Below are positions 1 through 64,000 of a stretch of DNA of 64,000 bases, piece after piece (positions within the stretch are counted from its first letter, which is position 1; every line of letters starts with the position of its first letter). The position numbers and the translations under genes are program-made. The notes under the pieces are model-generated. The model saw nothing but the letters and a program-made list of their open reading frames with translations. It was not told the origin of the DNA and ran no database searches. The stretch comes from Gammaproteobacteria bacterium (GTDB lineage Bacteria > Pseudomonadota > Gammaproteobacteria > Natronospirales > REEB76). The DNA is taken from contig JAGWOR010000004.1 of assembly GCA_028870845.1 (NCBI GenBank), positions 1 through 64,000 of the forward strand, written 5' to 3'.

Positions 1-150
1 CCGTTCATGACCCATAATTACCATCATTCATATGCCGCCAGCGTGGTTTGCTTTTGGCGTGACACCGACTTAGTATCAAGTTGATCCAGATTGCCGGTCT
101 TACAGGCAATCCGCATCTTGAGAACCTTACAGGGAGTTCCAGAGTTCACG
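1..150. other. Left-edge non-coding stretch
   Basis: No convincing gene is visible before the first hydrolase. An ATG on the minus strand lies at the extreme edge (complement of position 7) but only a few bases of it are in the window and no clear ribosome binding site precedes it, so I do not call it. Confidence 0.4.
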
Positions 151-951
151 ATGCCCGTCAACCCGCGTAATCCCAGAAAACTCCTCGTGGTCCACGGCGT
201 GCAGACCGGAACGGATGCGGATCAGCACCAGGATCAGTTGATCCATGATCTGATCGCCGGCCGTCTGGGCGATCTTAAGCTGGAATATGACGTCGAACTC
301 TACCGCTACGAGAACATCAATGACCGTGCCACTGCACCTTACCAGCGGCTTCTTGAGCTGATTGCAGGGACACCTGCAGGCGCGGTTCTCGCCGGTGAGG
401 CGCTTGACCTGCTTGGCGACGTGGTCATCAGCGTGGCCGATGGCGGACCGGCGCATGAAATCCGCCGGGGGTTGCGTGCGCGCATTCTGTCCGAGTACGC
501 CGCTGGCAACCCAATTTATCTTGTGGCTCACAGCCTGGGTTCGATCTATGCCTTCGACGTGGTCAATGAACTGATGCATACACCAAGTTGCTACCTTCGC
601 CTGGATCGGACGACTTGGCCGGTGCAGGGCCTGGTGACACTGGGTTCACCCATCGGCCTGTCCATGTTCCGTAAGACCCGTCCGGCAGTAAGCGCATTAA
701 CGGGTTCAGGCGGATTTTTCCGCTGGCGTAATTATTGGGACCGAACCGATCCGGTGGTTTCGGGAAGCTTCTACGGCAGGCCGCTGGTTAATTATGTGCG
801 CGCCGAAAGCTATGTCATGTACGGCAACGATACCGGCTGGATCATCCGCGACCGGATCGTGGACACGGGAAAACAGTGGCTGTTCGCGCACACTGGCTAC
901 TGGAATCTGCCGGTTGTGGGCGATGAACTGGTGGAAATGATTGCCAGCTGA
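151..951 (+). CDS. Alpha/beta-fold hydrolase, lipase-like
   Basis: The product of about 266 residues has an early beta strand ending in VVHG and a nucleophile elbow AHSLGS of the GxSxG type, both typical of alpha/beta hydrolases. A later LVTLGSP segment also recalls lipase/esterase and PGAP1-like folds. The substrate is not evident. The ORF track opens at a TTG twenty codons upstream. The ATG at 151 is preferred because AGGGAG lies just upstream and the protein then begins directly before the first strand. There is no signal peptide, so it is probably cytoplasmic. A small lipoprotein gene follows after 16 bases, so the two may be co-transcribed. Assignment to the fold is firm; the function is open. 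Confidence 0.7.
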   Translation: MPVNPRNPRKLLVVHGVQTGTDADQHQDQLIHDLIAGRLGDLKLEYDVELYRYENINDRATAPYQRLLELIAGTPAGAVLAGEALDLLGDVVISVADGGPAHEIRRGLRARILSEYAAGNPIYLVAHSLGSIYAFDVVNELMHTPSCYLRLDRTTWPVQGLVTLGSPIGLSMFRKTRPAVSALTGSGGFFRWRNYWDRTDPVVSGSFYGRPLVNYVRAESYVMYGNDTGWIIRDRIVDTGKQWLFAHTGYWNLPVVGDELVEMIAS

Positions 952-967
952 CTGGGACGTAAGAAAC

Positions 968-1534
968 ATGGTTCGTATATCAACATTGCTTGGTGCCGTT
1001 ATGTTGCTGGTGGCTTGCGCCACCACCACGCTGTATACCAGTCATTTCCAGGCGCAAAACTCTGCGGGGCAAGAACGGGAGTTCGTGATTTACTGGAACC
1101 TTACCAGTTCCGTGTTCACAGGCACCAAGGCCTCGCCGGTGACACTGCTTACCCAATGCAGCTCCCGGGCGATCCAATACGAACAGCAACCGGTGGCTGC
1201 CCAGGGACAAACAACGACGCAGATCGTATTTCGCGGCGAGCCGGGAATGGATACCGCAGCTGATTCCGAAATCCTGCCGCCATCCGGCATCTGTGGGCGG
1301 GTGCTGTCAGCTAACCAGCTGGCGGAACTTCGCGGCCCGAACATTGAGTTCACGATGAGCTGCAAACCGTCAGGCGGTGATCCATTTGCCGTTTTGGACC
1401 ACAGCTATCTTCAGGCCCGCGAGGCGCCGTATGTCGTCAAGGTGAGCGCCACGCGAACCAACGACCTTACGGACGCAACGCCTCGCCGCCCGGACTGCCC
1501 GGTACAAAACCAGCCGCACAAACCACGGAAATGA
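968..1534 (+). CDS. Putative lipoprotein of unknown function
   Basis: Starting at the ATG at 968 the protein has a short basic N-terminus, a hydrophobic stretch and a lipobox LLVAC, predicting signal peptidase II cleavage and lipidation at Cys16. The TTG used by the ORF track would put nine extra residues in front of the signal and overlap the upstream stop codon, so it is rejected. The mature part, about 170 residues, has several cysteines but no family I recognise. It follows the hydrolase gene closely and ends convergently with qmcA. It is most likely anchored in the outer or inner membrane facing the periplasm. Confidence 0.6.
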   Translation: MVRISTLLGAVMLLVACATTTLYTSHFQAQNSAGQEREFVIYWNLTSSVFTGTKASPVTLLTQCSSRAIQYEQQPVAAQGQTTTQIVFRGEPGMDTAADSEILPPSGICGRVLSANQLAELRGPNIEFTMSCKPSGGDPFAVLDHSYLQAREAPYVVKVSATRTNDLTDATPRRPDCPVQNQPHKPRK

Positions 1535-1555
1535 TCGCGGAAGCTCCGGCGAGTC

Positions 1556-2494
1556 TCAGAGTTTGACTCCAGCCTTGGCATTGCCGGCCTGCGACAGCAG
1601 CGTGCCCACCATCGCCGAGACATCCCCCATGTTGGCCGGCACTACCGTGACGGTGGAATTCTTGGCGATCAGCCCCCATTGTTGCACCCACTGCTGGCCC
1701 AGCTGGTAGTGCAGCGCATCGGCGCCACCCTCACCGGCCACGGCTTTACCTATATCGGAAATTGCTTTTGCAGTCGCCGCCGCTACCGTGGCGATAGCCT
1801 GGCCCTGGCCGTCAGCCCGCAAGATGGCCGACTGGCGCTCTCCCTCGGCGTTGTTGATCTGGCTCTGCTTCTGTCCTTCTGACTGGTTGATGGCTTGCTG
1901 ACGGTCGCCCTCGGATTTGGCAATGGCGGCGCGCTTCTGGCGCTCAGCGGTGAGCTGCAGCTCCATGGCTCTCTGGATTTCATCGGGTGGCGTAAGGTTG
2001 CGGATTTCGTAGCGCAGCACTTTCACTCCCCAACTGGTGGCCGCCTGGGTGAGCACATCCACAACGCCCTTGTTTAAGGTATCGCGCTGCGACAGACATT
2101 CGTCCAGCGCCAGCTTGCCCACTTCAGCGCGCATGGTGGTCTGTACCAGTTGCACCACGGCAGTAATCACATTGCTGGTGCCATACGCGGCGTTGCGCGC
2201 ATCCGTAATTTGGTAGTAGAGAACACCATCCACGGACAGACGCGTATTGTCCTTAGTAATGCACACCTGTTCCGGCACGTCCATGGGTATCTCACGCATG
2301 TCGAACCGGTACGATACGCGGTCGAAGAAAGGCACGATGATCTGGATGCCGGAAGTCAGCACGCCGTGAAATTTTCCGAGGCGCTCAACCACCCAAGCCT
2401 GCTGCTGCGGCACGATGCGCACCGCGCGCATGACCATTACCACGGCCCACAAAATGATGAGCAAACTGACGATGGCTGAAATGGAAATACCCAT
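1556..2494 (-). CDS. qmcA: SPFH/band 7 membrane protein, QmcA-like
   Basis: This is a stomatin/prohibitin-type protein of 312 residues. It has one N-terminal membrane helix (about residues 5-25), followed by the SPFH domain beginning RIVPQQQAWVVERLGKF. A long Gln/Glu/Ala-rich coiled-coil region follows (about 180-260; repeats such as KSEGDRQQAINQSEGQKQSQ). Length and order match E. coli QmcA (YbbK). Such proteins assemble into membrane-associated cages linked to FtsH-type quality control and membrane organisation. A good SD (GGAGCAG) precedes the ATG. The NfeD gene lies immediately upstream on the same strand, the classical SPFH-NfeD pairing. Confidence 0.9.
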   Translation of the reverse strand: MGISISAIVSLLIILWAVVMVMRAVRIVPQQQAWVVERLGKFHGVLTSGIQIIVPFFDRVSYRFDMREIPMDVPEQVCITKDNTRLSVDGVLYYQITDARNAAYGTSNVITAVVQLVQTTMRAEVGKLALDECLSQRDTLNKGVVDVLTQAATSWGVKVLRYEIRNLTPPDEIQRAMELQLTAERQKRAAIAKSEGDRQQAINQSEGQKQSQINNAEGERQSAILRADGQGQAIATVAAATAKAISDIGKAVAGEGGADALHYQLGQQWVQQWGLIAKNSTVTVVPANMGDVSAMVGTLLSQAGNAKAGVKL

Positions 2495-2530
2495 GAACTG
2501 CTCCTTTTTTAAATAGTGTAATTAGTTCAT

Positions 2531-2962
2531 TCAATCAATGGCCTTGATGTGCAGCCGCGAACCTTCTCGCGCCACTACTTGGGCGCGCGCACCCAGTTTA
2601 GGTTGGCCATCGCCTTCCCATACCGCCTCCCACAATGAGTCACGGTACTTGACCTTGAGGTTGCCGTTGCTGTCTTCAGCCACGGTCACTTGTGCCCCCT
2701 TGTCCATATCGTCCAGGGAACTGTTATTGCGGCTCATCTGCATGCGTCTGCGCAACAGATGCGCCAACGGCAGTGCAATAACCGCCGCCAAGGCAAACAC
2801 GATTGCCGCCTGCCACCAGTCCGGAGAATACACCCAGCTGTACAGCGCCGTGACCAATGCCGCAAAAGATAATCCGGCAAGATAAAAAGTGAGTGTGGCC
2901 ATTTCCGTGACCGCGAGTATGATGCCCACCGCCAGGAAGGTCAGTGAAATCCAGTGATCCAT
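2531..2962 (-). CDS. NfeD family membrane protein, YbbJ-like
   Basis: The 143-residue protein has three to four hydrophobic segments in its first 80 residues and a C-terminal OB-fold (about 85-143) ending RAQVVAREGSRLHIKA, as in short NfeD proteins such as YbbJ. I moved the start to the ATG at 2962. GGGGGAA precedes it and MDHWISL begins the first membrane helix, whereas the longer ORF adds 36 non-hydrophobic residues. It partners the SPFH protein QmcA encoded directly downstream, and together they form a membrane microdomain or protease-associated complex. Confidence 0.85.
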   Translation of the reverse strand: MDHWISLTFLAVGIILAVTEMATLTFYLAGLSFAALVTALYSWVYSPDWWQAAIVFALAAVIALPLAHLLRRRMQMSRNNSSLDDMDKGAQVTVAEDSNGNLKVKYRDSLWEAVWEGDGQPKLGARAQVVAREGSRLHIKAID

Positions 2963-3090
2963 GTATTTCCCCCGGAATAATTGCTTGTACTCTAGTGCTT
3001 CATCATACCGCGCCGGATTGAATGTGGGTGAACCCCAAGTCCTGGCAGCGACCGCGTGCATTCCTGGCATGCACCGCCATCACCCCAAGG

Positions 3091-3789
3091 TCACTGGAAT
3101 TCCACCCTGAAGATCAGGCTCACGCCACGGACAGCACCGCCAAGCGCATACATGCCGAGTGATTGGCTGTTGTTCATGTAATACATGAACCCAATATACC
3201 CACCGGTGGAACGCACGGCGGAAAAATCCAGTTTCTGGTTAATGCTGCCGCTATCGGTTTCGGTGCCGCTGATATTCTGGTAATAACCACCCAATCCAAG
3301 CCGCCAAGGACCGTAATGCAATAACGGCCCGATTCCGAAATATGAGGTGTACCAGGTTAGATCCGCCTGCTGGTTTGGCTGCTGGTTGTTGCTGGTATAG
3401 CTCATGTCATGCCAGGTATAACCGGCATGCATGTCCAGATTCCAATAGTCGTTGAGTTCTGGCCGCCAGTCGAAATACAGCCCGGCAAACGGGCCGTAAC
3501 CGTCGGCCAGGGTGTTCAAGCTGGGATTGTTCATGCCGGTGGTCTGGTACCCAGCCAACAGCCCAAAACCGACACTCTCCGAAACCGGCTGTACAAACGT
3601 CATCCCGTAGTAATTCACATCCGCCTGGTAATTACCGCCGGGGTAGGCAAAATCCGTGCGGTAATGGCCGATATCCACCGAGGCGCTGACACCGGCGAGG
3701 GTCTGCGTATCGTCAGCAAAAGCACTGCCTGTACCCGAGATCAGGACGGGCAATAACCAGAGTACTGTCCATGGCTTTATTTGCATCAT
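3091..3789 (-). CDS. Outer-membrane beta-barrel protein, unknown
   Basis: The protein of 232 residues has a clear Sec signal peptide (about 1-25, cleaved after SAFA). The mature part is rich in Tyr, Trp and Gly, with alternating strands such as LTWYTSYFGIGPLLHYGPWRL and ending FRVEFQ. This pattern fits a small eight-stranded outer-membrane barrel, although the final residue is Gln rather than the usual Phe. No specific family or ligand can be assigned. It is divergent from the secreted protein gene at 3849, and the 59 bases between them must hold both promoters. Confidence 0.6.
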   Translation of the reverse strand: MMQIKPWTVLWLLPVLISGTGSAFADDTQTLAGVSASVDIGHYRTDFAYPGGNYQADVNYYGMTFVQPVSESVGFGLLAGYQTTGMNNPSLNTLADGYGPFAGLYFDWRPELNDYWNLDMHAGYTWHDMSYTSNNQQPNQQADLTWYTSYFGIGPLLHYGPWRLGLGGYYQNISGTETDSGSINQKLDFSAVRSTGGYIGFMYYMNNSQSLGMYALGGAVRGVSLIFRVEFQ

Positions 3790-3848
3790 TGGAGTTGCAA
3801 GTTTAAGCTGAATTCAGTCGCGCACGAATGCCGTAGCATAAAAAAATA

Positions 3849-4676
3849 ATGTATCGCTTACTCTGGTTGCTGGCATTGACATCAACCGCTGCATTGTCAG
3901 CAATGCCTTATGCCACAGTCACGTATGACAAATTGCATGATATGCAACAGAAGTCTGTGGATACAGGAAAGGGCCTGGACCACATCGATATTTCGTTGCA
4001 TGTAACATCAACGTTATGCGGCGTAACGGCTGCTGATATACACCTGCAGATGCAGTCTGCAGGCAAGCCTCCCGTCAATTTGGCATTGACTGAAGATGGC
4101 GGTTTCAAACTACCTATGGATCCGGGCTTGTACAAGGATAACCCGACGATAGTATCAAACCAGCCAAAGCACAGCCTGCAAATAAGTGCCTCCATCAACT
4201 TCCTGCCGCCTGCGGCTGGAACCAGCGACTATCGTACGCTCATTGCTGACGTCGCCCAGATCAACACCCTGATCCACCGGGAAGCCGGCATGCTTTCCTG
4301 GTTCGCACCGAAAGTTAAGGGTCTTATATTTGTGTTCAGCGATAAGACTGCCATGCTTACGATCCACACATCCAACGGCAATACAGTAACGCATGCCAAG
4401 TCCAGTCCTTATCCGTTCATACCAAATGATGACAGCATAATCCAGGTTATATATGACAAAGATCTCTATACCAGCAATCCTGTAGTTGACCTGAAGGTTG
4501 CACCAATTGGCGTCATACCATTGATGGATCCAGACGTGATGAAAAAGATGTCCGCAGCTAGGGACGAAAAGAAATGCAAACCAAATACCGGGCAAAATAA
4601 ATTGGACCCGGCATCACATGCCAATCAGTCCCACGTGGAACAGGATCAGCCGGGATATAGAAACTTAATGTCCTAA
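3849..4676 (+). CDS. Secreted protein of unknown function (possibly DUF2987-like)
   Basis: A signal peptide (about 1-18, ALSA) leads into a 257-residue mature protein beginning with a Tyr/Lys/Asp-rich segment. The first half recalls DUF2987-type periplasmic proteins, but that is an impression, not an alignment. The C-terminal 50 residues are hydrophilic and look disordered (KKCKPNTGQNKLDPASHANQ). Base composition here is more AT-rich than in neighbouring genes. Its stop codon overlaps by four bases with the end of the convergent gene at 4673. Confidence 0.55.
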   Translation: MYRLLWLLALTSTAALSAMPYATVTYDKLHDMQQKSVDTGKGLDHIDISLHVTSTLCGVTAADIHLQMQSAGKPPVNLALTEDGGFKLPMDPGLYKDNPTIVSNQPKHSLQISASINFLPPAAGTSDYRTLIADVAQINTLIHREAGMLSWFAPKVKGLIFVFSDKTAMLTIHTSNGNTVTHAKSSPYPFIPNDDSIIQVIYDKDLYTSNPVVDLKVAPIGVIPLMDPDVMKKMSAARDEKKCKPNTGQNKLDPASHANQSHVEQDQPGYRNLMS

Positions 4677-5332
4677 TGCTGGTCGATAAAACGCAGTTTT
4701 GCGGGGTGGTCGAGACGATAGAAGCGCCGCAATTCTCGCACCAGGCCGGAATCAGGCAGGACACTGTAACGCCGCGACAGACTGCGGCAGTAGACCGCGG
4801 CGCTGCGGCTGGCGTCCAGATAGCGCTGCACGAGTTCCCCGCTTAAGCCCGGTTGCAGCAGGGTGTGCTCGAACAGCAACGCATGAATATCCGGCAGACC
4901 GGTGGATCCCTGGGCTGCAGCCAGATGCGCCGTCAGGACGTATTTATCCACTTCCGCCTGCAGCTCCAGTTCGACACCGCGCACGCCGCGGTCGTGGCGG
5001 GCATTCCACGCCAGGTACATAAAATGGCTGACGCCCTCCAGTGCCGTCCACAGGTCTTCGAGTTGCGCCAGGTTGAGTTCAGTAAACGGCGTCCCGGCAT
5101 CCAGGCGCGCCAGCACCCCCGCATCCACATACAGGGAGCAAGCAAGCTCTTCCGGGGTTTCCCGGATCAGCAGTTTTTCCGTGGTGTGACGGTAGGTCTC
5201 GCCTTCCAGCCTGCGCGCCAGTTGCTCATCGCTGATCAGGAAGTCCTCAACCCTGCACGCCAGATCCAGCTCATAGAGATTGGCAAGATATTCCTGCAAT
5301 CCGCACAGCGTGGTAACCGGTGCCGCTGGCAT
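4673..5332 (-). CDS. Conserved-looking hypothetical protein, second gene of a pair
   Basis: About 219 residues, largely alpha-helical, without signal peptide or membrane segment. I place the start at the ATG at 5332 (MPAAPVTTL), five bases after the upstream stop codon, because the longer ORF would overlap the upstream gene by almost 100 bases. A central part LEGVSHFMYLAWNARHDRGVRGVELELQAEVDK is acidic and aromatic. No family is recognised. Tight spacing shows translational coupling to the gene at 5338, so the two probably act together. Confidence 0.55.
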   Translation of the reverse strand: MPAAPVTTLCGLQEYLANLYELDLACRVEDFLISDEQLARRLEGETYRHTTEKLLIRETPEELACSLYVDAGVLARLDAGTPFTELNLAQLEDLWTALEGVSHFMYLAWNARHDRGVRGVELELQAEVDKYVLTAHLAAAQGSTGLPDIHALLFEHTLLQPGLSGELVQRYLDASRSAAVYCRSLSRRYSVLPDSGLVRELRRFYRLDHPAKLRFIDQH

Positions 5333-5337
5333 AAGGC

Positions 5338-5958
5338 TCAATGCATGTAGCGTACGCGAACACTTTCTGACGGCTGCACGCCCAGCTCCCGCAGTTTGTC
5401 GGCGGCGCGGCGGCTGCCGGTGCGCACCCACAGCTCATACAATCTGAAAATATCCTGCTCCCCGCTCACCTTGGCCTGCTGTGCCACCTCATTCAGCACA
5501 TCCACGAACTCGCTGAATTTACGCGCCAGTTCGATGAATACTGCATTCAGGGCGTTCTCGCGCAGTGTGCGGGCCGGCATCTCAGCCAGCGAGCCGTAAG
5601 CCGCTTCCCCCATGCGGCTGTAGTAATCCACATCCACCGATTTGTGGCTGAGGCTGTCAGCGAAAAAACCGGCGATGAACAGCGCCACGTCTCCAAGACG
5701 CTGCAGGATCTGTTGGCGCAATTCCAGCGAAGAGGCCTCGAATGCGTCAGTCAGCATACGAGCCAAAGGCCTCAGTCCGTAACCACCATTGTGGGTGTAT
5801 TCATACAGATTCTCGGAACGTGCGAAATCCGTTGCCAGGCGCACCATGTAATGCTCGGTATGCGCTTCGGCGGCCACATGCCGCTTTTCCAATGCGCCGC
5901 CAATGGATTGCCGGAACCAATCCTCCAGACTACTGACGGCAACCACACTGTCACCCAT
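5338..5958 (-). CDS. Hypothetical helical protein, first gene of a pair
   Basis: A predicted soluble, helix-rich protein of 206 residues containing RHVAAEAHTEHYMVRLATDFARSENL and a Tyr-rich YYSRMGEAAYGSLAEM segment. I choose the ATG at 5958, with GAGGTG five bases upstream, over the GTG two codons earlier. No domain is recognised. It is the promoter-proximal member of a two-gene operon with the gene ending at 4673. The pair stands alone between a SemiSWEET gene and the secreted protein gene, so context gives no function. Confidence 0.55.
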   Translation of the reverse strand: MGDSVVAVSSLEDWFRQSIGGALEKRHVAAEAHTEHYMVRLATDFARSENLYEYTHNGGYGLRPLARMLTDAFEASSLELRQQILQRLGDVALFIAGFFADSLSHKSVDVDYYSRMGEAAYGSLAEMPARTLRENALNAVFIELARKFSEFVDVLNEVAQQAKVSGEQDIFRLYELWVRTGSRRAADKLRELGVQPSESVRVRYMH

Positions 5959-6124
5959 GCTCACACCTCACGCAATCGATGCAGGATACGCCGGTATCCG
6001 TTTCTTACTCTGAGCTTAGACGTGATTCCAAATTTTTCAATCCGCGCTACATCAGGGAATAACTGCTATTATCATCCCGATATCTGGCCACAGGCGTTTG
6101 GCAGTCAGTGTCAAAGATTGCCAA

Positions 6125-6379
6125 TCATCCATAACGCAGTTTTAACACCACTACAATCAGCGCCAGCACCAGCGTTACTCCATTGGCGAGTGTCACAGGC
6201 AAATCGTGACTCAAGAGACCGTAGACCAGCCACAGACTGATACCGATGGTAAACAGAAAGTACATACCCAGGGAGATGCTGCGGGTGTCACGCGTGCGCA
6301 GGGAACGATACACCTGCGGCAAAAAAGAAATGGTGGTAAGGGTGGCGGCTGCCAGGCCAATGAAAAGCTCAAGACTCAT
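6125..6379 (-). CDS. SemiSWEET family transporter
   Basis: An 84-residue, three-helix membrane protein with the conserved FLPQV (PQ) motif in the first helix region and TRSISLGMY in the loop, diagnostic of bacterial SemiSWEETs. These work as homodimers and facilitate sugar or other small-solute diffusion. The start codon overlaps the stop of the symporter gene (ATGA), so translation is coupled and the operon is DUF3311 protein, symporter, SemiSWEET. Its substrate here is unknown, and the coupling to a monocarboxylate-type symporter hints that it may not be a sugar. Confidence 0.85.
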   Translation of the reverse strand: MSLELFIGLAAATLTTISFLPQVYRSLRTRDTRSISLGMYFLFTIGISLWLVYGLLSHDLPVTLANGVTLVLALIVVVLKLRYG

Positions 6380-7923
6380 TCAGTGTCGTACTCATAATCC
6401 GTGGATATGGTTTGATCGAGACCCTCGGGTGACTTTAAGGCCCGCAGGATCAATGTCAGGAAGATCGCGATACCGATATTGACTGGCAGGGAATACAGCG
6501 CCGCATACCCCGGCACCGTCAGATCACCCACATGCAATGGATAGATGGAAGTCTTGAAATGCTGCGCTGCCACCATGCCGGTGCCCAACAGCATGCCTGC
6601 AAGCCAGCCCAATACCAGCGCCCAGCGGTGCAGCCAGCGCGTATACAGGCCGATGACCACCGCCGGCAGCGTCTGGATGATCCACACGCCGCCCAGCAGC
6701 TGCAGCTGGATGGCATATTTGCCGGGCAGAACCAATACAAAGGCCAGGGCGCCCAGCTTCACTACCAGCGATACAAGCTTGGCCGTGCCGGCCTCCTGGG
6801 CCGGAGTAGCGCCGGGCTTGAGATATTCCTTGTAGATGTTGCGCGTGAATAGATTGGATGCGGCGATGGACATGATGGCCGCCGGCACCAGCGCGCCGAT
6901 GGCGATGGTCGCGAATCCGACGCCCGCAAACCAGGCGGGGAACGAATGCAGCAGCAGTGCGGGCACGGCAAAATCCGCGCCGTATTGCTTGAACCAGCCA
7001 CTGAAGGCGGGATCATGCTGCACTCCGGAGGCGACCGCCACATAACCCAGGAACGCAATCAGTGCCAGCACCAGTGAGTAGGCCGGCAGCAATGCCATGT
7101 TGCGCTTGATGATTTTGCGGCCGCTGGCACTCAGCAAGCCGTTGACAGCATGTGGATACAGAAAAAGGGCAAAAGATGAACCCAGTGCGAGTGTGACATA
7201 TGCGCTATACACACCGATATTTCCGCCGGCTGGCGGCTTGAGCAGCAGTTTTTCCCTGGGGATGGCGGCGAAGATATGCCCGTACCCGCCTAACTGAATG
7301 GGAATGACGATTACCGCCGCGATGATAACGATGTACACCAGCAAATCCTTCACCACGGCGATCAACGCCGGCGCCCGCAGGCCACTGGTGTAGGTAAAAG
7401 CCGCGAGAATTACAAAGGCGATGATCAAAGGCAGGTCGCCCACCAGACCGGTGCTGGTGAAACCCATGGCAGCGATTACCACCTGAATGCCCAGCAGTTG
7501 CAGGGCGATATAGGGCATGGTTGCGAGGATGCCGGTGATGGCCACCACCAGTGCCAGCAGGCCGCTGTCGTAGCGGCCGCGCACGAAATCCGAGGCCGTC
7601 ACATAGCCGTGTTTGTGGGACACGGACCACAGGCGCGGAAATATCACGTACACGAACGGGTACACCATCAGGGTATAAGGCAGCGCGAAAAATCCGATGG
7701 CACCGGCACCGAATACCAGGGCCGGCACCGCGATAAAGGTATAGGCGGTATACATGTCGCCGCCCAGCAGGAACCAGGTGACCACAGTGCCAAAGCGGCG
7801 TCCTGCCAGACCCCATTCATTGATGTGGTTGAGATCAGCGCGCCGCCAGCGGGCCGCGACAAAACCCACCACCGTCACCAGGGCGAACAACAGGATAAAT
7901 ACGATAAGTGCCGGCCAGTTCAT
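6376..7923 (-). CDS. Sodium:solute symporter, monocarboxylate (MctP) type
   Basis: The 515-residue protein has about thirteen membrane helices and the SSS-family features GLAGRRFG and FLLGGDMYTAYTF near the N-terminus. This head matches MctP-like transporters, which take up lactate, pyruvate or short-chain monocarboxylates with sodium or protons. GGGGAA precedes the ATG. A 63-residue DUF3311 protein is encoded directly upstream, a pairing frequently seen with this symporter class. The exact substrate cannot be read from the sequence. Confidence 0.85.
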   Translation of the reverse strand: MNWPALIVFILLFALVTVVGFVAARWRRADLNHINEWGLAGRRFGTVVTWFLLGGDMYTAYTFIAVPALVFGAGAIGFFALPYTLMVYPFVYVIFPRLWSVSHKHGYVTASDFVRGRYDSGLLALVVAITGILATMPYIALQLLGIQVVIAAMGFTSTGLVGDLPLIIAFVILAAFTYTSGLRAPALIAVVKDLLVYIVIIAAVIVIPIQLGGYGHIFAAIPREKLLLKPPAGGNIGVYSAYVTLALGSSFALFLYPHAVNGLLSASGRKIIKRNMALLPAYSLVLALIAFLGYVAVASGVQHDPAFSGWFKQYGADFAVPALLLHSFPAWFAGVGFATIAIGALVPAAIMSIAASNLFTRNIYKEYLKPGATPAQEAGTAKLVSLVVKLGALAFVLVLPGKYAIQLQLLGGVWIIQTLPAVVIGLYTRWLHRWALVLGWLAGMLLGTGMVAAQHFKTSIYPLHVGDLTVPGYAALYSLPVNIGIAIFLTLILRALKSPEGLDQTISTDYEYDTE

Positions 7924-7948
7924 GCCGTTCCCCGCTGCTTGTTGTGAT

Positions 7949-8140
7949 TCAGACTTTGCTCAGATAGGCGGCGGCCGTAATGATGGCCGTGACGATGATC
8001 CACACGAACTGAAACCAGTAAAAAAACGGGATGCCGAACAACGCCGGTTCCACGCGGTTATACAAAGCCACCCACAGCACTCCGCCGTAAGGAATGGCGA
8101 ACAGGACCACATACCAGCAGGCGCGTTTGAGACGGCTCAT
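7949..8140 (-). CDS. DUF3311 family small membrane protein
   Basis: A 63-residue protein with two hydrophobic helices (about 8-28 and 38-60) and the PYGGVLWVALYNRVEPALFGIPFFYWFQFVWI pattern of DUF3311. It is encoded 25 bases upstream of the symporter gene and preceded by GGGAG. DUF3311 genes typically sit beside sodium:solute symporters, so it is probably an accessory subunit or folding partner. Its start faces the kef-like gene divergently, across about 150 bases that must contain both promoters. Confidence 0.85.
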   Translation of the reverse strand: MSRLKRACWYVVLFAIPYGGVLWVALYNRVEPALFGIPFFYWFQFVWIIVTAIITAAAYLSKV

Positions 8141-8291
8141 TCAAGCACTCCCATTAAGCACGGCTTTGATAAAGGTAACGGCTTGCCAGTCAAAGTCAAG
8201 ATAACCGGCCACGAGTACCGCCCAGTTACCGGACTCGCGCATTCTGGATTCATCAAGTACTGTAGAGCGGGTTTTACCGCCGGAGAGCGTC

Positions 8292-10109
8292 ATGAATTTC
8301 CTGCCGCAAATCCTCGTGTTCCTGATCGCCACCTGTATCGCGGTGCCGCTGTCGCGCAAATCCGGTTTCGGTTCAGTGCTGGGGTATCTGGTGGCCGGCG
8401 TGGTCATCGGTCCCTGGGGCCTGGGCTTCATCACCCGCGTGGAAGCGATCCTGAGTTATTCCCAGATCGGCGTGGTCATGCTGCTGTTCATCATCGGCCT
8501 GGAGCTGCAGCCCTCGCGCCTGTGGGCGTTGCGGCGCACAGTGTTCGGCATGGGTGCGGTGCAAGTGCTGGCCGGGACCGTGCTGCTGACGCTCGCTGCC
8601 CGCGCCATCGGGCTGCAGCTATTGCCGGCGCTGGTGGCGGGTTTCGGGCTGTCGCTGTCCTCCACCGCGTTTGTGCTGCAGATGCTGGCGGAAAAGAAAC
8701 AGCTCATGGAACACCATGGCCGCGCGGCCTTCGGCATCCTGCTGTTCCAGGATATCGCCGCGGTCCCGGTGCTGGCGCTGCTGCGCCTGTTTCACACCGG
8801 CCCGGAAACGCACCACCTGCACCTGCTGCCTTCCATCCTGCTGATCGCAGCGGTGATATTCCTGGTATTCGTGACCGGCGGACGCTATGTGCTGCGCCCG
8901 CTGTTCCGTTTCATCATGCGCTTCGGCAGCCCGGAAGTTTTCACCATCACCGCCCTGCTGATCGTGTTCGCCTCGGGCGCCATCGCTGTAAGCGTCGGCT
9001 TGTCCATGGGCATGGGCGCGTTTATCGCCGGCATGCTGCTGGCGGATTCCAGCTTCCGGCATGAACTGGAAGCCGACCTGGAACCGTTCAAGGGCCTGTT
9101 GCTGGGCCTGTTTTTCGTGGCCGTGGGCATGTCGGTGAATCTGGGTTTGTTGGGCAATAAACCACTGCTGATCCTGGGCGCGGTATGCGGCATGCTGATA
9201 CTCAAAGGTGCAGTGCTATACGCCATGGGCAAGGCTTACAAGCTGCCGGGTAGCGCGCCCCGCAATCTTGCAATCGATCTCGCCATGGGGGGCGAGTTCG
9301 CCTTTGTCATATTCAATACCGCGGCGCAATCCAGAATCTTCAGCCACTCAGTGGTTGATTTTCTCAACCTGACCGTTAGCCTGTCCATGGCGGCCACCCC
9401 GTTGCTGGTGCTGTTCAACGAAAAAGTCATCCAGCGTTTCCAGGAAAGACACGCGGTGCCGGCATTCGACCGCATCGACGAACCCGGCAACCCGGTGGTG
9501 ATCGCCGGCTTTGGCCGTTTCGGGCAGGTTATAGGCCGGGTGCTGAGCGTGAATAAAATCCCCTTCACCGCCCTGGATGCAAACATTGAAGACGTGGACG
9601 TAGTGCGCCGTTATGGCAACAAGGTGTATTACGGCGATGCCTCACGCCTGGACATGCTGCGCGCTGCGCACGTGGAACACGCCAAGGTCTTCGTACTGGC
9701 CATCGACGATGTGGAGGCCTCGGTGCGCACCGCGGAAATGGTGCGCAGGCATTTCCCGCAGGTGGAGATCTATGCGCGCGCCCGCAACCGCCACCACAGC
9801 CACCTGCTCAAGGACCTGGGGGTAAAAACCAGCGTGCGCGAAACCTTTTTTTCCAGCCTCAAGCTCACGGAAGAAGTGCTGGAAGCCCTGGGACAGCCCG
9901 CCCATGAAACCCGTCTGATGTTAGACAAATTCCAGCGCTACGATGATGAACTCCTAAACCGCCAGCATGCCGTATTCCGCGACGAAACCAAGCTTATCCA
10001 GACCACCAAGGAGGCTTCCGAGGAACTGCGGCGGCTGTTCGAGGAGGATAAAAAGAGCAATCCATCTGTGGAGAAATCCGCGACAGCGGGGCACGCTCAA
10101 TCATTTTGA
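8292..10109 (+). CDS. Cation:proton antiporter CPA2, KefB/KefC-like
   Basis: The 605-residue protein has a CPA2 membrane domain (about 1-385) with the family motifs LFIIGLEL and SLSSTAFVLQ. It is followed by a TrkA-N/KTN nucleotide-binding domain (about 400-520) with VIAGFGRFGQ. A charged C-terminal tail ends the protein. This is the architecture of glutathione-gated potassium efflux systems, which acidify the cytoplasm on electrophile attack. No KefF/KefG ancillary flavoprotein is adjacent, although an FMN reductase and an electrophile-detoxification cluster lie about 10 kb away. I leave the gene unnamed because KefB and KefC cannot be told apart here. Confidence 0.85.
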   Translation: MNFLPQILVFLIATCIAVPLSRKSGFGSVLGYLVAGVVIGPWGLGFITRVEAILSYSQIGVVMLLFIIGLELQPSRLWALRRTVFGMGAVQVLAGTVLLTLAARAIGLQLLPALVAGFGLSLSSTAFVLQMLAEKKQLMEHHGRAAFGILLFQDIAAVPVLALLRLFHTGPETHHLHLLPSILLIAAVIFLVFVTGGRYVLRPLFRFIMRFGSPEVFTITALLIVFASGAIAVSVGLSMGMGAFIAGMLLADSSFRHELEADLEPFKGLLLGLFFVAVGMSVNLGLLGNKPLLILGAVCGMLILKGAVLYAMGKAYKLPGSAPRNLAIDLAMGGEFAFVIFNTAAQSRIFSHSVVDFLNLTVSLSMAATPLLVLFNEKVIQRFQERHAVPAFDRIDEPGNPVVIAGFGRFGQVIGRVLSVNKIPFTALDANIEDVDVVRRYGNKVYYGDASRLDMLRAAHVEHAKVFVLAIDDVEASVRTAEMVRRHFPQVEIYARARNRHHSHLLKDLGVKTSVRETFFSSLKLTEEVLEALGQPAHETRLMLDKFQRYDDELLNRQHAVFRDETKLIQTTKEASEELRRLFEEDKKSNPSVEKSATAGHAQSF

Positions 10110-10119
10110 CCTGCGTCAT
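10106..10119. promoter_or_regulatory. Weak FNR/ANR-like site upstream of cytochrome c peroxidase
   Basis: TTGACCTGCGTCAT matches TTGATnnnnATCAA at 7 of 10 positions and is centred about 67 bases before the peroxidase start codon. Diheme peroxidases are commonly controlled by FNR/ANR. The match is poor and it abuts the end of the antiporter gene. Confidence 0.2.
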
Positions 10120-10179
10120 GGCCGTAATCGGCGGGCGGTGATAATTTATTTGCTGACCGCCAGTAAAAGGAGTTACACC

Positions 10180-11214
10180 ATGTTGCGGAAATCCCTGTTT
10201 ATGTTTTTATTTGCGGCTGTATTCACAACGGCGCCGGTCGCTGCCGTCGAATGGCAGGCGCTTCCGGATACGGCCCCGCAGCCGTCCTACAACCCCTCCA
10301 CCCCGGCTAAAGTAGATCTGGGCATGATGCTGTATTTTGATCCACGACTGTCCTCCACCGGCACGGTGGCATGCTTTTCTTGCCACAGCGTCATGGAAGG
10401 CGGCGACGATCATCGTCCGGTTTCCATGGGCGTACACGGCCTAAAGGGCGGCCGCAATGCACCCACCGTCTGGAATGCGGCTTTCAATTCGGTGCAGTTC
10501 TGGGATGGACGTGCCGCCACCCTTGAAGACCAGGCCAAGGGGCCCATTGCCAACCCGGTTGAAATGGGCATGGCGGATGTGGGACTGGCGGTCAACCGGG
10601 TGCGCAAGATTACCGGCTACAAACCTTATTTCGATGCGGCCTTCGGTGCGGGTGACAACATCACCGTAGACAACATCGCCAAGGCCATCGCAGCCTATGA
10701 ACGCACCCTGATTACGCCGGGCAGTGCCTACGACCGATTCGTCAAAGGTGACAAAGCTGCCCTCACTGCGGAACAGCAGCGCGGCATGCAGGAATTTGTT
10801 TCCGTAGGTTGTGTGAGTTGCCATTCCGGCCCGATGTTCGATGGCCCAACTCTTCCGGTTGGAACAGGCTTTTACATGAAATTCCCGGTGTACCCATCAA
10901 GTTCCTATGTGGCGAAATACCACTTGACGGCGGATTCCGGCCGTTACCAAGTCACTAAAAACCCCGCAGACCGGAATGTCTGGCGTGTGCCAACATTGCG
11001 CAATCTGGTTTACACAGCGCCCTACATGCACAACGGCAGCGTCAAGAGCCTGGAGGAAGCCGTTCGGGTGATGGCCTCCACGCAGTTGAATCACACCCTC
11101 AGCGAGCAGCAGGCGCGTGAGATTGTGGCCTTCCTGACGAGCCTGAGCGGTGCGTTCCCGCAACAGTGTCTGCCGCGATTGCCGCCGACACCCGGTGATC
11201 TGTTGATGGATTGA
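10180..11214 (+). CDS. Diheme cytochrome c peroxidase
   Basis: Starting at the ATG at 10180 (AAAAGGAG seven bases upstream), the 344-residue protein has a Sec signal peptide (about 1-22). Two c-type heme sites follow, CFSCH at 65-69 and CVSCH at 211-215. The C-terminal family signature RVPTLRNLVYTAPYMHNGS is also present. Bacterial diheme peroxidases reduce hydrogen peroxide in the periplasm with electrons from small cytochromes or cupredoxins. Length and heme spacing are normal for CcpA/MauG-type proteins, and the absence of a MauG partner favours peroxidase. The ORF track's longer start runs back into the antiporter gene and is rejected. Confidence 0.88.
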   Translation: MLRKSLFMFLFAAVFTTAPVAAVEWQALPDTAPQPSYNPSTPAKVDLGMMLYFDPRLSSTGTVACFSCHSVMEGGDDHRPVSMGVHGLKGGRNAPTVWNAAFNSVQFWDGRAATLEDQAKGPIANPVEMGMADVGLAVNRVRKITGYKPYFDAAFGAGDNITVDNIAKAIAAYERTLITPGSAYDRFVKGDKAALTAEQQRGMQEFVSVGCVSCHSGPMFDGPTLPVGTGFYMKFPVYPSSSYVAKYHLTADSGRYQVTKNPADRNVWRVPTLRNLVYTAPYMHNGSVKSLEEAVRVMASTQLNHTLSEQQAREIVAFLTSLSGAFPQQCLPRLPPTPGDLLMD

Positions 11215-11308
11215 ACCACTATCTCGTCAGGACTGTACCCCGCTTCGATTGGTGATTGTCCCGCAGACCGGGCAAGCGGCATAAAAGGCAGTTTATGGCT
11301 TGTGAACA

Positions 11309-11330
11309 GGCTGGCTTCAATAGGCCAGCC
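11309..11330. terminator. Hairpin between convergent genes
   Basis: GGCTGGC and GCCAGCC form a perfect 7-bp stem with an 8-base loop, between the convergent peroxidase and DUF899 genes and overlapping the latter's stop codon. There is no T-tract on either side, so an intrinsic terminator is only suggested. Confidence 0.25.
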
Positions 11331-12057
11331 TGGGATGCCAGTCGCTGCCCCGGCCTTCCGGCGTCAGGTCGAACAGATTCCATAACGGCCAGATCATGTC
11401 CACGTGCCGCGGGCTCTGGCCCTTGTCGGCTTTGGCAAATGCCAGTTCGCTGCCCCAGAAGTGCCGCACGCGGCCATTGCGCTTGACGAACACATTCAGC
11501 ATGGGCCACTGGCGGCCGTCCGCATCTTCACCCAAATAGTCGCGGTTGTAGTTGTTGTCGCTGGAGGACAGGAACCGCAGGTGCCGCCAGCCGCGTTCCC
11601 GGGCAAAAGCCAGTATTCGCGGCAATGGCGATCTGGCCACGATGGCAATATTTGCGCGTTGGTTTACATGCGTGGAGGCGCCATCCAGGGAATCCACGAT
11701 GGAAGTGCACATGGGACAGGGGCGCTCCATCTTGGGGCCGTACATGTAGTTGTAGAGGATGAGCGTATCCCGGCCCGGCGCGAACAGTTCCGACAGCCGC
11801 ACCCGCCGCGTACCCGTAAGGTCCGCCTGTTCCTCAAACACATAATCCTCGGGCACTTCACCGCCTGGCCTGAGCTTGCGGCGCGCCGCGGCCACAGCCT
11901 CCACGCGCCGGCGCAGATCAATCTCCTGCTTCAGCAATCGGTCGCGCGCCTTGCGGTAGGCGCTGGTTTCGTTGGGGAATCGCGTGTGGTGCGCAGATTT
12001 TGTGGTTGGGGTTTTTTTGCGGCCGGTGGATCTTTTTTTGTGTTTGGTGCGCGGCAT
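11317..12057 (-). CDS. DUF899 family thioredoxin-fold protein
   Basis: A protein of 246 residues. Its first 25 residues are very Lys/Arg/Thr-rich (TKHKKRSTGRKKTPTTK), an unusual basic tail. The rest carries DUF899 features: an N-terminal helix of the EIDLRRRVEAVAAARRKLRPGG type, YNYMYGP, then CPMCTSIVDSLDG and a WPMLNVFVKR segment. The family has an AhpC/TSA-like thioredoxin fold and is assumed to be a redox enzyme, but no reaction is established. It is on the same strand as the downstream end of lhr's neighbourhood but separated by its own gap. Confidence 0.8.
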   Translation of the reverse strand: MPRTKHKKRSTGRKKTPTTKSAHHTRFPNETSAYRKARDRLLKQEIDLRRRVEAVAAARRKLRPGGEVPEDYVFEEQADLTGTRRVRLSELFAPGRDTLILYNYMYGPKMERPCPMCTSIVDSLDGASTHVNQRANIAIVARSPLPRILAFARERGWRHLRFLSSSDNNYNRDYLGEDADGRQWPMLNVFVKRNGRVRHFWGSELAFAKADKGQSPRHVDMIWPLWNLFDLTPEGRGSDWHPRLAY

Positions 12058-12103
12058 AAGACACCTCAGATTCCGCCGAATCGGCTTACAACAGCATATC
12101 CCG

Positions 12104-15100
12104 TTACTGGATCCGTCCGGTAGCCGGAGGAATCTGCTTGCGCAGCAGCCGGTTACGCAGCATCCATTCGGCTTCGGCGCCGACCTGTTCCAGGAATTGC
12201 ACTTGCTCCGCCACTTGCGTTGCTACCGGCACGCCGTCGCGGTACAGCACGCGGTTCTCCCCCTGCGCCGGCACGCGCGTGCCGGGCGTGACAATGCCCA
12301 CCAGATTCAAGGGATCGGCAGCCGAAACCGAAACCAGCTCGCCGGTTTTTTCACGCCGGCGGGTTTCGCGCAGCGCCCCCACCGCCTCCGGCAGTGCAAA
12401 CTGTTCACCCGCAAAACCGTCCACAAAGCGCCCGCCGCGTATTTCGCCGCGGGCCTCCAGTCTCCTATATATATAGAGGAGCTCCCGCCAGGGAGGCAAT
12501 CCGCTCTCCCGCTCCAGCAGCTTGCGGAACACTACCCCATAACGCCGTAACAGTGCCTCGGCCAGGTGTGAGAGTGATTCCTGGTCAGCTCCCTCCTCTG
12601 CTTCGAGCAGGCGCGGCGCGGTCAAGGCCCAACGTCCGGCATGCATTACTGCATGACCTTCCCCACGACGTGAACGGTAACGCCCGCCACGAACCACGGC
12701 AGTTCGCTGGCTGGAGGGGGTAATAAGCGCGCGCAAGCCGGCGAAGGTATCGGATGTTGCCAGCCCCCAGGCAACGAGTTCACCCAGGGCGTCCTCCACC
12801 TGGGCGCGCAACAGTCCGGTAAACTCCATCAGATCGGAAAAGAACAGGGCGCCATGCTGCTGCAGTCCTGCGTGCACGGCGCGCGCGGCATGGGAAAGGT
12901 TGACGGCCCCCGGATCGGGTACGCTCGCCAGCCCGCGCCATTGTGCGAGCGCATCCCGCGCCACCAATGCAATCGGCGTGACCCGCACCGGGCCCGCATG
13001 ACGTTGGTCAGCACTGCTGCGCGCTGCCAGCAGGCGCATCCATGCCAGCGTGCCGCCGGTGCACAACTGGTCCAGCATGTAACCGGCGTAATCCGCAACC
13101 CTTGAGGGCAGAATGTCCGATTCCCAGGCGGCCGCCGGTGCCGAAAAACCTTCCAGCTGTTCGAGGCTTGCGGCCAGTGCCGCGACACCGTCGGCGCGCA
13201 GTTCGCCCAGGCCGTGCCACTCGAAAAGAAAACGCAGATAATCGGCCGGCGTTACCGGTTCGATTTCGCTGCGCAGTCGTTTAAGGGTGTACCTGTGGAT
13301 GCGCGCCAATAGCCGCCGTTCGCACCATTCGGTTTCCGCAGTGTCCGGACTGAAGCGGCCGCGCATCACACAGCCCTCGGCTTCCAGCGCCAGCAAAGCA
13401 GTTTCGATTTCATTTGGGGAAAGCCCAAACAACTCCGCCAGTAGCGCCACCGTCACCGGCCCGGCGGCCTCCATGCGGCTGCGCAGCAGTTCAATCAATC
13501 CCGCCTCGCTGGTTAGCGGCTGGACAGTGGTTTCCGCCAGTGGTTCGACTATCGGATCCCTCACCGCTTCCGGAAATACCGCCAACAGTTCCTGCAAACG
13601 TTCAATTGCGGTCCAGAACACTCGCCCGCCCGGCAAGCGCAGGCGGGTGGCACGGTGTTCAGTAATCAACTGTTCCAATAGATGAACCAAACCGAAATTC
13701 AAGCCTGTTCCAGCCCGGTCGCTGCCCTCCTCCGAAGGAAAAGAGTGACGTGATCCTTCAGTGTCGGTCATAAACCCCAGTACAGTGAGCGCATCATGCA
13801 GCTCGTCCGCATCGCGGGCCGCCGGCCAGATTTCCTTGCGCACCCGAGCAATGGCCTGGGGATCCAGTTCCGCCAGCGCTCCGGCTTCCTCCAGGCTCAG
13901 GCTGCCGCGGGATTGCACCGCCAGGGTGCGGCGCTCTTCCGCCGGAGCGTCATCCAGGAACGCATAGGGCCGCGCCGACAGTATTTCCTGGGCCAACGGC
14001 GATGGTCCCGCCAGATCCCGGGCCACCACCTTCAAGCTGCCGGTTTCCAGGCGCTTGAGCAGCTGCAAAAATCCGTCCACATCCATGATTTCATGCAAAC
14101 AATCGTGCATGGTCTGACGCACCAGCGGGTGATCCGGCACCTCAATGGCGCCGGTGATATTTTCCGCACAGGCCAGCTGGTCCGGGAACACCACCGCCAC
14201 CAGGTCTTCTGAATCGGCCCGCTGAAACGCCGCCGGATTGCGCCTGCCATTGCGGTTGCGACGCACCGCCAGCGCCGTGGTGACCACCCAGCGCCAGCGG
14301 GTGCCGAACATGGGCGCCGCCAGCACCGCCTGGGTCAGCACGTCGATGGCGGTGGAGGAATTCAGGTAGCGTGCGGGTTCCTCCAGCGGGAAGCTGTGGG
14401 TCGGACCCAGCGACAGCACGATGGTGTCTTCCAGGGCCGCGGCCTGCAGCTCGAAATTGAATTTGCGGCAGAAGCGTTTGCGCAGCGCCAGCCCCCAGGC
14501 GCGGTTGATGCGCGCCCCAAACGGCGAATGAATCACGAAATGCTGGTCTCCGGCCTCGTCGAAGAAACGTTCGAACACCACCGTTTCTTGGGTTGGCAGC
14601 GTGGACAACGCCGCCCGGGCCGCCGAAAAATATTCGGCCATCTGGCTGGCTGCGGATGGCTCGAGATTCAGGTCATGGGTTAACCATGTATTCAGATCCT
14701 TTCCCGCGGCCAACTGTGCGTCGGCAGCAGCACGCAGGCGCGAGACCGCAGCGGACAGCTCGGCGCTGCGCGCCGGCGCCTCGCCGAACCAGAACGGGAT
14801 GTTGGGCGGCGCGCCCTTGGCGTCCTCCACCAGCACCCGCCCCTGTTCGATCTTGAGCATGCGGTAACTGGTGTTGCCCAGCTGGAAAATGTCTCCGGGA
14901 ATGCTCTCGAAAGCGAAATCCTCGTTGAGTGTGCCGATGCGCAGGCCCGCCGGCTGCAGGATCACCTCGTAATCGAATTGATCGGGAATGGCACCGCCGT
15001 TGGTGACAGCCACCAGCTTGCTGCCGCGCCGGCCGCGCAGCTTGCCGTTGACGGCATCCCGGTGCAGGTAGGCACTGCGCCGGCCGTGGCGGGTGGAAAA

Positions 15101-16462
15101 TCCCTCCGCCAGCATGCGTATCACTTCAGTAAAGTGTTCACGCTGCAGATCACGGTACGGCCAGGCATGGCGCATTGATTCAAACAGCTGCGCTTCATCC
15201 CATTCCCGGCAGGCCACCTCGGCCGTGAGTTGCTGCGCCAGCACGTCCAGTGGCGCATCCGGCACCTTCAGGGCATCCAGCTCGCCCCGGCGCACGCAAT
15301 CCAGGAGCGCGGCGCATTCCACCAGTTCATCGCGCGACAGCGGAAACAGCCGGCCTTCCGGCAACGCGCCCAAAGTGTGACCGGAGCGGCCGACGCGCTG
15401 CAGGAACGCGCTGATGCTGCGCGGCGATCCCAGCTGGCACACCAGATCCACCTCGCCGATGTCGATTCCCAGTTCCAGGGATGCGGTGGCCACCAGTGCC
15501 TTGAGCTCGCCGTGCTTCAGGCGCTGTTCCGCGTCCAGGCGATGGGTGCGCGCCAGGCTGCCGTGATGGGCAGTGACTTCTTGTTCGCCGACGCGCTCCG
15601 CCAGATGCCGCGCGGCGCGTTCCGCCAGTCGCCGGTTGTTGACGAAAATCAGCGTGGTGCGGTGCGAGCCGATCAGCTCCGCCAGACGGTCGTAGATTTC
15701 TGACCACACTTCGTTGGCCATCACCGGCGCCAGCAGCGAACGCGGCAGCTCCAGATGCAGGCGGCGCTCACGCGCGTGGCCGGTATCGATGATGGTGCAA
15801 CCGGTATCCGCGCCAGTGAGGAAATGCGCCACTTCCTCGATGGGCTTCTGGGTCGCCGACAGGCCGATGCGTACCGGGGGCCGCGGCGTCAGCGCTGACA
15901 GCCGTTCCAGGGAAAGCGCCAGGTGCGCGCCGCGCTTATTGCCGGCCAGCGCGTGGATCTCGTCCACAATCACCGTGCGCACCGTGGAAAGAATTTTGCG
16001 GCCTGAATCGGAGGTCAGCAGGATGTACAGGGATTCCGGTGTGGTCACCAGGATGTGCGGCGGGGTGCGCCGCATGCGTTCGCGTTCCGCCTGCGGGGTA
16101 TCGCCGGTGCGCACCTGGGCGCGGATGTCCACGTCCGGCAAACCCGATTCCAGCAGCTGGTTGCGGATGCCCTCCAGCGGCGCCTGCAGGTTCTTCTGGA
16201 TATCGTTGGACAGGGCCTTGAGCGGCGAGACATATAACACCCGGCATTCATCCTGGAGCCCGCGCTCCAGTCCCTCGCACACCAGACTGTCGATGGCGGC
16301 CAGAAACGCCGCCAGGGTCTTGCCGGAACCGGTGGGCGCGGCGATCAGCGTCGGTCGCCCCGCTCGGATCGCCGGCCAGGCGGCAGCCTGCGCTTCGGTG
16401 GGCGCGGCGAAGGTCTTACGGAACCAGGCGGCGGTGGCCGGATGAAACAATTCCAGTGACAT
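12104..16462 (-). CDS. lhr: Lhr family ATP-dependent helicase, full-length
   Basis: At 1452 residues this is a full-length bacterial Lhr (long helicase-related). Visible elements are Walker A APTGSGKT near residue 45, the VDEIHAL box near 165, motif [10 protein letters not shown] near 355, and a long C-terminal part absent from ordinary SF2 helicases. Lhr translocates 3'-to-5' on single-stranded DNA and unwinds RNA:DNA hybrids. The extended C-terminal region of bacterial Lhr has been linked to uracil-DNA glycosylase activity. No metallophosphoesterase or exonuclease partner gene is adjacent. It follows msrA on the same strand after about 125 bases. Confidence 0.92.
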
Positions 16463-16543
16463 AGAGGCTACACGCTACACCCGGCTGCCAGTGTGCGCCA
16501 GATCAGATATATAAGGACAATTGCCGCTTCAATAAATGCATCA

Positions 16544-16561
16544 GCCGCCTGGTGCGGCGGC
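16544..16561. terminator. Hairpin between msrA and lhr
   Basis: GCCGCC-TGGTGC-GGCGGC forms a perfect 6-bp GC stem just downstream of msrA on the minus strand. No T-run follows, so termination is possible but not shown. Confidence 0.22.
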
Positions 16562-16588
16562 ATAAACTAGATTGCAAAGAGTCTGTTA

Positions 16589-17224
16589 TCAGATGGCGCA
16601 GGTGACTCCGGTGCCTCCAAGGCCGCAGTAGCCGTCGGGATTCTTGGCCAGATACTGCTGGTGATAGTCCTCGGCGTAATAGAATTCGCCGGCCGGATGT
16701 ATTTCAGTGGTGACGGGCGGATAGCCAGCAGTCTTGAGTCCCAGTTGATAGCTCCTCAATGAGGCCTCCGCTGCCTTTTGCTGCGCATCATTCAGAGTGA
16801 AGATGCACGAACGGTATTGGGTACCCAGATCGTTGCCCTGGCGCATGCCCTGGGTGGGGTCGTGGCTTTCCCAGAAAATCTTCAGCAGCTGTTCGTAGCT
16901 CCGCTGCGCGGGGTCGAAAATCACGCGCACCACTTCCGCGTGGCCGGTGCGGCCGGTGCACACTTCCTCATAGCTGGGATTGGGGGTGAACCCGCCGGCG
17001 TAGCCAACGGCAGTGACATGCACGCCCGGCTGTTGCCAGAACTTGCGCTCCGCGCCCCAGAAGCAGCCGAGCCCGAACAGCGCCTCCTGCATGCCTGCCG
17101 GGAACGGCGGCGTGAGCGCATGGCCATTGACAAAATGTGTCTTCGGCACCGGCATGGGCGTGCCGCGGCCCGGCAGCGCCTGTGTCGGCGACACCATGGT
17201 GGTTTTGGCGGATAGAGCTGACAT
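16589..17224 (-). CDS. msrA: Peptide methionine-S-sulfoxide reductase MsrA
   Basis: The 211-residue protein keeps the enterobacterial-type N-terminus ([17 protein letters not shown]), so the first ATG is right. The catalytic motif [11 protein letters not shown] carries the nucleophilic cysteine. The C-terminal [14 protein letters not shown] supplies recycling cysteines. The enzyme reduces the S-epimer of methionine sulfoxide in proteins, using thioredoxin. It fits the oxidative-stress genes in the surrounding 15 kb (peroxidase, thioredoxin 2, GST) but is not in an operon with them. The divergent short-chain dehydrogenase gene shares its upstream region. Confidence 0.95.
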
Positions 17225-17326
17225 TATTTATATTCTCAGGTGGCAAATGCGCGGTAGATGCGCACATCTCTAGACCTTATCATACCGCTGTTTATTTCAT
17301 GCATTTTGACAACCCGGAGCCACCCT

Positions 17327-18046
17327 ATGCCAGATCGGAAAATTGCCGTGGTCACCGGCGCCAATCGCGGCATTGGTTTGGAGGTCGCCCGGCAGCTGGC
17401 GCACCTGGGGCTGCAGGTGGTGCTCACGGCCCGTAACCTGCAGAAAGGCGGTGACGCCATGCGTGAGCTGGAAAAGCAAAAGCTGCCGGTGGAATTCCGC
17501 AAACTGGACGTGACTTCCAACGATGACGCCCAGGCCCTGGCGCAGTATCTGCGGGAGCAGCATGGCCGGGTGGACGTGCTGGTGAACAATGCCGGCATCC
17601 TGCCCGAGTCTTCCCGGGATTCCGGCGCCAATGCTTCGGATGCACTCAAGGTATCGCCGGTGACTCTCATGGAAATCTTCAACACCAACACCCTGGGCGC
17701 GGTGCGCCTGATCCAGGCACTGGTTCCACTCATGCCGGAAGGCGCGCGCATCGTCAACGTATCCTCCGCCATGGGCGCACTCAACGACATGGGCGGCGGC
17801 TATCTGGGTTATCGCATCTCCAAAGCCGCGCTCAACGTAGTCACCCGGGTCAATGCCAGCGAACTTTCCGCCCGGGGCATCCTGGTGAATTCCGTGCACC
17901 CCGGCTGGGTACGCACCGCCATGGGCGGTCCCGGCGCCAGCCGCTCCATCGAGAAAGGCGCGGAAACCATCGTCTGGCTGGCCACCTCGCCGGATGCCGA
18001 TGAAACCGGTCATTTCTGGCATGACCGAAAACGCATACCCTGGTAA
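17327..18046 (+). CDS. Short-chain dehydrogenase/reductase
   Basis: A classical SDR of 239 residues: the cofactor motif TGANRGIG near residue 10 (TGxxxGxG), NNAG near 85, and catalytic Ser and YxxxK (YRISK) around 160. The ATG at 17327, with CGGAG upstream, begins directly before the first Rossmann strand; the ORF track's start 23 codons earlier is rejected. The overall pattern resembles carbonyl-reductase-type SDRs (CBR1-like) that reduce quinones and aldehydes with NADPH. The substrate is not determinable. Confidence 0.85.
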   Translation: MPDRKIAVVTGANRGIGLEVARQLAHLGLQVVLTARNLQKGGDAMRELEKQKLPVEFRKLDVTSNDDAQALAQYLREQHGRVDVLVNNAGILPESSRDSGANASDALKVSPVTLMEIFNTNTLGAVRLIQALVPLMPEGARIVNVSSAMGALNDMGGGYLGYRISKAALNVVTRVNASELSARGILVNSVHPGWVRTAMGGPGASRSIEKGAETIVWLATSPDADETGHFWHDRKRIPW

Positions 18047-18127
18047 TTCCCCGGCACCTGATCTGCATCAAGGAGACAAGTACCACCCTCGTCCAAGCTA
18101 AGCAATGCACAAATCGCGAGATTAACC

Positions 18128-20179
18128 ATGGCCGCCCGCAAAAAACCCCGCCGCACTAAAGTCGCGCAGGAAGACGACCTGGCGTTCGCCAATCCCTGCT
18201 TCCTGGGCTCCAATGGCGAGAACAGCGAGCCCTTCGAGCGCATCCTGCTGGAGTTTCTGCGCGACCACGTGTACTGGCGGCGCAATTTCCATCCGGAGGA
18301 TCCGCCCCCCATCCCCATGTTCGCCGCCCATGATCCGGGCTACATGGATTTCATGGATCGCATGCGCACCGAACTCAACACGCTCACTGCATCGCTGAAA
18401 CGTTCGGTGCCGTTCTTCAATCCGCGCTATCTGGGGCACATGGTATCGGATACGCTGCTGCCGGGATTGCTGGCGCAACTCATCACCACGCTCTACAACC
18501 CCAACAACGTGAGCCCCGAGGTGGCGCCGGTGACCCTGCGCCTGGAACTGGAAGTGGGCCTGCAGCTGGCGCGCATGCTGGGCTTCGGCACTGATCCGAC
18601 GAAGACACCCTGCGCCTGGGGACATCTCACCTCCGGAGGTACGCTGGCAAATTACGAAGGCCTGGCCTACCTGCGGACGCTGCGCTGCTACCCGCTGGCG
18701 CTGCGCGACGCCCTGCATACCGCGCGTCAGCTGCCCGCGCTCGTGCTGGATGACGGCCGCGAGCTTGCCGATCTGGATGACTGGTCACTGTTCAATCTGC
18801 CGCTGCCACAGGTTTTTGAATTACCAGCCAGGCTGGCAGCTGCGCTTCAAGGCCTGGATGCGGTTGAACAGCGGAAATTCCGGCAGAGCCTCAGCCAGGC
18901 ACGCATCGAAAACCTGGGACCCGCGACCTTTGCCCTGCGCCATCCACTGTGGTCGCAGGTGCGCATCCTGGCCCCGGTCACCGCGCACTATTCCTGGCAC
19001 AAGGCCATGCGGGTGCTGGGTCTGGGCGGCGCACAACTGCAGAGCCTGCCGGTTGATGCCCACATGCGTCTGGCATTAACCGCCTTCCGGGCGCGGCTGG
19101 AAGACTTGGCGGCCAGCAAAATCCCGGTGTTGACGACGGTGGCGGTGCTGGGCACCACCGAGTTTGGCAGCATCGACCCCATCCATAGCGTGGCTGAACT
19201 GCGCCACGCATTCCGTGCGCGGGGCTTCGAGTTTGGCCTGCATGTGGACGCGGCCTGGGGCGGTTATCTCACCAGCATCTTCCGGGAAGCGGACGGCAGC
19301 TTTGCGCCGCATGCGGGAATACGGCGCGGCTTCAGCTATTTCCCATCGGCGACGGTGTACGCCAGTTTTTCCGCCCTCAAGGAAGCCGACGTGGTGACCG
19401 TGGATCCCCACAAGCTTGGTTACCTGCCGTTCGGCGTGGGTGGAGTCGTATGGCGCGACCGGCGGGTATTGCAGTTTCTGGGCGAGCACGCCAACTATGT
19501 TTTCGACGAACACACCGACAGTGAAGCCTCGCTGGGCCAGTACATCCTGGAGGGTTCCAAACCAGGGGCTCCGGCTGCCGCGGCCTGGGTCACGCACCGG
19601 GTGCTGCCGCCGGACCGGGATAACCTTGGCCGGTTGCAGCGCCAGACCATCCGCGCCACCGAGTATTTCTATGACCGGCTGCCTTTGCTGGCAGCACAGC
19701 TAAAAGCCAAGGCACGCCTGCTGGTGCCATTCGAACCGGACACCAACCTGCTGTGCCTGGCAGTGAACCCCGAGGGCAACCGCTCGCTGGCGGCCATGAA
19801 CCGCTTCGCGCGCCGCCTGTATGTGCATCTCGGCATCGCACCCGGCCCGGTGCAGATGCAGGATTTTTTCAGTTCACATACCGCGATTGAAAGGCACATG
19901 ATTGCGCCGCGTGAACTGGCGCGGGTACTGAATGCCCTGGGGATTGATCCGGCAAGTTTCGTAGACAGTGTGGATGATCCGCAAACGCAAGCCGATAGCC
20001 TGTTCCTGCTGCGCCACACCCTCATGAATCCCTGGCTGCTGCAACAGGTGGACGGGCGCAATTACCTGGACCGCTATTGCGACTATCTGGAAAAACTGGT
20101 CTTGCTGGAACTGGGCTCCGGTGCATGGCGTGCTTCCGGCAATGAGATGCCTCTATCGGCGGCCTCGCGCAGCAGGTAG
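18128..20179 (+). CDS. PLP-dependent group II decarboxylase, tyrosine decarboxylase-like
   Basis: The 683-residue protein has the group II amino acid decarboxylase signatures. These are a GHMVSDTLLPG substrate-binding segment, TSGGTLANYEGL, the cofactor aspartate segment HVDAAWGGY, and the Schiff-base lysine in VDPHKLGYLPFGVGG. It is longer than most bacterial glutamate or aromatic decarboxylases (450-550 residues) and closer to the 600-plus class that includes bacterial tyrosine decarboxylases. It begins with a basic segment AARKKPRRTKVAQ. Its 3' end overlaps the convergent hemerythrin gene by about 97 bases. No amino acid/amine antiporter gene is adjacent, so an acid-resistance role is not supported by context. 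Confidence 0.82.
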   Translation: MAARKKPRRTKVAQEDDLAFANPCFLGSNGENSEPFERILLEFLRDHVYWRRNFHPEDPPPIPMFAAHDPGYMDFMDRMRTELNTLTASLKRSVPFFNPRYLGHMVSDTLLPGLLAQLITTLYNPNNVSPEVAPVTLRLELEVGLQLARMLGFGTDPTKTPCAWGHLTSGGTLANYEGLAYLRTLRCYPLALRDALHTARQLPALVLDDGRELADLDDWSLFNLPLPQVFELPARLAAALQGLDAVEQRKFRQSLSQARIENLGPATFALRHPLWSQVRILAPVTAHYSWHKAMRVLGLGGAQLQSLPVDAHMRLALTAFRARLEDLAASKIPVLTTVAVLGTTEFGSIDPIHSVAELRHAFRARGFEFGLHVDAAWGGYLTSIFREADGSFAPHAGIRRGFSYFPSATVYASFSALKEADVVTVDPHKLGYLPFGVGGVVWRDRRVLQFLGEHANYVFDEHTDSEASLGQYILEGSKPGAPAAAAWVTHRVLPPDRDNLGRLQRQTIRATEYFYDRLPLLAAQLKAKARLLVPFEPDTNLLCLAVNPEGNRSLAAMNRFARRLYVHLGIAPGPVQMQDFFSSHTAIERHMIAPRELARVLNALGIDPASFVDSVDDPQTQADSLFLLRHTLMNPWLLQQVDGRNYLDRYCDYLEKLVLLELGSGAWRASGNEMPLSAASRSR

Positions 20180-20709
20180 TCATACAGGTAGCGGTAACGT
20201 TCGCTCGGATTACTGCCAAACAATGGATCATCGATGCTCACGGCTTGCTTGCGTACATGTTTCCAGTCATAGGCCTTGAGGTTCTGCAACGCGGACGGAA
20301 ACAGGATGCGTTCCTCGGTTTCCACGTGCAGTGCTTGAACCGCCAGGTAATGCCGGCCGAATTCCAGCAGCTGCGCCTGGGCCTTTGGATCACCCTTCTG
20401 CAGGGCCAGGGCCAGTTCGATCAGATTGTCTTCCAGTGCGTAAATTTCCTCATGCTGGGCATGCAGCTGCTCGACTTCCTTTTGCACCGGCGCGCCTCGC
20501 GCCAGCAGCTTCTCGAAGATGAGTTCTTCCTTGGGATGATGCACAACGCTGGGAAATTTGCGCATGTAGTACAGCGCATTGGTAAGCAGGATCAGGTCCG
20601 GCTCCGCATGCCTTTCGATCAAGTCCAGCTGGCTGCGGATTACAAAGATAATCTTGCGCATGCCCGCATGCTCGCGCCGCAACTTTTCGATGATGGGGTT
20701 GACCCGCAT
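20083..20709 (-). CDS. Hemerythrin-like domain protein (paralogue 1)
   Basis: About 208 residues with the hemerythrin helix bundle. Candidate diiron ligands occur in REH near residue 14, VVHHPKEE near 57, LHAQHEE and ALHVETEE. The start at 20709 follows GGAGGGACGT. A C-terminal extension DDPLFGSNPSERYRYLYDYLLREA goes beyond the bundle and is shared with the second hemerythrin at 51588. Such proteins bind oxygen, nitric oxide or iron, or sense peroxide. It lies downstream of the FMN reductase in the same direction and its 3' end overlaps the decarboxylase gene tail to tail. Confidence 0.82.
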   Translation of the reverse strand: MRVNPIIEKLRREHAGMRKIIFVIRSQLDLIERHAEPDLILLTNALYYMRKFPSVVHHPKEELIFEKLLARGAPVQKEVEQLHAQHEEIYALEDNLIELALALQKGDPKAQAQLLEFGRHYLAVQALHVETEERILFPSALQNLKAYDWKHVRKQAVSIDDPLFGSNPSERYRYLYDYLLREAADRGISLPEARHAPEPSSSKTSFSR

Positions 20710-20869
20710 ACGTCCCTCCGCTCTTGACAACCCACTTTAATACATAGGCGTGGGCTGCACCAGCGTCATTCAACCGATCAGATGGCGGCTGATTCGGCTG
20801 CGAACGGCTATGCGTCGCCAATGCAGGATCAGCGCGTTTAACCACAAGGCTCGCTTGCGTGAGGAGTGC

Positions 20870-21433
20870 TCATGTCTTGCGCAGGGTCTTCAATGCGCCG
20901 CCCCAGGCCACCAGCTGATCAAGCAGGGTGTTGACCTCGGCGATGTGCTGGGCGGCGGGCTTGAACACCGAATAATTCTCGAAATCCGTGAACAGCGAAA
21001 GCATGACCTGGGCGCGCACCGTAGCCACCTGCAGTTCCGCCATGATCAGCCGCAGGTGCTCTACGGCGCGTGCGCCGCCGGCGCTGCCATAACTCACGAA
21101 CCCCGCAGCCTTGTTGTTCCATTCCTGATACAGAAAATCGATGGCATTCTTGAGCGCAGCGGAGGTGCTGTGATTGTATTCGGGCGTGACGAAAACATAG
21201 GCATCAAAATCACTGATCTTTTCAGACCATGCCTTGGTATGCGGCTGGCTGTACTGCCGCAGCGACGGAGGTACGGGCTCGTCGAGCTGCGGCAGTCTGT
21301 AATCCTTGAGATCGATCAGTTCGAATTCAGCGTCCTTGCGCTGCTTTGCCACGCCGTACACCCATTTGGCCACGGCCTCTCCATTGCGGCCCGGGCGGGT
21401 GCTGCCAAGAATGATTGCGATTTTGGGATGCAT
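20870..21433 (-). CDS. NADPH-dependent FMN reductase, flavodoxin-like
   Basis: The 187-residue protein begins with the phosphate-binding loop GSTRPGRNG and has VTPEYNHSTSAALKNAIDFL, the flavin-contacting motif of the NADPH-dependent FMN/quinone reductase family (ChrR/azoreductase group). These enzymes reduce flavins, quinones, chromate or azo compounds. The gene is downstream of gst and nemA in the ArsR-headed cluster, which supports a role in quinone or electrophile reduction. Confidence 0.88.
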   Translation of the reverse strand: MHPKIAIILGSTRPGRNGEAVAKWVYGVAKQRKDAEFELIDLKDYRLPQLDEPVPPSLRQYSQPHTKAWSEKISDFDAYVFVTPEYNHSTSAALKNAIDFLYQEWNNKAAGFVSYGSAGGARAVEHLRLIMAELQVATVRAQVMLSLFTDFENYSVFKPAAQHIAEVNTLLDQLVAWGGALKTLRKT

Positions 21434-21514
21434 GTACTGTCCTCCAAATTGCGCTCAGTATGATTGCGGTTCGATTCCTACCGCGGATGCGGGAAATTTT
21501 CCGAGACAAACGCC

Positions 21515-22126
21515 TCAGGCAGCCAGCTTTTCATTGTGCGAGGTGTCGCGTACCGCGGTCCGGACGGCTATCCGCTGAATATAGGATTTGAGGTGTGGCC
21601 AGCGGCCGAGATCGATCTTCAGGAAAGCCGCCCAATTGAGAATGGTATAGGCATAGGCATCCGCCACCGTGAAGCTGTGGCCCAGCAGAAATTCATGGCT
21701 GGCCAGGTGTTTGTCCAGCAACGCAAAGCGCTTCTGCAGCCTGTCGAGTGCGATCTTGCGGGCGGCTTCCGGCATATCCGGATTCCACAAGGGGCTGAAA
21801 CCTTTATGCAGCTCGCTGCTGATGAACGTCAGCCACTCGATCGCGCGGTAACGCTGCATGCTGCCGGGTGGGGCCAGCAGGCCGGCTTCGGGTTTGCGGT
21901 CCGCCAGGTACTGCAGGATGGCGGCCACCTCGGTTAGCAGGGAGCCGTCATCCAGTTCCAGGGCCGGCACATACCCTTTGGGGTTGATCTGGTAATAATC
22001 CTGGCCGGTTTTAGCCAGCTTGTGGGTACCCAGATCTACTTGCACCGCCTCAAACGGCAGGCCCAGCTCGTGCAGCACGATATGCGGCGCCATGGAACAG
22101 GCGCCAACAGAGTAATACAGCTTCAT
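21515..22126 (-). CDS. gstA: Glutathione S-transferase, GstA-like
   Basis: The 203-residue protein starts at the ATG at 22126 (GGAGACTTGTT upstream) with LYYSVGACSMAPHIVLHELGLPFE, the beta-class thioredoxin fold of bacterial GSTs with the Cys10 position (ACS) conserved. The helical C-terminal domain ends near SHNEKLAA. It conjugates or removes electrophiles with glutathione. It sits between nemA and the FMN reductase, consistent with one detoxification unit. The gene symbol rests on overall resemblance to E. coli Gst. Confidence 0.85.
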   Translation of the reverse strand: MKLYYSVGACSMAPHIVLHELGLPFEAVQVDLGTHKLAKTGQDYYQINPKGYVPALELDDGSLLTEVAAILQYLADRKPEAGLLAPPGSMQRYRAIEWLTFISSELHKGFSPLWNPDMPEAARKIALDRLQKRFALLDKHLASHEFLLGHSFTVADAYAYTILNWAAFLKIDLGRWPHLKSYIQRIAVRTAVRDTSHNEKLAA

Positions 22127-22202
22127 AACAAGTCTCCTTGCAGAAAAATTTAAGGACACACAAGACTCCGTTGGCGGAGTCCTGCGACACTACACTTCGG
22201 TA

Positions 22203-23300
22203 TCAGGCGGCGGCGGCCTGATACACGGGGTAATCCACGTAGCCTTTGGCGCCGCCCTGATAGAAAGTGGCCTGGTCAGCCTGCGCCAGCGGCGCATGCA
22301 ACCGGAAACGCTCCACCAGGTCGGGATTGGAAATGAACGGCACGCCGAAGGCCACCAGGTCGGCCTGTCCGTTGGCGACCGCCTGGTCGCCCTTCTGCCG
22401 GTCATAGCCGGTATTGGTGATGAGCGTGCCGTGATACACCCTGCGATAGTGCGCGCTCACATCGGTCACCATGTTGGGGATGCCGGACAGATCGCCCTGT
22501 GCTTCCCGCAGATGCAGATAGGCAAGTTGGTAACCCGAAAGTTCCCCGATCACGAAGTCATACAGGGAGCGGGTATCGGTGTCCGCGGGAACATTCCAGG
22601 TGTTGGCCGGTGACAGGCGTACGCCCACGCGTTCGCTGCCCACCGCCTCGCTCACTGCCTCCACAATTTCAAACAGGAAACGCGCGCGATTCGGGATGGC
22701 GCCGCCGTAAGCATCGGTGCGCCGGTTGCTGCCGTCCCGCAGGAACTGTTCGATCAGATAGCCGTTGGCGCCGTGGATTTCCACGCCGTCGAATCCCGCC
22801 AGCATGGCGTTGATGGCTGCCTGCACGTAATCCTGCACGATGCTCCTAACCTCGGAAGTCTCCAGGGCACGAGCCGTAACCGTGTCCTTGAGACCCTGCA
22901 ATGTGAACGATTGGGTATTGGGGTTGATGGCCGACGGCGCCACCGGCAACTGTGCATCATGAAAATCCGGATGCGACACATAGCCCACGTGCCAGAGCTG
23001 CAGAAAAATGCGTCCTTCGCGGGCATGCACCGCAGCAGTGACCTTTTCCCAGCCGCGGATCTGCGCCTGTGTATGAATGCCCGGGGTATAAACGTAGCCG
23101 ACAGCCTGCGGCGAAATCTGGCTGCCCTCGGTGATGATCAGCCCGGCGGAAGCACGCTGTGCATAATATTCCGCGTGCAGTTCCGTGGGCGCGCGGTCGC
23201 GGTTGTAGGCCCGCGAACGTGTCATGGGCGCCATGACCACGCGGTTTGGCAGTGTGTACGGGCCGAGCCTCACTGCGGTCAGCAAGTCCTGTTTGTTCAT
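22203..23300 (-). CDS. nemA: Old yellow enzyme family, N-ethylmaleimide reductase-like
   Basis: The 365-residue FMN ene-reductase shows NRVVMAPMTRSRA, LQLWHVGYVSHPDF and GVEIHGANGYLIEQFLRDGSNRRTD, which are FMN and substrate-binding motifs of OYE enzymes including the His/Asn pair. It reduces activated alkenes, maleimides and nitro-compounds with NADPH. One position differs from the common WHVGR motif, which reads WHVGY here. It follows the arsR-type repressor gene after about 100 AT-rich bases carrying sequence shared with the repressor's own promoter, so it is probably repressed by it. Confidence 0.9.
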   Translation of the reverse strand: MNKQDLLTAVRLGPYTLPNRVVMAPMTRSRAYNRDRAPTELHAEYYAQRASAGLIITEGSQISPQAVGYVYTPGIHTQAQIRGWEKVTAAVHAREGRIFLQLWHVGYVSHPDFHDAQLPVAPSAINPNTQSFTLQGLKDTVTARALETSEVRSIVQDYVQAAINAMLAGFDGVEIHGANGYLIEQFLRDGSNRRTDAYGGAIPNRARFLFEIVEAVSEAVGSERVGVRLSPANTWNVPADTDTRSLYDFVIGELSGYQLAYLHLREAQGDLSGIPNMVTDVSAHYRRVYHGTLITNTGYDRQKGDQAVANGQADLVAFGVPFISNPDLVERFRLHAPLAQADQATFYQGGAKGYVDYPVYQAAAA

Positions 23301-23310
23301 CCGATCACCT

Positions 23311-23353
23311 CATCGATATTAATATATTCATACATATTTAAATATTCCGATAT
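23311..23353. promoter_or_regulatory. Candidate ArsR-type operator upstream of nemA
   Basis: This AT-rich stretch contains ATCGATATT and, 23 bases on, TTCCGATAT. Both nine-base words recur in the promoter of the adjacent arsR-type gene, where they are almost fused. Shared words at both promoters suggest one repressor binds both. Confidence 0.45.
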
Positions 23354-23399
23354 ATAACCCGTTTAAAAATGCCCTCGTGGGGCAGCGGCTTATCCGGTC

Positions 23400-23702
23400 T
23401 TACAGATCCTTTTTCAGGAAGTCCCCCAGTTCCTTGAGGGCCAGCTCATTGCGCTCATAGAAGGTCCACTGCCCCTCGCGGCGAGCCACCACCAGCCCGG
23501 CCTGCTCCAGAATTGCCAGGTACTGGGAGGCGGTGGATTGGGACAGCCCCAGCTTGGCCTGGATCTCCCCCACACACACCCGGCGGCCGCGGGCGCTGCC
23601 ACTCGGGCACTCGCCAAAATGCTTGCCCGGCTCTTTCATCCACTGCAGGATCTTGAGCCGCGATTCGTTGGCCAGTGCTTTGAAGATTTCCACCTGTTGC
23701 AT
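23400..23702 (-). CDS. ArsR/SmtB family transcriptional repressor
   Basis: A 100-residue winged-helix regulator: LANESRLKILQWM in the N-terminal helices, then the recognition region LGLSQSTASQYLAILEQAGLVVARREGQWTFYE. An insert between helices, GKHFGECPSGSARGRRVCVGEI, has two cysteines and several basic residues that could sense electrophiles or metals; the classic ArsR CVC box is not present. The ATG at 23702 is preferred to the TTG two codons earlier. It heads a same-strand series of nemA, gst and FMN reductase, making it the likely local repressor. Confidence 0.85.
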   Translation of the reverse strand: MQQVEIFKALANESRLKILQWMKEPGKHFGECPSGSARGRRVCVGEIQAKLGLSQSTASQYLAILEQAGLVVARREGQWTFYERNELALKELGDFLKKDL

Positions 23703-23711
23703 GTGCAAATT

Positions 23712-23731
23712 ATATCGATATTTTCCGATAT
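23712..23731. promoter_or_regulatory. Candidate autoregulatory operator of the arsR-type gene
   Basis: ATATCG-ATATTTTC-CGATAT is a dyad of two perfect six-base arms, lying 10 to 30 bases before the repressor start codon. It shares ATCGATATT and TTCCGATAT with the region upstream of nemA. Confidence 0.5.
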
Positions 23732-23777
23732 GTCAATATCTTATTTTTACAACCCTAGCCACAGGCTCCCTAAGCGA

Positions 23778-25586
23778 TTATGCGAATTGTTCTTCGCTCA
23801 GGGCCAACACGCCCGTGGCGCCGCCGACAATGGATTCCTTGAGGGCTATGGCCTTGGGAAGCTCGTGATCGGCGTAAAACCGCGCGGTGCCAAGCTTGGC
23901 CTGATAGAAGCCTGCATCCCCGCCTCCGGCCTCGAGCTTGTTCTGCGCCGCCAGCGCGGCGCGCGCCATCTGCCAGCCGCCGCTGACGATGCCCACCAGC
24001 AGCAGGAATGGCACCGATCCTGCGGCCGCGGCTTTTACATTGCCGGCATAATGATTCACCAGCCAGTCCACCGCCTGCTCCATCGCATCAATGCCGGCCT
24101 TGAGGCGCGCATGGATGGCTTTCAGTTCATTGTCTTTTGCCTTCGCCAGCTCGCTTTCCGTCGCGCGCATCACGCTGATGAGCGCTTTTGCCGTTTCACC
24201 CTTGTCACGCGCAATCTTGCGGCCGATCAAATCCTTCGCCTGGATGCCGGTGGTGCCTTCATAAATGGTGCTGATGCGCGCATCGCGGAAATGCTGGGCA
24301 GCGCCGGTTTCCTCGATATATCCCATGCCGCCATGCACCTGGATGCCCAGGGAGGTGATGTCAACGGCATTTTCTGTACACCAACCCTTGACCACCGGGA
24401 TCATAAGGTCCACGAATGACTGGGCCCGGGCGCGCTCATTTTCATCCGCAAGCCGCAAGGAACGGTCCAGCTCCGCGGCAATCACGTAGGCTACCGCGCG
24501 CATTGCCTCGACCCGGGACTTCATGCTCATGAGCATGCGCCGCACGTCCGGATGGTGGATGATGGTGACCGGCTGGCCGCGAGGTTCACTGATGTCGGCG
24601 CTTTGCACGCGCTCCTTGGCATAGGCACGTGCCTGCTGCCAGGCGCGGTCGGAAATGCCCAGGCCCTGCACGCCCACATCGAAACGCGCCAGGTTCATCA
24701 TGATGAACATGTATTCCAGGCCGCGGTTCTCCTCGCCGATCAGGTAACCGAGAGCGCCTTGATTCTCGCCATAACTCAATACTGCCGTAGGACAGGCATG
24801 GATGCCAAGTTTATGTTCGATGGAAGCGCACTGCACGTCGTTGCGTTTGCCGAGGGTACCGTCCGTATTCACCAGAAACTTGGGCACCAGGAACATGGAT
24901 ATGCCCTTGACGCCTGCCGGGGCATCAGGGGTGCGGGCCAGCACCAGATGGATGATGTTCTCGGTCCAGTTGTGCTCACCATAGGTGATGAAGATTTTTT
25001 GGCCGCTGATTCGGTAATGCTCGCCCTCGCGCTGCGCGCGGCAGCGTACCGCCGCCAGGTCCGAGCCCGCCTGGGGCTCGGAAAGATTCATGGTGCCGGT
25101 CCAATCACCGGAAATCATCTTGGGCAAGAACAGTTTTTTGAGTTGCGGCGAGCCACAGAGAATCAGGGCATGCACCGCGCCCTGGGTCAGCAGTGAACAC
25201 AGGGCGAATGACATGTTGGCTGCCTGCCACATTTCCTGGACTGCTGCAGACACCAGCTGCGGTAATCCCTGGCCGCCGTGTTCCGCTGGAATGGCAAGCG
25301 CATTCCAGCCGTCCTGCACAAAGCGCAGATAAGCCTGCTTGAATCCCTGGGGCGTGGTTACCACGCCGTCCTTGAAACCGGCGCCTTGCCGGTCACCACT
25401 GACATTCAGCGGGGCCAGCACATCCGCGGCGAATTTTCCGGCTGCATCCAAGACCGAGTCCACCAATTCCGGAGTAGCGTCGGCATAGCCGGGCAGCCTG
25501 CCGACGCCTGCCAGGTCCGCAAGTTCATTCATGACAAACTGCATGTCGCGCAGGGGTGCTTGATAGCCGGCCACCGGGGCCTCCAT
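23778..25586 (-). CDS. Acyl-CoA dehydrogenase, long (DmdC/AcdH-type)
   Basis: The ~602-residue protein opens with YQAPLRDMQFVMNE, the N-terminal signature of the long acyl-CoA dehydrogenase subgroup that includes 3-methylmercaptopropionyl-CoA dehydrogenase. The core has TMNLSEPQAGSDLAAVR, ITYGEHN and GIQVHGGMGYIEETGAAQHFRDARISTIYEGTTGIQA, covering FAD contacts and the catalytic Glu region. An extra C-terminal helical domain follows, as in this subgroup. It is divergent from polX. The start is uncertain between the ATG at 25586 and a TTG four codons earlier. No other beta-oxidation gene is nearby. Confidence 0.87.
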   Translation of the reverse strand: MEAPVAGYQAPLRDMQFVMNELADLAGVGRLPGYADATPELVDSVLDAAGKFAADVLAPLNVSGDRQGAGFKDGVVTTPQGFKQAYLRFVQDGWNALAIPAEHGGQGLPQLVSAAVQEMWQAANMSFALCSLLTQGAVHALILCGSPQLKKLFLPKMISGDWTGTMNLSEPQAGSDLAAVRCRAQREGEHYRISGQKIFITYGEHNWTENIIHLVLARTPDAPAGVKGISMFLVPKFLVNTDGTLGKRNDVQCASIEHKLGIHACPTAVLSYGENQGALGYLIGEENRGLEYMFIMMNLARFDVGVQGLGISDRAWQQARAYAKERVQSADISEPRGQPVTIIHHPDVRRMLMSMKSRVEAMRAVAYVIAAELDRSLRLADENERARAQSFVDLMIPVVKGWCTENAVDITSLGIQVHGGMGYIEETGAAQHFRDARISTIYEGTTGIQAKDLIGRKIARDKGETAKALISVMRATESELAKAKDNELKAIHARLKAGIDAMEQAVDWLVNHYAGNVKAAAAGSVPFLLLVGIVSGGWQMARAALAAQNKLEAGGGDAGFYQAKLGTARFYADHELPKAIALKESIVGGATGVLALSEEQFA

Positions 25587-25720
25587 GTTCAGGTGCAAGT
25601 GACTGCAAACCGGGCTATTGTCAGGGAAAACCCATTCCGGGAAAAGTCCAGCTGACCCAGATCAGCGCCAATTTGCAGTCACCGGAGTATGTTTTTTACT
25701 GTGCCCAGCCGGAGTTTTGC

Positions 25721-27439
25721 ATGGCCGCGGACAATGCCGAGATCGCGGAGTTATTTAACCGCTACGCGGATCTCCTCGAGATCCAGGACGCCAATCCATT
25801 CAGGGTGCGGGCCTATCGCAACGCCGCGCGGGTGGTGGGGGCTTCTTCCCGCGCCGTTTCGGAGCTGGTGGCCGAGGGCCGCGATCTGGACGAGCTGCCG
25901 GGTATCGGCAAGGACCTAGCCACCAAGATTGAAGTCATCGTGCATACCGGCAGGCTGCCGCAACTTGAGCAGCTGGAAAAACAGGTACCGGGCAGCTTGA
26001 GCGACCTCATGCGGTTACCCGGTCTGGGACCGAAACGCGTCAAACTGCTGTATCGGGAACTCGACATTCGCAGCCACGAGGACCTGCAACGCGCGGCCCG
26101 CAGCGGCCAACTCACTGCCCTACCCGGTTTTGGTGAAAAGACTGCGGCACGCATTCTCGCCAGCTTGGAACACCACTCCACCGGCCCGCAACGCTTCAAA
26201 CTCGCTGATGCCGAACAGATCGCCTCACCCCTGCTCAAATATCTGCAGGGGATTCATGGAGTTAAACGCGTAGAAGTCGCCGGCAGCTTCCGCCGCAGAT
26301 GTGCCACCGTAGGCGACCTGGATATTCTGGTCACAGCCACGCGTGATTCCCAGGTGATGGCGAAGTTCGTGAAGTACGACGCAGTTGCGGAAGTGCTGTC
26401 GCAAGGCGCCACGCGTTCGACGGTAAAGCTGCGTAACGGCATACAGGTGGATTTGAGACTGATGCCGGAAGTCAGCTATGGTGCGGCGCTGTACTATTTC
26501 ACCGGCTCCAAAGCCCACAATATCGCGGTACGCAAACTCGCCGCGGATAAAGGCCTGAAAATCAACGAATACGGCGTGTATCGCGGCCCCCGACGCATTG
26601 CCGGGCGTACTGAACAAGAATTATTCTCGGCTGTCGGACTGCCGTTTATACCGCCGGAATTGCGCGAAGCTCGCGGTGAGATCGAGGCTGCACGCGCCGG
26701 CAAACTTCCGGCGCTCATCGAACTGAAGGATATGTGCGGCGATCTGCATGCCCATACCAATGCCACCGACGGCCATGACACACTGGCCGCCATGGCGGAG
26801 GCCGCGCGTGCACGCGGCTATCAGTATCTCGCCATCACCGACCACTCCAAGCACCTCACCGTGGCCCGCGGCTTGAATGCCAAACAGCTGTTCGCACAGA
26901 TCCGCGCCATCGACAAGCTGAATGCAAAATCACGGGATTTTCGCGTACTCAAAGGCACCGAGGTGGATATCCTCGAGGATGGCTCACTGGACCTGCCGGA
27001 TGCGGTGCTCAAGGAACTGGATGTAGTAGTGGCAGCGGTGCATTACCAGTTGGAATTGCCGGTAGCCAAGCAAACCAGTCGAATTCTCAAGTCATTCGAT
27101 AACCGCTATTTGCACATCCTGGCGCATCCCACCACGCGGCTGATAAATACCCGGCCCGAAATCGCCGCCGACATGAGTAAGATCTACGCAGCCGCTGCCG
27201 CAGCCGGCGTGGCCCTGGAAATCAATGCCAACCCGGAACGCCTGGATCTGGACGATATTCATACGCGTGCCGCCCATGAAGCCGGATGCAAACTGGTGAT
27301 CAGCACCGATGCCCACAGTACTTCGGGACTCAACGATATGCGTTTTGGCGTCGATCAGGCGCGGCGTGCCTGGCTGGAAGCAGGCGAGGTACTGAATAGC
27401 CTGCTGCTGATGGGTTTGCTGCAGAAGCTGTCGCGCTAG
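25721..27439 (+). CDS. polX: DNA polymerase/3'-5' exonuclease PolX
   Basis: The ATG at 25721, with GGAG seven bases upstream, gives 572 residues, the normal PolX length. The N-terminal helix-hairpin-helix regions read LPGIGKDLA and LPGLGPKRV. The polymerase palm has GSFRRRCATVGDLDILV at about 189-204 with the catalytic aspartates, and IQVDLRLM. The C-terminal PHP domain (about 338-572) keeps DLHAHTNATDG, ITDHSKH, LAHPTTR and STDAHS metal ligands. Both activities therefore look intact, pointing to base-excision or gap repair. Its stop overlaps the convergent metallopeptidase gene by four bases. Confidence 0.93.
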   Translation: MAADNAEIAELFNRYADLLEIQDANPFRVRAYRNAARVVGASSRAVSELVAEGRDLDELPGIGKDLATKIEVIVHTGRLPQLEQLEKQVPGSLSDLMRLPGLGPKRVKLLYRELDIRSHEDLQRAARSGQLTALPGFGEKTAARILASLEHHSTGPQRFKLADAEQIASPLLKYLQGIHGVKRVEVAGSFRRRCATVGDLDILVTATRDSQVMAKFVKYDAVAEVLSQGATRSTVKLRNGIQVDLRLMPEVSYGAALYYFTGSKAHNIAVRKLAADKGLKINEYGVYRGPRRIAGRTEQELFSAVGLPFIPPELREARGEIEAARAGKLPALIELKDMCGDLHAHTNATDGHDTLAAMAEAARARGYQYLAITDHSKHLTVARGLNAKQLFAQIRAIDKLNAKSRDFRVLKGTEVDILEDGSLDLPDAVLKELDVVVAAVHYQLELPVAKQTSRILKSFDNRYLHILAHPTTRLINTRPEIAADMSKIYAAAAAAGVALEINANPERLDLDDIHTRAAHEAGCKLVISTDAHSTSGLNDMRFGVDQARRAWLEAGEVLNSLLLMGLLQKLSR

Positions 27440-27957
27440 CGACGCACGCCGCCGGCCAGCGCGTCGGTCACCAGCTGGTGGAATAATGATGACTCGCGCT
27501 TGTAAAAGCCTTCGGTGTGAAAGGAATCCCCGAGCTTCAGGTATTCGTAATCCAGGTGATGGCAGACTTCATGCAGAAAGGTGCGCAGGAAACTTCTGAA
27601 GGCCACCACCTGTTTGCGCTGTGCGGTGCGCATCCACAAGGTGATCCTTGCGACCTTGAGCCGGCCTTCCACGCCTTCATAAAAACCGTGCAATTCACCG
27701 TAATCATTGGCGGGCCTGGCCGCCATCACCTTGAGCTTCACCGGCGGCGTGTTGAGCTGCAGCAGCATGCCATCCGCCAGCCGGCAACAGACAGCCTCCA
27801 CGGCCGCGCGCCTGTTGGTATTGAGCGCCGTCTCCAGTTTCAGGGCCAGCGGCCACAATGGCATCGGCTCCGGCAGCTTGATGAACTCGATTTTATTGCT
27901 CGCCAGGTAGATGCGCTTGTTTTTGGTGCTCAGGCGATTGTAGTAGTTGAATACCAT
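27436..27957 (-). CDS. SprT-like zinc metallopeptidase
   Basis: The 173-residue protein has a single HExxH zinc site, FLHEVCHHLDYEYLKLGDSFHTEGFYKRE, near the C-terminus, with a downstream His and Glu that could complete the ligand set. It has no signal peptide and therefore probably acts in the cytoplasm. The layout resembles SprT/WSS1-type minimal metallopeptidases, but a definite family is not certain. Its stop overlaps polX by four bases and its start region overlaps the start of the divergent DUF998 gene. Confidence 0.65.
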   Translation of the reverse strand: MVFNYYNRLSTKNKRIYLASNKIEFIKLPEPMPLWPLALKLETALNTNRRAAVEAVCCRLADGMLLQLNTPPVKLKVMAARPANDYGELHGFYEGVEGRLKVARITLWMRTAQRKQVVAFRSFLRTFLHEVCHHLDYEYLKLGDSFHTEGFYKRESSLFHQLVTDALAGGVRR

Positions 27958-28588
27958 AAGCCATTATCATAACCGCGTGCATGGCAAGCATACATTGATC
28001 CGCTGGTTGGGACGGCTGGCATTGGCCGGCGTGTCTTTCTATTTTCTGGTGGCGGCGGTGCTGCAATTTTTGCGCACGGATTACAGCTTCCTGGGCACGC
28101 CCCTGAGTTTTTACCTGCTTGGCCCCTACAATGGCTGGCTGCACGCGGCCTTCTATGTGCTGGCGGCAGCCATCGTATCGCTGGCCCTGGCAACCTACCT
28201 GTCCAGTGCCGCGCAGTGGCGCAGCATCACCACGCTGGTGTTGTTCATGCTTGGCGCCATAGGTGTGGTGGTCACCGCGGTAGCCGCCACGGACACCAAC
28301 GCCCGGTTGACCGTGCACGGCGCCATCCACCTGGCGGCGGCGGCCCTGGCCTTCAGCGCCACGAGTTTCGGCATGCTGCTGCAATCCTGGCAATTCCGGC
28401 GCGATCCTGTATGGCGGCATCATTTCAGGCCGGCCATGGAGCTGGCGGTATTCGAATTCCTGGTGCTGTGGTTCTACGCCCTGATACACACCCGGGTGAA
28501 CGGATTCATGGAAAAACTCACCATCGTGCTGATCCTGATATGGCTCGGCCAACAGGCCGGCCGGTTGGCCAGGCTTCGCCGGCACTGA
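27947..28588 (+). CDS. DUF998 family membrane protein
   Basis: About 200 residues with six predicted membrane helices and the DUF998 pattern FRTDYSFLGTPLS-like segment near the N-terminus and VHGAIHLAAAALAF in the middle. The start is unclear: the ORF begins with TTG at 27947, overlapping the divergent metallopeptidase start, while a GTG at 27977 (ten codons later) would avoid the overlap and still precede the first helix. Function of the family is unknown. Confidence 0.7.
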   Translation: MNTISHYHNRVHGKHTLIRWLGRLALAGVSFYFLVAAVLQFLRTDYSFLGTPLSFYLLGPYNGWLHAAFYVLAAAIVSLALATYLSSAAQWRSITTLVLFMLGAIGVVVTAVAATDTNARLTVHGAIHLAAAALAFSATSFGMLLQSWQFRRDPVWRHHFRPAMELAVFEFLVLWFYALIHTRVNGFMEKLTIVLILIWLGQQAGRLARLRRH

Positions 28589-28627
28589 GCTGCCTATACT
28601 GTAAGTGTCATTTACGGAATTCGAGCT

Positions 28628-29131
28628 ATGGGCCGCTGGCGTCCGCCACAAGCAAAATCCTCGCCCTACATAACGCGCGAAGGGTATCTGCGCCTGGAAC
28701 AGGAGCTAAAGCAGCTCTGGCAACGGCGCAGTGAAGTGGTGCAGGCCCTGTCGGCGGCGGCTGCCGAGGGTGACCGTTCCGAGAATGCCGAATACATATA
28801 CCGCAAAAAACAGCTGCGCGAGATGGATCAACGCATCGCCTATCTTCAAAAGCGCATGCCCAGGCTGCAGATCATCTCCGGCCCGCCGCCGGACCAGCGC
28901 TGCGTGTTCTTCGGTGCCTGGGTGACGGTCGAGGACGAACGCGGCCGGGAAAGCTGTTACCGCATTGTCGGCAGTGACGAACTGAACCCGGCCGAGGGAC
29001 ATATCAGTGTGGACTCACCCATGGCCAGTGCGCTGTTAAAGCGCTCAATCGATGATGAAGTGCGTGTGCGCACGCTGGAAGGCGAAATGCGCTATGTAAT
29101 CACCCGGGTGCGTTATCTGGAGGATACCTGA
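28628..29131 (+). CDS. greB: Transcription elongation factor GreB
   Basis: A 167-residue protein with a coiled-coil N-terminal domain and ITREGYLRLEQELKQLW, then AAAAEGDRSENAEYIYRKKQLREMD, where the acidic D/E pair at the coiled-coil tip (GDRSENAEY) promotes RNA cleavage by backtracked RNA polymerase. The C-terminal globular domain includes FFGAWVTVEDE and the FKBP-like DDEVRV segment. YIYRKKQLREMD distinguishes GreB from GreA. The extra basic N-terminal segment GRWRPPQAKSS is typical of GreB. trxC follows on the same strand. Confidence 0.93.
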   Translation: MGRWRPPQAKSSPYITREGYLRLEQELKQLWQRRSEVVQALSAAAAEGDRSENAEYIYRKKQLREMDQRIAYLQKRMPRLQIISGPPPDQRCVFFGAWVTVEDERGRESCYRIVGSDELNPAEGHISVDSPMASALLKRSIDDEVRVRTLEGEMRYVITRVRYLEDT

Positions 29132-29215
29132 AACATTTCACACCCTGCCGGTCTTGAAACTACCGGGGCAGGCCCCAAATCCACACCGCCCGGGTATCAA
29201 CAGCGGACTGAAATT

Positions 29216-29653
29216 ATGGCCGACACATTGCACATCGCCTGTCCCGAATGCGGGGCGGTAAACCGCGTACCGGCTGCGCGGCTGCACAGTGGCCCGAAAT
29301 GCGGCCAATGCCATGCGCCACTATTTGACGGCAAGCCACATGCCGTAAGCGATGCCAATTTCCAGACGCTGGTGCAAAACACCAGTGTGCCGGTCATCGT
29401 GGACTGCTGGGCCGAATGGTGCGGGCCCTGCAAGATGTTTGCCCCGGTATTTGCACAGGCGGCCGGATCCCTGGAACCTGACTTTCGCCTGTTAAAGCTG
29501 GATACCGACGCCAATCCGCAGACTGCGGCGCGCTTCGCTATCCGCAGCATCCCGACACTGCTGGCATTGCGCAACGGCCGCGAAATCGGCCGTACCTCGG
29601 GCGCCATGCCTTTGGCCAATTTCCTGCAATGGGCCAAACAATATTCCGGCTGA
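29216..29653 (+). CDS. trxC: Thioredoxin 2 (TrxC)
   Basis: The 145-residue protein has the extra N-terminal zinc site of thioredoxin 2, CPECG and CGQCH, and then the thioredoxin fold with active site WAEWCGPCK and the cis-proline segment RSIPTL. It is a cytoplasmic disulfide reductase induced by oxidative stress in other bacteria and could supply MsrA encoded upstream in the window. Spacing from greB (84 bases) permits either co-transcription or its own promoter. Confidence 0.93.
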   Translation: MADTLHIACPECGAVNRVPAARLHSGPKCGQCHAPLFDGKPHAVSDANFQTLVQNTSVPVIVDCWAEWCGPCKMFAPVFAQAAGSLEPDFRLLKLDTDANPQTAARFAIRSIPTLLALRNGREIGRTSGAMPLANFLQWAKQYSG

Positions 29654-29672
29654 TCGGGATTACTCGACGCGT

Positions 29673-29969
29673 TTATTGAAACAATTTCTGCAGTTCATCT
29701 TTGGCCTTGTCGGCCGCGCTGTTGTCCTCAGCCTGCCAGGCGTTGGCGCGCGGCTGGAAGTATTCGCAGAAATTCGCACGCTGCTTGTCCTTGGGCGGAT
29801 CCGCGCGTTGTTCGGTGCAGCTTTCGGCCTTGTGGGTGTCATAGAAACAGCATTGCCGGCATACATGCAGTTCGGCACGGCAGCTTAAACATAGGGAAAT
29901 GCGCGACAAGGGCTGTGGCACTTCCCTGAGGGTAGCGCCGCATTTCCAGCACACCAGCCCTTCGTCCAT
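29673..29969 (-). CDS. Small cysteine-rich (zinc-ribbon-like) protein
   Basis: 98 residues with paired cysteines CWKCG, CLSCR, CRQCC and later single cysteines, suggesting two zinc knuckles, followed by a hydrophilic tail ending AKDELQKLFQ. I choose the ATG at 29969 over the TTG five codons earlier, because it lies five bases after the upstream gene's stop. It is coupled to the gene at 29975 and convergent with trxC. No named family is recognised. Binding of nucleic acid or protein is possible but unproven. Confidence 0.65.
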   Translation of the reverse strand: MDEGLVCWKCGATLREVPQPLSRISLCLSCRAELHVCRQCCFYDTHKAESCTEQRADPPKDKQRANFCEYFQPRANAWQAEDNSAADKAKDELQKLFQ

Positions 29970-29974
29970 GCGCG

Positions 29975-30274
29975 CTAGGACCAATTGGCCTTGCTGTCGG
30001 TGGGCGCGCGGTAATAGTCGCTGTCTTCAGAAAATTGCTGGATGAGTTTCCTGAGTTCCATCTGGCGCAGTTCCACCGTGGATACCGGCGCACAATCCTC
30101 GCACATGGGATCTTCACAGGGCTGGCGGGAATACAGCCAGTAATGAATCGCGCCTGCCAGCAGGCCATCGGCGATGTCCCACATGTCGGCTTCGGGATGT
30201 TCATCCGCGAAGCGATTGGCCAGCTCCACAGCCTGTTCAGCGGCGGCATCAAAAAGAGTGTCTTCAGTATCCAT
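29975..30274 (-). CDS. Small acidic hypothetical protein with CxxxxCxxC
   Basis: A 99-residue soluble acidic protein with a cluster CEDPMCEDC near residue 55 and a helical N-terminal half (EQAVELANRFADEHPEADMWDIADGLLAGAIHYWLYS). The stop codon is five bases from the start of the downstream cysteine-rich protein, so the two are co-translated. Function unknown; the matching cysteine content suggests a shared metal. Confidence 0.55.
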   Translation of the reverse strand: MDTEDTLFDAAAEQAVELANRFADEHPEADMWDIADGLLAGAIHYWLYSRQPCEDPMCEDCAPVSTVELRQMELRKLIQQFSEDSDYYRAPTDSKANWS

Positions 30275-30344
30275 GGCCTCGAACCAACGGTCGGAGTGAA
30301 TCGGCTATTTTACCTCCAGCTGCCGTCCGGGCATAAAGCCGGCT

Positions 30345-31472
30345 TCAGCCCGCTTCACAGCGATGCCGGTATTCCACATGCCGCGCCTGCAGATACGTAC
30401 ACACAAAGTCAAAACACCCGTCATGCCGCCCAACAAGCTCGGGGGGATGCACGCCCGGCTGCTTGAAACCGCCTTCCAGCAGCAGGTTGGCTGCAGCGGC
30501 ACAGGTGAAGCCGGTGGTGCGGGCCATGGAGGAATAGCCGGTGGCCGGGTCGTAGCGGTCCAGCAGATCCCACACGTGGCGCACTTGCCGGCCGCGTTCT
30601 TCTCCCGCCACGGTTACCCGCATGACCGTCAATTCCGGCTCGCCGGGCTCGAGACGCCATTGCTTCAACAGCAGTTGCGCCGACACGTCCAGCGGCCGCA
30701 CCCGGGCGGCTCCGATCTCAAGCGGCGCGTCGGCAAAAAAACCGGCATCCTTGAGCGCCTGGATGAGCGCCACGTGTCCCGGGTAGCGCAGGGTTTTTTC
30801 CGCCATCTCCGGTACATGCGCCATGCTCCTCAACAGCGTGCGCAGGCCGTCGGTATTGAAGGCTTCCAGCCTGCCGACACCTTCGAACTCGCGCAACTCG
30901 CATTCGGAAAGTGCCGGCAGGGTCACCACCCGGCCGCCGCGCTGCAATCGCGCCGGCCGGGTGTATTCCTCGATTACGTCAATGGGTGAAAACGGCGCCT
31001 TATAAAAGAATGGCGGCTTGGGATGTTGCGGCAAACCACCCACCAGGCACTCGAACCTCGTTACCCGCATGTGCGCGTCGTGATGGCCGAATATCAGGTT
31101 ATCCATGCCCGGGGCCACGCCCATGTCCACCAGTGCGGTAACGCCTTTGTCTCTGGCGAGCGTGTCCAATGCCAGCGCATCTTCGGGGAAAAAGGATATG
31201 TCAGCCACCGGTTTTCCTGCCTGCAGCAGCGTCTTGAGCGTCTCAAAGCCCATGAAACCGGGTACCGCACTCACCACCAGTGCAAACGGCTGCACGCAAT
31301 GAGCCAGCGCCCGGGCATCGCTGATATCCAGCCGCAGGGTTTTGATACCGCGCCCGGCGAGTCGTGATAATGCCGCATCGTTCACATCCACCGAGGTAAC
31401 GTCATGCTGCTGCGCCAGGTCCTGGGCAATCACGCCACCCACCATACCGGCGCCAAGCACACAAATATGCAT
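30345..31472 (-). CDS. Saccharopine dehydrogenase-like NAD(P)-binding enzyme
   Basis: The 375-residue protein starts at the ATG at 31472, preceded by GGGAGGTGGT, with the Rossmann motif VLGAGMVGG at residues 5-13. It then shows VSAVPGFMG and the family pattern ALVDMGVAPGMDNLIFG of saccharopine dehydrogenase/carboxynorspermidine synthase-related proteins. Its closest class appears to be lysine 6-dehydrogenase/saccharopine dehydrogenase C-terminal domain enzymes. The reaction is not determinable, and no lysine or polyamine genes flank it. Confidence 0.8.
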   Translation of the reverse strand: MHICVLGAGMVGGVIAQDLAQQHDVTSVDVNDAALSRLAGRGIKTLRLDISDARALAHCVQPFALVVSAVPGFMGFETLKTLLQAGKPVADISFFPEDALALDTLARDKGVTALVDMGVAPGMDNLIFGHHDAHMRVTRFECLVGGLPQHPKPPFFYKAPFSPIDVIEEYTRPARLQRGGRVVTLPALSECELREFEGVGRLEAFNTDGLRTLLRSMAHVPEMAEKTLRYPGHVALIQALKDAGFFADAPLEIGAARVRPLDVSAQLLLKQWRLEPGEPELTVMRVTVAGEERGRQVRHVWDLLDRYDPATGYSSMARTTGFTCAAAANLLLEGGFKQPGVHPPELVGRHDGCFDFVCTYLQARHVEYRHRCEAG

Positions 31473-31617
31473 ACCACCTCCCGTCACATGCCGGCCCGAG
31501 TGAGCCGTACGCTGCCTATGATAAAGGCTGGCGCTAGCCGCCGGGTCATCATGGCGGGAAAATCCGCATTTCTGCTAACCTAACACCAGAGCTCAAACCC
31601 TGCATGGCGGATCAAAC

Positions 31618-32010
31618 ATGGCCAGCGAACCCAAAAATCTCGACATCCAGATGCATCCTGAACAGCTTTACCAGGAGGAGGTGTTCACCGACCGCAGTAT
31701 CGGCACCATCCAAAAACTCACGCCGGTGACCCGCGACGGTGGCCCCGATCAAACCCGCCCGGTGATCTATACGGGCCAAACCCAGATCCTCACGCCCATG
31801 GGCACCCTGCCAATCAATTTTGAAATCGAAGCCAAATCCCTGAGCGAGGCTGCACAGAAGTTTGGCAACGCCGCCAAAGGCGCCATCGAACAGACCATGA
31901 AGCGATTGGAAGAACTGCGCCGCGAAGCGGCATCGTCGATTGTTTTACCCGGCAGCGGCGCCGGCGTACCGGGCAATCTGCCCGGCGGCGGCAAAATCCG
32001 CATGCCCTGA
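31618..32010 (+). CDS. Hypothetical protein, cytoplasmic
   Basis: A 130-residue protein without signal or membrane segment. The N-terminal half carries TDRSIGTIQKLTPV and VIYTGQTQILTPMGTLPINFEIEAKSL. The second half is an amphipathic helix (AAQKFGNAAKGAIEQTMKRLEELRREA) followed by a Gly/Pro tail. The amphipathic segment could mediate oligomerisation. A 35-residue basic protein gene begins 30 bases downstream, likely in the same transcript. No family recognised. Confidence 0.6.
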   Translation: MASEPKNLDIQMHPEQLYQEEVFTDRSIGTIQKLTPVTRDGGPDQTRPVIYTGQTQILTPMGTLPINFEIEAKSLSEAAQKFGNAAKGAIEQTMKRLEELRREAASSIVLPGSGAGVPGNLPGGGKIRMP

Positions 32011-32039
32011 ATCAATAGTCATCAACCGGAGTACCTACT

Positions 32040-32147
32040 ATGAGCAAAGGCATGGAACGTAAAAAAGAATCCCGAAAAAAACCTGCTAAGAGCATGATGG
32101 AAAAACGCGCCGAAAAGCGCGCCAAACGCGCGTCGCGGGGTACATGA
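32040..32147 (+). CDS. Very small, highly basic protein (35 aa)
   Basis: Too short for the ORF track. ATG at 32040 preceded by CCGGAG gives MSKGMERKKESRKKPAKSMM and then a Lys/Arg/Ala repeat (EKRAEKRAKRASRGT) before TGA. More than half of the residues are Lys, Arg or Glu. The pattern of a short MSKGM head followed by a Lys-rich tail resembles small basic proteins annotated as hypothetical in many gammaproteobacteria. The basic, flexible sequence suggests nucleic acid or ribosome contact, which is inference. Confidence 0.55.
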   Translation: MSKGMERKKESRKKPAKSMMEKRAEKRAKRASRGT

Positions 32148-32206
32148 TTTCATCGACGCGCAAGTTTAAAACTCGAGCTGACGCGTAACGTACGTCCAGG
32201 AACGGA

Positions 32207-33262
32207 TCAGCAGTACTGGCTCTGGAGCTCTTCCAGCGCCGCGCTGCCGGGGCACAGTTCCGAATACGGCAGATCCCGCAGCGCCTGGCCCACGGTATTG
32301 CTGAGCTCGTGCATCTCGCGCTGCGCCTCGTCGATGTACAGCAGGCCGGTGACGATTTCGCCGCGTTTCTGGTGGGCATGCAGGTAGCTGTATGCCTGTG
32401 CGCGGTCGGTGGGATTGTAGTCCTTGGATACCTTACGCAATACCACCGTGCTGCCATCATGCAGTTCCACCGGCATAGCATCGCCGTTGTCGTAAGCGGC
32501 ACGAATCGGCTGCTTCGATGGTATGAAATCCGCATGCACCGCCGGATGATAGAACTGGCGGGTATGGGCGTAGCTCTTGGTGGAGTCCTCGTGGTCATTG
32601 AAAGTCACGCACGGTGACAGCACGTCCAGCATGGCAAAACCATTGTGCATTATTCCGGCTTTGATGAGCGGCACCAGTTGGGCCTTGTCCCCTGAAAAAC
32701 TGCGCGCCACGAAGCTGCCGCCGAGCGTGAGCGCGGCGATTGCCGGGTCGATGGGCGGCTGCAGGTTGACCTCGCCCTTCTTGGCCTTGCTCCCCACGTC
32801 CGCCGAGGCGGAAAACTGGCCCTTGGTAAGGCCGTAGACGCCGTTGTTTTCGATGATGTACAGCATGTTGAGATTGCGGCGCAGCGCATGGATGAACTGC
32901 CCGAGTCCGATGGACAGCGAGTCGCCATCGCCAGAAACGCCTATATAGTAAAGGTTGCGGTCGGCGGCATTGGCGCCGGTGGCGATCGATGGCATGCGGC
33001 CATGCACGGCGTTGATACCGTGCGCCTGTGACAGAAAATAGGCCGGAGTCTTGGAGGAACAGCCGATGCCGCTCATCTTGGCGACCTTGTGGGGTTCGAT
33101 ATTGAGCTCCCAGAAGGCCTGGATGATGGCGGCAGTGATGGAATCATGCCCACAGCCGGCGCATAGCGTGGACATGCTGCCTTCGTAGTCACGCAGGCTC
33201 AAGCCCAGCTCGTTGTGCAACCGCTGGGAATGGCTGACTTTGGGTTTTTGCATGAAACTCAT
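32207..33262 (-). CDS. korB: 2-oxoacid:acceptor oxidoreductase, beta subunit
   Basis: The 351-residue protein carries the TPP-binding signature GDGDSLSIGLGQFIHALRRN followed by ENNGVYGLTKGQ, and a CAGCGHDS motif near the N-terminus. IGCSSKTPAYF is also typical of 2-oxoglutarate-type beta subunits. With KorA it forms the core that decarboxylates a 2-oxoacid to its acyl-CoA, passing electrons to an iron-sulfur centre. Its start codon overlaps the korA stop (ATGA). The GltD-like subunit is encoded upstream of korA. Confidence 0.9.
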   Translation of the reverse strand: MSFMQKPKVSHSQRLHNELGLSLRDYEGSMSTLCAGCGHDSITAAIIQAFWELNIEPHKVAKMSGIGCSSKTPAYFLSQAHGINAVHGRMPSIATGANAADRNLYYIGVSGDGDSLSIGLGQFIHALRRNLNMLYIIENNGVYGLTKGQFSASADVGSKAKKGEVNLQPPIDPAIAALTLGGSFVARSFSGDKAQLVPLIKAGIMHNGFAMLDVLSPCVTFNDHEDSTKSYAHTRQFYHPAVHADFIPSKQPIRAAYDNGDAMPVELHDGSTVVLRKVSKDYNPTDRAQAYSYLHAHQKRGEIVTGLLYIDEAQREMHELSNTVGQALRDLPYSELCPGSAALEELQSQYC

Positions 33263-35064
33263 GCCGCGGCTCCCTTGGCAAGTGCCTTACTGATGCCCTC
33301 AGTGATGCAACGGGAATCGATCGGCATGCCGCCGTAATGCAGGATGGAAGTGAGCTTGCGCTTTTCCACGCGGGTTTCCAGCAGCAACAGCGATTTCAGC
33401 TGCGCATCCCGGTTTTGCTCCACCACGAATATGTGCTCGTGGCCGTCCAGGAATTCCTCCACCTGGCGGTTGAAGGGAAAGGCCCGCACCCGCAAGTAGT
33501 TTACTTCGGTGCCTTCCCGGGCCAGCACGTCCAGAGCTTCAAGCACCGCGCCATCGCAGCTGCCGAGTGAAACGATGGCGGTCTTGACGCCCTTCTTAAT
33601 GCGCAACACCGGCGCCGGCACCAGCTGCTTGGCGGTGTCGTGCTTGCGGCGCAAGCGGTCGAGCACATCCTGATACTCAGCCGCATCTTCGGTGTAGCCG
33701 CCGAAGCGATTGTGGCCGGAGCCGCGGGTGAAGTACGAGCCCTTGGCGCTCACACCCGGGTAGGTGCGATAACAGATGCCGTCGCTATCGTTGTCGATGT
33801 AGCGCCGGAACACCTGCATGCTTTCCAGTTGTTCACGGGAATAGACCTTGCCGCGATCGGGGATGTAATTCTGGTCCCATTTCAGCTTGGGCACCATCCA
33901 GTCATTCATGCCGATGTCCAGGTCGCTCATCACGAACACCGGGGTCTGCAATTGTTCGGCCAGATCGAATGCCTGCACTGCGAACTGGAAGCATTCGCCC
34001 GGATCCGCCGGGAACAGCAGCACATGCCGGGTGTCGCCGTGTGACGCATAGGCGCAGAACAGCAGGTCGCTCTGCTGGGTGCGGGTGGGCATGCCGGTGG
34101 ACGGCCCGACACGTTGCACGTCGAATAACACCGCCGGAATTTCCGCGTAATAGGCGAAGCCGATGAACTCGTTCATGAGTGAAATGCCCGGGCCGCTGGT
34201 GGGCGTGAAGGCGCGCGCCCCGTTCCAGGCCGCACCCAGCACCATGCCGATGGCGGACAGCTCGTCTTCCGCCTGCACGATGCAGTAACGGTGCTTGCCG
34301 GATTGCTTGTCCACCCGGTAGCGCTCACAAAAATCCTTGAAGGCATCCATCAGGGACGTGGAGGGCGTGATCGGATACCAGGCGCCTACGGTGGCGCCGG
34401 CATACACACAGCCAAGCCCGGCCATGGTGTTGCCGTCCACCATAATATGATCGGCAGTAGCCTGCATGCGTTCCAGCTTCAGCGGCAACGGACATTTGCA
34501 GTGTTCCTTGGCGTAGTTATAACCCAGCTCGATGGATTTGAGGTTGCCGGCGATGAGTTTTTCCTTGTTGCCGAATGTTTCCTTGAGCAGTTGCGTGATC
34601 ACCTGCATGTCGATGTCCAGCAACGCTGCCAGTGCCCCCACATAACAGACATTCTTCATAAGAATACGGGCGCGAACATTTTCAAAATGCGTGTTCACCA
34701 TCTGCGACAGCGGGATGCCGATGACCGTTATGTCGTCGCGCACCAGTTGCTTGTCCCGCGGCCATGTGGAGTCGTAGAGCAGGTAGCCGCCGGGGCTCAC
34801 ATCCGCCAGGTCCTGGGCATAGGTCTGGGCGTTCATCGCTACCATAATGTCCACCCGTCCTGAGCGAGCCATGTAGCCCTCGCGGCTTACGCGGATCTCA
34901 AACCAGGTGGGCAGCCCCTGGATGTTGGATGGAAAGAAATTTTTGCCCACCACCGGAATGCCCATCCTGAAGATGGCCTTCATCAGCAGCCCGTTGGCGC
35001 TGGCCGAACCGGTGCCGTTAACATTGGCGATCTTGATGACGAAGTCGTTGATGCGTGTTTGCAT
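33259..35064 (-). CDS. korA: 2-oxoacid:acceptor oxidoreductase, alpha subunit with fused gamma domain
   Basis: Starting at the ATG at 35064, four bases after the upstream stop, the protein has 601 residues. An N-terminal gamma-type domain (about 1-190) includes GTGSASANGLLMKAIFRMG. The pyruvate:ferredoxin oxidoreductase-type alpha domain then has YPITPSTSLMD and GPGISLMNEFIGFAYYAEIPAVLFDVQRVGPSTGMPTRTQQSDL. This gamma-alpha fusion is the KorA arrangement. The ORF track's start 48 codons earlier lies within the upstream gene and is rejected. Substrate is most likely 2-oxoglutarate, but pyruvate or others are not excluded. Confidence 0.9.
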   Translation of the reverse strand: MQTRINDFVIKIANVNGTGSASANGLLMKAIFRMGIPVVGKNFFPSNIQGLPTWFEIRVSREGYMARSGRVDIMVAMNAQTYAQDLADVSPGGYLLYDSTWPRDKQLVRDDITVIGIPLSQMVNTHFENVRARILMKNVCYVGALAALLDIDMQVITQLLKETFGNKEKLIAGNLKSIELGYNYAKEHCKCPLPLKLERMQATADHIMVDGNTMAGLGCVYAGATVGAWYPITPSTSLMDAFKDFCERYRVDKQSGKHRYCIVQAEDELSAIGMVLGAAWNGARAFTPTSGPGISLMNEFIGFAYYAEIPAVLFDVQRVGPSTGMPTRTQQSDLLFCAYASHGDTRHVLLFPADPGECFQFAVQAFDLAEQLQTPVFVMSDLDIGMNDWMVPKLKWDQNYIPDRGKVYSREQLESMQVFRRYIDNDSDGICYRTYPGVSAKGSYFTRGSGHNRFGGYTEDAAEYQDVLDRLRRKHDTAKQLVPAPVLRIKKGVKTAIVSLGSCDGAVLEALDVLAREGTEVNYLRVRAFPFNRQVEEFLDGHEHIFVVEQNRDAQLKSLLLLETRVEKRKLTSILHYGGMPIDSRCITEGISKALAKGAAA

Positions 35065-35068
35065 GGAT

Positions 35069-36871
35069 TCAGGCTGTACGCCGCTGCGGCGCAGGTTGCG
35101 GGTTCTGGTCTCCGGCATAAGGTATCTTAAGCACGGATCTCTGCATGTCCCAGGCGGCGGTCGGGCAACGCTCCGCGCAAAGCCCGCAATGCACGCATTG
35201 GTCTTCATCCTTGACCATCACCCGGCCGGTCTGCTTGAGTGCCGCCGAAACGAACAATGGCTGCTGGCGATTTTCGGCCGGAGCTTTGAGGCGTCCGCGT
35301 AGCTCATCTTCATCGCCATTCGCAGTAATGGTCAGACAGGCGGTAGGACATATGTCGATGCAGGCATCGCATTCAATGCACAGAGGGGCAAAGAACACGG
35401 TCTGGATGTCGCAGTTAAGGCAGCGTTCCACCTCCACCTGAGCCTGTTCAGCGCTAAATCCCAGCTCCACTTCGATATTGATCTTTTTGAAGCGCTCTTT
35501 GAGGCTGACGTGCGGCACCAAGCGGCGCACTGAGGGATCAAAACTGTTGCTGTAGCTCCACTCGTGTATACCCATCTTGGTGCTGGTGAGATTCATGGCA
35601 TATGCAAGCCGGTCGGTAAGATCTTCGCCATGGCAGTACTTGTGAATGGATATTGCAGCCTGGTGGCCGTGCTCTACGGCCCAGATGATGTTCTTGGGAC
35701 CAAAGGCTGAATCGCCACCGAAAAATATGCCGGGGCGCGTGGATTGCATGGTGGTCTTGTCCACCACCGGTACATGCCATTTGTCCAGCTCAATGCCGAT
35801 ATCGGATTCAATCCATGGAAACGCGTTCTCCTGACCGATGGCCAGTACGATATCGTCTGCGGGATAGAATTTTTCCGCCACCACCCTGGACTTCAATTTC
35901 CCATGGTCATCCTGGTATTCCATCACCTCAAACAGCATGCCGGCGATGCGGCCATTTTTGATGACAAATTCCTTGGGAGAATGGCACTCCACCATCTCCA
36001 CGCTTTCTTCGACGGCCTCTTCCAGCTCCCAATCCGAGGCCTTGGTCATACTCAACGGCTTGCGCGCCATGACTTTAACGTCATGCGCTCCGAGTCGCAG
36101 TGAGCTGCGGCAGCAATCCATTGCGGTATTACCCGCGCCGATGATGAGCACACGCTTGCCGATGGAATTGATGTGGCCGAAAGCCACGGATTCCAGCCAG
36201 TCGATGCCGATATGGACGTGCGCGGTATCGTCGTAGCGGCCGGGGATATCGAGATTTTTACCGCGCGGTGCGCCGCTGCCCACAAAGATGGCGTCAAACC
36301 CCTGCTGCAGCAATGTGCGCATGCTGCTTATCGGCTGGTTCAGGCGCAGGTCCACGCCCATGTCCACGATCATGTCGATTTCTTCCGTCAACACCTGAGC
36401 CGGCAACCGGAATGCAGGAATGTTGGTGCGCATCAAGCCACCTGGCTCGTGCTGTTTCTCGAAGATCACAAATTCATAACCCAGCGGCATCAGATCGTTG
36501 GCGACTGTAAGCGAGGCACATCCGGCGCCCACGCAAGCGATGCGCTTGCCGTTTTTTTGCTTGGGGATTTGCGGCAGGCGCTTGCTGATGTCGCCACGGT
36601 TGTCAGCCGCTACCCGTTTCAGGCGGCAGATGGCCACCGGTTTTTCATCGACGCGCCCGCGGCGGCAGGCAGGCTCGCAGGGACGGTCACATACCCGGCC
36701 CAATATGCCGGGGAACACATTGGACTCCCGGTTCAACAGATAGGCATCCGCATACCGTCCTTGTGCGATCAGCCGGATATATTCGGGAATATTGGTGTGC
36801 GCCGGACAGGCCCATTGGCAATCCACGACTTTGTGAAAATAGTCGGGGTTCGAGGTATCGGTTGGCTTCAC
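35069..36871 (-). CDS. korC: GltD-like FAD/iron-sulfur oxidoreductase, third subunit of the Kor operon
   Basis: A 600-residue flavoprotein. The N-terminus has GltD-like cysteines (CQWACPAHTNIPEYI, CDRPCEPACRRGRVDEKPVAICRLKR), followed by an FAD site VGAGCASLT with Cys/Ala replacing the usual Pro/Ala, and an NAD(P)H site IIGAGNTAMDC. The C-terminal part contains two ferredoxin clusters, CIECDACIDICP and CVHCGLCAERCP. It is the first gene of the korCAB operon. The order matches 2-oxoglutarate:NADP+ oxidoreductases described from denitrifying betaproteobacteria such as Azoarcus, where this subunit links ferredoxin-type centres to NADP+. The korC symbol is by that analogy. Confidence 0.82.
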   Translation of the reverse strand: MKPTDTSNPDYFHKVVDCQWACPAHTNIPEYIRLIAQGRYADAYLLNRESNVFPGILGRVCDRPCEPACRRGRVDEKPVAICRLKRVAADNRGDISKRLPQIPKQKNGKRIACVGAGCASLTVANDLMPLGYEFVIFEKQHEPGGLMRTNIPAFRLPAQVLTEEIDMIVDMGVDLRLNQPISSMRTLLQQGFDAIFVGSGAPRGKNLDIPGRYDDTAHVHIGIDWLESVAFGHINSIGKRVLIIGAGNTAMDCCRSSLRLGAHDVKVMARKPLSMTKASDWELEEAVEESVEMVECHSPKEFVIKNGRIAGMLFEVMEYQDDHGKLKSRVVAEKFYPADDIVLAIGQENAFPWIESDIGIELDKWHVPVVDKTTMQSTRPGIFFGGDSAFGPKNIIWAVEHGHQAAISIHKYCHGEDLTDRLAYAMNLTSTKMGIHEWSYSNSFDPSVRRLVPHVSLKERFKKINIEVELGFSAEQAQVEVERCLNCDIQTVFFAPLCIECDACIDICPTACLTITANGDEDELRGRLKAPAENRQQPLFVSAALKQTGRVMVKDEDQCVHCGLCAERCPTAAWDMQRSVLKIPYAGDQNPQPAPQRRTA

Positions 36872-37023
36872 GATTGCTCCGGCAGCAGGGCGTTCACAGT
36901 TGTACAGTTCACGGCTTTCCCATAAATAACCGCCCGCGCCTCCTGAAGCCCGATTAGCAGGTGATTATCATAGACTAGTGTCCGTAAAAGGAAAATCCGG
37001 CAGCTGGGAAATCATCGGGAATA

Positions 37024-37037
37024 TTGACCTGGATCAA
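37024..37037. promoter_or_regulatory. FNR/ANR-like site upstream of the kor operon
   Basis: TTGACCTGGATCAA matches TTGATnnnnATCAA at 9 of 10 conserved positions. It lies in the intergenic region about 153-166 bases upstream of the korC start codon, suitable for oxygen control of an oxygen-sensitive enzyme. The downstream GGDEF gene ends next to it, so the kor operon is the likely target. Confidence 0.4.
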
Positions 37038-37048
37038 TACCCCAGGCT

Positions 37049-38323
37049 TCAGTTACTCGGCTTTGGCAGCACCCCCGGTACGGCATGATCATCCCGGGCA
37101 GCGCGTTTCTGTGCATACATGGAACGGTCGGCCTCGTGAAGTGCGATCTCGATGTTATCCGCGTTGCTGAAATCCGCGGTACCAAGGCTGGCCCGTAACG
37201 GGATGAGCGCCCCGTTGTCGTTTAATTTGAGCGATGGAGCGGTTGCGATGAGTTCCTGAATGCGCGGACCCGCGATGCTTGACAGCGCACGCGGCATTAC
37301 CACCAGAAATTCATCACCACCGAGGCGGTAAAGCTTATCCGAAGGCCGCAAACCGGCGCGCAATACCGAGGCAAAATACTGGAGCAGCGCGTCGCCATAT
37401 TTATGGCCGTATTTATCGTTCACATCCTTGAGATTGTCCATGTCTAGAACCACCAGGGTTCCATAAGTCCCGCGGGCGTCCTCCAAGCCGGCCCCCTCGT
37501 TGAAGGCGCGGCGGTTATAGGCACCCGTCATGGAGTCCAGCAAGGACTCCCGTAACAGTTGTTCATGGGCGATACGCAGTTCGCGATGCGCGGTATCGAG
37601 CTCGCGGTTGGCATCTTCAAACAGCACCAGCACCATGCCAAATGCCAGCAGCATGCACGCCGTCAGATCAAGATAATTATTCGGCCCCGCCAGCAGCCGT
37701 GCCAGGTTCAGACCAATGTGCACTGCGGGAGTTACCTCCCCCAGCAGCAACGGCAGGTATACCAGCCACAGCACCAAAGTGGCGGCCAAGACGATGCCGG
37801 TGGTGCGCGTACCCAGGCTACGGCGTGGAGCCGGCAGATTCAGGATGGCCACCGTGCAGAACGAATACACCACCACGTTGCATAAACCTTGCCAGAACAT
37901 GAGGGCATGCAGGCTGGGTGAAAATACCACCGATATCAGCGTCACTGCTCCGATCAAGGCCCAAAGCCAGCGCATGACGCCCATGAACTGATAAGACATA
38001 CCCTTGAGATAGAGCAGCGTGCCCTGCAAAAGCAGGGCTATAAAAGCGAGCTTGCAGAACTGATAGACGAAATAGCAGATCTTGACCCAGACTCCGGTCT
38101 CAAAACCCGGGCCAATAACTACAGGAAATACGTAGAAGCGCGCTACCAGGGCCAACAAGGCGATGGAGTAGGCCAGCCAGGCGTTGCTCCAGGCGTAAAA
38201 GTACGGACGCCGACCGGCGTGCCGCCTCAACAGCATGAAAAGCATGACCAGCAGAAAAACTGCCGCCATCTGGCTGATAAGCCCGAAACTCATCAGCATT
38301 TGTGTACCAGCGCTGTCGTTCAC
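37049..38323 (-). CDS. Membrane-anchored diguanylate cyclase (GGDEF)
   Basis: About 424 residues. Six or more hydrophobic helices fill residues 10-240, then a short coiled coil (VLFEDANRELDTAHRELRIAHEQLL) leads into the GGDEF domain. Catalytic RLGGDEFLVVMP is intact and a canonical I-site RPSD lies five residues upstream, so this should be an active, product-inhibited cyclase making c-di-GMP. The start is a GTG at 38323 with AAGGAG about twelve bases upstream; an ATG eight codons later is an alternative. It is divergent from the GGDEF-EAL gene, across 231 bases containing a large inverted repeat. Confidence 0.87.
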   Translation of the reverse strand: MNDSAGTQMLMSFGLISQMAAVFLLVMLFMLLRRHAGRRPYFYAWSNAWLAYSIALLALVARFYVFPVVIGPGFETGVWVKICYFVYQFCKLAFIALLLQGTLLYLKGMSYQFMGVMRWLWALIGAVTLISVVFSPSLHALMFWQGLCNVVVYSFCTVAILNLPAPRRSLGTRTTGIVLAATLVLWLVYLPLLLGEVTPAVHIGLNLARLLAGPNNYLDLTACMLLAFGMVLVLFEDANRELDTAHRELRIAHEQLLRESLLDSMTGAYNRRAFNEGAGLEDARGTYGTLVVLDMDNLKDVNDKYGHKYGDALLQYFASVLRAGLRPSDKLYRLGGDEFLVVMPRALSSIAGPRIQELIATAPSLKLNDNGALIPLRASLGTADFSNADNIEIALHEADRSMYAQKRAARDDHAVPGVLPKPSN

Positions 38324-38439
38324 CCCCGAAATCTGCTCCTTGCCGGAAAGCTACCGTCGTCGGAGCCATAGGGTACCAGCCTTGACATACCTGACATAAT
38401 ACCCTCAGGACTCCACCCATCGGCAGAATCATGCCGTTG

Positions 38440-38490
38440 GTGCCAATGTAAACACTGGACAGTGGGGTGGTGTTTCTGCAAACTTGGCAC
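38440..38490. promoter_or_regulatory. Long interrupted inverted repeat between two divergent c-di-GMP genes
   Basis: The arms GTGCCAA-n-AAACAC and GTGTTT-n-TTGGCAC face each other across about 14 bases, in the gap between the divergent GGDEF and GGDEF-EAL genes. It could be a shared operator or an RNA stem in one leader. No T-run follows it. Confidence 0.3.
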
Positions 38491-38554
38491 ATGTCACTAT
38501 ACATAAGGTGACCTGCCAGCCCTCTACAGAAGAGGCGCTGGGAAACCGGGAGGC

Positions 38555-40573
38555 TTGATGGCAATTGCCACCATGGCGGATTCGCATGTACCGAGCCGCG
38601 ACGTCGGGCTATTGGTCAGGGCGGAACTCACCAATCTTCTGTTTGACAATACCCGGGGAACCCATCTGGCGGCGGTTATCGTCGCGGCGCTACTGGTGGC
38701 GCTGGCTTGGCATACCTCCGTAAATCAACTGGCGCTCTCGGCCTGGCTGGCCGGCATGCTGGCGCTGGAAACCGCCCGTGGACTGCTGAACCGGCGTTTC
38801 CGCTACCTGCGCATCGACGGCATGAACGCGGCCCTTTGGGAACGGCGTTTCCTGGTGGGTAATGCCCTGTCCGCCTGCGGCTGGGGTGTGGCCGGGGCAT
38901 TACTGTTTCCATCCGGGGATGTAGCCCACCAACTCTTCCTGGCCACCATCATTATGTCCGCCTGCGCCCTGGCGATGCCGGCCCTGTCGCCTTCCCTCAA
39001 AAGCTACGCGGTGTTCATCTCGCTGGCGGGGCTGCCGCTGATAATCCGGCTGCTGCTAACTTTCCATGCCCTGCAGACCGCCGCCGCACTGCTGGCAGTG
39101 GTCATGTCGGCCTTGCTGTTGCGAATGTCGATGGGCATGCACAAACGTCTGGTAGACCAGCTCAATACACGCTTCGCATTCGCGGATATTGCGGATGAAT
39201 TGCGTGCTGAGATGGCCGACCGCAAACGCGCTGAAGAACAACTGACACAGCTTGCGAACTTTGACTCACTCACCGGCTTGCCTAACCGGACATTATTCGA
39301 ACAAAAGCTCGGCAATGCCATCAAGCGTGCACGCCGTGGTGATGCACAGCTGGCGGTACTGTTCGTTGACCTGGACAGGTTCAAGCACATTAATGATTCA
39401 CTCGGACACCAGACCGGTGACCTGGTTTTAAAACGTGTTGCACAGAGGTTGAAACGCTGTATCAAGGATCGCGACACTGTGGCCCGCCTATCCGGAGATG
39501 AATTCATCGTGCTGGTGGAGCACGTGGACAAGCGCAGGGATATTGAACACCTGGCGGAACGCATATTGCGAACCCTGGCCAAACCCATGCTGCTGAGCGA
39601 GACCGAATTGCGCGTAACCGGCAGCGTCGGGATTACCCTGCTGGCTGCGGACAGTCCGGATGCCAAAAGCCTGCTCGCCAATGCCGACACGGCCCTGTAC
39701 CGGGCCAAGCACCGCGGCCGGAATAGCTATCAGTTTTTCACCCCGGACATGCATGAAGCTGCGCTCAAGCGCCTGAAACGCGAGGTGGAATTGCGCAAAG
39801 CATTGACCCGCGGCGAGTTGGTGCTGCACTACCAGCCGCTGTTCGACGTCCTGAAAGGCGAAATCATGGGTTTGGAAGCGTTGCTGCGCTGGCACAGCCA
39901 GGAATTCGGCCTGGTTGGACCTGCCGAATTCATACCTTTGGCCGAGGAAACCGGCCTCATCATCCCGATCGGGGAGTGGGTCTTACGCGAAGCCTGCAGG
40001 CAGGCGGTGCAGTGGCGCAACGTCTATGGTGCCGAGTTCCACATGGCGGTTAACCTCTCAGCACGCCAGTTCACAGTACCGGACCTGGCCAGCACCGTGG
40101 GACGGATACTCGGTGAAAGCGGCCTTCCGCCGCAGGCCTTGATCCTGGAAATCACCGAGAGCGTCGCCCTCAGCAATGAAGCCAGCAACCTCGAGGAACT
40201 GGTCAAGTTGCGCAGCATGGGCATCAGCCTGGCGCTGGATGATTTCGGCACCGGTAACTCTTCGCTGGGCTATCTCAAGCGCTTTCCGATCGACGTGCTC
40301 AAACTGGATCGCAGCTTCGTGCACGATGTGGCCTTGAATCATGAGGACGCGGCGGTGGCACGTGCCACCATCAAGCTCGCCAATTCACTCGGCCACCGGG
40401 TGGTTGCCGAAGGCGTGGAAAACGCGGACCAGCTGGAATGGCTACAAATGGAAAGCTGCGCACTCATCCAGGGTTTTTTACTGAGCGAACCACTGGATGC
40501 GCATTCCTGCGAAAAACTTATGACCGCGCATGCCTGGGGCAGGCTCCCTCCGGGTTCAGTAAAAGTTAACTAG
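38555..40573 (+). CDS. Membrane GGDEF-EAL dual-domain c-di-GMP protein
   Basis: A 672-residue protein with about six N-terminal helices (residues 30-200), a GGDEF domain and an EAL domain. The cyclase motif is ARLSGDEF. SGDEF variants can be active, but the upstream I-site is absent, with KDRD where RxxD is expected. The EAL domain keeps EALLRW, the NLSARQF loop, LDDFGTGNSSL, KLDRSF and EGVE, so phosphodiesterase activity looks intact. Net effect is probably c-di-GMP breakdown, possibly gated by the GGDEF domain. It faces the cyclase gene at 37049 divergently, pairing a maker and a breaker. Confidence 0.9.
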   Translation: MMAIATMADSHVPSRDVGLLVRAELTNLLFDNTRGTHLAAVIVAALLVALAWHTSVNQLALSAWLAGMLALETARGLLNRRFRYLRIDGMNAALWERRFLVGNALSACGWGVAGALLFPSGDVAHQLFLATIIMSACALAMPALSPSLKSYAVFISLAGLPLIIRLLLTFHALQTAAALLAVVMSALLLRMSMGMHKRLVDQLNTRFAFADIADELRAEMADRKRAEEQLTQLANFDSLTGLPNRTLFEQKLGNAIKRARRGDAQLAVLFVDLDRFKHINDSLGHQTGDLVLKRVAQRLKRCIKDRDTVARLSGDEFIVLVEHVDKRRDIEHLAERILRTLAKPMLLSETELRVTGSVGITLLAADSPDAKSLLANADTALYRAKHRGRNSYQFFTPDMHEAALKRLKREVELRKALTRGELVLHYQPLFDVLKGEIMGLEALLRWHSQEFGLVGPAEFIPLAEETGLIIPIGEWVLREACRQAVQWRNVYGAEFHMAVNLSARQFTVPDLASTVGRILGESGLPPQALILEITESVALSNEASNLEELVKLRSMGISLALDDFGTGNSSLGYLKRFPIDVLKLDRSFVHDVALNHEDAAVARATIKLANSLGHRVVAEGVENADQLEWLQMESCALIQGFLLSEPLDAHSCEKLMTAHAWGRLPPGSVKVN

Positions 40574-40660
40574 AACGGAAATTTACCCGGTCGCGGACCG
40601 GTTAAATCAGCTTCTGATAACATGCCCCCAGGATAACCCCGCGGATCACAACATGTGACC

Positions 40661-41284
40661 ATGGATATTTTCCATGACCTGCTAAAGTTTCTGGAACCGT
40701 ATCTGGCAAATTACGGTTACCCGATTCTGTTCCTGACTGTATTCATCGAAAGCTTCGGGGTACCCGCGCCGGGGCAGACAATGCTGATTGCCGCCGCAAT
40801 CCTGTGTGTGCACGGCAAACTGAATATCGCCCTGGTGTTGCTTACCGCCACTCTAGCCGCGATCAGCGGCGACAGTATCGGCTATTGGATCGGCAATCTG
40901 ACTGGCCGTCGTTTGATCCTCCGCTTCAGCAAATTTGTGCGCATCAGCGAATCACAGGTACACCACATGGAAGCGAAATTTGACCAGTACGGCGGCTGGT
41001 TCGTGACCTTTGCGCGTTTCATAGAGGTGCTGCGCCAGGTCAATGGCATCGTGGCGGGCGCGGCCGCCATGCCCTTCAGGCGCTTCTTGCTGTTCAACAG
41101 CACCGGCGCCCTATTGTGGGTTGGCGTGTGGGGTTTCGGAACATACCGCCTGGGGCGGCACTTGCAAAAGTATGCGGGCTATTTTGACAAGGCCAGCCTG
41201 TTTTTCATTGTTGCCTTGATCGTGGCCTTGGTGATGCTATTGCTGTACTTCATGAACCGGCGCTGGCATGGCCGAACAGACTGA
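40661..41284 (+). CDS. DedA family membrane protein
   Basis: About 207 residues with four to five membrane segments and the DedA/SNARE-associated motifs ESFGVPAPGQTMLIAAAIL and FARFIEVLRQVNGIVAGAAAMPFRRFLLFN. DedA proteins act as lipid (undecaprenyl phosphate or phosphatidylethanolamine) scramblases or flippases and maintain proton motive force. The ORF begins with GTG at 40655, but the ATG at 40661 two codons later is preferred. Only 87 bases separate it from the GGDEF-EAL gene. Confidence 0.88.
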   Translation: MDIFHDLLKFLEPYLANYGYPILFLTVFIESFGVPAPGQTMLIAAAILCVHGKLNIALVLLTATLAAISGDSIGYWIGNLTGRRLILRFSKFVRISESQVHHMEAKFDQYGGWFVTFARFIEVLRQVNGIVAGAAAMPFRRFLLFNSTGALLWVGVWGFGTYRLGRHLQKYAGYFDKASLFFIVALIVALVMLLLYFMNRRWHGRTD

Positions 41285-41391
41285 GGACTGAAGCCAGCAG
41301 CGCTAAGTAGGGATAGGGCCAGCAAAAAATCCGCCCGACTATTCATAAGCTATACTTTCCTGGTAACCATCAGTGATCCGGGGCGTTCGCC

Positions 41392-41883
41392 ATGAAAAAA
41401 CCGTCACTTGCATTACTCGCCGCCCTGATGCTCGCAGCTTGCACGAAGACACCGGATAAGTCTGTTGCCATACAACCAGGGGTGCCGGCGGATAACCAAG
41501 CGATCATCAAGACTGCACTCAAACAACTGATGGCCACCTGCATCGGCCTGAATCAAAGATCCTATGACCTCATTAACTGGCATGCCACCGTGGCTTCCAG
41601 TGGCGGCAATCCATACAACTACCACACGGAAAACTGGGGGTGGAAGAAATGGGTGGAGGTGACGGTGGAGGTGCGCACCAACGCCCGGGATTTGCCCGGC
41701 GAATGGAATGCCAAAGGTCAGGTACTGAAATACGATCTGGGCGGCGGCGAACAACCCGGCATTGATGGCAAAAACACCCTATCGCAACTCATGTGCGGTA
41801 CGTTGCCGGTCAGCAACGACCCGGATAATCCGGACACCTTCCTGTCTGTTCCGGAACTTAAATCACTGGACCAACTGAAATAA
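41392..41883 (+). CDS. Putative lipoprotein of unknown function
   Basis: A signal sequence MKKPSLALLAALMLAAC ends in the lipobox LAAC with Cys17 as lipid attachment site. The mature protein, about 147 residues, contains two further cysteines (TCIG and MCGT) that might form a disulfide, and an aromatic patch NYHTENWGWKKWVEVTVEV. No family recognised. It stands alone between dedA and a gene-free stretch. Confidence 0.6.
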   Translation: MKKPSLALLAALMLAACTKTPDKSVAIQPGVPADNQAIIKTALKQLMATCIGLNQRSYDLINWHATVASSGGNPYNYHTENWGWKKWVEVTVEVRTNARDLPGEWNAKGQVLKYDLGGGEQPGIDGKNTLSQLMCGTLPVSNDPDNPDTFLSVPELKSLDQLK

Positions 41884-42194
41884 CCTGCCGGCCGCCGCTA
41901 CACGGCGCCTATGCCATCAGTGCTCAACTACGCCTCGGGCAGCGCATTCACCGCTGCTGTTACATGCAATCAGGCTATTGGCCGATTACCCGCCGAGAGA
42001 TGCCTGACGACCTGCGTGCTCCCAATTATCCGTCGCAGCATCAAGCCTGAATTCAACCGGGCCACATGCCACAAAAGCATGCAGCATGGGAAATTCCCTT
42101 CGGAGCCTGAAATAGCTAACATCTGCCCCTGGACATGCAAGCACAGTTACAATCAAGTTATGCCTGAACGCCATGCCAGAATAATCGGACTGCC
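41884..42194. other. Gene-poor stretch of about 310 bases
   Basis: No convincing gene, RNA or repeat is visible. The 95-codon ORF at 41911-42198 ends with its stop overlapping the next gene's ATG, but its Cys/His/Arg-rich translation does not look like a protein and has no good ribosome site. Confidence 0.4.
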
Positions 42195-43079
42195 ATGACA
42201 CCGACAGCCGATGAAACCACCTGCCCAGCCTGCGGCAAATCCACGCCTGCCGCGCGCCACTGCCGGCATTGCGGTGCGCTGATGCAACAGCGCATCCAGC
42301 ATAAGCTGTTGTCATCGGATATGCCGGATGCGGATTATGGAGTTTTCCTACTGGCGATCCCGCTGATTGCAGTGTTTGGCATGCTGGTATTGGCGCTTGC
42401 GAAGCATTCCGTACCGGGAATGGTGTGGCTGCTGGCGCTGACAATTGTGATCACCGCATCTCTCGCGGCGGCGGAAATATTCCAGTCACCAAGCGCCTGG
42501 GATACAGGCAACCCGCTCAAACCGATGGTTACCTGGCTGTGCCTGGTGACGGTATTCTGGCCCATCGGTTTCCCCGCCTACATGCGCGCAAGACACCATT
42601 ACAAGCTTGGCAACTGGCTGCTGGGCGCGCTGTTCGTGGAGGCCGTGTTCATCGGCGGTGCAATCCTGGCGGGCGTAATCACCGTCACCGGCTACGGCAA
42701 GCCGTCGCCCCGGGAACTCGCGCAGGAACCCAAAAACACGCCGTTGCTGATCGCCGATCCTCGCTGGATTCCCGATCCCAATGACATATACGTGGTGAAA
42801 ACCGCCCACCTGGACAACTGTCCAGGCAAAACCCTGGAGCAGGAAGTCAACGGATTTTTTGCCTCACCACGCTGGGACGCCGGCGCCACGGCCGATGGCG
42901 GGGACTTTGTCAATGTCAGCGGAATTGTTACCTATCAGGGCAAACCCACAACCGCGGTTTTCCAGTTCCTGATGTTCAAGGACAAAAAAGGGTTCAAACT
43001 CCACGCCTTCACCATCAATGACGTCCCGCAATCAATTTACGTTGCTGCATTCACACTGGCGGAAATGTGCGGCAGTTGA
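42195..43079 (+). CDS. Zinc-ribbon membrane protein with C-terminal soluble domain
   Basis: The 294-residue protein starts with a CxxC...CxxC zinc ribbon (CPACGKSTPAARHCRHCGAL). Three to four membrane helices (about 48-180) follow, then a soluble C-terminal domain of about 110 residues with GFFASPRWDAGATADGGDFVNVSGIVTYQGKPTTAVFQFLM. Zinc-ribbon plus membrane plus small beta domain is a recurrent layout of uncharacterised proteins, and the exact family is not identified. It follows the gene-poor stretch. Confidence 0.6.
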   Translation: MTPTADETTCPACGKSTPAARHCRHCGALMQQRIQHKLLSSDMPDADYGVFLLAIPLIAVFGMLVLALAKHSVPGMVWLLALTIVITASLAAAEIFQSPSAWDTGNPLKPMVTWLCLVTVFWPIGFPAYMRARHHYKLGNWLLGALFVEAVFIGGAILAGVITVTGYGKPSPRELAQEPKNTPLLIADPRWIPDPNDIYVVKTAHLDNCPGKTLEQEVNGFFASPRWDAGATADGGDFVNVSGIVTYQGKPTTAVFQFLMFKDKKGFKLHAFTINDVPQSIYVAAFTLAEMCGS

Positions 43080-43260
43080 TGCTGCGTGCATGAAGCCTAG
43101 AGAATATCCTTTCACGTGCTGATTCAGCGCATCATTTTCCGGATGGCCTGGTCGCGGGCGCGACACTTGGCTCGCGCATGCGCACATGCTTTATCACCGA
43201 CCGGATACTGCCCGTCTGATGCCATGCGGGTTAACCAGCGATCACATATTAACTCTGGGC

Positions 43261-43887
43261 TTAGTAGACCGGCCGGCCGTCGTAGGGCTGCGAGCAGCTT
43301 TGCCGCCAGTGCCAGTTGTCAGCGTAAGCTTTCGCCAGTTGCGGGGCATTGCGGATATAAAGCAGGTTTTCCGCGTTATCGTACTCGGCCGAGTAGGTGA
43401 AATTATACGAACCTGTGATCACATCCTTATCATCCAGGATCATAACCTTGTTATGGGCAATATTGACCTTACTGTCCACCCATACCGGTATATGCTCGGC
43501 TCGAATTACCGAAGCTACCGGCTTATGTCCTTCATAAGGCTGGGTGTCGGTCTTATCCACAATCACACGCACGTCAATGCCGTGTGACATGGCTTTTCCC
43601 AGGGCCGAGATGATGCGCCGGTTCGTGAAACTGTAGGCCTGCACCAGGATTTCATGTTGCGCCGCAGCAATTGCACGGAGTATCAACCGCTCAGAATCCC
43701 CTGCGGGTGAAAAAACCACCATTACCCGGGCACCGTCCAGTGCCATACTGGATTGCGGCGGATGCGGCAAACCGCAGGCACTGGAGAGTGGGCCGCCGTT
43801 CAGCACCAGGTTCTGAGTCCAGCCAGACAGGGGCGCGGCCAAACTCGCCAGTATCAAAATTTTGAGCATTTGTCTGGCGCGGATCAT
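43261..43887 (-). CDS. Phospholipase D-like nuclease, Nuc/Zuc type
   Basis: About 208 residues with a signal-like N-terminus (LKILILASLAAPLSG) and one HKD motif, AHNKVMILDD, followed by GSYNFTYSAEYDNAEN (GSxNF). A single HKD copy with this size is typical of Nuc-type PLD endonucleases that act as dimers and are often exported. It follows the degenerate GGDEF gene on the same strand (39 bases apart). The start at 43887 (ATG) is preferred to the TTG at 43893; a further ATG at 43872 is possible. Confidence 0.82.
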   Translation of the reverse strand: MIRARQMLKILILASLAAPLSGWTQNLVLNGGPLSSACGLPHPPQSSMALDGARVMVVFSPAGDSERLILRAIAAAQHEILVQAYSFTNRRIISALGKAMSHGIDVRVIVDKTDTQPYEGHKPVASVIRAEHIPVWVDSKVNIAHNKVMILDDKDVITGSYNFTYSAEYDNAENLLYIRNAPQLAKAYADNWHWRQSCSQPYDGRPVY

Positions 43888-43925
43888 AAGCAATGCCGGT
43901 CCTTGGCTGAGGAGGATGTTGCGAG

Positions 43926-45224
43926 TCAGGCGGTTCTGGCGGCTTGCGATCTTGGCAGAATTTCGGTTCTGTCGGCACTCGGGGCTTTTTCCTGGATGGC
44001 CTTGCCATCTCCGGAAGCGGCATCCCTATCGCTGACGACGCAATTGCGCCCGCGGTTCTTGGCCAGAAACAGCAGTGTTTCCGTGGCCAATAGTCCGCTT
44101 GCCGGACTTTGATTGCGCGTTGGGATGAGGGTGTGCACGCCGACACTCACAGTCACAGTCCATCCGGCAGGGGATGCCGGATTCATCAGATTCAGGCTTT
44201 CAATATCCTGCCGCAGCCGTTCGGCGATGGTCCTACCGTGACGTTCGCCGCAGGCGTACAACAGCACCATGAACCTGCCGCCTTCGTAACGCGCGGCAAT
44301 ATCGCCCGGACGCTTGCGGTAATGCTGGATAACGGCGCCCAGCTTGCGCAGGCAGATATCGCCGATGTTGCGCCCCAGATGCTGGTTCAAGTGCTGCAGG
44401 TAATCCACATCCACCAGCATCATTGTCAGCTCGACCTTGTCGCGTTGCGCCCTGGCCCAGGTATTGGCGTAAAAGTCATCCAGATGCCTGCGATTAGCAA
44501 GCCCGGTGAGTTCGTCCACGCCTGCCAACTCGACGATTTCGTCGCTCAACAGCCGCACCATCCGGCCATGCAGGAAACTGCGGCGCGCTTCCTTTTCCAT
44601 ACGGTAGCAGGCGTATAAAGCCACCAGATTAACCACGGCCAGCAGCAAGGCCAGATTGCCAAAGGTGGCAGTGGAAAGCTGGTTTAGAAATGCGCCGGCT
44701 AGATACAGCCCGGTTACCAACAGTGCGCAAGGAAGCGCATATGCGACACGCATGCTGGATACCACATAACAATAGAACAAGATAACAATCAGGCTGGTGC
44801 TGTAATTTCGGGCGGCGAGCTGCGGATGCAGGAACATGATCACACCCGAACCGGTGCCGGCCGCCAATATCGCCGCGGCATAAATCAGTTGCAAGGCAGC
44901 ATCGCGCTTTGCCCAGAATGCCGCCAGCATGCTGACCACAATCACAGGTGCTACCAATGCATAACGCACCAGCCAAAGGTTGTTGCGGACAGCCGTCTGC
45001 AGTTGCAGATCTGCCAGGCCTGTCAGCAGGTAGAGCAGCAGGCCGAACACCAGAGTAGCGCGGATGCGCTTGCGGTAGCGGTGGGCGTAATTCAGCCGGA
45101 ACAGTCTTTCCAAGGCGTCCGGAAAATTGGACGTGAAGGTCTGCTTGTCCAGCAGCCGTGCCACCTCCTGTTTCTCATTGAGGTCTGAGGTACTGGATGA
45201 AGCGGTTTGCGCTGTATTCGCCAT
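43926..45224 (-). CDS. Membrane protein with degenerate GGDEF domain and intact I-site
   Basis: About 432 residues: a cytoplasmic head, six hydrophobic segments (about 55-210), then a GGDEF-fold domain. LTGLANRRHLDDF and VDVDYLQHLNQHLGRNIGD mark the fold, but the active-site motif reads YEGGRF instead of GGDEF and the substrate helix has lost conserved residues. The I-site RPGD, five residues upstream, is intact. It therefore cannot make c-di-GMP by the known mechanism, but could still bind it. The ATG at 45224 is preferred over the GTG two codons earlier. It sits downstream of the histidine kinase gene in the same direction. Confidence 0.85.
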   Translation of the reverse strand: MANTAQTASSSTSDLNEKQEVARLLDKQTFTSNFPDALERLFRLNYAHRYRKRIRATLVFGLLLYLLTGLADLQLQTAVRNNLWLVRYALVAPVIVVSMLAAFWAKRDAALQLIYAAAILAAGTGSGVIMFLHPQLAARNYSTSLIVILFYCYVVSSMRVAYALPCALLVTGLYLAGAFLNQLSTATFGNLALLLAVVNLVALYACYRMEKEARRSFLHGRMVRLLSDEIVELAGVDELTGLANRRHLDDFYANTWARAQRDKVELTMMLVDVDYLQHLNQHLGRNIGDICLRKLGAVIQHYRKRPGDIAARYEGGRFMVLLYACGERHGRTIAERLRQDIESLNLMNPASPAGWTVTVSVGVHTLIPTRNQSPASGLLATETLLFLAKNRGRNCVVSDRDAASGDGKAIQEKAPSADRTEILPRSQAARTA

Positions 45225-45511
45225 GTTCACAACCCAGTCGGTAAAAATTGCACAGAATCACCCGGCAGCGCGAGGCTGCTTTGCCACTACCACGGTATGT
45301 GCATGACGGACCCCGGGCATGACAGGCAAGTGGAAATCTGCCTGCTCCGAACCAATACATTACTCAAAAAGCCCTGAATAGTCGATTATGTATAATTACG
45401 GAAAATCCCTATGGCCCGCTCCCAGCCACCTGGTGCCGCGCAGCCCATGATTTTCAGGCACATGGGCCCTGCTAGGCCCCGGGACAGCGCCTGGCGCGTG
45501 TAATCAGGCAC

Positions 45512-48349
45512 TCAGGTCATTGGCATTTCGATGTGCACCTGCGTGCCTTTGCCCGCTTCTGAGGAGATTTCAAACGTACCGCCCACCAGGCGTATGCGCT
45601 CCTCCATACCCAGAATGCCCAAACTCTTGCCGTGCAAGGCGGCTTTGCGGGCCGTTTCCACATCGAACCCCCGACCATCGTCTTGGATATCCAGCACCAA
45701 ATTGCCCTCGAACTGCTGTAGAGACACCCGTACCATGACGGCATTTGCGTGGCGCTGCACGTTGGTAAGCACTCCCTGCAAAACCCGGAAGCACGCGGTT
45801 TCCTTCACCGCGCTGAGGCGCGGGAGGCTTCTGTCCACACTGAGCGCAACTCTTGTTCCAGTGGTTTCCACCCGTTCCCGGATATACCAGCGGATCGCTG
45901 CCACCAGGCCCAAATCGTCCAGAACCGAAGGTCGCAGGCTCAGGGACATGGCGCGCACCTGCTGGGTCAGCTCGGTGATTATGCCGGAGGCGTGTTTTAC
46001 CTGGGCCACCAGTGTTTGGGTGCCGGCTTTTTCCTCAAGATTCTTGAGGCTGAGCAATGTCGCCGTCAGCCCCTGTCCCAGCTCATCGTGAAGTTCACGC
46101 GCCAAGCCGCGGCGCTCTTCTTCTTGTGCATCCAGAATCCGGGCGGAGAGTTGCTGCAACTCATTCATATATTTCAGTGCAAGTTTTTCTGCCTGAATTC
46201 GCTCCGTCATATCGACGCCCATGCCCACCACGCAATCCTGCCCGCGCCATTCAAACCCCCTAGCCACAAAGAAGTAAGGAATGCGCCTGCCGTCCTTACA
46301 GTGCAGCTCGGTCTCGCCCTCCACACCTTTGCCTTTCAAAATCTCCGCAACCACCTTCCAGTGGTTGGCACGGCGATCCGGAGGCAAAATGTCGGCAGAG
46401 GTAATGCGGCCCATTTCCTCCGCATCATAGCCGGTAATTTGCTCCATTTGCCGGTTCCATCGCAGGAACTTTCCCTTGGCATTGAACACGTAAAATATGC
46501 CCGGCAGAGTTTCAATGGAATGGAACACAAAATTGCGCTCTTCGGCAAAAAGCTGCTCGGCTTTGACACGCTCGCTGACATCGTTGATAACGATCTGGAT
46601 GTTTAAAGTATCCAGCCGTAATGCATTGACATCCACCGGGATAATCTTGCCGCTCTTGTGGCGCAAGCTTGATTGAAAGCTTATATTCTCACCGACTCCC
46701 AGGGTCTGAACTCTTTCTATCTTGGATTTGTCGGCAACCAACGCAGCGATTTTCATATCAAGGAGTTCGCTCCGGCTGTAGCCGCACATCCGGCACAGTG
46801 CCTGGTTGGCAAAAATGATCTCGCCGGTTGGCCTGCGCAGAAGTATTCCCAGCATGGAATTTTCCACCAGCGCACGATATTGACGTTCGCTGTTCTCGAG
46901 TTCCTGCCGAGCCTTAAGACGCTCGCTGATATCATGTTGAATGGATTGTATGTCGCCATTACTGAGACGCTTGACGCTGACTTCGACGGGTATGTCGTGG
47001 CCTTCGCGGTGACGCATCCAAGCCTCGAAACGCAGTGATTCGCCGACCTGCAAGCGCTGCCTCCACAAATTTGATTCGTCCACAATGTGCGTGAAACGAA
47101 GCTTCAACAATTCATCACGGCGATAACCCAGCATCTGGCAAAGCGCATCATTCACGAAAACCAGCACGCCATTTACATGCCGGACTATGATTCCATCGGC
47201 GGCCTGCTCCACCAGCTCCAGATAGCGCTGTTCGCTCACCTCCCTGGCCTGTTCCGCGGTATACAAGGCGGCTATTCGTGACTCCAGATTTTCCGCCATG
47301 CCGTCGACGCCATTGGCAATGGCACCAATCTCACCGGCCATCGAATCAAAACCTGTGCGAGCGTGCCAGTCACCGGAACCAAGACGGCGCAGGGTGTTCA
47401 ACAGCGGCTGAATGCGTCTGGAGACGAATGTTGTGGAAGCCCACCAGGTACAAAGCAGGATAAACAGGGCAATACCGGTGATCAGCGCCAAATCCCGTAA
47501 CAATGGGATAAATGCCAGCTTCTCGAGCAGGCTCTGGTCAATGCCACTGGAGATATAGATGCCTGAATCCGGGACATCGGTGGGAATGTAGCGCGATGTA
47601 TATAGCCGCATCCTGCCATCCAGACCTGGGAGGATGCGCCTGATACCGCGCTTCCCGGAGGATACTGCCTTGAACAGCTCGGAATTTGACTGATTGGTAC
47701 CGTTCAGCTTTTCGCCATTCGGGTAATGCAGCAATGTCGTTCCATTGGGAGTGAATACGGTGATATCGGCGTAACGTTGCAAGTTAGTTTCATCCGAGGG
47801 CGGCAGCAGCACATTCGGGGACGCAACCGCATCCACTGTGCCGGTGAAGCTGCCATCCTTCGCGAACCTGGGCATTGAGAACACCAGCAGGCCGACATGC
47901 AGGATACGTCCCTTGGCGACCACCCCGGCGACGAACTGCTGAGTTGCCGCCACCCGCTCGAACCAGCGGCGATCACCCAGATCAACCTGAGAGGTAAGCG
48001 TCGAAGTACTGCAGACAATAACCCCAGCGGCGGAAAGCACATCAAGGCTTTTATAAAGCGGCATTTGCGCAAGCAGCGCAGTCAGGCGTTTGGAGCATGC
48101 AGATTCCGGCGCATCGATGGTCGAGGATGCCGCCAGTACCGACAAAACATCATGGCTTCTGGATACCAGGTTGTCGTAACGGCCGACGACTGCGTCGTTT
48201 GTCAGCTTGCTTACGTAATAGCCGTAATCAACCGAGGTTTTGTAGCGTTCAACCGCGGTATAAATAACCAATGCCATGGGTGGCAAAGTACAGATAACCA
48301 CCAACAGCATCAGACGGGCACGTAGGCTTGCAGGCCAAAACGGTTTCAT
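45512..48349 (-). CDS. Multi-PAS NarL-type sensor histidine kinase
   Basis: About 945 residues. Two membrane helices (about 13-33 and 290-310) flank a periplasmic sensor region of the double-Cache kind. A HAMP segment, then three PAS domains (about 375-490, 495-610, 620-740), and finally HisKA_3 with RGLARELHDELGQGL and an HATPase with NVQRHANA, DDGRGFD and GILGMEER. It belongs to the NarX/UhpB/DesK group that phosphorylates LuxR-type regulators. The regulator gene lies directly upstream (314-base gap), same strand. ATG at 48349 preferred over TTG 48355. The signal is unknown. Confidence 0.88.
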   Translation of the reverse strand: MKPFWPASLRARLMLLVVICTLPPMALVIYTAVERYKTSVDYGYYVSKLTNDAVVGRYDNLVSRSHDVLSVLAASSTIDAPESACSKRLTALLAQMPLYKSLDVLSAAGVIVCSTSTLTSQVDLGDRRWFERVAATQQFVAGVVAKGRILHVGLLVFSMPRFAKDGSFTGTVDAVASPNVLLPPSDETNLQRYADITVFTPNGTTLLHYPNGEKLNGTNQSNSELFKAVSSGKRGIRRILPGLDGRMRLYTSRYIPTDVPDSGIYISSGIDQSLLEKLAFIPLLRDLALITGIALFILLCTWWASTTFVSRRIQPLLNTLRRLGSGDWHARTGFDSMAGEIGAIANGVDGMAENLESRIAALYTAEQAREVSEQRYLELVEQAADGIIVRHVNGVLVFVNDALCQMLGYRRDELLKLRFTHIVDESNLWRQRLQVGESLRFEAWMRHREGHDIPVEVSVKRLSNGDIQSIQHDISERLKARQELENSERQYRALVENSMLGILLRRPTGEIIFANQALCRMCGYSRSELLDMKIAALVADKSKIERVQTLGVGENISFQSSLRHKSGKIIPVDVNALRLDTLNIQIVINDVSERVKAEQLFAEERNFVFHSIETLPGIFYVFNAKGKFLRWNRQMEQITGYDAEEMGRITSADILPPDRRANHWKVVAEILKGKGVEGETELHCKDGRRIPYFFVARGFEWRGQDCVVGMGVDMTERIQAEKLALKYMNELQQLSARILDAQEEERRGLARELHDELGQGLTATLLSLKNLEEKAGTQTLVAQVKHASGIITELTQQVRAMSLSLRPSVLDDLGLVAAIRWYIRERVETTGTRVALSVDRSLPRLSAVKETACFRVLQGVLTNVQRHANAVMVRVSLQQFEGNLVLDIQDDGRGFDVETARKAALHGKSLGILGMEERIRLVGGTFEISSEAGKGTQVHIEMPMT

Positions 48350-48669
48350 TCGCAAGCATTCACTTCGTTTGATGACCGAACATTGAACCCAAAAATTCCC
48401 GGTTTCTATACACTTTCAAGCACGGTGGCATCACTATCACAGGCTCGACGCGCCGAAAACGCCGGTAGAGTTATTCCCAAAGATTCACAGAAATTTTATC
48501 AGTGATTGCCGGCATGATTTGGCGGCAGGGCCAGTAATTCCATCTGACCTGGGGATATAGTCGCTGGTATCAAATATTTCACCTTGGCGGCACCCGTTTA
48601 CAGCCGATTGCCCGGATTACAGGTGAATAACCATCGAATTCTGAAACCGCAGGCTGGAGCAGCAAGCGC
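48350..48669. other. Intergenic region between response regulator and kinase genes
   Basis: About 320 bases with no credible gene; the small ORF at 48579 overlaps the regulator gene in antisense and has no support. The length suggests the kinase has its own promoter. I see no recognisable operator. Confidence 0.4.
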
Positions 48670-49314
48670 CTATTTATTCGAGAGCGGGGACAGGCGTGCC
48701 GCATAATGTACGAGTGCCATGGCATTTGGAATCCCCAGCCGCTCCATAAGCTGTGTACGGTGGCTTTCAACGGTTTTGACGCTAAGCTTGAGTTCGAAAG
48801 CGATCTGCTTAACGTTCTTGCCTTCCGAGATCAGTTGCAGGATCTGCTTTTGTCTCGGAGTCAGCTGTTTATGCTGTGCAGGTTTACCCACCGCCTGGCC
48901 GAAATAATCGTCCAATACACCTTTGGAGATTGCGGCACTGAGAAACACGCTGCCGTGCGATACCGCCTCAATCGCCAGTTTCAGTTCATCCGGGGTCGCT
49001 TCTTTCAGCACATAAGCCAAAGCTCCGGAACTCAAAGCCTGCATTACGTACTCATCGTTAGCGTGCATGGAAAGTATGATCACGCGGATGTCAGGATGTT
49101 CTGCATGAATCTGCGAAGTGGCCTCCAAACCGTTTACTTCGCCCATGGCCAGGTCCAGGATCATGATGTCCGGATGCAGCTTGCCGGCCAGTTCCACCGC
49201 TTCTTTGCCGCTAGAGGCCTCAGCAACCACTTCCACCCCGGTCATAGTTTGCAGAAGCTTGACCAGACCAGCACGGAATATTGCATGATCGTCAGCGAGT
49301 ACAACCCTGATCAT
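48670..49314 (-). CDS. LuxR/NarL family response regulator
   Basis: A 214-residue regulator. The receiver domain has the acidic pair ADDH at residues 8-9, phospho-acceptor D54 (MILDLAM), and the switch lysine in VLKEAT. The C-terminal LuxR helix-turn-helix is LTPRQKQILQLISEGKNVKQIAFELKLSVKTVESHRTQLMERLG. The ATG at 49314 is about six bases after AGAGGTGG; an earlier ATG at 49320 is directly adjacent to the SD and less likely. It pairs with the multi-PAS kinase encoded downstream. Confidence 0.92.
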   Translation of the reverse strand: MIRVVLADDHAIFRAGLVKLLQTMTGVEVVAEASSGKEAVELAGKLHPDIMILDLAMGEVNGLEATSQIHAEHPDIRVIILSMHANDEYVMQALSSGALAYVLKEATPDELKLAIEAVSHGSVFLSAAISKGVLDDYFGQAVGKPAQHKQLTPRQKQILQLISEGKNVKQIAFELKLSVKTVESHRTQLMERLGIPNAMALVHYAARLSPLSNK

Positions 49315-49497
49315 CCGCATCCACCTCTGTGGCAATTATCGATACTGCCGATACCACCGCCGGGTTTCAGTATATCGCATGAATAAAACAAATATGCGTT
49401 TTTCAGCTAGCATTAGCCGCAGATACAGCCGGCGGCCTGCATGCCCCAGTTGCATGAGCGCTCCAATACCGCAACCTCGTTTACAGGCACAAGCAGC

Positions 49498-50445
49498 ATG
49501 GGCGATACCGAACCATCATCTAATAAAAATAACCCTGAAAATCCCGACCCCAATGGGCCGGGGATCGCAAGCTACCCGGCGCGTAGCGCAGTTCTGGGTG
49601 GCGGTCTCAGCGTGCAACGTGCACTGCCGCTTTGGCAACGGCGCCTCGTGGGTGCCTGGTGCTTTGCCGATCACTTCGGTCCCCTGAATTTCCGTGACCG
49701 GAAAATCATGGATGTGGCACCGCATCCGCACATGGGCCTGCAAACGGTTTCCTGGCTGTTCGAAGGTGAAGTTTTGCACAAAGACAGCCTGGGATTCGAA
49801 GCCCTGGCGCGTCCCGGCGGACTCAACCTCATGACCGCCGGCCGGGCCATCGCCCATTCGGAAGAAACCCCGGAACGCAATTCAGGCAAACTCCACGGTT
49901 TGCAGTTATGGCTGGCACTGCCCGAGGGTGAGCGACACCGGCAACCCAGCTTCGATCATTATCCCGAGCTGCCGGTGCTGGAACCGGGTGGCGGACGCGT
50001 GCATCTGTTCATGGGCGAACTGGCGGGTCAGCGCTCCCCGGCGCGGGCCTTTTCACCCATAGTGGGCGCGGAAATCGCGCTGGGATCGAACGCCAGTATG
50101 AATCTGCCGCTGAACCCCGCTTGGGAGCATGCACTCTTCATCATAGACGGCCTGGTGCTGCTGGACGGCCAGCCGTTGTCGCCGGGCGCATTGCACTACC
50201 TGGGTACAGGACGCAGTGTCATCGAGATGCGCACCACAATACCTTCCCGTGCCGCACTCATCGGCGGCCCACCCTTCGGCGAGCCTGTCCTCATCTGGTG
50301 GAATTTCGTGGCGCGCAGCGCGGATGAAATCCAAATGGCACGTGAAGATTGGGAGCAACACCGCCGCTTCGGAGAGGTGCGCGCCTACAAAGGCGAACGG
50401 CTCAAGGCACCGTCCTTCAGCGCGCGTCCACTGGCCAGCGGCTGA
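49498..50445 (+). CDS. Pirin family protein (bicupin)
   Basis: The 315-residue protein carries the pirin metal site in APHPHMGLQTVSWLFEGEVLHKDSLG and AHSEETPE, and the two-cupin layout. Pirins bind iron or another metal, and some act as quercetin dioxygenases or regulators of metabolic enzymes. The ATG at 49498 places a short hydrophilic head (DTEPSSNKNNPENPDPNGPG) before the first cupin; the ORF track's start 19 codons earlier is less likely. It stands alone and is convergent with the transglycosylase gene. Confidence 0.85.
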   Translation: MGDTEPSSNKNNPENPDPNGPGIASYPARSAVLGGGLSVQRALPLWQRRLVGAWCFADHFGPLNFRDRKIMDVAPHPHMGLQTVSWLFEGEVLHKDSLGFEALARPGGLNLMTAGRAIAHSEETPERNSGKLHGLQLWLALPEGERHRQPSFDHYPELPVLEPGGGRVHLFMGELAGQRSPARAFSPIVGAEIALGSNASMNLPLNPAWEHALFIIDGLVLLDGQPLSPGALHYLGTGRSVIEMRTTIPSRAALIGGPPFGEPVLIWWNFVARSADEIQMAREDWEQHRRFGEVRAYKGERLKAPSFSARPLASG

Positions 50446-50468
50446 CAGGGCTACCGCGCCACCCAGGG

Positions 50469-50993
50469 TCAATTGCTACTGGCGGTGAGCTGTTCGGCTT
50501 CTTGCATGCGCAGGCGCACGTTTTGCAGATAGCTGTCAGTGGCTACCTGGGCATCGGTCATGGTACGGGTGTGGTTGGGCCCCTTGTTGTAGCAAACCAC
50601 ACCGCGGGCCCAGGAGGTCATCTGCCGCAGGCAGTAGGACAGGTAACGCGCCGCCAGCCGTATATTCAGCGCATCATTGCGTTTAAGGGTGCGCACACTT
50701 AGCTTCGCATCATCCACAACATGCGCCGCGGCTCGATGCAGCTGACCGCAGCCATACGCCCGATGATCGATACCATGCTTATGACGGCACAGGCTGGATT
50801 CGGTGATCAATACCGCTTCCAAAGTGCGCTCAAAATGATAATCGGCTGGAAACGGCTCGGCATAGTAGCTGGTACCCACCACCGAAGCGTATTCCAGGGC
50901 CCAGGACTGATGCGGCGTGAGCGGCCCGCCTGCATACGCCATAGGCGTGGCAAGCATGATAGCCATGCCAAAAACTGCGGCGGTGATTTTCAA
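50469..50993 (-). CDS. Lytic transglycosylase-like (SLT) periplasmic protein
   Basis: A 174-residue protein with a Sec signal peptide (about 1-21, AYAGG). The SLT pattern follows: catalytic Glu in ITESSLC (Glu65), GCGQLH instead of GLMQ, and CYNKGPNH in place of AYNxGP. All three landmarks of the goose-type/SLT lysozyme fold are therefore present, although modified. Four cysteines may form disulfides. Muramidase activity in the periplasm, or a relaxed binding role, is plausible. Confidence 0.68.
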   Translation of the reverse strand: MKITAAVFGMAIMLATPMAYAGGPLTPHQSWALEYASVVGTSYYAEPFPADYHFERTLEAVLITESSLCRHKHGIDHRAYGCGQLHRAAAHVVDDAKLSVRTLKRNDALNIRLAARYLSYCLRQMTSWARGVVCYNKGPNHTRTMTDAQVATDSYLQNVRLRMQEAEQLTASSN

Positions 50994-51072
50994 TTCAGCA
51001 TGCGTCCGCCGTGGTTTGGGGTGCGCAATGTTACCCGAACTGCGCCACCTTTGGATAGCGTCACTGCCCGGA

Positions 51073-51312
51073 TCAGAATCTCACACTCAAGCCCACGGTC
51101 AGATACTGGTCGCTTTTGAACGGTATCGCGCCGGTTGCATCCGGCTGAGGATGCTGAATGTAGTCCCAGATGTACGACACAACCAGGTTGAGATGGTGTT
51201 TGATCTCAAATTCAAGCGTGGTCACGATATGTTGAGTGTATCGGCCCGCCAGCGCCAGGGTAAACAACAAGGCAGCAGTCATTAAAATGCCGCTGCGAAT
51301 GAATTTGATCAT
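51073..51312 (-). CDS. Truncated outer-membrane protein, DUF481-like C-terminus
   Basis: The 79-residue product begins with an intact signal sequence (IKFIRSGILMTAALLFTLALAG), behind GGGAG nine bases upstream of the ATG at 51312. It then goes straight into a segment FEIKHHLNLVVSYIWDYIQHP...DQYLTVGLSVRF that resembles the last strands of DUF481-type outer-membrane barrels and ends in Phe. A DUF481 protein is normally about 250 residues, so this looks like an internal deletion retaining both ends. Whether it is expressed is open. Confidence 0.45.
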   Translation of the reverse strand: MIKFIRSGILMTAALLFTLALAGRYTQHIVTTLEFEIKHHLNLVVSYIWDYIQHPQPDATGAIPFKSDQYLTVGLSVRF

Positions 51313-51587
51313 GGTCATTCTCCCGTGAGTGCTTCCATAGCAGATAACCTTGCCGCGAATTCCATATTGCAGAATCCCAGCAAGCCCGGCACCTGCCACA
51401 CTTGCCATGGACACGATATGGACTGGCAGTGTTTAGCTGCCTGAGTAAGGCGGGTAATTGTTTGCGATAACCGGCGGGCTTGCTATTGGACTTTGGTCCT
51501 ATTACAGACTGTTGCCCTGGCTTCCGCCCACAGCCCTACAACAGGATGATTCTCATCTGTGAGCTTCAGCAGGAATGGTTTATGGGA

Positions 51588-52160
51588 TCAGTGAATGCTT
51601 TGTGCCGCTTTGGATGACATCAGGTAGTCGTACAGGCTCTGGTAGTGCTGCAAGGCGCCCTGCCCGAAGATCGGGTCGATCACCGACTTGGACCGGCGGT
51701 AGACCTCCTGCCAGTCCTGGTCTTTGAGGTGCTGATCCGCCAGCGGGAACAGTTCCGACTCCTCACTGATGATGTGCTTGGCCTGTTGTGCGCAATATTC
51801 GGTGGCAACCTGCTTAAGCTCCCTGCAGGACTGGGCCTCGCCGGACTGGGCTTCGCGGATCAGGCGCAGCATGGCGATTTCCTGGTTGGCAAACCGCTTG
51901 TGCTGCTCCTTTATCTCCTCGCAGAGCCGGTTCGATGGCGGATGCAGGGCCGGCAGTCTGGCCAGGATGATTTCCTCGCAGGGGTGATGCGTGACCCCGG
52001 GGTAGTTGTGCATATAGCCGATGGCATTGTTGAGCAGCTCGAATGCCTGCAGATCATTGGTTCCCTGCAGGGTTTCCGACTGGAAGCGGATCAGCAGCAA
52101 CACGCGTTCGATGTTGCGATGCTCATCATACAGGGACTGAATTACTTCAGGACGCAACAC
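51588..52160 (-). CDS. Hemerythrin-like domain protein (paralogue 2)
   Basis: About 190 residues with diiron-ligand candidates YDEHRN, VTHHPCEE, EQHKRF and HIISEESE, and the C-terminal extension DPIFGQGALQHYQSLYDYLMSS shared with the protein at 20083. Starting at the GTG at 52160 makes the N-terminus align residue for residue with the paralogue (14 residues before the first EH), and GGTGGGA precedes it; the ORF track's TTG at 52211 is less likely. Upstream lie an FNR-like and a Fur-like site, consistent with oxygen, NO or iron control. Confidence 0.8.
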   Translation of the reverse strand: MLRPEVIQSLYDEHRNIERVLLLIRFQSETLQGTNDLQAFELLNNAIGYMHNYPGVTHHPCEEIILARLPALHPPSNRLCEEIKEQHKRFANQEIAMLRLIREAQSGEAQSCRELKQVATEYCAQQAKHIISEESELFPLADQHLKDQDWQEVYRRSKSVIDPIFGQGALQHYQSLYDYLMSSKAAQSIH

Positions 52161-52216
52161 CGATTCCCACCCGCCTGGTACCCCAAGGCAAGTTAACAGC
52201 CACGTACGCAAAGAAA

Positions 52217-52230
52217 TTGATTTAGATCAG
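52217..52230. promoter_or_regulatory. FNR/ANR-like site upstream of hemerythrin paralogue 2
   Basis: TTGATTTAGATCAG matches TTGATnnnnATCAA at 9 of 10 positions and is centred about 63 bases before the preferred hemerythrin start codon, compatible with activation from near -41. Confidence 0.4.
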
Positions 52231-52278
52231 TCAGCGGCCAGATTCCACGGATGGATGCTGCATTTGAATTTCTTACAT

Positions 52279-52297
52279 GAGAATGAATTTCATTTTC
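52279..52297. promoter_or_regulatory. Fur box-like sequence
   Basis: GAGAATGAATTTCATTTTC matches the 19-base Fur consensus GATAATGATAATCATTATC at 14 positions. It lies between the divergent hemerythrin and sortase genes in an AT-rich stretch. Iron control is plausible for the hemerythrin gene. Confidence 0.35.
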
Positions 52298-52449
52298 ATT
52301 TAAGCATTACCTGTGCCAATGCGGCCAAATATACATTTATAACGAGTTGAAATCCTTCCTTAAGTTCAAAATGAATTCTCCCGGCATTCATCACTTACCG
52401 GTAGCCCATCAAATCGACCGGGATAACCAGAGATTCAAATCGAGCGAGA

Positions 52450-52463
52450 CTGATCTGAATCAA
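52450..52463. promoter_or_regulatory. FNR/ANR-like site at the sortase gene
   Basis: CTGATCTGAATCAA matches TTGATnnnnATCAA at 9 of 10 positions. It overlaps the first possible ATG of the sortase ORF, which is one reason to prefer a downstream start. Confidence 0.33.
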
Positions 52464-53212
52464 TGTCTTACACAGGGCCGAGCATTAATATGCGGTTGGT
52501 ATCACATGGAAGCGATCCGCTCATGATTCGCCATTCCCTACGCCGCAGGTCAGCAACGATATGCTGGGTCTTAGGTATAAGTCTGCTGGCCGTGTATCTT
52601 GCGGCGCGCGTCCAAGGCGAACTGCAAAGACGACAGGCAATCTCGGCCTTCATGGCCGCAGCCTCGGCGCACAACTTTAACGCCGGCATCACCTACGAGA
52701 ATACACAGAACCTATCGCAAACCCCGCTCGGTTTTGGCGCGCCCAACGAATCTCACTGGTCCCAGGGCCGTATTCGCGCCTATCGCACAGCGACAGCGGC
52801 GGCATCCCCGGATTCCGGAGGTCCGATCGCCATACTGCAGATTCGCCGCCTGGGACTGGAAGTGCCGGTGTACGCCCAGCTCAACGAAGTCAACCTGAAC
52901 CGCGGAGCCGCCTTGATTGCGGGCACGGCGCCGCCGGACAGCGACGGCAACACGGCGATTGCCGCCCATCGCGATGGCTATTTTCGGGTACTGAAAAACC
53001 TGGTCACGGGTGACCTCATTCAGGTACAGACATTCACGCGTGTGCGCACCTACCGGGTCACGAATCTAGAAATCGTGAAACCTGACAATGTTTCAGTATT
53101 GCGCGGCACGCCAGATTCCGAGGTCACGCTGGTGACCTGTTACCCATTCTATTTTGTCGGGAGTGCGCCACTGCGCTACATCGTAAGGGCGGTGGCGGTC
53201 AATCAATCATGA
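52463..53212 (+). CDS. Sortase, class D-like
   Basis: The protein has one N-terminal membrane helix (ATICWVLGISLLAVYLAARV) and a sortase domain with all three catalytic elements: His in AAHRDGYF, Cys in TLVTCYPF (TLxTC), Arg in SAPLRYIV. ILQIRRLGLEVPVY and GTAPPDSDGNTAIAAHRD are typical of class D enzymes. It cleaves a sorting motif and transfers the protein to an acceptor. The start is uncertain: ATGs at 52463, 52490 and 52523 are in frame, and the last begins nearest the membrane helix. The next gene encodes a protein with an LPETA sorting signal. Confidence 0.85.
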   Translation: MSYTGPSINMRLVSHGSDPLMIRHSLRRRSATICWVLGISLLAVYLAARVQGELQRRQAISAFMAAASAHNFNAGITYENTQNLSQTPLGFGAPNESHWSQGRIRAYRTATAAASPDSGGPIAILQIRRLGLEVPVYAQLNEVNLNRGAALIAGTAPPDSDGNTAIAAHRDGYFRVLKNLVTGDLIQVQTFTRVRTYRVTNLEIVKPDNVSVLRGTPDSEVTLVTCYPFYFVGSAPLRYIVRAVAVNQS

Positions 53213-53266
53213 TATGGATATTTTGGTCGTCAATATGTTTTGCATAACTGCAAAAGGAGTATTGCA

Positions 53267-53911
53267 ATGAAAAGCAAGAGCATTGTTTTGAAGATGATTA
53301 CAGCGGTAGTGGCATTGGGAATTTTCATGGCCAGCGGTGCCGTGCTGGCACAGGACCAGGAAAGTACCGCCCAGAACCTGCCGCCTCCACAGATTGATAC
53401 TGCAAGTTGCGCGCAAATACAGTGGGCGCCGCAGATCGTGGCGGAATACCCACGCATGCCCCGGGCCTGCCAGGAAGTCGTAACCGCCAACGACGTGAAA
53501 TGGGTGCGGTTCGGCGCCAAGCTGGTGCGCATTACCAACAATGTCGCGCTCATGGAGATCCAGAACCCGCATGGCGGGTCGCTGGGGACTTTCCGGATCA
53601 GACCCACTGCGGCTGCAAGAATCAAGGTCGATGGAGAGGAATACAGTTATTGGCAGATACCCAAGGGCCATGTACTGAATTACTACATCCAGGAAGGGAA
53701 AGTGGGCGTGGCGACCGCACCTGGTGAGCCGGAAGCGGAGCTGGCGGTTATCGAGCCGCCGCCGGCCACGGAGGTAGCGGAAACCGAGCGTCCCCAACCT
53801 CCAGCAGCCCTGCCAGAAACCGCCGGACCGCTTCCCTGGATTGCATTGTCCGGGATTGTGCTGGTGCTGGTGGGTCTTGGATTGACACTGGGCCGCCGGC
53901 GTTCATGGTAA
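53267..53911 (+). CDS. Exported protein with LPETA cell-surface sorting signal
   Basis: The 214-residue protein starts at the ATG at 53267 (AAAAGGAG upstream). It has a signal peptide (about 1-29, AVLAQ), a globular part of about 120 residues with two cysteines near the start, a Pro/Glu-rich stalk (EPPPATEVAETERPQPPAA), and a C-terminal sorting signal. The signal is LPETAG, then a hydrophobic helix (PWIALSGIVLVLVGLGLTL), then basic GRRRSW. This is exactly the LPxT-helix-positive tail recognised by sortases. The gene follows the sortase gene by 55 bases, so it is its likely dedicated substrate. Confidence 0.83.
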   Translation: MKSKSIVLKMITAVVALGIFMASGAVLAQDQESTAQNLPPPQIDTASCAQIQWAPQIVAEYPRMPRACQEVVTANDVKWVRFGAKLVRITNNVALMEIQNPHGGSLGTFRIRPTAAARIKVDGEEYSYWQIPKGHVLNYYIQEGKVGVATAPGEPEAELAVIEPPPATEVAETERPQPPAALPETAGPLPWIALSGIVLVLVGLGLTLGRRRSW

Positions 53912-53942
53912 ACCGGCATACGTCGATGTCTGCTTGAACAGG

Positions 53943-53969
53943 CGGGGAGCGTAAAGAGTTTGCTCCCCG
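53943..53969 (+). terminator. Candidate terminator after the sortase substrate gene
   Basis: CGGGGAGC and GCTCCCCG form a perfect 8-bp stem with an 11-base loop, about 30 bases after the stop codon. The following sequence (TCTGC) is only weakly T-rich, so the call is moderate. Confidence 0.4.
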
Positions 53970-54036
53970 TCTGCTGGCAATACCTGGCACAGGACCGACT
54001 GAATCAGTACGACAACTGCAGCCAGCAGCAACCGGG

Positions 54037-54050
54037 ATGACCTGAATCAA
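54037..54050. promoter_or_regulatory. Weak FNR-like half-palindrome upstream of slyB-like gene
   Basis: ATGACCTGAATCAA has a perfect ATCAA half and an imperfect left half (8 of 10). It lies 68-81 bases before the lipoprotein gene start. Confidence 0.18.
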
Positions 54051-54117
54051 TGCCGGACTCGCAGGTGCGCGTTATTCTGAAAATATGGATTAACACCTGT
54101 CATCGGAGGATAGGGTC

Positions 54118-54573
54118 ATGAAAGTCACAGGCTTGGTTGGAACGGTTTTGGTTTTCTTACTGGCGGGTTGTGCGTCGGGCATGGGCGGCACCACTTATAG
54201 TCGCGGTGAGGCCGGCGCCGTGCAGAGCGTGCAGTACGGCACCGTGGTGTCGCTGGTTCCGGTGCGCATCGAAGGCACCAAGACCGGCATCGGCACCGCG
54301 GCCGGGGCGGTGGCGGGCGGCATCGCCGCCAGCGGCATCAGCGGCGGCAAAACCAGCGCCGTGGCCGCGGTCATCGGCGCGGTGGCCGGCGGTCTGTTGG
54401 GATCCGCCGCCGAGGAAGGCTTGACCCGCACGGACGGTGTGGAAATCGGCCTCAAGATGGACGATGGCCGCTCGATTTCCATCGTCCAGGCGCTGCAGCC
54501 CAACGAGGTATTTCGCGTGGGCGACAAGGTGCGGGTGCTGTACTCCGGCCAGAAGGCGCGCGTCACCCATTAA
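54118..54573 (+). CDS. Glycine-zipper outer-membrane lipoprotein, SlyB/Pcp-like
   Basis: The 151-residue protein has a lipobox LLAGC at residue 18. A double glycine-zipper membrane segment follows (AAGAVAGGIAASGISGGKTSAVAAVIGAVAGGLLG), then a C-terminal beta domain with DGRSISIVQ and KVRVLYSGQKARV. This is the SlyB/Rickettsia 17-kDa antigen arrangement, an outer-membrane lipoprotein supporting envelope integrity under stress. It is a single gene between the sortase locus and the hyf-like cluster. Confidence 0.85.
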   Translation: MKVTGLVGTVLVFLLAGCASGMGGTTYSRGEAGAVQSVQYGTVVSLVPVRIEGTKTGIGTAAGAVAGGIAASGISGGKTSAVAAVIGAVAGGLLGSAAEEGLTRTDGVEIGLKMDDGRSISIVQALQPNEVFRVGDKVRVLYSGQKARVTH

Positions 54574-54770
54574 TTCTTTAGACGTGAAACTCGTCATCGG
54601 GGATCGCGGCCATCACCGCTGACTTATATTATGCGGCTGCTTCCTAATCTGACCACGCTCAATAAACGACTTACGTGTTGTTTAAGTACTCACCTGTTTC
54701 AAGGTTGTGGCGCTTATTTGCCCTAGCGGGAGAAAATAAGGAATTAACCAGCCGCAATCATGTGGCGATC

Positions 54771-54992
54771 TCAGGTTGATGACTTGGGCGAGCTGGCAAC
54801 CGGGCTGTCGCTATCCTCATCTGGCCGCCAGGGTTGACCAGTATGCTGCTCAATGTAATCCCGAATCAGCTTGCGGACGACTTGTGACGGTGTCATATCC
54901 GTCTCGGCGCATAGGCTCTCGAACACCGCTTTCTTTCGAGGATCAATCAATATCGTGAGGCGGGCCGTACGGTTTTCCGGAGCCATAAGCAT
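54771..54992 (-). CDS. Ribbon-helix-helix (CopG-like) DNA-binding protein
   Basis: 73 residues. The N-terminal strand RTARLTILIDPRKKAVFESLCAETDMTPSQVVRKLIRDYIEQ is a typical ribbon-helix-helix dimer unit; the acidic Ser/Pro-rich C-terminus is probably disordered. It is transcribed divergently from hyfB across about 100 AT-rich bases, so autoregulation or control of the hyf-like operon is possible. No toxin gene accompanies it. Starts at 54992 or 54986 (both ATG) are possible. Confidence 0.7.
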   Translation of the reverse strand: MLMAPENRTARLTILIDPRKKAVFESLCAETDMTPSQVVRKLIRDYIEQHTGQPWRPDEDSDSPVASSPKSST

Positions 54993-55050
54993 GTTAATCC
55001 GATTAATATTTACATCGCTTATGATTATAACGTAATATGCGCGTCCGTTA

Positions 55051-55086
55051 AACCCGGCCCATGACTACCGGGTTGGGATTACCCGG
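55051..55086 (+). promoter_or_regulatory. Two mutually exclusive hairpins in the hyfB leader
   Basis: AACCCGG...CCGGGTT (7 bp) and CCGGGT...ACCCGG (6 bp) share the middle arm and cannot form together. They lie just before the hyfB ATG, which has no clear ribosome binding site. Confidence 0.3.
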
Positions 55087-55091
55087 TTTAC

Positions 55092-57095
55092 ATGGCCGGT
55101 ACACACACAGAGCTTCTGGGCGCAGTCGATATCGGCGCAGGCTGGCTCGCCATCGGCTTGCTGGGGCTGCTGCGCCCCCGCGGCATGGCTTGGGTTGCCC
55201 GCATTCTATTCCCCCTCGGCTCGCTGCTCGGCATTGCGCTGGCCACTGCCGGGATCCTGGCTCTTAGCCATGGCGTCGAGACCTTGATTCTGCCCTTCGG
55301 TCTGCCGGAGCTGCCCTTCCATTTGCGCCTGGATGCGCTCGCGGCGGTATTTCTAATACTCCTCGGCGCCACTGCCGCAGGCGTCTCTATTTTCGCCGCA
55401 GGCTACTTCCGCCCAGGGGAAGGCACTGCTCCCGGTCTGCTGGGCCTGCAATATCACGTGTTCCTGGCGAGCATGCTATTCGTGGTGCTCGCCGACGACG
55501 CGCTCGCTTTCATGATGGCCTGGGAGAGCATGGCACTGTCGTCGTATTTTCTGGTCACTTCCCAGCACCGCCTGCCGGAGATCCGTAAGGCCGGCTATCT
55601 ATATCTACTGGTTGCCCACTTGGGAGCCGCAGCGATCGTGCTTAGCTTCGGTGTACTGCAAGGTGGCAGCTGGCAGTTCACGTTTGAAGCCATGCGTGCC
55701 GCGCAACTGAGCCCAGTATCGGCAAGCGTGGTTTTCTTTCTGTCGCTGTTCGGCTTCGGCGCCAAAGCGGGCATCGTGCCGCTGCATGTATGGCTGCCGG
55801 AGGCGCATCCGGCTGCGCCCTCTCCGGTCTCGGCGCTCATGAGCGGGGTCATGCTAGAGATCGCGGTGTACGGCCTGCTGCGTATGAATCTGGATCTGCT
55901 GCACGGACAGGTCTGGTGGTGGGGCTTGGTCACGTTGGGATTGGGGCTGCTCACGGCGCTTTATGGGGTGCTATTTGCCGCGGTTCAAACCGATATGAAG
56001 CGGCTGCTGGCGTATTCCTCCATTGAGAACATCGGCATCATCTTTGTCGGCCTGGGGCTCACGCTCATATTCCGGGCATTTCACTTGCCGGCTTTTGCCG
56101 CGCTGGCGCTGGCCGCAACGCTTTACCACTGTCTGAATCATGCTTTCGCCAAAAGCCTGCTGTTTCTGGGAACCGGATCCGTGCTGCATGCCACCGGGGA
56201 GCGCAACCTGGGGCGTCTCGGCGGCTTGATTCACCGCATGCCCTGGGTCGCATGGCTGGCATTGGTGGGAACCCTGGCCATCGCCGGAATACCGCCGTTC
56301 AATGGTTTCGTATCGGAGTGGCTGCTATTGCAGTCCTTCCTGTTTACACCCTCCATACCCCATGAGTTCATCAATATGTTGCTGCCGCTCGGAGCTGCGG
56401 GCTTGACGCTGGCCGCCGCCTTGGCCGCCTATTTGATGGTGAAGTTTTACGGAATCATCTTTCTAGGCCAGCCGCGCGAGGCAAAACTCGCACAAGCGCA
56501 CGACTGCGGATGGCTTGAACGTATCGGTCTCCTGTGGCTGGCCGCGGGTTGCGTGCTGCTTGGCATTTTTCCCGCCCAAGTATTGGCCTTAATCAGTCAC
56601 GCAACCCTGGAGTTGCTGCATGCCACGACGGCACCACCACTTTGGCACGGATTGCTGTTTGCGCCTGTCAGCCCGGAACGCGCCGCTTATAGCCCCGCCC
56701 TGTTCTTGTTCGGCATCGCTGCCCTTGTCTGTTTGGCCATGTTTATCGTGCGGATTGCTTACCACGGCCGCATCCGCCGTGCGCATCCCTGGGGATGCGG
56801 CGGTTTTGCGTTAACGCCGAGAATGCAGGATACGAGCGAGGGTTTTGGCCAGCCCATCCGGCAGATTTTTGAACCGTTCTTCAGCATGCGCCGCGAGCTT
56901 CCGTCCCCTTTCGATGCTGCGCCGCATTATCGGGTGCAAATCGAAGACCGGCTCTGGCGCTGGCTGTATGTACCGGTTGTATCGATGGTACAGCGCATTG
57001 CGCGCGCTACGGGAGCGATCCAGCGCGGCCGCATCTCGTCTTATCTGCTTTACAGTTTTGTCACCCTGCTGGTACTGCTGATATGGGTACTGTGA
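55092..57095 (+). CDS. hyfB: Hydrogenase-4-like proton pump subunit HyfB
   Basis: A 667-residue membrane protein of the NuoL/NuoM/MrpD family with about sixteen helices. WESMALSSYFLVTSQH and KAGIVPLHVWLPEAHPAAPSPVSALMSGVMLEIAVYGLLR contain the conserved Lys/His/Glu of antiporter-like subunits. The long C-terminal soluble part (WGCGGFALTPRMQDTSEGFGQPIRQIFEPFF) is typical of HyfB/HycC rather than NuoL. It should form a proton channel. It overlaps hyfC by 13 bases. No Shine-Dalgarno sequence is seen before its ATG. Confidence 0.88.
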   Translation: MAGTHTELLGAVDIGAGWLAIGLLGLLRPRGMAWVARILFPLGSLLGIALATAGILALSHGVETLILPFGLPELPFHLRLDALAAVFLILLGATAAGVSIFAAGYFRPGEGTAPGLLGLQYHVFLASMLFVVLADDALAFMMAWESMALSSYFLVTSQHRLPEIRKAGYLYLLVAHLGAAAIVLSFGVLQGGSWQFTFEAMRAAQLSPVSASVVFFLSLFGFGAKAGIVPLHVWLPEAHPAAPSPVSALMSGVMLEIAVYGLLRMNLDLLHGQVWWWGLVTLGLGLLTALYGVLFAAVQTDMKRLLAYSSIENIGIIFVGLGLTLIFRAFHLPAFAALALAATLYHCLNHAFAKSLLFLGTGSVLHATGERNLGRLGGLIHRMPWVAWLALVGTLAIAGIPPFNGFVSEWLLLQSFLFTPSIPHEFINMLLPLGAAGLTLAAALAAYLMVKFYGIIFLGQPREAKLAQAHDCGWLERIGLLWLAAGCVLLGIFPAQVLALISHATLELLHATTAPPLWHGLLFAPVSPERAAYSPALFLFGIAALVCLAMFIVRIAYHGRIRRAHPWGCGGFALTPRMQDTSEGFGQPIRQIFEPFFSMRRELPSPFDAAPHYRVQIEDRLWRWLYVPVVSMVQRIARATGAIQRGRISSYLLYSFVTLLVLLIWVL

Positions 57096-58042
57096 CGTTA
57101 ACCGCGGTGCTGGCGCAAGGTACGGCGACCGTGATGGCGGTTCTCGCGGCGCCGCTGCTGCTCGGCTGGCTTAATCAGTGCCGCGCTTGGCTGCAAAACC
57201 GCAGCGGGCCGGGATTACTACAACCCTATCGTCAAATACGCAAGCTGTTTCACAAAGACGCCGTGATTGCGTCCAATGCCTCGCCGTTATTCCGGCTGGT
57301 TCCCTACGTGGAACTCGCATCCATGGCCCTGGCGGCCGCCATCATCCCCACGCTTTGGACGAGACTGCCTTTCGCAATCGCCGCCGACAGCATCGCGTTG
57401 GTCGGACTGTTCGCGATGTCACGGTTGTTTCTGGCGCTGGCTGCCATGGACATCGGCACTGCATTCGGTTCGCTGGGCGCCCGCCGCGAGATGCTGGTGG
57501 GGTTCCTGGCGGAGCCCGCACTGCTCATGGTGTTTTTCACCACCTCGCTGATTGCCCACAGCACCTCGCTGCCCACCATCGCCGATGGATTCGCCCACCA
57601 GCCCTTTGTGCTGTATCCGAGCCTGGCTTTTGCCTGCGTTGCCTTTCTCATGGTGCTGCTCGCGGAAAACGCCCGCATCCCGGTGGATAATCCAACAACT
57701 CACCTGGAATTGACCATGATCCACGAAGCCACGGTGCTGGAATATTCCGCCCGGCATCTGGCCCTGATCGAGTGGTCCGCGGCGCTGAAACTGTTTAATT
57801 ACGTGTGCATCGGGCTGGCGCTGTTTCTTCCCTGGGGGCTGGCGGAAAGGCCCACGGATCCCACCGGCCTGCTGCTGGCGGTACCGGCGCTGTTGCTCAA
57901 GCTCGCGGTGACGGGCTCGGGTCTTGCGCTGATCGAGACACTAAACGCCAAGATGCGCATCTTCCGCGCGCCCGAATTCCTAGCCACGGCCTTTCTGCTA
58001 GCCATGCTCGGCCTGCTGGTACGGCTGCTGCTCGGGAGTTGA
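57083..58042 (+). CDS. hyfC: Hydrogenase-4-like membrane subunit HyfC (NuoH-like)
   Basis: The 319-residue subunit has eight membrane helices and the NuoH/HycD features GPGLLQPYRQIRKLFHKD near the N-terminus and ENARIPVDNPTTHLELTMIHEA, the loop connecting the hydrophilic arm to the membrane arm. It anchors the HyfG/HyfI module. Its start lies inside the hyfB 3' end. Confidence 0.9.
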   Translation: MGTVTLTAVLAQGTATVMAVLAAPLLLGWLNQCRAWLQNRSGPGLLQPYRQIRKLFHKDAVIASNASPLFRLVPYVELASMALAAAIIPTLWTRLPFAIAADSIALVGLFAMSRLFLALAAMDIGTAFGSLGARREMLVGFLAEPALLMVFFTTSLIAHSTSLPTIADGFAHQPFVLYPSLAFACVAFLMVLLAENARIPVDNPTTHLELTMIHEATVLEYSARHLALIEWSAALKLFNYVCIGLALFLPWGLAERPTDPTGLLLAVPALLLKLAVTGSGLALIETLNAKMRIFRAPEFLATAFLLAMLGLLVRLLLGS

Positions 58043-58046
58043 TGGC

Positions 58047-58706
58047 GTGACCAACCTGCCTCTGGAGCTCATCAATACCTGCGCAGCCCTGCTGCTGCTC
58101 TTGTCATTCGCAATGTTGTCACAACGACGTGTCCTCACGCAGGTGGATCTGTACGCCGCCCAGGGATTGGTGCTGGGGGTATCGATCTTGATTACGGCCT
58201 GGAACACCCATCAGCCGCATTTGTACTATTCCGCCGGCCTGACTCTGCTGCTCAAGGTCCTGGTGCTGCCCTTTATCCTGCACCGGCTGATCCGCCGGCT
58301 GGATGCCATCTGGGAAACTGAGACGCTGCTTAACATGCCTAGCGTGCTGCTGATCGGCCTGCTGCTTGTGATGTTCGCTTTCGTCCTGGCGCAACCGATC
58401 TCGGAACTCGCCACCACGCTGACCCGCGGCACGCTCGGTATCGCACTCGCAGTCGTGATGCTGGCATTCCTGATGATGATTACGCGCCGCAAGGCCGTGA
58501 CCCAGGTAGTGGGGTTCCTGGCAATGGAAAACGGACTGCTGTTTGCCGCCGCCAGCACCACCTACGGCATGCCAATGGTGGTGGAGCTCGGCGTTGGACT
58601 GGATGTGCTGGTGGGCATGTTCATTCTGGGCATCTTCCTGTTCCACATCCGTGAACAGTTCGAAAGCCTCGACCTCTCGCACCTGGAGTCCCTCAAGGAA
58701 GACTGA
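58047..58706 (+). CDS. hyfE: Hydrogenase-4-like membrane subunit HyfE
   Basis: 219 residues with seven predicted helices and the HyfE pattern VVGFLAMENGLLFAAASTTYGMPMVVELGVGLDVLVGMFILGIF. The N-terminal part is weakly NuoK-like. A GTG at 58047 is used, four bases after the hyfC stop, since the ATG there is followed at once by a stop in its own frame. Such subunits form part of the proton pathway. Confidence 0.85.
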   Translation: MTNLPLELINTCAALLLLLSFAMLSQRRVLTQVDLYAAQGLVLGVSILITAWNTHQPHLYYSAGLTLLLKVLVLPFILHRLIRRLDAIWETETLLNMPSVLLIGLLLVMFAFVLAQPISELATTLTRGTLGIALAVVMLAFLMMITRRKAVTQVVGFLAMENGLLFAAASTTYGMPMVVELGVGLDVLVGMFILGIFLFHIREQFESLDLSHLESLKED

Positions 58707-58707
58707 A

Positions 58708-60159
58708 ATGGCGATGCTGCTGTTACTTGCAATCCCTCTGGCGGGGGCATTGTTCCTGGGCTTAACCGGTAACCGGCGCTGGGCGCCAGAGGGCAATGCC
58801 CTGATCAGTGCTGCCACCCTGGTTGCCGCCATTTGGCTCACGGGGAGTGTGGACGCAAAAGGCACTGTATTTTTTCTGGGGGGGCAATTCTTCGTGGACT
58901 CCTTCAGCGTGTTTCTGGTGGCGCTCACGGCTCTCATCGGGTTTACCACCGCACTGTTTTCGCGCTCCTACATGCGAGTGGAAGTGCAACATGCACGCAT
59001 CGGTGGCGGGCGGATGCGCCTTTACCTGGGTCTGTATCAACTATTCATCTTCACCATGCTGCTAGCGCTCACCAGCAACAACCTGGGCATTCTGTGGGTG
59101 GCCATGGAGGGGGCCACATTGGCCACCGTGCTCCTGGTTTCCCTGTACCACACGGCCGCGGGCATCGAAGCCGCATGGAAATACTTCATCTTGTGCGGCG
59201 TGGGTATCGCGCTGGCGCTGTTCGGAACTGTGCTGATGTACTTTGCCGCCAGCAAACTGCTCGGCAGCCAGGGCACCAACGCATTGCTGTGGACCCAGCT
59301 TGAGCAGGTCCGTGGCCAGCTCGACGCCAGAGTGCTGTCGCTCGCCTTCGTGTTTCTATTGGTCGGGTACGGCACCAAGGTCGGCCTCGCCCCGTTGCAC
59401 AACTGGCTGCCGGACGCGCATGCCGAAGGTCCGGCGCCGGTCTCCGCCGTGCTATCGGGTCTGCTGCTGAATGTGGCCTTGTACGCAGTAGTCCGCTGTA
59501 AGGTGCTGGTCGCGGGTGCGGCACACTCGGCACTCGCTGGCAACCTGATGATGGGTTTCGGGTTATTGACGATGACACTTGCAGCCTTTCTCTTATGGAG
59601 GCAAAAGGATATCAAGCGGTTATTTGCCTATTCGTCAGTGGAACATATGGGAATCGCCACCTTTGCTTTCGGAATGGGCGGGCCGGTGGCCAATTTCGCA
59701 GCGCTCCTGCACATGACCGTGCATTCCCTGACCAAGTCCTCGCTGTTTTTCACAGCCGGCGAAGCGGCGCAGAAAACCGGCACGCAGCTCATGGAGAAAA
59801 TCCGCAGCCTGCTCACCCTGAGTCCGTCAACCGGCTGGGCACTCATGCTCGGGACATTGGCCATCCTTGGCATGCCTCCCTTCGGCGTATTCACCAGCGA
59901 GTTCCTGATCCTGATAACCGCCGTGCGGGATCATCCCTGGTCAACCCCGTTCCTATTGCTTGCCTTGGCAGTGGCATTCAGCGCGATATTTTTCCGCGTG
60001 CAGGCCATGGTATTTGGTGAATCGCCACCGTCACAACTATCTCCCCGTTCGTCACTGGTGCCAACCTTTGTCCATCTGGGCTTGGTGCTGATGCTCGGAG
60101 TCTACATCCCTCTGCATCTTGCACAGTGGTATAACGCCGCGGCACAGCTTCTCGGTTAA
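58708..60159 (+). CDS. hyfF: Hydrogenase-4-like proton pump subunit HyfF
   Basis: The second antiporter-like subunit, 483 residues from the ATG at 58708 (one base after the hyfE stop). It shows WVAMEGATLATVLLVSLYH and GTKVGLAPLHNWLPDAHAEGPAPVSAVLSGLLLNVALYAVVR, with conserved Lys and Glu. Slightly shorter than E. coli HyfF. No HyfD is encoded, so the complex would have two rather than three antiporter-like subunits. The ORF track's start inside hyfE is rejected. Confidence 0.88.
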   Translation: MAMLLLLAIPLAGALFLGLTGNRRWAPEGNALISAATLVAAIWLTGSVDAKGTVFFLGGQFFVDSFSVFLVALTALIGFTTALFSRSYMRVEVQHARIGGGRMRLYLGLYQLFIFTMLLALTSNNLGILWVAMEGATLATVLLVSLYHTAAGIEAAWKYFILCGVGIALALFGTVLMYFAASKLLGSQGTNALLWTQLEQVRGQLDARVLSLAFVFLLVGYGTKVGLAPLHNWLPDAHAEGPAPVSAVLSGLLLNVALYAVVRCKVLVAGAAHSALAGNLMMGFGLLTMTLAAFLLWRQKDIKRLFAYSSVEHMGIATFAFGMGGPVANFAALLHMTVHSLTKSSLFFTAGEAAQKTGTQLMEKIRSLLTLSPSTGWALMLGTLAILGMPPFGVFTSEFLILITAVRDHPWSTPFLLLALAVAFSAIFFRVQAMVFGESPPSQLSPRSSLVPTFVHLGLVLMLGVYIPLHLAQWYNAAAQLLG

Positions 60160-60163
60160 CCTC

Positions 60164-61708
60164 ATGAAGCAGAGTCAAACAGGGATCTCCATACAGCCGC
60201 TCCCGGGCGCGGCAGCTGTGCGGTATGCATGCGTCAGTGCTACAGACCTGCGTAAGATATGTGAGGAGACTGGTGCTGCAAAAGGCACATTGCAGTCAAT
60301 CTGGGCGTGCGATGAGCGTGACCGCGATGGGGGTTTTCGGCTTTGGGTTGCCCTGGCCGATTCATACGGTCTGTTATTGCTGGAATTGCCCATGACTGCA
60401 GAAAATCCAGAATATCCTGATGTTTCCGATCTGTTTCCGGCAGCCGTGCGGTTACAACGGGCAAATCGAGATCTTTTTGGTGTACGGGTAAACGGCGGCG
60501 ATTACCGCCCCTGGCTGCGACATGCTGCATGGCCGGAAGACGTATTTCCGCTACGTCGGGATCATCCCGCCGACACGGTCTATCCCGAAGAAGCTGACCG
60601 CTACCCATTCGTGCGCGTCACGGGAGAAGGTGTGCACGAAATCGCTGTGGGTCCGGTACATGCGGGCACCATCGAACCTGGTCACTTCCGCTTCTCTGTG
60701 GTGGGGGAGAAGGTGCTGCGCCTCGAAGAACGGTTAGGCTACGTTCACAAAGGCATCGAGAAGCGCTTTGAATCATTTGCGATATTCGAAGGTCAGCGCT
60801 TGGCAGCGCGGGTTTCCGGCGACACCGCCGTTGCCTTTTCTTGGGCCTATTGCATGGCACTCGAAGGGTTATGCGGGACTTTGCCAAATCAACGCGCTCT
60901 CTGGCTGCGCGCCCTTCTCCTCGAGCGGGAACGCCTGGCCAATCATCTCGGTGACCTGGGTGCGCTAGGCAATGACGCTGGGTTTGCCATGGGTCTCGTG
61001 CAGTTCTCGCGGCTTAAGGAAGATCTGCTGCGCACGAACGCCCGCATATTCGGTGCGCGTTACCCAATGGATGCCGTACTCCCGGGCGGTGTGGCTGTGG
61101 ACTTGTCAAATTCGGGACGGCGGGAACTGCTGAACGCACTTACGCCACTGGAAAATGAAATCGCCGTTCTGCAGGGGATCTATGCCGACCATTCAGGATT
61201 GCAGGACCGGTTCGTAGGTACCGGACGCATCACGTCCGCGCTCGCTGTGCAACTGGGTCTTCAAGGACTCGCTGGCCGCGCCAGTGGACAAGCTGGTGAC
61301 CTACGGTGCGACCATCCTTGCGCTCCATATGATCAGCTTGGTGTCCGGCGAGTCATACTCACGGCAGGAGATGTGGCTGCGCGAGTTGCGGTGCGATTCG
61401 CAGAAGCCCAGGAGAGCATGCGTCTTTGCCGGCTGATCCTGGAGGGTCTTCCATCGGGCGAGCTTCTGGTTCCGTTGCAGGAGCCGGCCATTAATAGACC
61501 GGGGATCGGCTGGGTCGAGGGCTGGCGCGGACCGGTGATGGTATTTCTCCAGGCCACGAGTGACGGACGCATACGCCGCTGCCATCCTCACGATCCTTCC
61601 TGGCAAAACTGGCCGGTCTTGGAACACGCGATCATCGGGAACATCGTTCCGGATTTCCCATTGATCAATAAATCATTCAACCTGTCCTACAGCGGTGTGG
61701 ATCTATAA
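60164..61708 (+). CDS. HyfG-like large subunit lacking NiFe ligands
   Basis: The 514-residue protein is a NuoC-NuoD fusion like HycE/HyfG. Residues about 1-140 are the 30-kDa-type domain, then ERLGYVHKGIEKRFE and the large-subunit core. The first NiFe motif, RVCGICxxxH in group 4 hydrogenases, reads RVSGDTAVAF here (216-225): both cysteines and the histidine are gone. The C-terminal motif DPCxxC is replaced by SFNLSYSGVDL. It therefore cannot hold a NiFe centre and I do not name it hyfG. HyfI-type iron-sulfur ligands next door are intact. This is the defining trait of Ehr complexes, whose reaction is unknown. Confidence 0.88.
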   Translation: MKQSQTGISIQPLPGAAAVRYACVSATDLRKICEETGAAKGTLQSIWACDERDRDGGFRLWVALADSYGLLLLELPMTAENPEYPDVSDLFPAAVRLQRANRDLFGVRVNGGDYRPWLRHAAWPEDVFPLRRDHPADTVYPEEADRYPFVRVTGEGVHEIAVGPVHAGTIEPGHFRFSVVGEKVLRLEERLGYVHKGIEKRFESFAIFEGQRLAARVSGDTAVAFSWAYCMALEGLCGTLPNQRALWLRALLLERERLANHLGDLGALGNDAGFAMGLVQFSRLKEDLLRTNARIFGARYPMDAVLPGGVAVDLSNSGRRELLNALTPLENEIAVLQGIYADHSGLQDRFVGTGRITSALAVQLGLQGLAGRASGQAGDLRCDHPCAPYDQLGVRRVILTAGDVAARVAVRFAEAQESMRLCRLILEGLPSGELLVPLQEPAINRPGIGWVEGWRGPVMVFLQATSDGRIRRCHPHDPSWQNWPVLEHAIIGNIVPDFPLINKSFNLSYSGVDL

Positions 61709-61723
61709 AGGAATTCCCAAACA

Positions 61724-62245
61724 ATGTTCCGCACTATAAAACAGATTGCACGCGTGGGGATCATTACTGAAACCGCAAAGCTATCTGGCGCAACCCTTAA
61801 ACATTACACAACCTTACAGAGGGATATCTATTCGGTATTCGGCAGGGCACTCGGTGTGCGGCACGTAGACGCGGGATCCTGCAATGGCTGCGAACTTGAA
61901 ATCCACGCACTCAATAATGCCTATTACAACCTCGAAGGTTTAGGCATCCGCTTCGTCGCCAGTCCGCGCCAGGCCGATCTGCTTCTTGTCACCGGGCCGG
62001 TATCACGCAATATGCTGGCTGCATTGCACCAAACCCATGATGCCATGCCAGAACCAAAATGGGTGGTGGCTGTGGGCGCCTGCGGGATTGATGGCGGTAT
62101 CTTCGGCCGCAACTATGCAAGCGCCGGGGGTGTTGATGCTGTTATCCCGGTGGACGCCTGGGTGCCAGGCTGCCCGCCGCAGCCTGAAGCCATACTAGAG
62201 GGAATCCTGGCCGCCCTGGTAAAACCAAATGCGCATACGGGTTGA
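61724..62245 (+). CDS. hyfI: Hydrogenase-4-like small subunit HyfI (NuoB-like)
   Basis: A 173-residue NuoB/HycG homologue. Ligands of the proximal [4Fe-4S] cluster are present: SCNGCE, GACGIDGG and PGCPPQPE. The protein is shorter than E. coli HyfI (about 250 residues) because the C-terminal extension is missing, similar to NuoB. With the HyfG-like subunit it makes the peripheral arm. No ferredoxin-like subunits (HyfA/HyfH) or hyp maturation genes follow. Confidence 0.9.
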   Translation: MFRTIKQIARVGIITETAKLSGATLKHYTTLQRDIYSVFGRALGVRHVDAGSCNGCELEIHALNNAYYNLEGLGIRFVASPRQADLLLVTGPVSRNMLAALHQTHDAMPEPKWVVAVGACGIDGGIFGRNYASAGGVDAVIPVDAWVPGCPPQPEAILEGILAALVKPNAHTG

Positions 62246-62377
62246 TTTGATAATGGACCATATCGGCTTGGCCTCAGGCTGAGCAAACTACCGATCAGCA
62301 TGACGTTCGATTCCGCCCAGACAAACGCAGACCATTCTGCAATGGCTTCACACACAGTCTGTTGAAATAATTTAAGG

Positions 62378-62453
<76 letters not shown>

Positions 62454-62584
62454 AGAATTGATTACTGGGAAAACGGAACTACGAGGGGCGTTATTAGACC
62501 GGCCTGCCGCTGCCGGGTCAAGGGTCCGCGAGGATTTTGACAGAGTTGCATTGGACGACTAGGCTTCAGTGACGCCCCTCGCCG

Positions 62585-63862
62585 ATGCATGGATTTATGC
62601 ATATTGTCCCAGACTCACAGCCGCTGCAGGCCGAGGACACGCCCACGCTGGCGGACCGCTACCGGGCGGTGCGCGAACTGAGCGTGGATTTGTGCCGGAC
62701 GCTGACTCCCGAAGATTTCACGGTGCAGAGCATGCCGGATGCCAGCCCGGCGAAATGGCACCTGGCCCACACCAGCTGGTTTTTTGAGCAATTTCTGCTG
62801 CAGCCTTATCTCAAGGACTATCGGCCGTTCCATCCACAGTTCAATTTTCTGTTCAACTCCTACTATTACTCCATGGGCGGCATGCATCCGCGGTCACAGC
62901 GCGGCCTGATCACCCGCCCCGGTACCGCCCAGGTTATGGAATACCGTGCCCACGTGGATCGGCACATGCGGAAATTGCTTAAGTCAGGCGCAGAGGTAGC
63001 GGAACTGGCGTTTTTGACCAGCCTTGGTCTGAACCACGAACAGCAGCATCAGGAACTGCTGCTCATGGACATCAAGCACCTGTTCTCCTGCAATCCGCTC
63101 AAACCCGCCTGGCGCGAACTGCCTTTAGTCGCGGACACCACAGCCGCACAGCTGAAATTCATCTCCCGTCCAGAAGCAATGTCCAAAATTGGCCATGACG
63201 GCAAAGGGTTTGCCTTTGACAATGAAACCCCGCGACACCGGGTTTTCATCCAGGCCTACAGCCTGGCGAACCGCCTGACTACCAATGCCGAATATCTGGA
63301 ATTCATCCGTGCCGGCGGTTACATAACCTCCTCCCTGTGGCTTGCTGACGGCTGGGCCACAATCCAGCGCGAAGCTTGGAATCGCCCGCTGTACTGGCAT
63401 CAGGACCTGGATCGGGAATTCACCCTGGCTGGCGAGCGAGAAATTGTTTGGCACGCGCCGGTGTGTCATTTGAGCTTTTACGAGGCCGATGCCTTCGCCC
63501 GCTGGGCCGACGCGCGCCTGCCCACGGAAGCGGAATGGGAAAGTTTCGCCGCCGACCAGCCGCTGGCGGGTAACTTCCTGGATAGCGGCGACTTCCAGCC
63601 GCTGCCCGCGGCAGTCGGAGCCAGCCAGCTTTTCGGCGATGTTTGGGAATGGACAGCCAGCAGCTATGCGCCCTACCCGGGATTCAAGCCGCTGGCCGGT
63701 TCCCTGGGCGAATACAACGGCAAGTTCATGTCCAGTCAGGTGATATTGCGCGGCGGTTGCTGCGTCACGCCACACGGACATGTACGCGCCAGTTACCGCA
63801 ACTTCTTTTATCCACAGCAGCGCTGGCAATTCGCCGGCATACGGCTCGCTCGGGATAAATGA
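62585..63862 (+). CDS. egtB: Ergothioneine biosynthesis protein EgtB (sulfoxide synthase)
   Basis: A 425-residue enzyme with an N-terminal DinB-like helical domain and a C-terminal FGE-sulfatase/C-lectin fold. The iron ligands fit HAHTSW (His62) and HEQQH (His151, His155). The C-terminal domain shows FGDVWEWTASSYAPYPGF and ILRGGCCVTPHGHVRASYRNF. EgtB joins hercynine with a thiol donor in oxygen-dependent C-S bond formation. egtD begins one base after its stop, confirming the pathway. Start at ATG 62585, or 62597. Confidence 0.92.
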   Translation: MHGFMHIVPDSQPLQAEDTPTLADRYRAVRELSVDLCRTLTPEDFTVQSMPDASPAKWHLAHTSWFFEQFLLQPYLKDYRPFHPQFNFLFNSYYYSMGGMHPRSQRGLITRPGTAQVMEYRAHVDRHMRKLLKSGAEVAELAFLTSLGLNHEQQHQELLLMDIKHLFSCNPLKPAWRELPLVADTTAAQLKFISRPEAMSKIGHDGKGFAFDNETPRHRVFIQAYSLANRLTTNAEYLEFIRAGGYITSSLWLADGWATIQREAWNRPLYWHQDLDREFTLAGEREIVWHAPVCHLSFYEADAFARWADARLPTEAEWESFAADQPLAGNFLDSGDFQPLPAAVGASQLFGDVWEWTASSYAPYPGFKPLAGSLGEYNGKFMSSQVILRGGCCVTPHGHVRASYRNFFYPQQRWQFAGIRLARDK

Positions 63863-63863
63863 T

Positions 63864-64000
63864 ATGCAGACCGTACAGCACTTATCCGTTACCCTGCATG
63901 ACTATCATCCGCGCACTGCGGACATGCGCGAGGAAGTGCTTGCCGGCCTGCGCGAGCGACAAAAGACGCTGCCTTGCAAGTATTTCTATGATCAACGAGG
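63864..64000 (+). CDS. egtD: Histidine N-alpha-methyltransferase EgtD, 5' part
   Basis: Truncated by the window edge. The visible 45 codons read MQTVQHLSVTLHDYHPRT...LPCKYFYDQR, matching the KYFYD(E/Q)RGS start of EgtD/hercynine synthases. It transfers three methyl groups from S-adenosylmethionine to histidine. The start lies one base after the egtB stop (TGATATG), so the two are translationally coupled. Confidence 0.85.
   Translation, partial: MQTVQHLSVTLHDYHPRTADMREEVLAGLRERQKTLPCKYFYDQR

Follow-up and report, generated by a model that had tools for sequence, protein, structure and literature searches.

Previously described degenerate GGDEF proteins

Degenerate GGDEF domains are listed as an effector class in reviews. 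SgmT of Myxococcus xanthus carries the signature GGGVF, with a glycine at the metal position, together with an RHPD I-site, a secondary arginine, and a link to a histidine kinase; its binding of c-di-GMP has been shown and is lost in the R763A variant (PMC3509222). CdgI of Escherichia coli combines a degenerate A-site with an intact I-site, and the purified protein binds c-di-GMP (PMC5635695). YdaK of Bacillus subtilis is a membrane protein whose degenerate GGDEF domain binds c-di-GMP via I-site residue R202 (PMC7064775), and PopA of Caulobacter has a degenerate A-site, an RxxD I-site, and a link to receiver domains. In WspR, R242 and R198 hold c-di-GMP, and a variant in which both signature acids are changed has been described as lacking catalysis. 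The same paper reports, from unpublished data, that the GGAAF form of WspR retains ligand binding (PMC2270323); I-site binding can thus survive loss of the signature. Glycine and valine at the same two signature positions are cited in the SgmT paper as inactivating WspR (PMC3509222).

The gene described here lies in a gammaproteobacterial DNA stretch of 64,000 nucleotides, the window. Judged from its sequence, the protein falls among the I-site-type degenerate GGDEF receptors, having the fold, an apparently dead signature, RxxD, and counterparts of PleD R313 and R390. The mechanism that we propose is known from PopA, SgmT, CdgI, and YdaK. A preliminary description of this DNA named PelD and PopA as precedents; PopA fits as an I-site-type protein, but PelD is not the closest, and SgmT, CdgI, and YdaK match better. 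Membership in the PelD group was ruled out, as Pfam gives neither a GAF nor a PelD-type GGDEF match. There are no pel genes among the annotated neighbors.

There are also differences from each of these systems. The GGDEF domain of SgmT is fused to a cytoplasmic hybrid kinase without membrane helices, and SgmT has lost the residues at the K442 and R446 positions (PleD numbering) that are kept in the present protein. CdgI, likened here by its published description, has an N-terminal domain in common with DgcT/DgcX. YdaK has four membrane helices and works with an exopolysaccharide operon. In PopA the receivers are fused (REC-REC-GGDEF), whereas here the receiver is a separate gene in three relatives and is absent in the window species; Pfam identified no N-terminal receiver domain of the PopA/PleD architecture in the protein. 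ImcA of Pseudomonas aeruginosa (PA1851; PDB 8wcn) also carries a single GGDEF domain after six membrane helices but is an active cyclase. WspR, the closest solved GGDEF protein by sequence, has the same RxxD and partner arginine but is an active soluble response regulator with GGEEF.

Gene and predicted fold

The gene and its main parts are located as follows.

43926..45230, minus strand: gene for the degenerate GGDEF membrane protein, 434 amino acids (based on the ORF, PF00990, and six same-genus orthologues)
44043..44522, minus strand: GGDEF domain (Pfam match in the genome search)
44595..45119, minus strand: six predicted membrane helices, residues 38 to 212 (AlphaFold2 secondary structure and the structural match to ImcA, a six-helix cyclase)

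The ORF was previously delimited as 43926 to 45224, in the correct frame but with a shorter end: position 45224 is an in-frame ATG two codons into the gene, and the ORF that starts with GTG reaches 45230. GGDEF (PF00990; residues 237 to 396; E = 8.6e-32) is the only Pfam domain, with no GAF domain or any other Pfam family in the protein. A promoter and terminator scan around the gene gave no signal above chance.

An AlphaFold2 model computed from a 29-sequence alignment has a mean pLDDT of 87.7. The predicted chain begins with a short helix, continues with six helices of membrane type and a coiled linker, and ends in a GGDEF fold in which strands flank the signature turn on either side. The six membrane helices proposed earlier are thus borne out by the model. 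Foldseek ranked full-length ImcA first and WspR next and also returned PleD and several c-di-GMP-bound GGDEF structures; the nearest solved chains by sequence are WspR proteins. The ImcA match extends over 391 columns with an rmsd of 6.2 Å. By sequence, the N-terminal 233 residues, which include the membrane part, gave no match to ImcA.

Two motifs outside any known domain are common to the orthologues, EKQEVARLL (residues 19 to 27), which is invariant, and DxTxxLP in the C-terminal tail. These could possibly be docking sites.

Altered signature and retained I-site

The translation contains RPGD-IAARY-EGGRF and DVDYLQHLNQHLGRNIGD, as originally read. Positions in PleD numbering were derived from an alignment with WspR, and the following sites were located.

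44271..44285, minus strand: degenerate signature EGGRF, residues 316 to 320; (E/A)GG(R/K)F in all seven family members
44358..44411, minus strand: metal- and guanine-binding stretch with D274, N282, and D291 (PleD D327, N335, and D344), kept in 7/7
44301..44312, minus strand: primary I-site RPGD, residues 307 to 310 (PleD R359xxD362), with R and D kept in 7/7
44451..44453, minus strand: R260, supporting I-site arginine (PleD R313, WspR R198; role from WspR), kept in 7/7
44217..44219, minus strand: R338, supporting I-site arginine (PleD R390), kept in 7/7

HMMER places EGGRF opposite the WspR GGEEF and RPGD opposite the WspR RxxD, which confirms both the replaced signature and the canonical position of the I-site noted at the outset. 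The roles of the individual residues are taken from what is established for PleD and WspR, with E370 as the metal-binding, catalytic residue. The first signature glycine is Glu or Ala, the E370 position is Gly in every orthologue, and the E371 position is Arg or Lys, also without exception; GG[DE]EF with both acidic residues, the mark of an active diguanylate cyclase, is thus absent. Further changes in the substrate region are a variable K332, F331 to Leu, and H340 to Arg. On present knowledge, the replacement of E370 by Gly and of E371 by Arg or Lys excludes two-metal catalysis, and the loss of GTP cyclization by the known mechanism, as first proposed, is well supported by these substitutions together with those at K332 and H340. 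The description of the substrate helix as degenerate stands only in part: K332, F331, and H340 are changed, but the metal-binding Asp is there, as are both residues that contact guanine. Overall, D327, N335, D344, and K442 are kept in all seven proteins and R446 in six. The EGGRF signature with its basic residue at a catalytic position and the kept nucleotide pocket are distinctive points of the protein, and the pocket is a concrete, testable peculiarity.

The complete I-site set (R359, D362, R313, and R390) is present in 7/7 orthologues. Among the 117 canonical GGDEF relatives collected, RxxD occurs in 82%, R313 in 63%, R390 in 48%, and all four residues in 27%. RxxD is therefore the ancestral state and by itself weak evidence. 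That all four residues persist in seven species whose catalytic residues are gone is moderate evidence for a receptor.

Orthologues, selection, and distribution

The six orthologues all belong to the same genus and are 54 to 70% identical. Because they share both the altered signature and the I-site, the gene represents a maintained state rather than decay or a sequencing error; seven open orthologues under purifying selection rule out a pseudogene. Invariant positions make up 59% of the GGDEF domain versus 23% of the membrane part. The dN/dS ratio, computed for two close orthologue pairs, was ~0.11 for the GGDEF domain and ~0.27 for the membrane part in G010/G007 and ~0.04 and ~0.42, respectively, in G001/G008. 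Purifying selection is thus stronger on the GGDEF domain than on the membrane part. The conserved stretches of the linker and GGDEF domain in the orthologue alignment include regions away from both sites.

No family members outside the genus were found among the matches listed from a pattern-seeded scan of 84,980 species genomes or by a profile scan of a sample of 369 genomes of the class, and the family is apparently genus restricted. In a FastTree phylogeny of GGDEF domains, the seven orthologues group with one degenerate paralogue from G004 (support, 0.986). This sister paralogue (L037:3467-4810, minus strand) has the signature AGTTF and has lost R359 and R313, and it retains all five nucleotide-pocket residues (D327, N335, D344, K442, and R446). 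The tree and these residues indicate a single degenerate clade in which the I-site was kept in one branch and lost in the other, with the nucleotide contacts present in both.

Gene neighborhood

The neighboring elements in the window are as follows.

45512..48355, minus strand: PAS histidine kinase (HisKA_3), probable functional partner (Pfam; neighbor in 5/7 species)
48670..49335, minus strand: LuxR-type response regulator of the same cluster (Pfam)
45231..45511, minus strand: 281-nt gap between the kinase and GGDEF genes; occupied by a stand-alone receiver in three relatives and by none here (tblastn)
43261..43893, minus strand: PLD-like nuclease gene, downstream neighbor (PF13091; adjacent only here and in G009)

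The position of the gene downstream of a histidine kinase gene was described correctly, both being on the same strand. The PLD-like nuclease gene mentioned with it does adjoin on that strand, but the arrangement is not general, occurring in 2/7 species. This rules out the nuclease as an integral partner, and its vicinity looks incidental.

Three relatives (G010, G007, and G004) carry a histidine kinase gene, then a stand-alone receiver gene and the degenerate GGDEF gene, the last two close together on the same strand. In the window species and G009, the kinase directly precedes the degenerate GGDEF gene and the PLD-like gene follows; the G009 kinase is split across two contigs. A tblastn search with the relatives' receivers identified no receiver or receiver remnant in the 281-nt gap. 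Association of the family with kinase/receiver modules is therefore frequent. The kinase link is not obligatory, since no kinase orthologue was found in G001 or G008, both of which carry the degenerate GGDEF gene. The G001 copy lies after a deletion scar (L034:7255-8160, plus strand) that unites the start of a kinase gene with the end of a GGDEF-EAL gene and encodes a histidine kinase N terminus fused in frame to an EAL domain.

G006 (L168), in which no copy of the degenerate GGDEF gene was found, has the array corresponding to this scar in intact form, with kinase, LuxR-type regulator, receiver, and PAS/GGDEF/EAL protein. Stand-alone receiver gene pairs were also identified in L170 (G002:C22) and L169 (G003:C17), with similar matches at G005:C70. 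The receivers of these pairs are ~56 to 58% identical to the one beside the degenerate GGDEF gene, which is itself absent there. The G002 pair adjoins the enoyl reductase (FabV-type) gene that is also found beside the locus in G004, G007, and G010.

Less than 7 kb from the gene, at 37049 to 40573 of the window, there are a canonical GGDEF gene (RLGGDEF, with an RPSD I-site) and a GGDEF-EAL gene (SGDEF); both have counterparts in G009 contig L033, the GGDEF one only partial there. Genes for c-di-GMP turnover thus cluster in this region. The genome-wide matches (11 GGDEF, 6 EAL, and 5 PilZ) indicate that a c-di-GMP network exists, so the ligand should be available.

Possible functions

The protein is probably a c-di-GMP receptor in the membrane that is connected to a kinase/receiver module. 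This is the best single explanation, and it fits proven precedents. The receptor would have originated from a WspR-like diguanylate cyclase. c-di-GMP made by the other cyclases of the cell would bind to the I-site as an intercalated dimer and change how the GGDEF domains are arranged. The coiled linker would relay this change either to the membrane part with its six helices or to a partner bound to the protein. That partner would usually and probably be the neighboring PAS histidine kinase, with the stand-alone receiver where present, and the c-di-GMP level could tune or place the two-component pathway, much as in SgmT and PopA. The match of the predicted fold to WspR and to c-di-GMP-bound GGDEF structures counts for this reading. 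Against it, the domain that holds the I-site residues is 59% invariant in any case, and the sister paralogue in G004 has lost the I-site arginines.

The strong conservation of the linker and GGDEF domain, also away from either site, would fit a ligand-free scaffold for which another GGDEF protein, the kinase, or the receiver is only a dimerization or docking partner. Degenerate GGDEF domains of E. coli form strong heterologous contacts (PMC5635695), and the gene order is linked with a kinase and a receiver. We nevertheless consider such a scaffold unlikely, since it would alone leave the retention of all four I-site residues in 7/7 orthologues unexplained. The active-site pocket is about as well kept as the I-site, so selection may act on nucleotide binding there. 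The old active site could then be a nucleotide sensor that controls the protein by holding GTP or a related guanine nucleotide such as ppGpp without turnover, with the I-site as a passive leftover or second input. The sister paralogue, which keeps the five pocket residues without the I-site arginines, points in this direction; GTP-sensing GGDEF domains are known from a review, and PleD structures with (p)ppGpp exist in the PDB. Nonetheless, Glu or Ala in place of the first signature glycine, Gly at E370, and the variable K332 should weaken GTP binding, and five kept residues within a domain that is 59% invariant are modest evidence, which makes a nucleotide sensor rather unlikely.

Both sites could also be in use, the I-site reading c-di-GMP and the old active site, in which a basic residue replaces a catalytic acid but most contacts to base and phosphate persist, holding GTP or (p)ppGpp without turnover. 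Such a dual sensor seems improbable; if it existed, one membrane protein would integrate both signals and report to the kinase/receiver module. That the protein is still a cyclase acting through an unorthodox active site is very improbable. Most substrate contacts are kept, and one divergent signature, AGDEF, is reported to be active (PMC3974145), but that exception retains both acids, whereas all seven proteins here have Gly followed by a basic residue, and comparable changes inactivate WspR (PMC3509222, PMC2270323).

The receptor reading would add an apparently genus-restricted family to the degenerate GGDEF receptors, one in which the catalytic residues were lost and the I-site was retained over a measurable evolutionary span. 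The sister paralogue, having lost both, provides a natural contrast. If the binding is real, c-di-GMP would be linked to a histidine kinase/receiver cluster by a separate membrane protein and not by a fused domain; the separate receiver gene beside the degenerate GGDEF gene in three relatives is a further distinctive point.

The sister paralogue gene in G004 has a PilY1 gene on one side and the minor pilin genes GspH, PilW, and PilX on the other, and its product is possibly a type IV pilus regulator. Other degenerate GGDEF domains outside the family, in L021, L063, and L097, keep RxGD and have the signatures DGTRF, SEGGF, and GNSRF.
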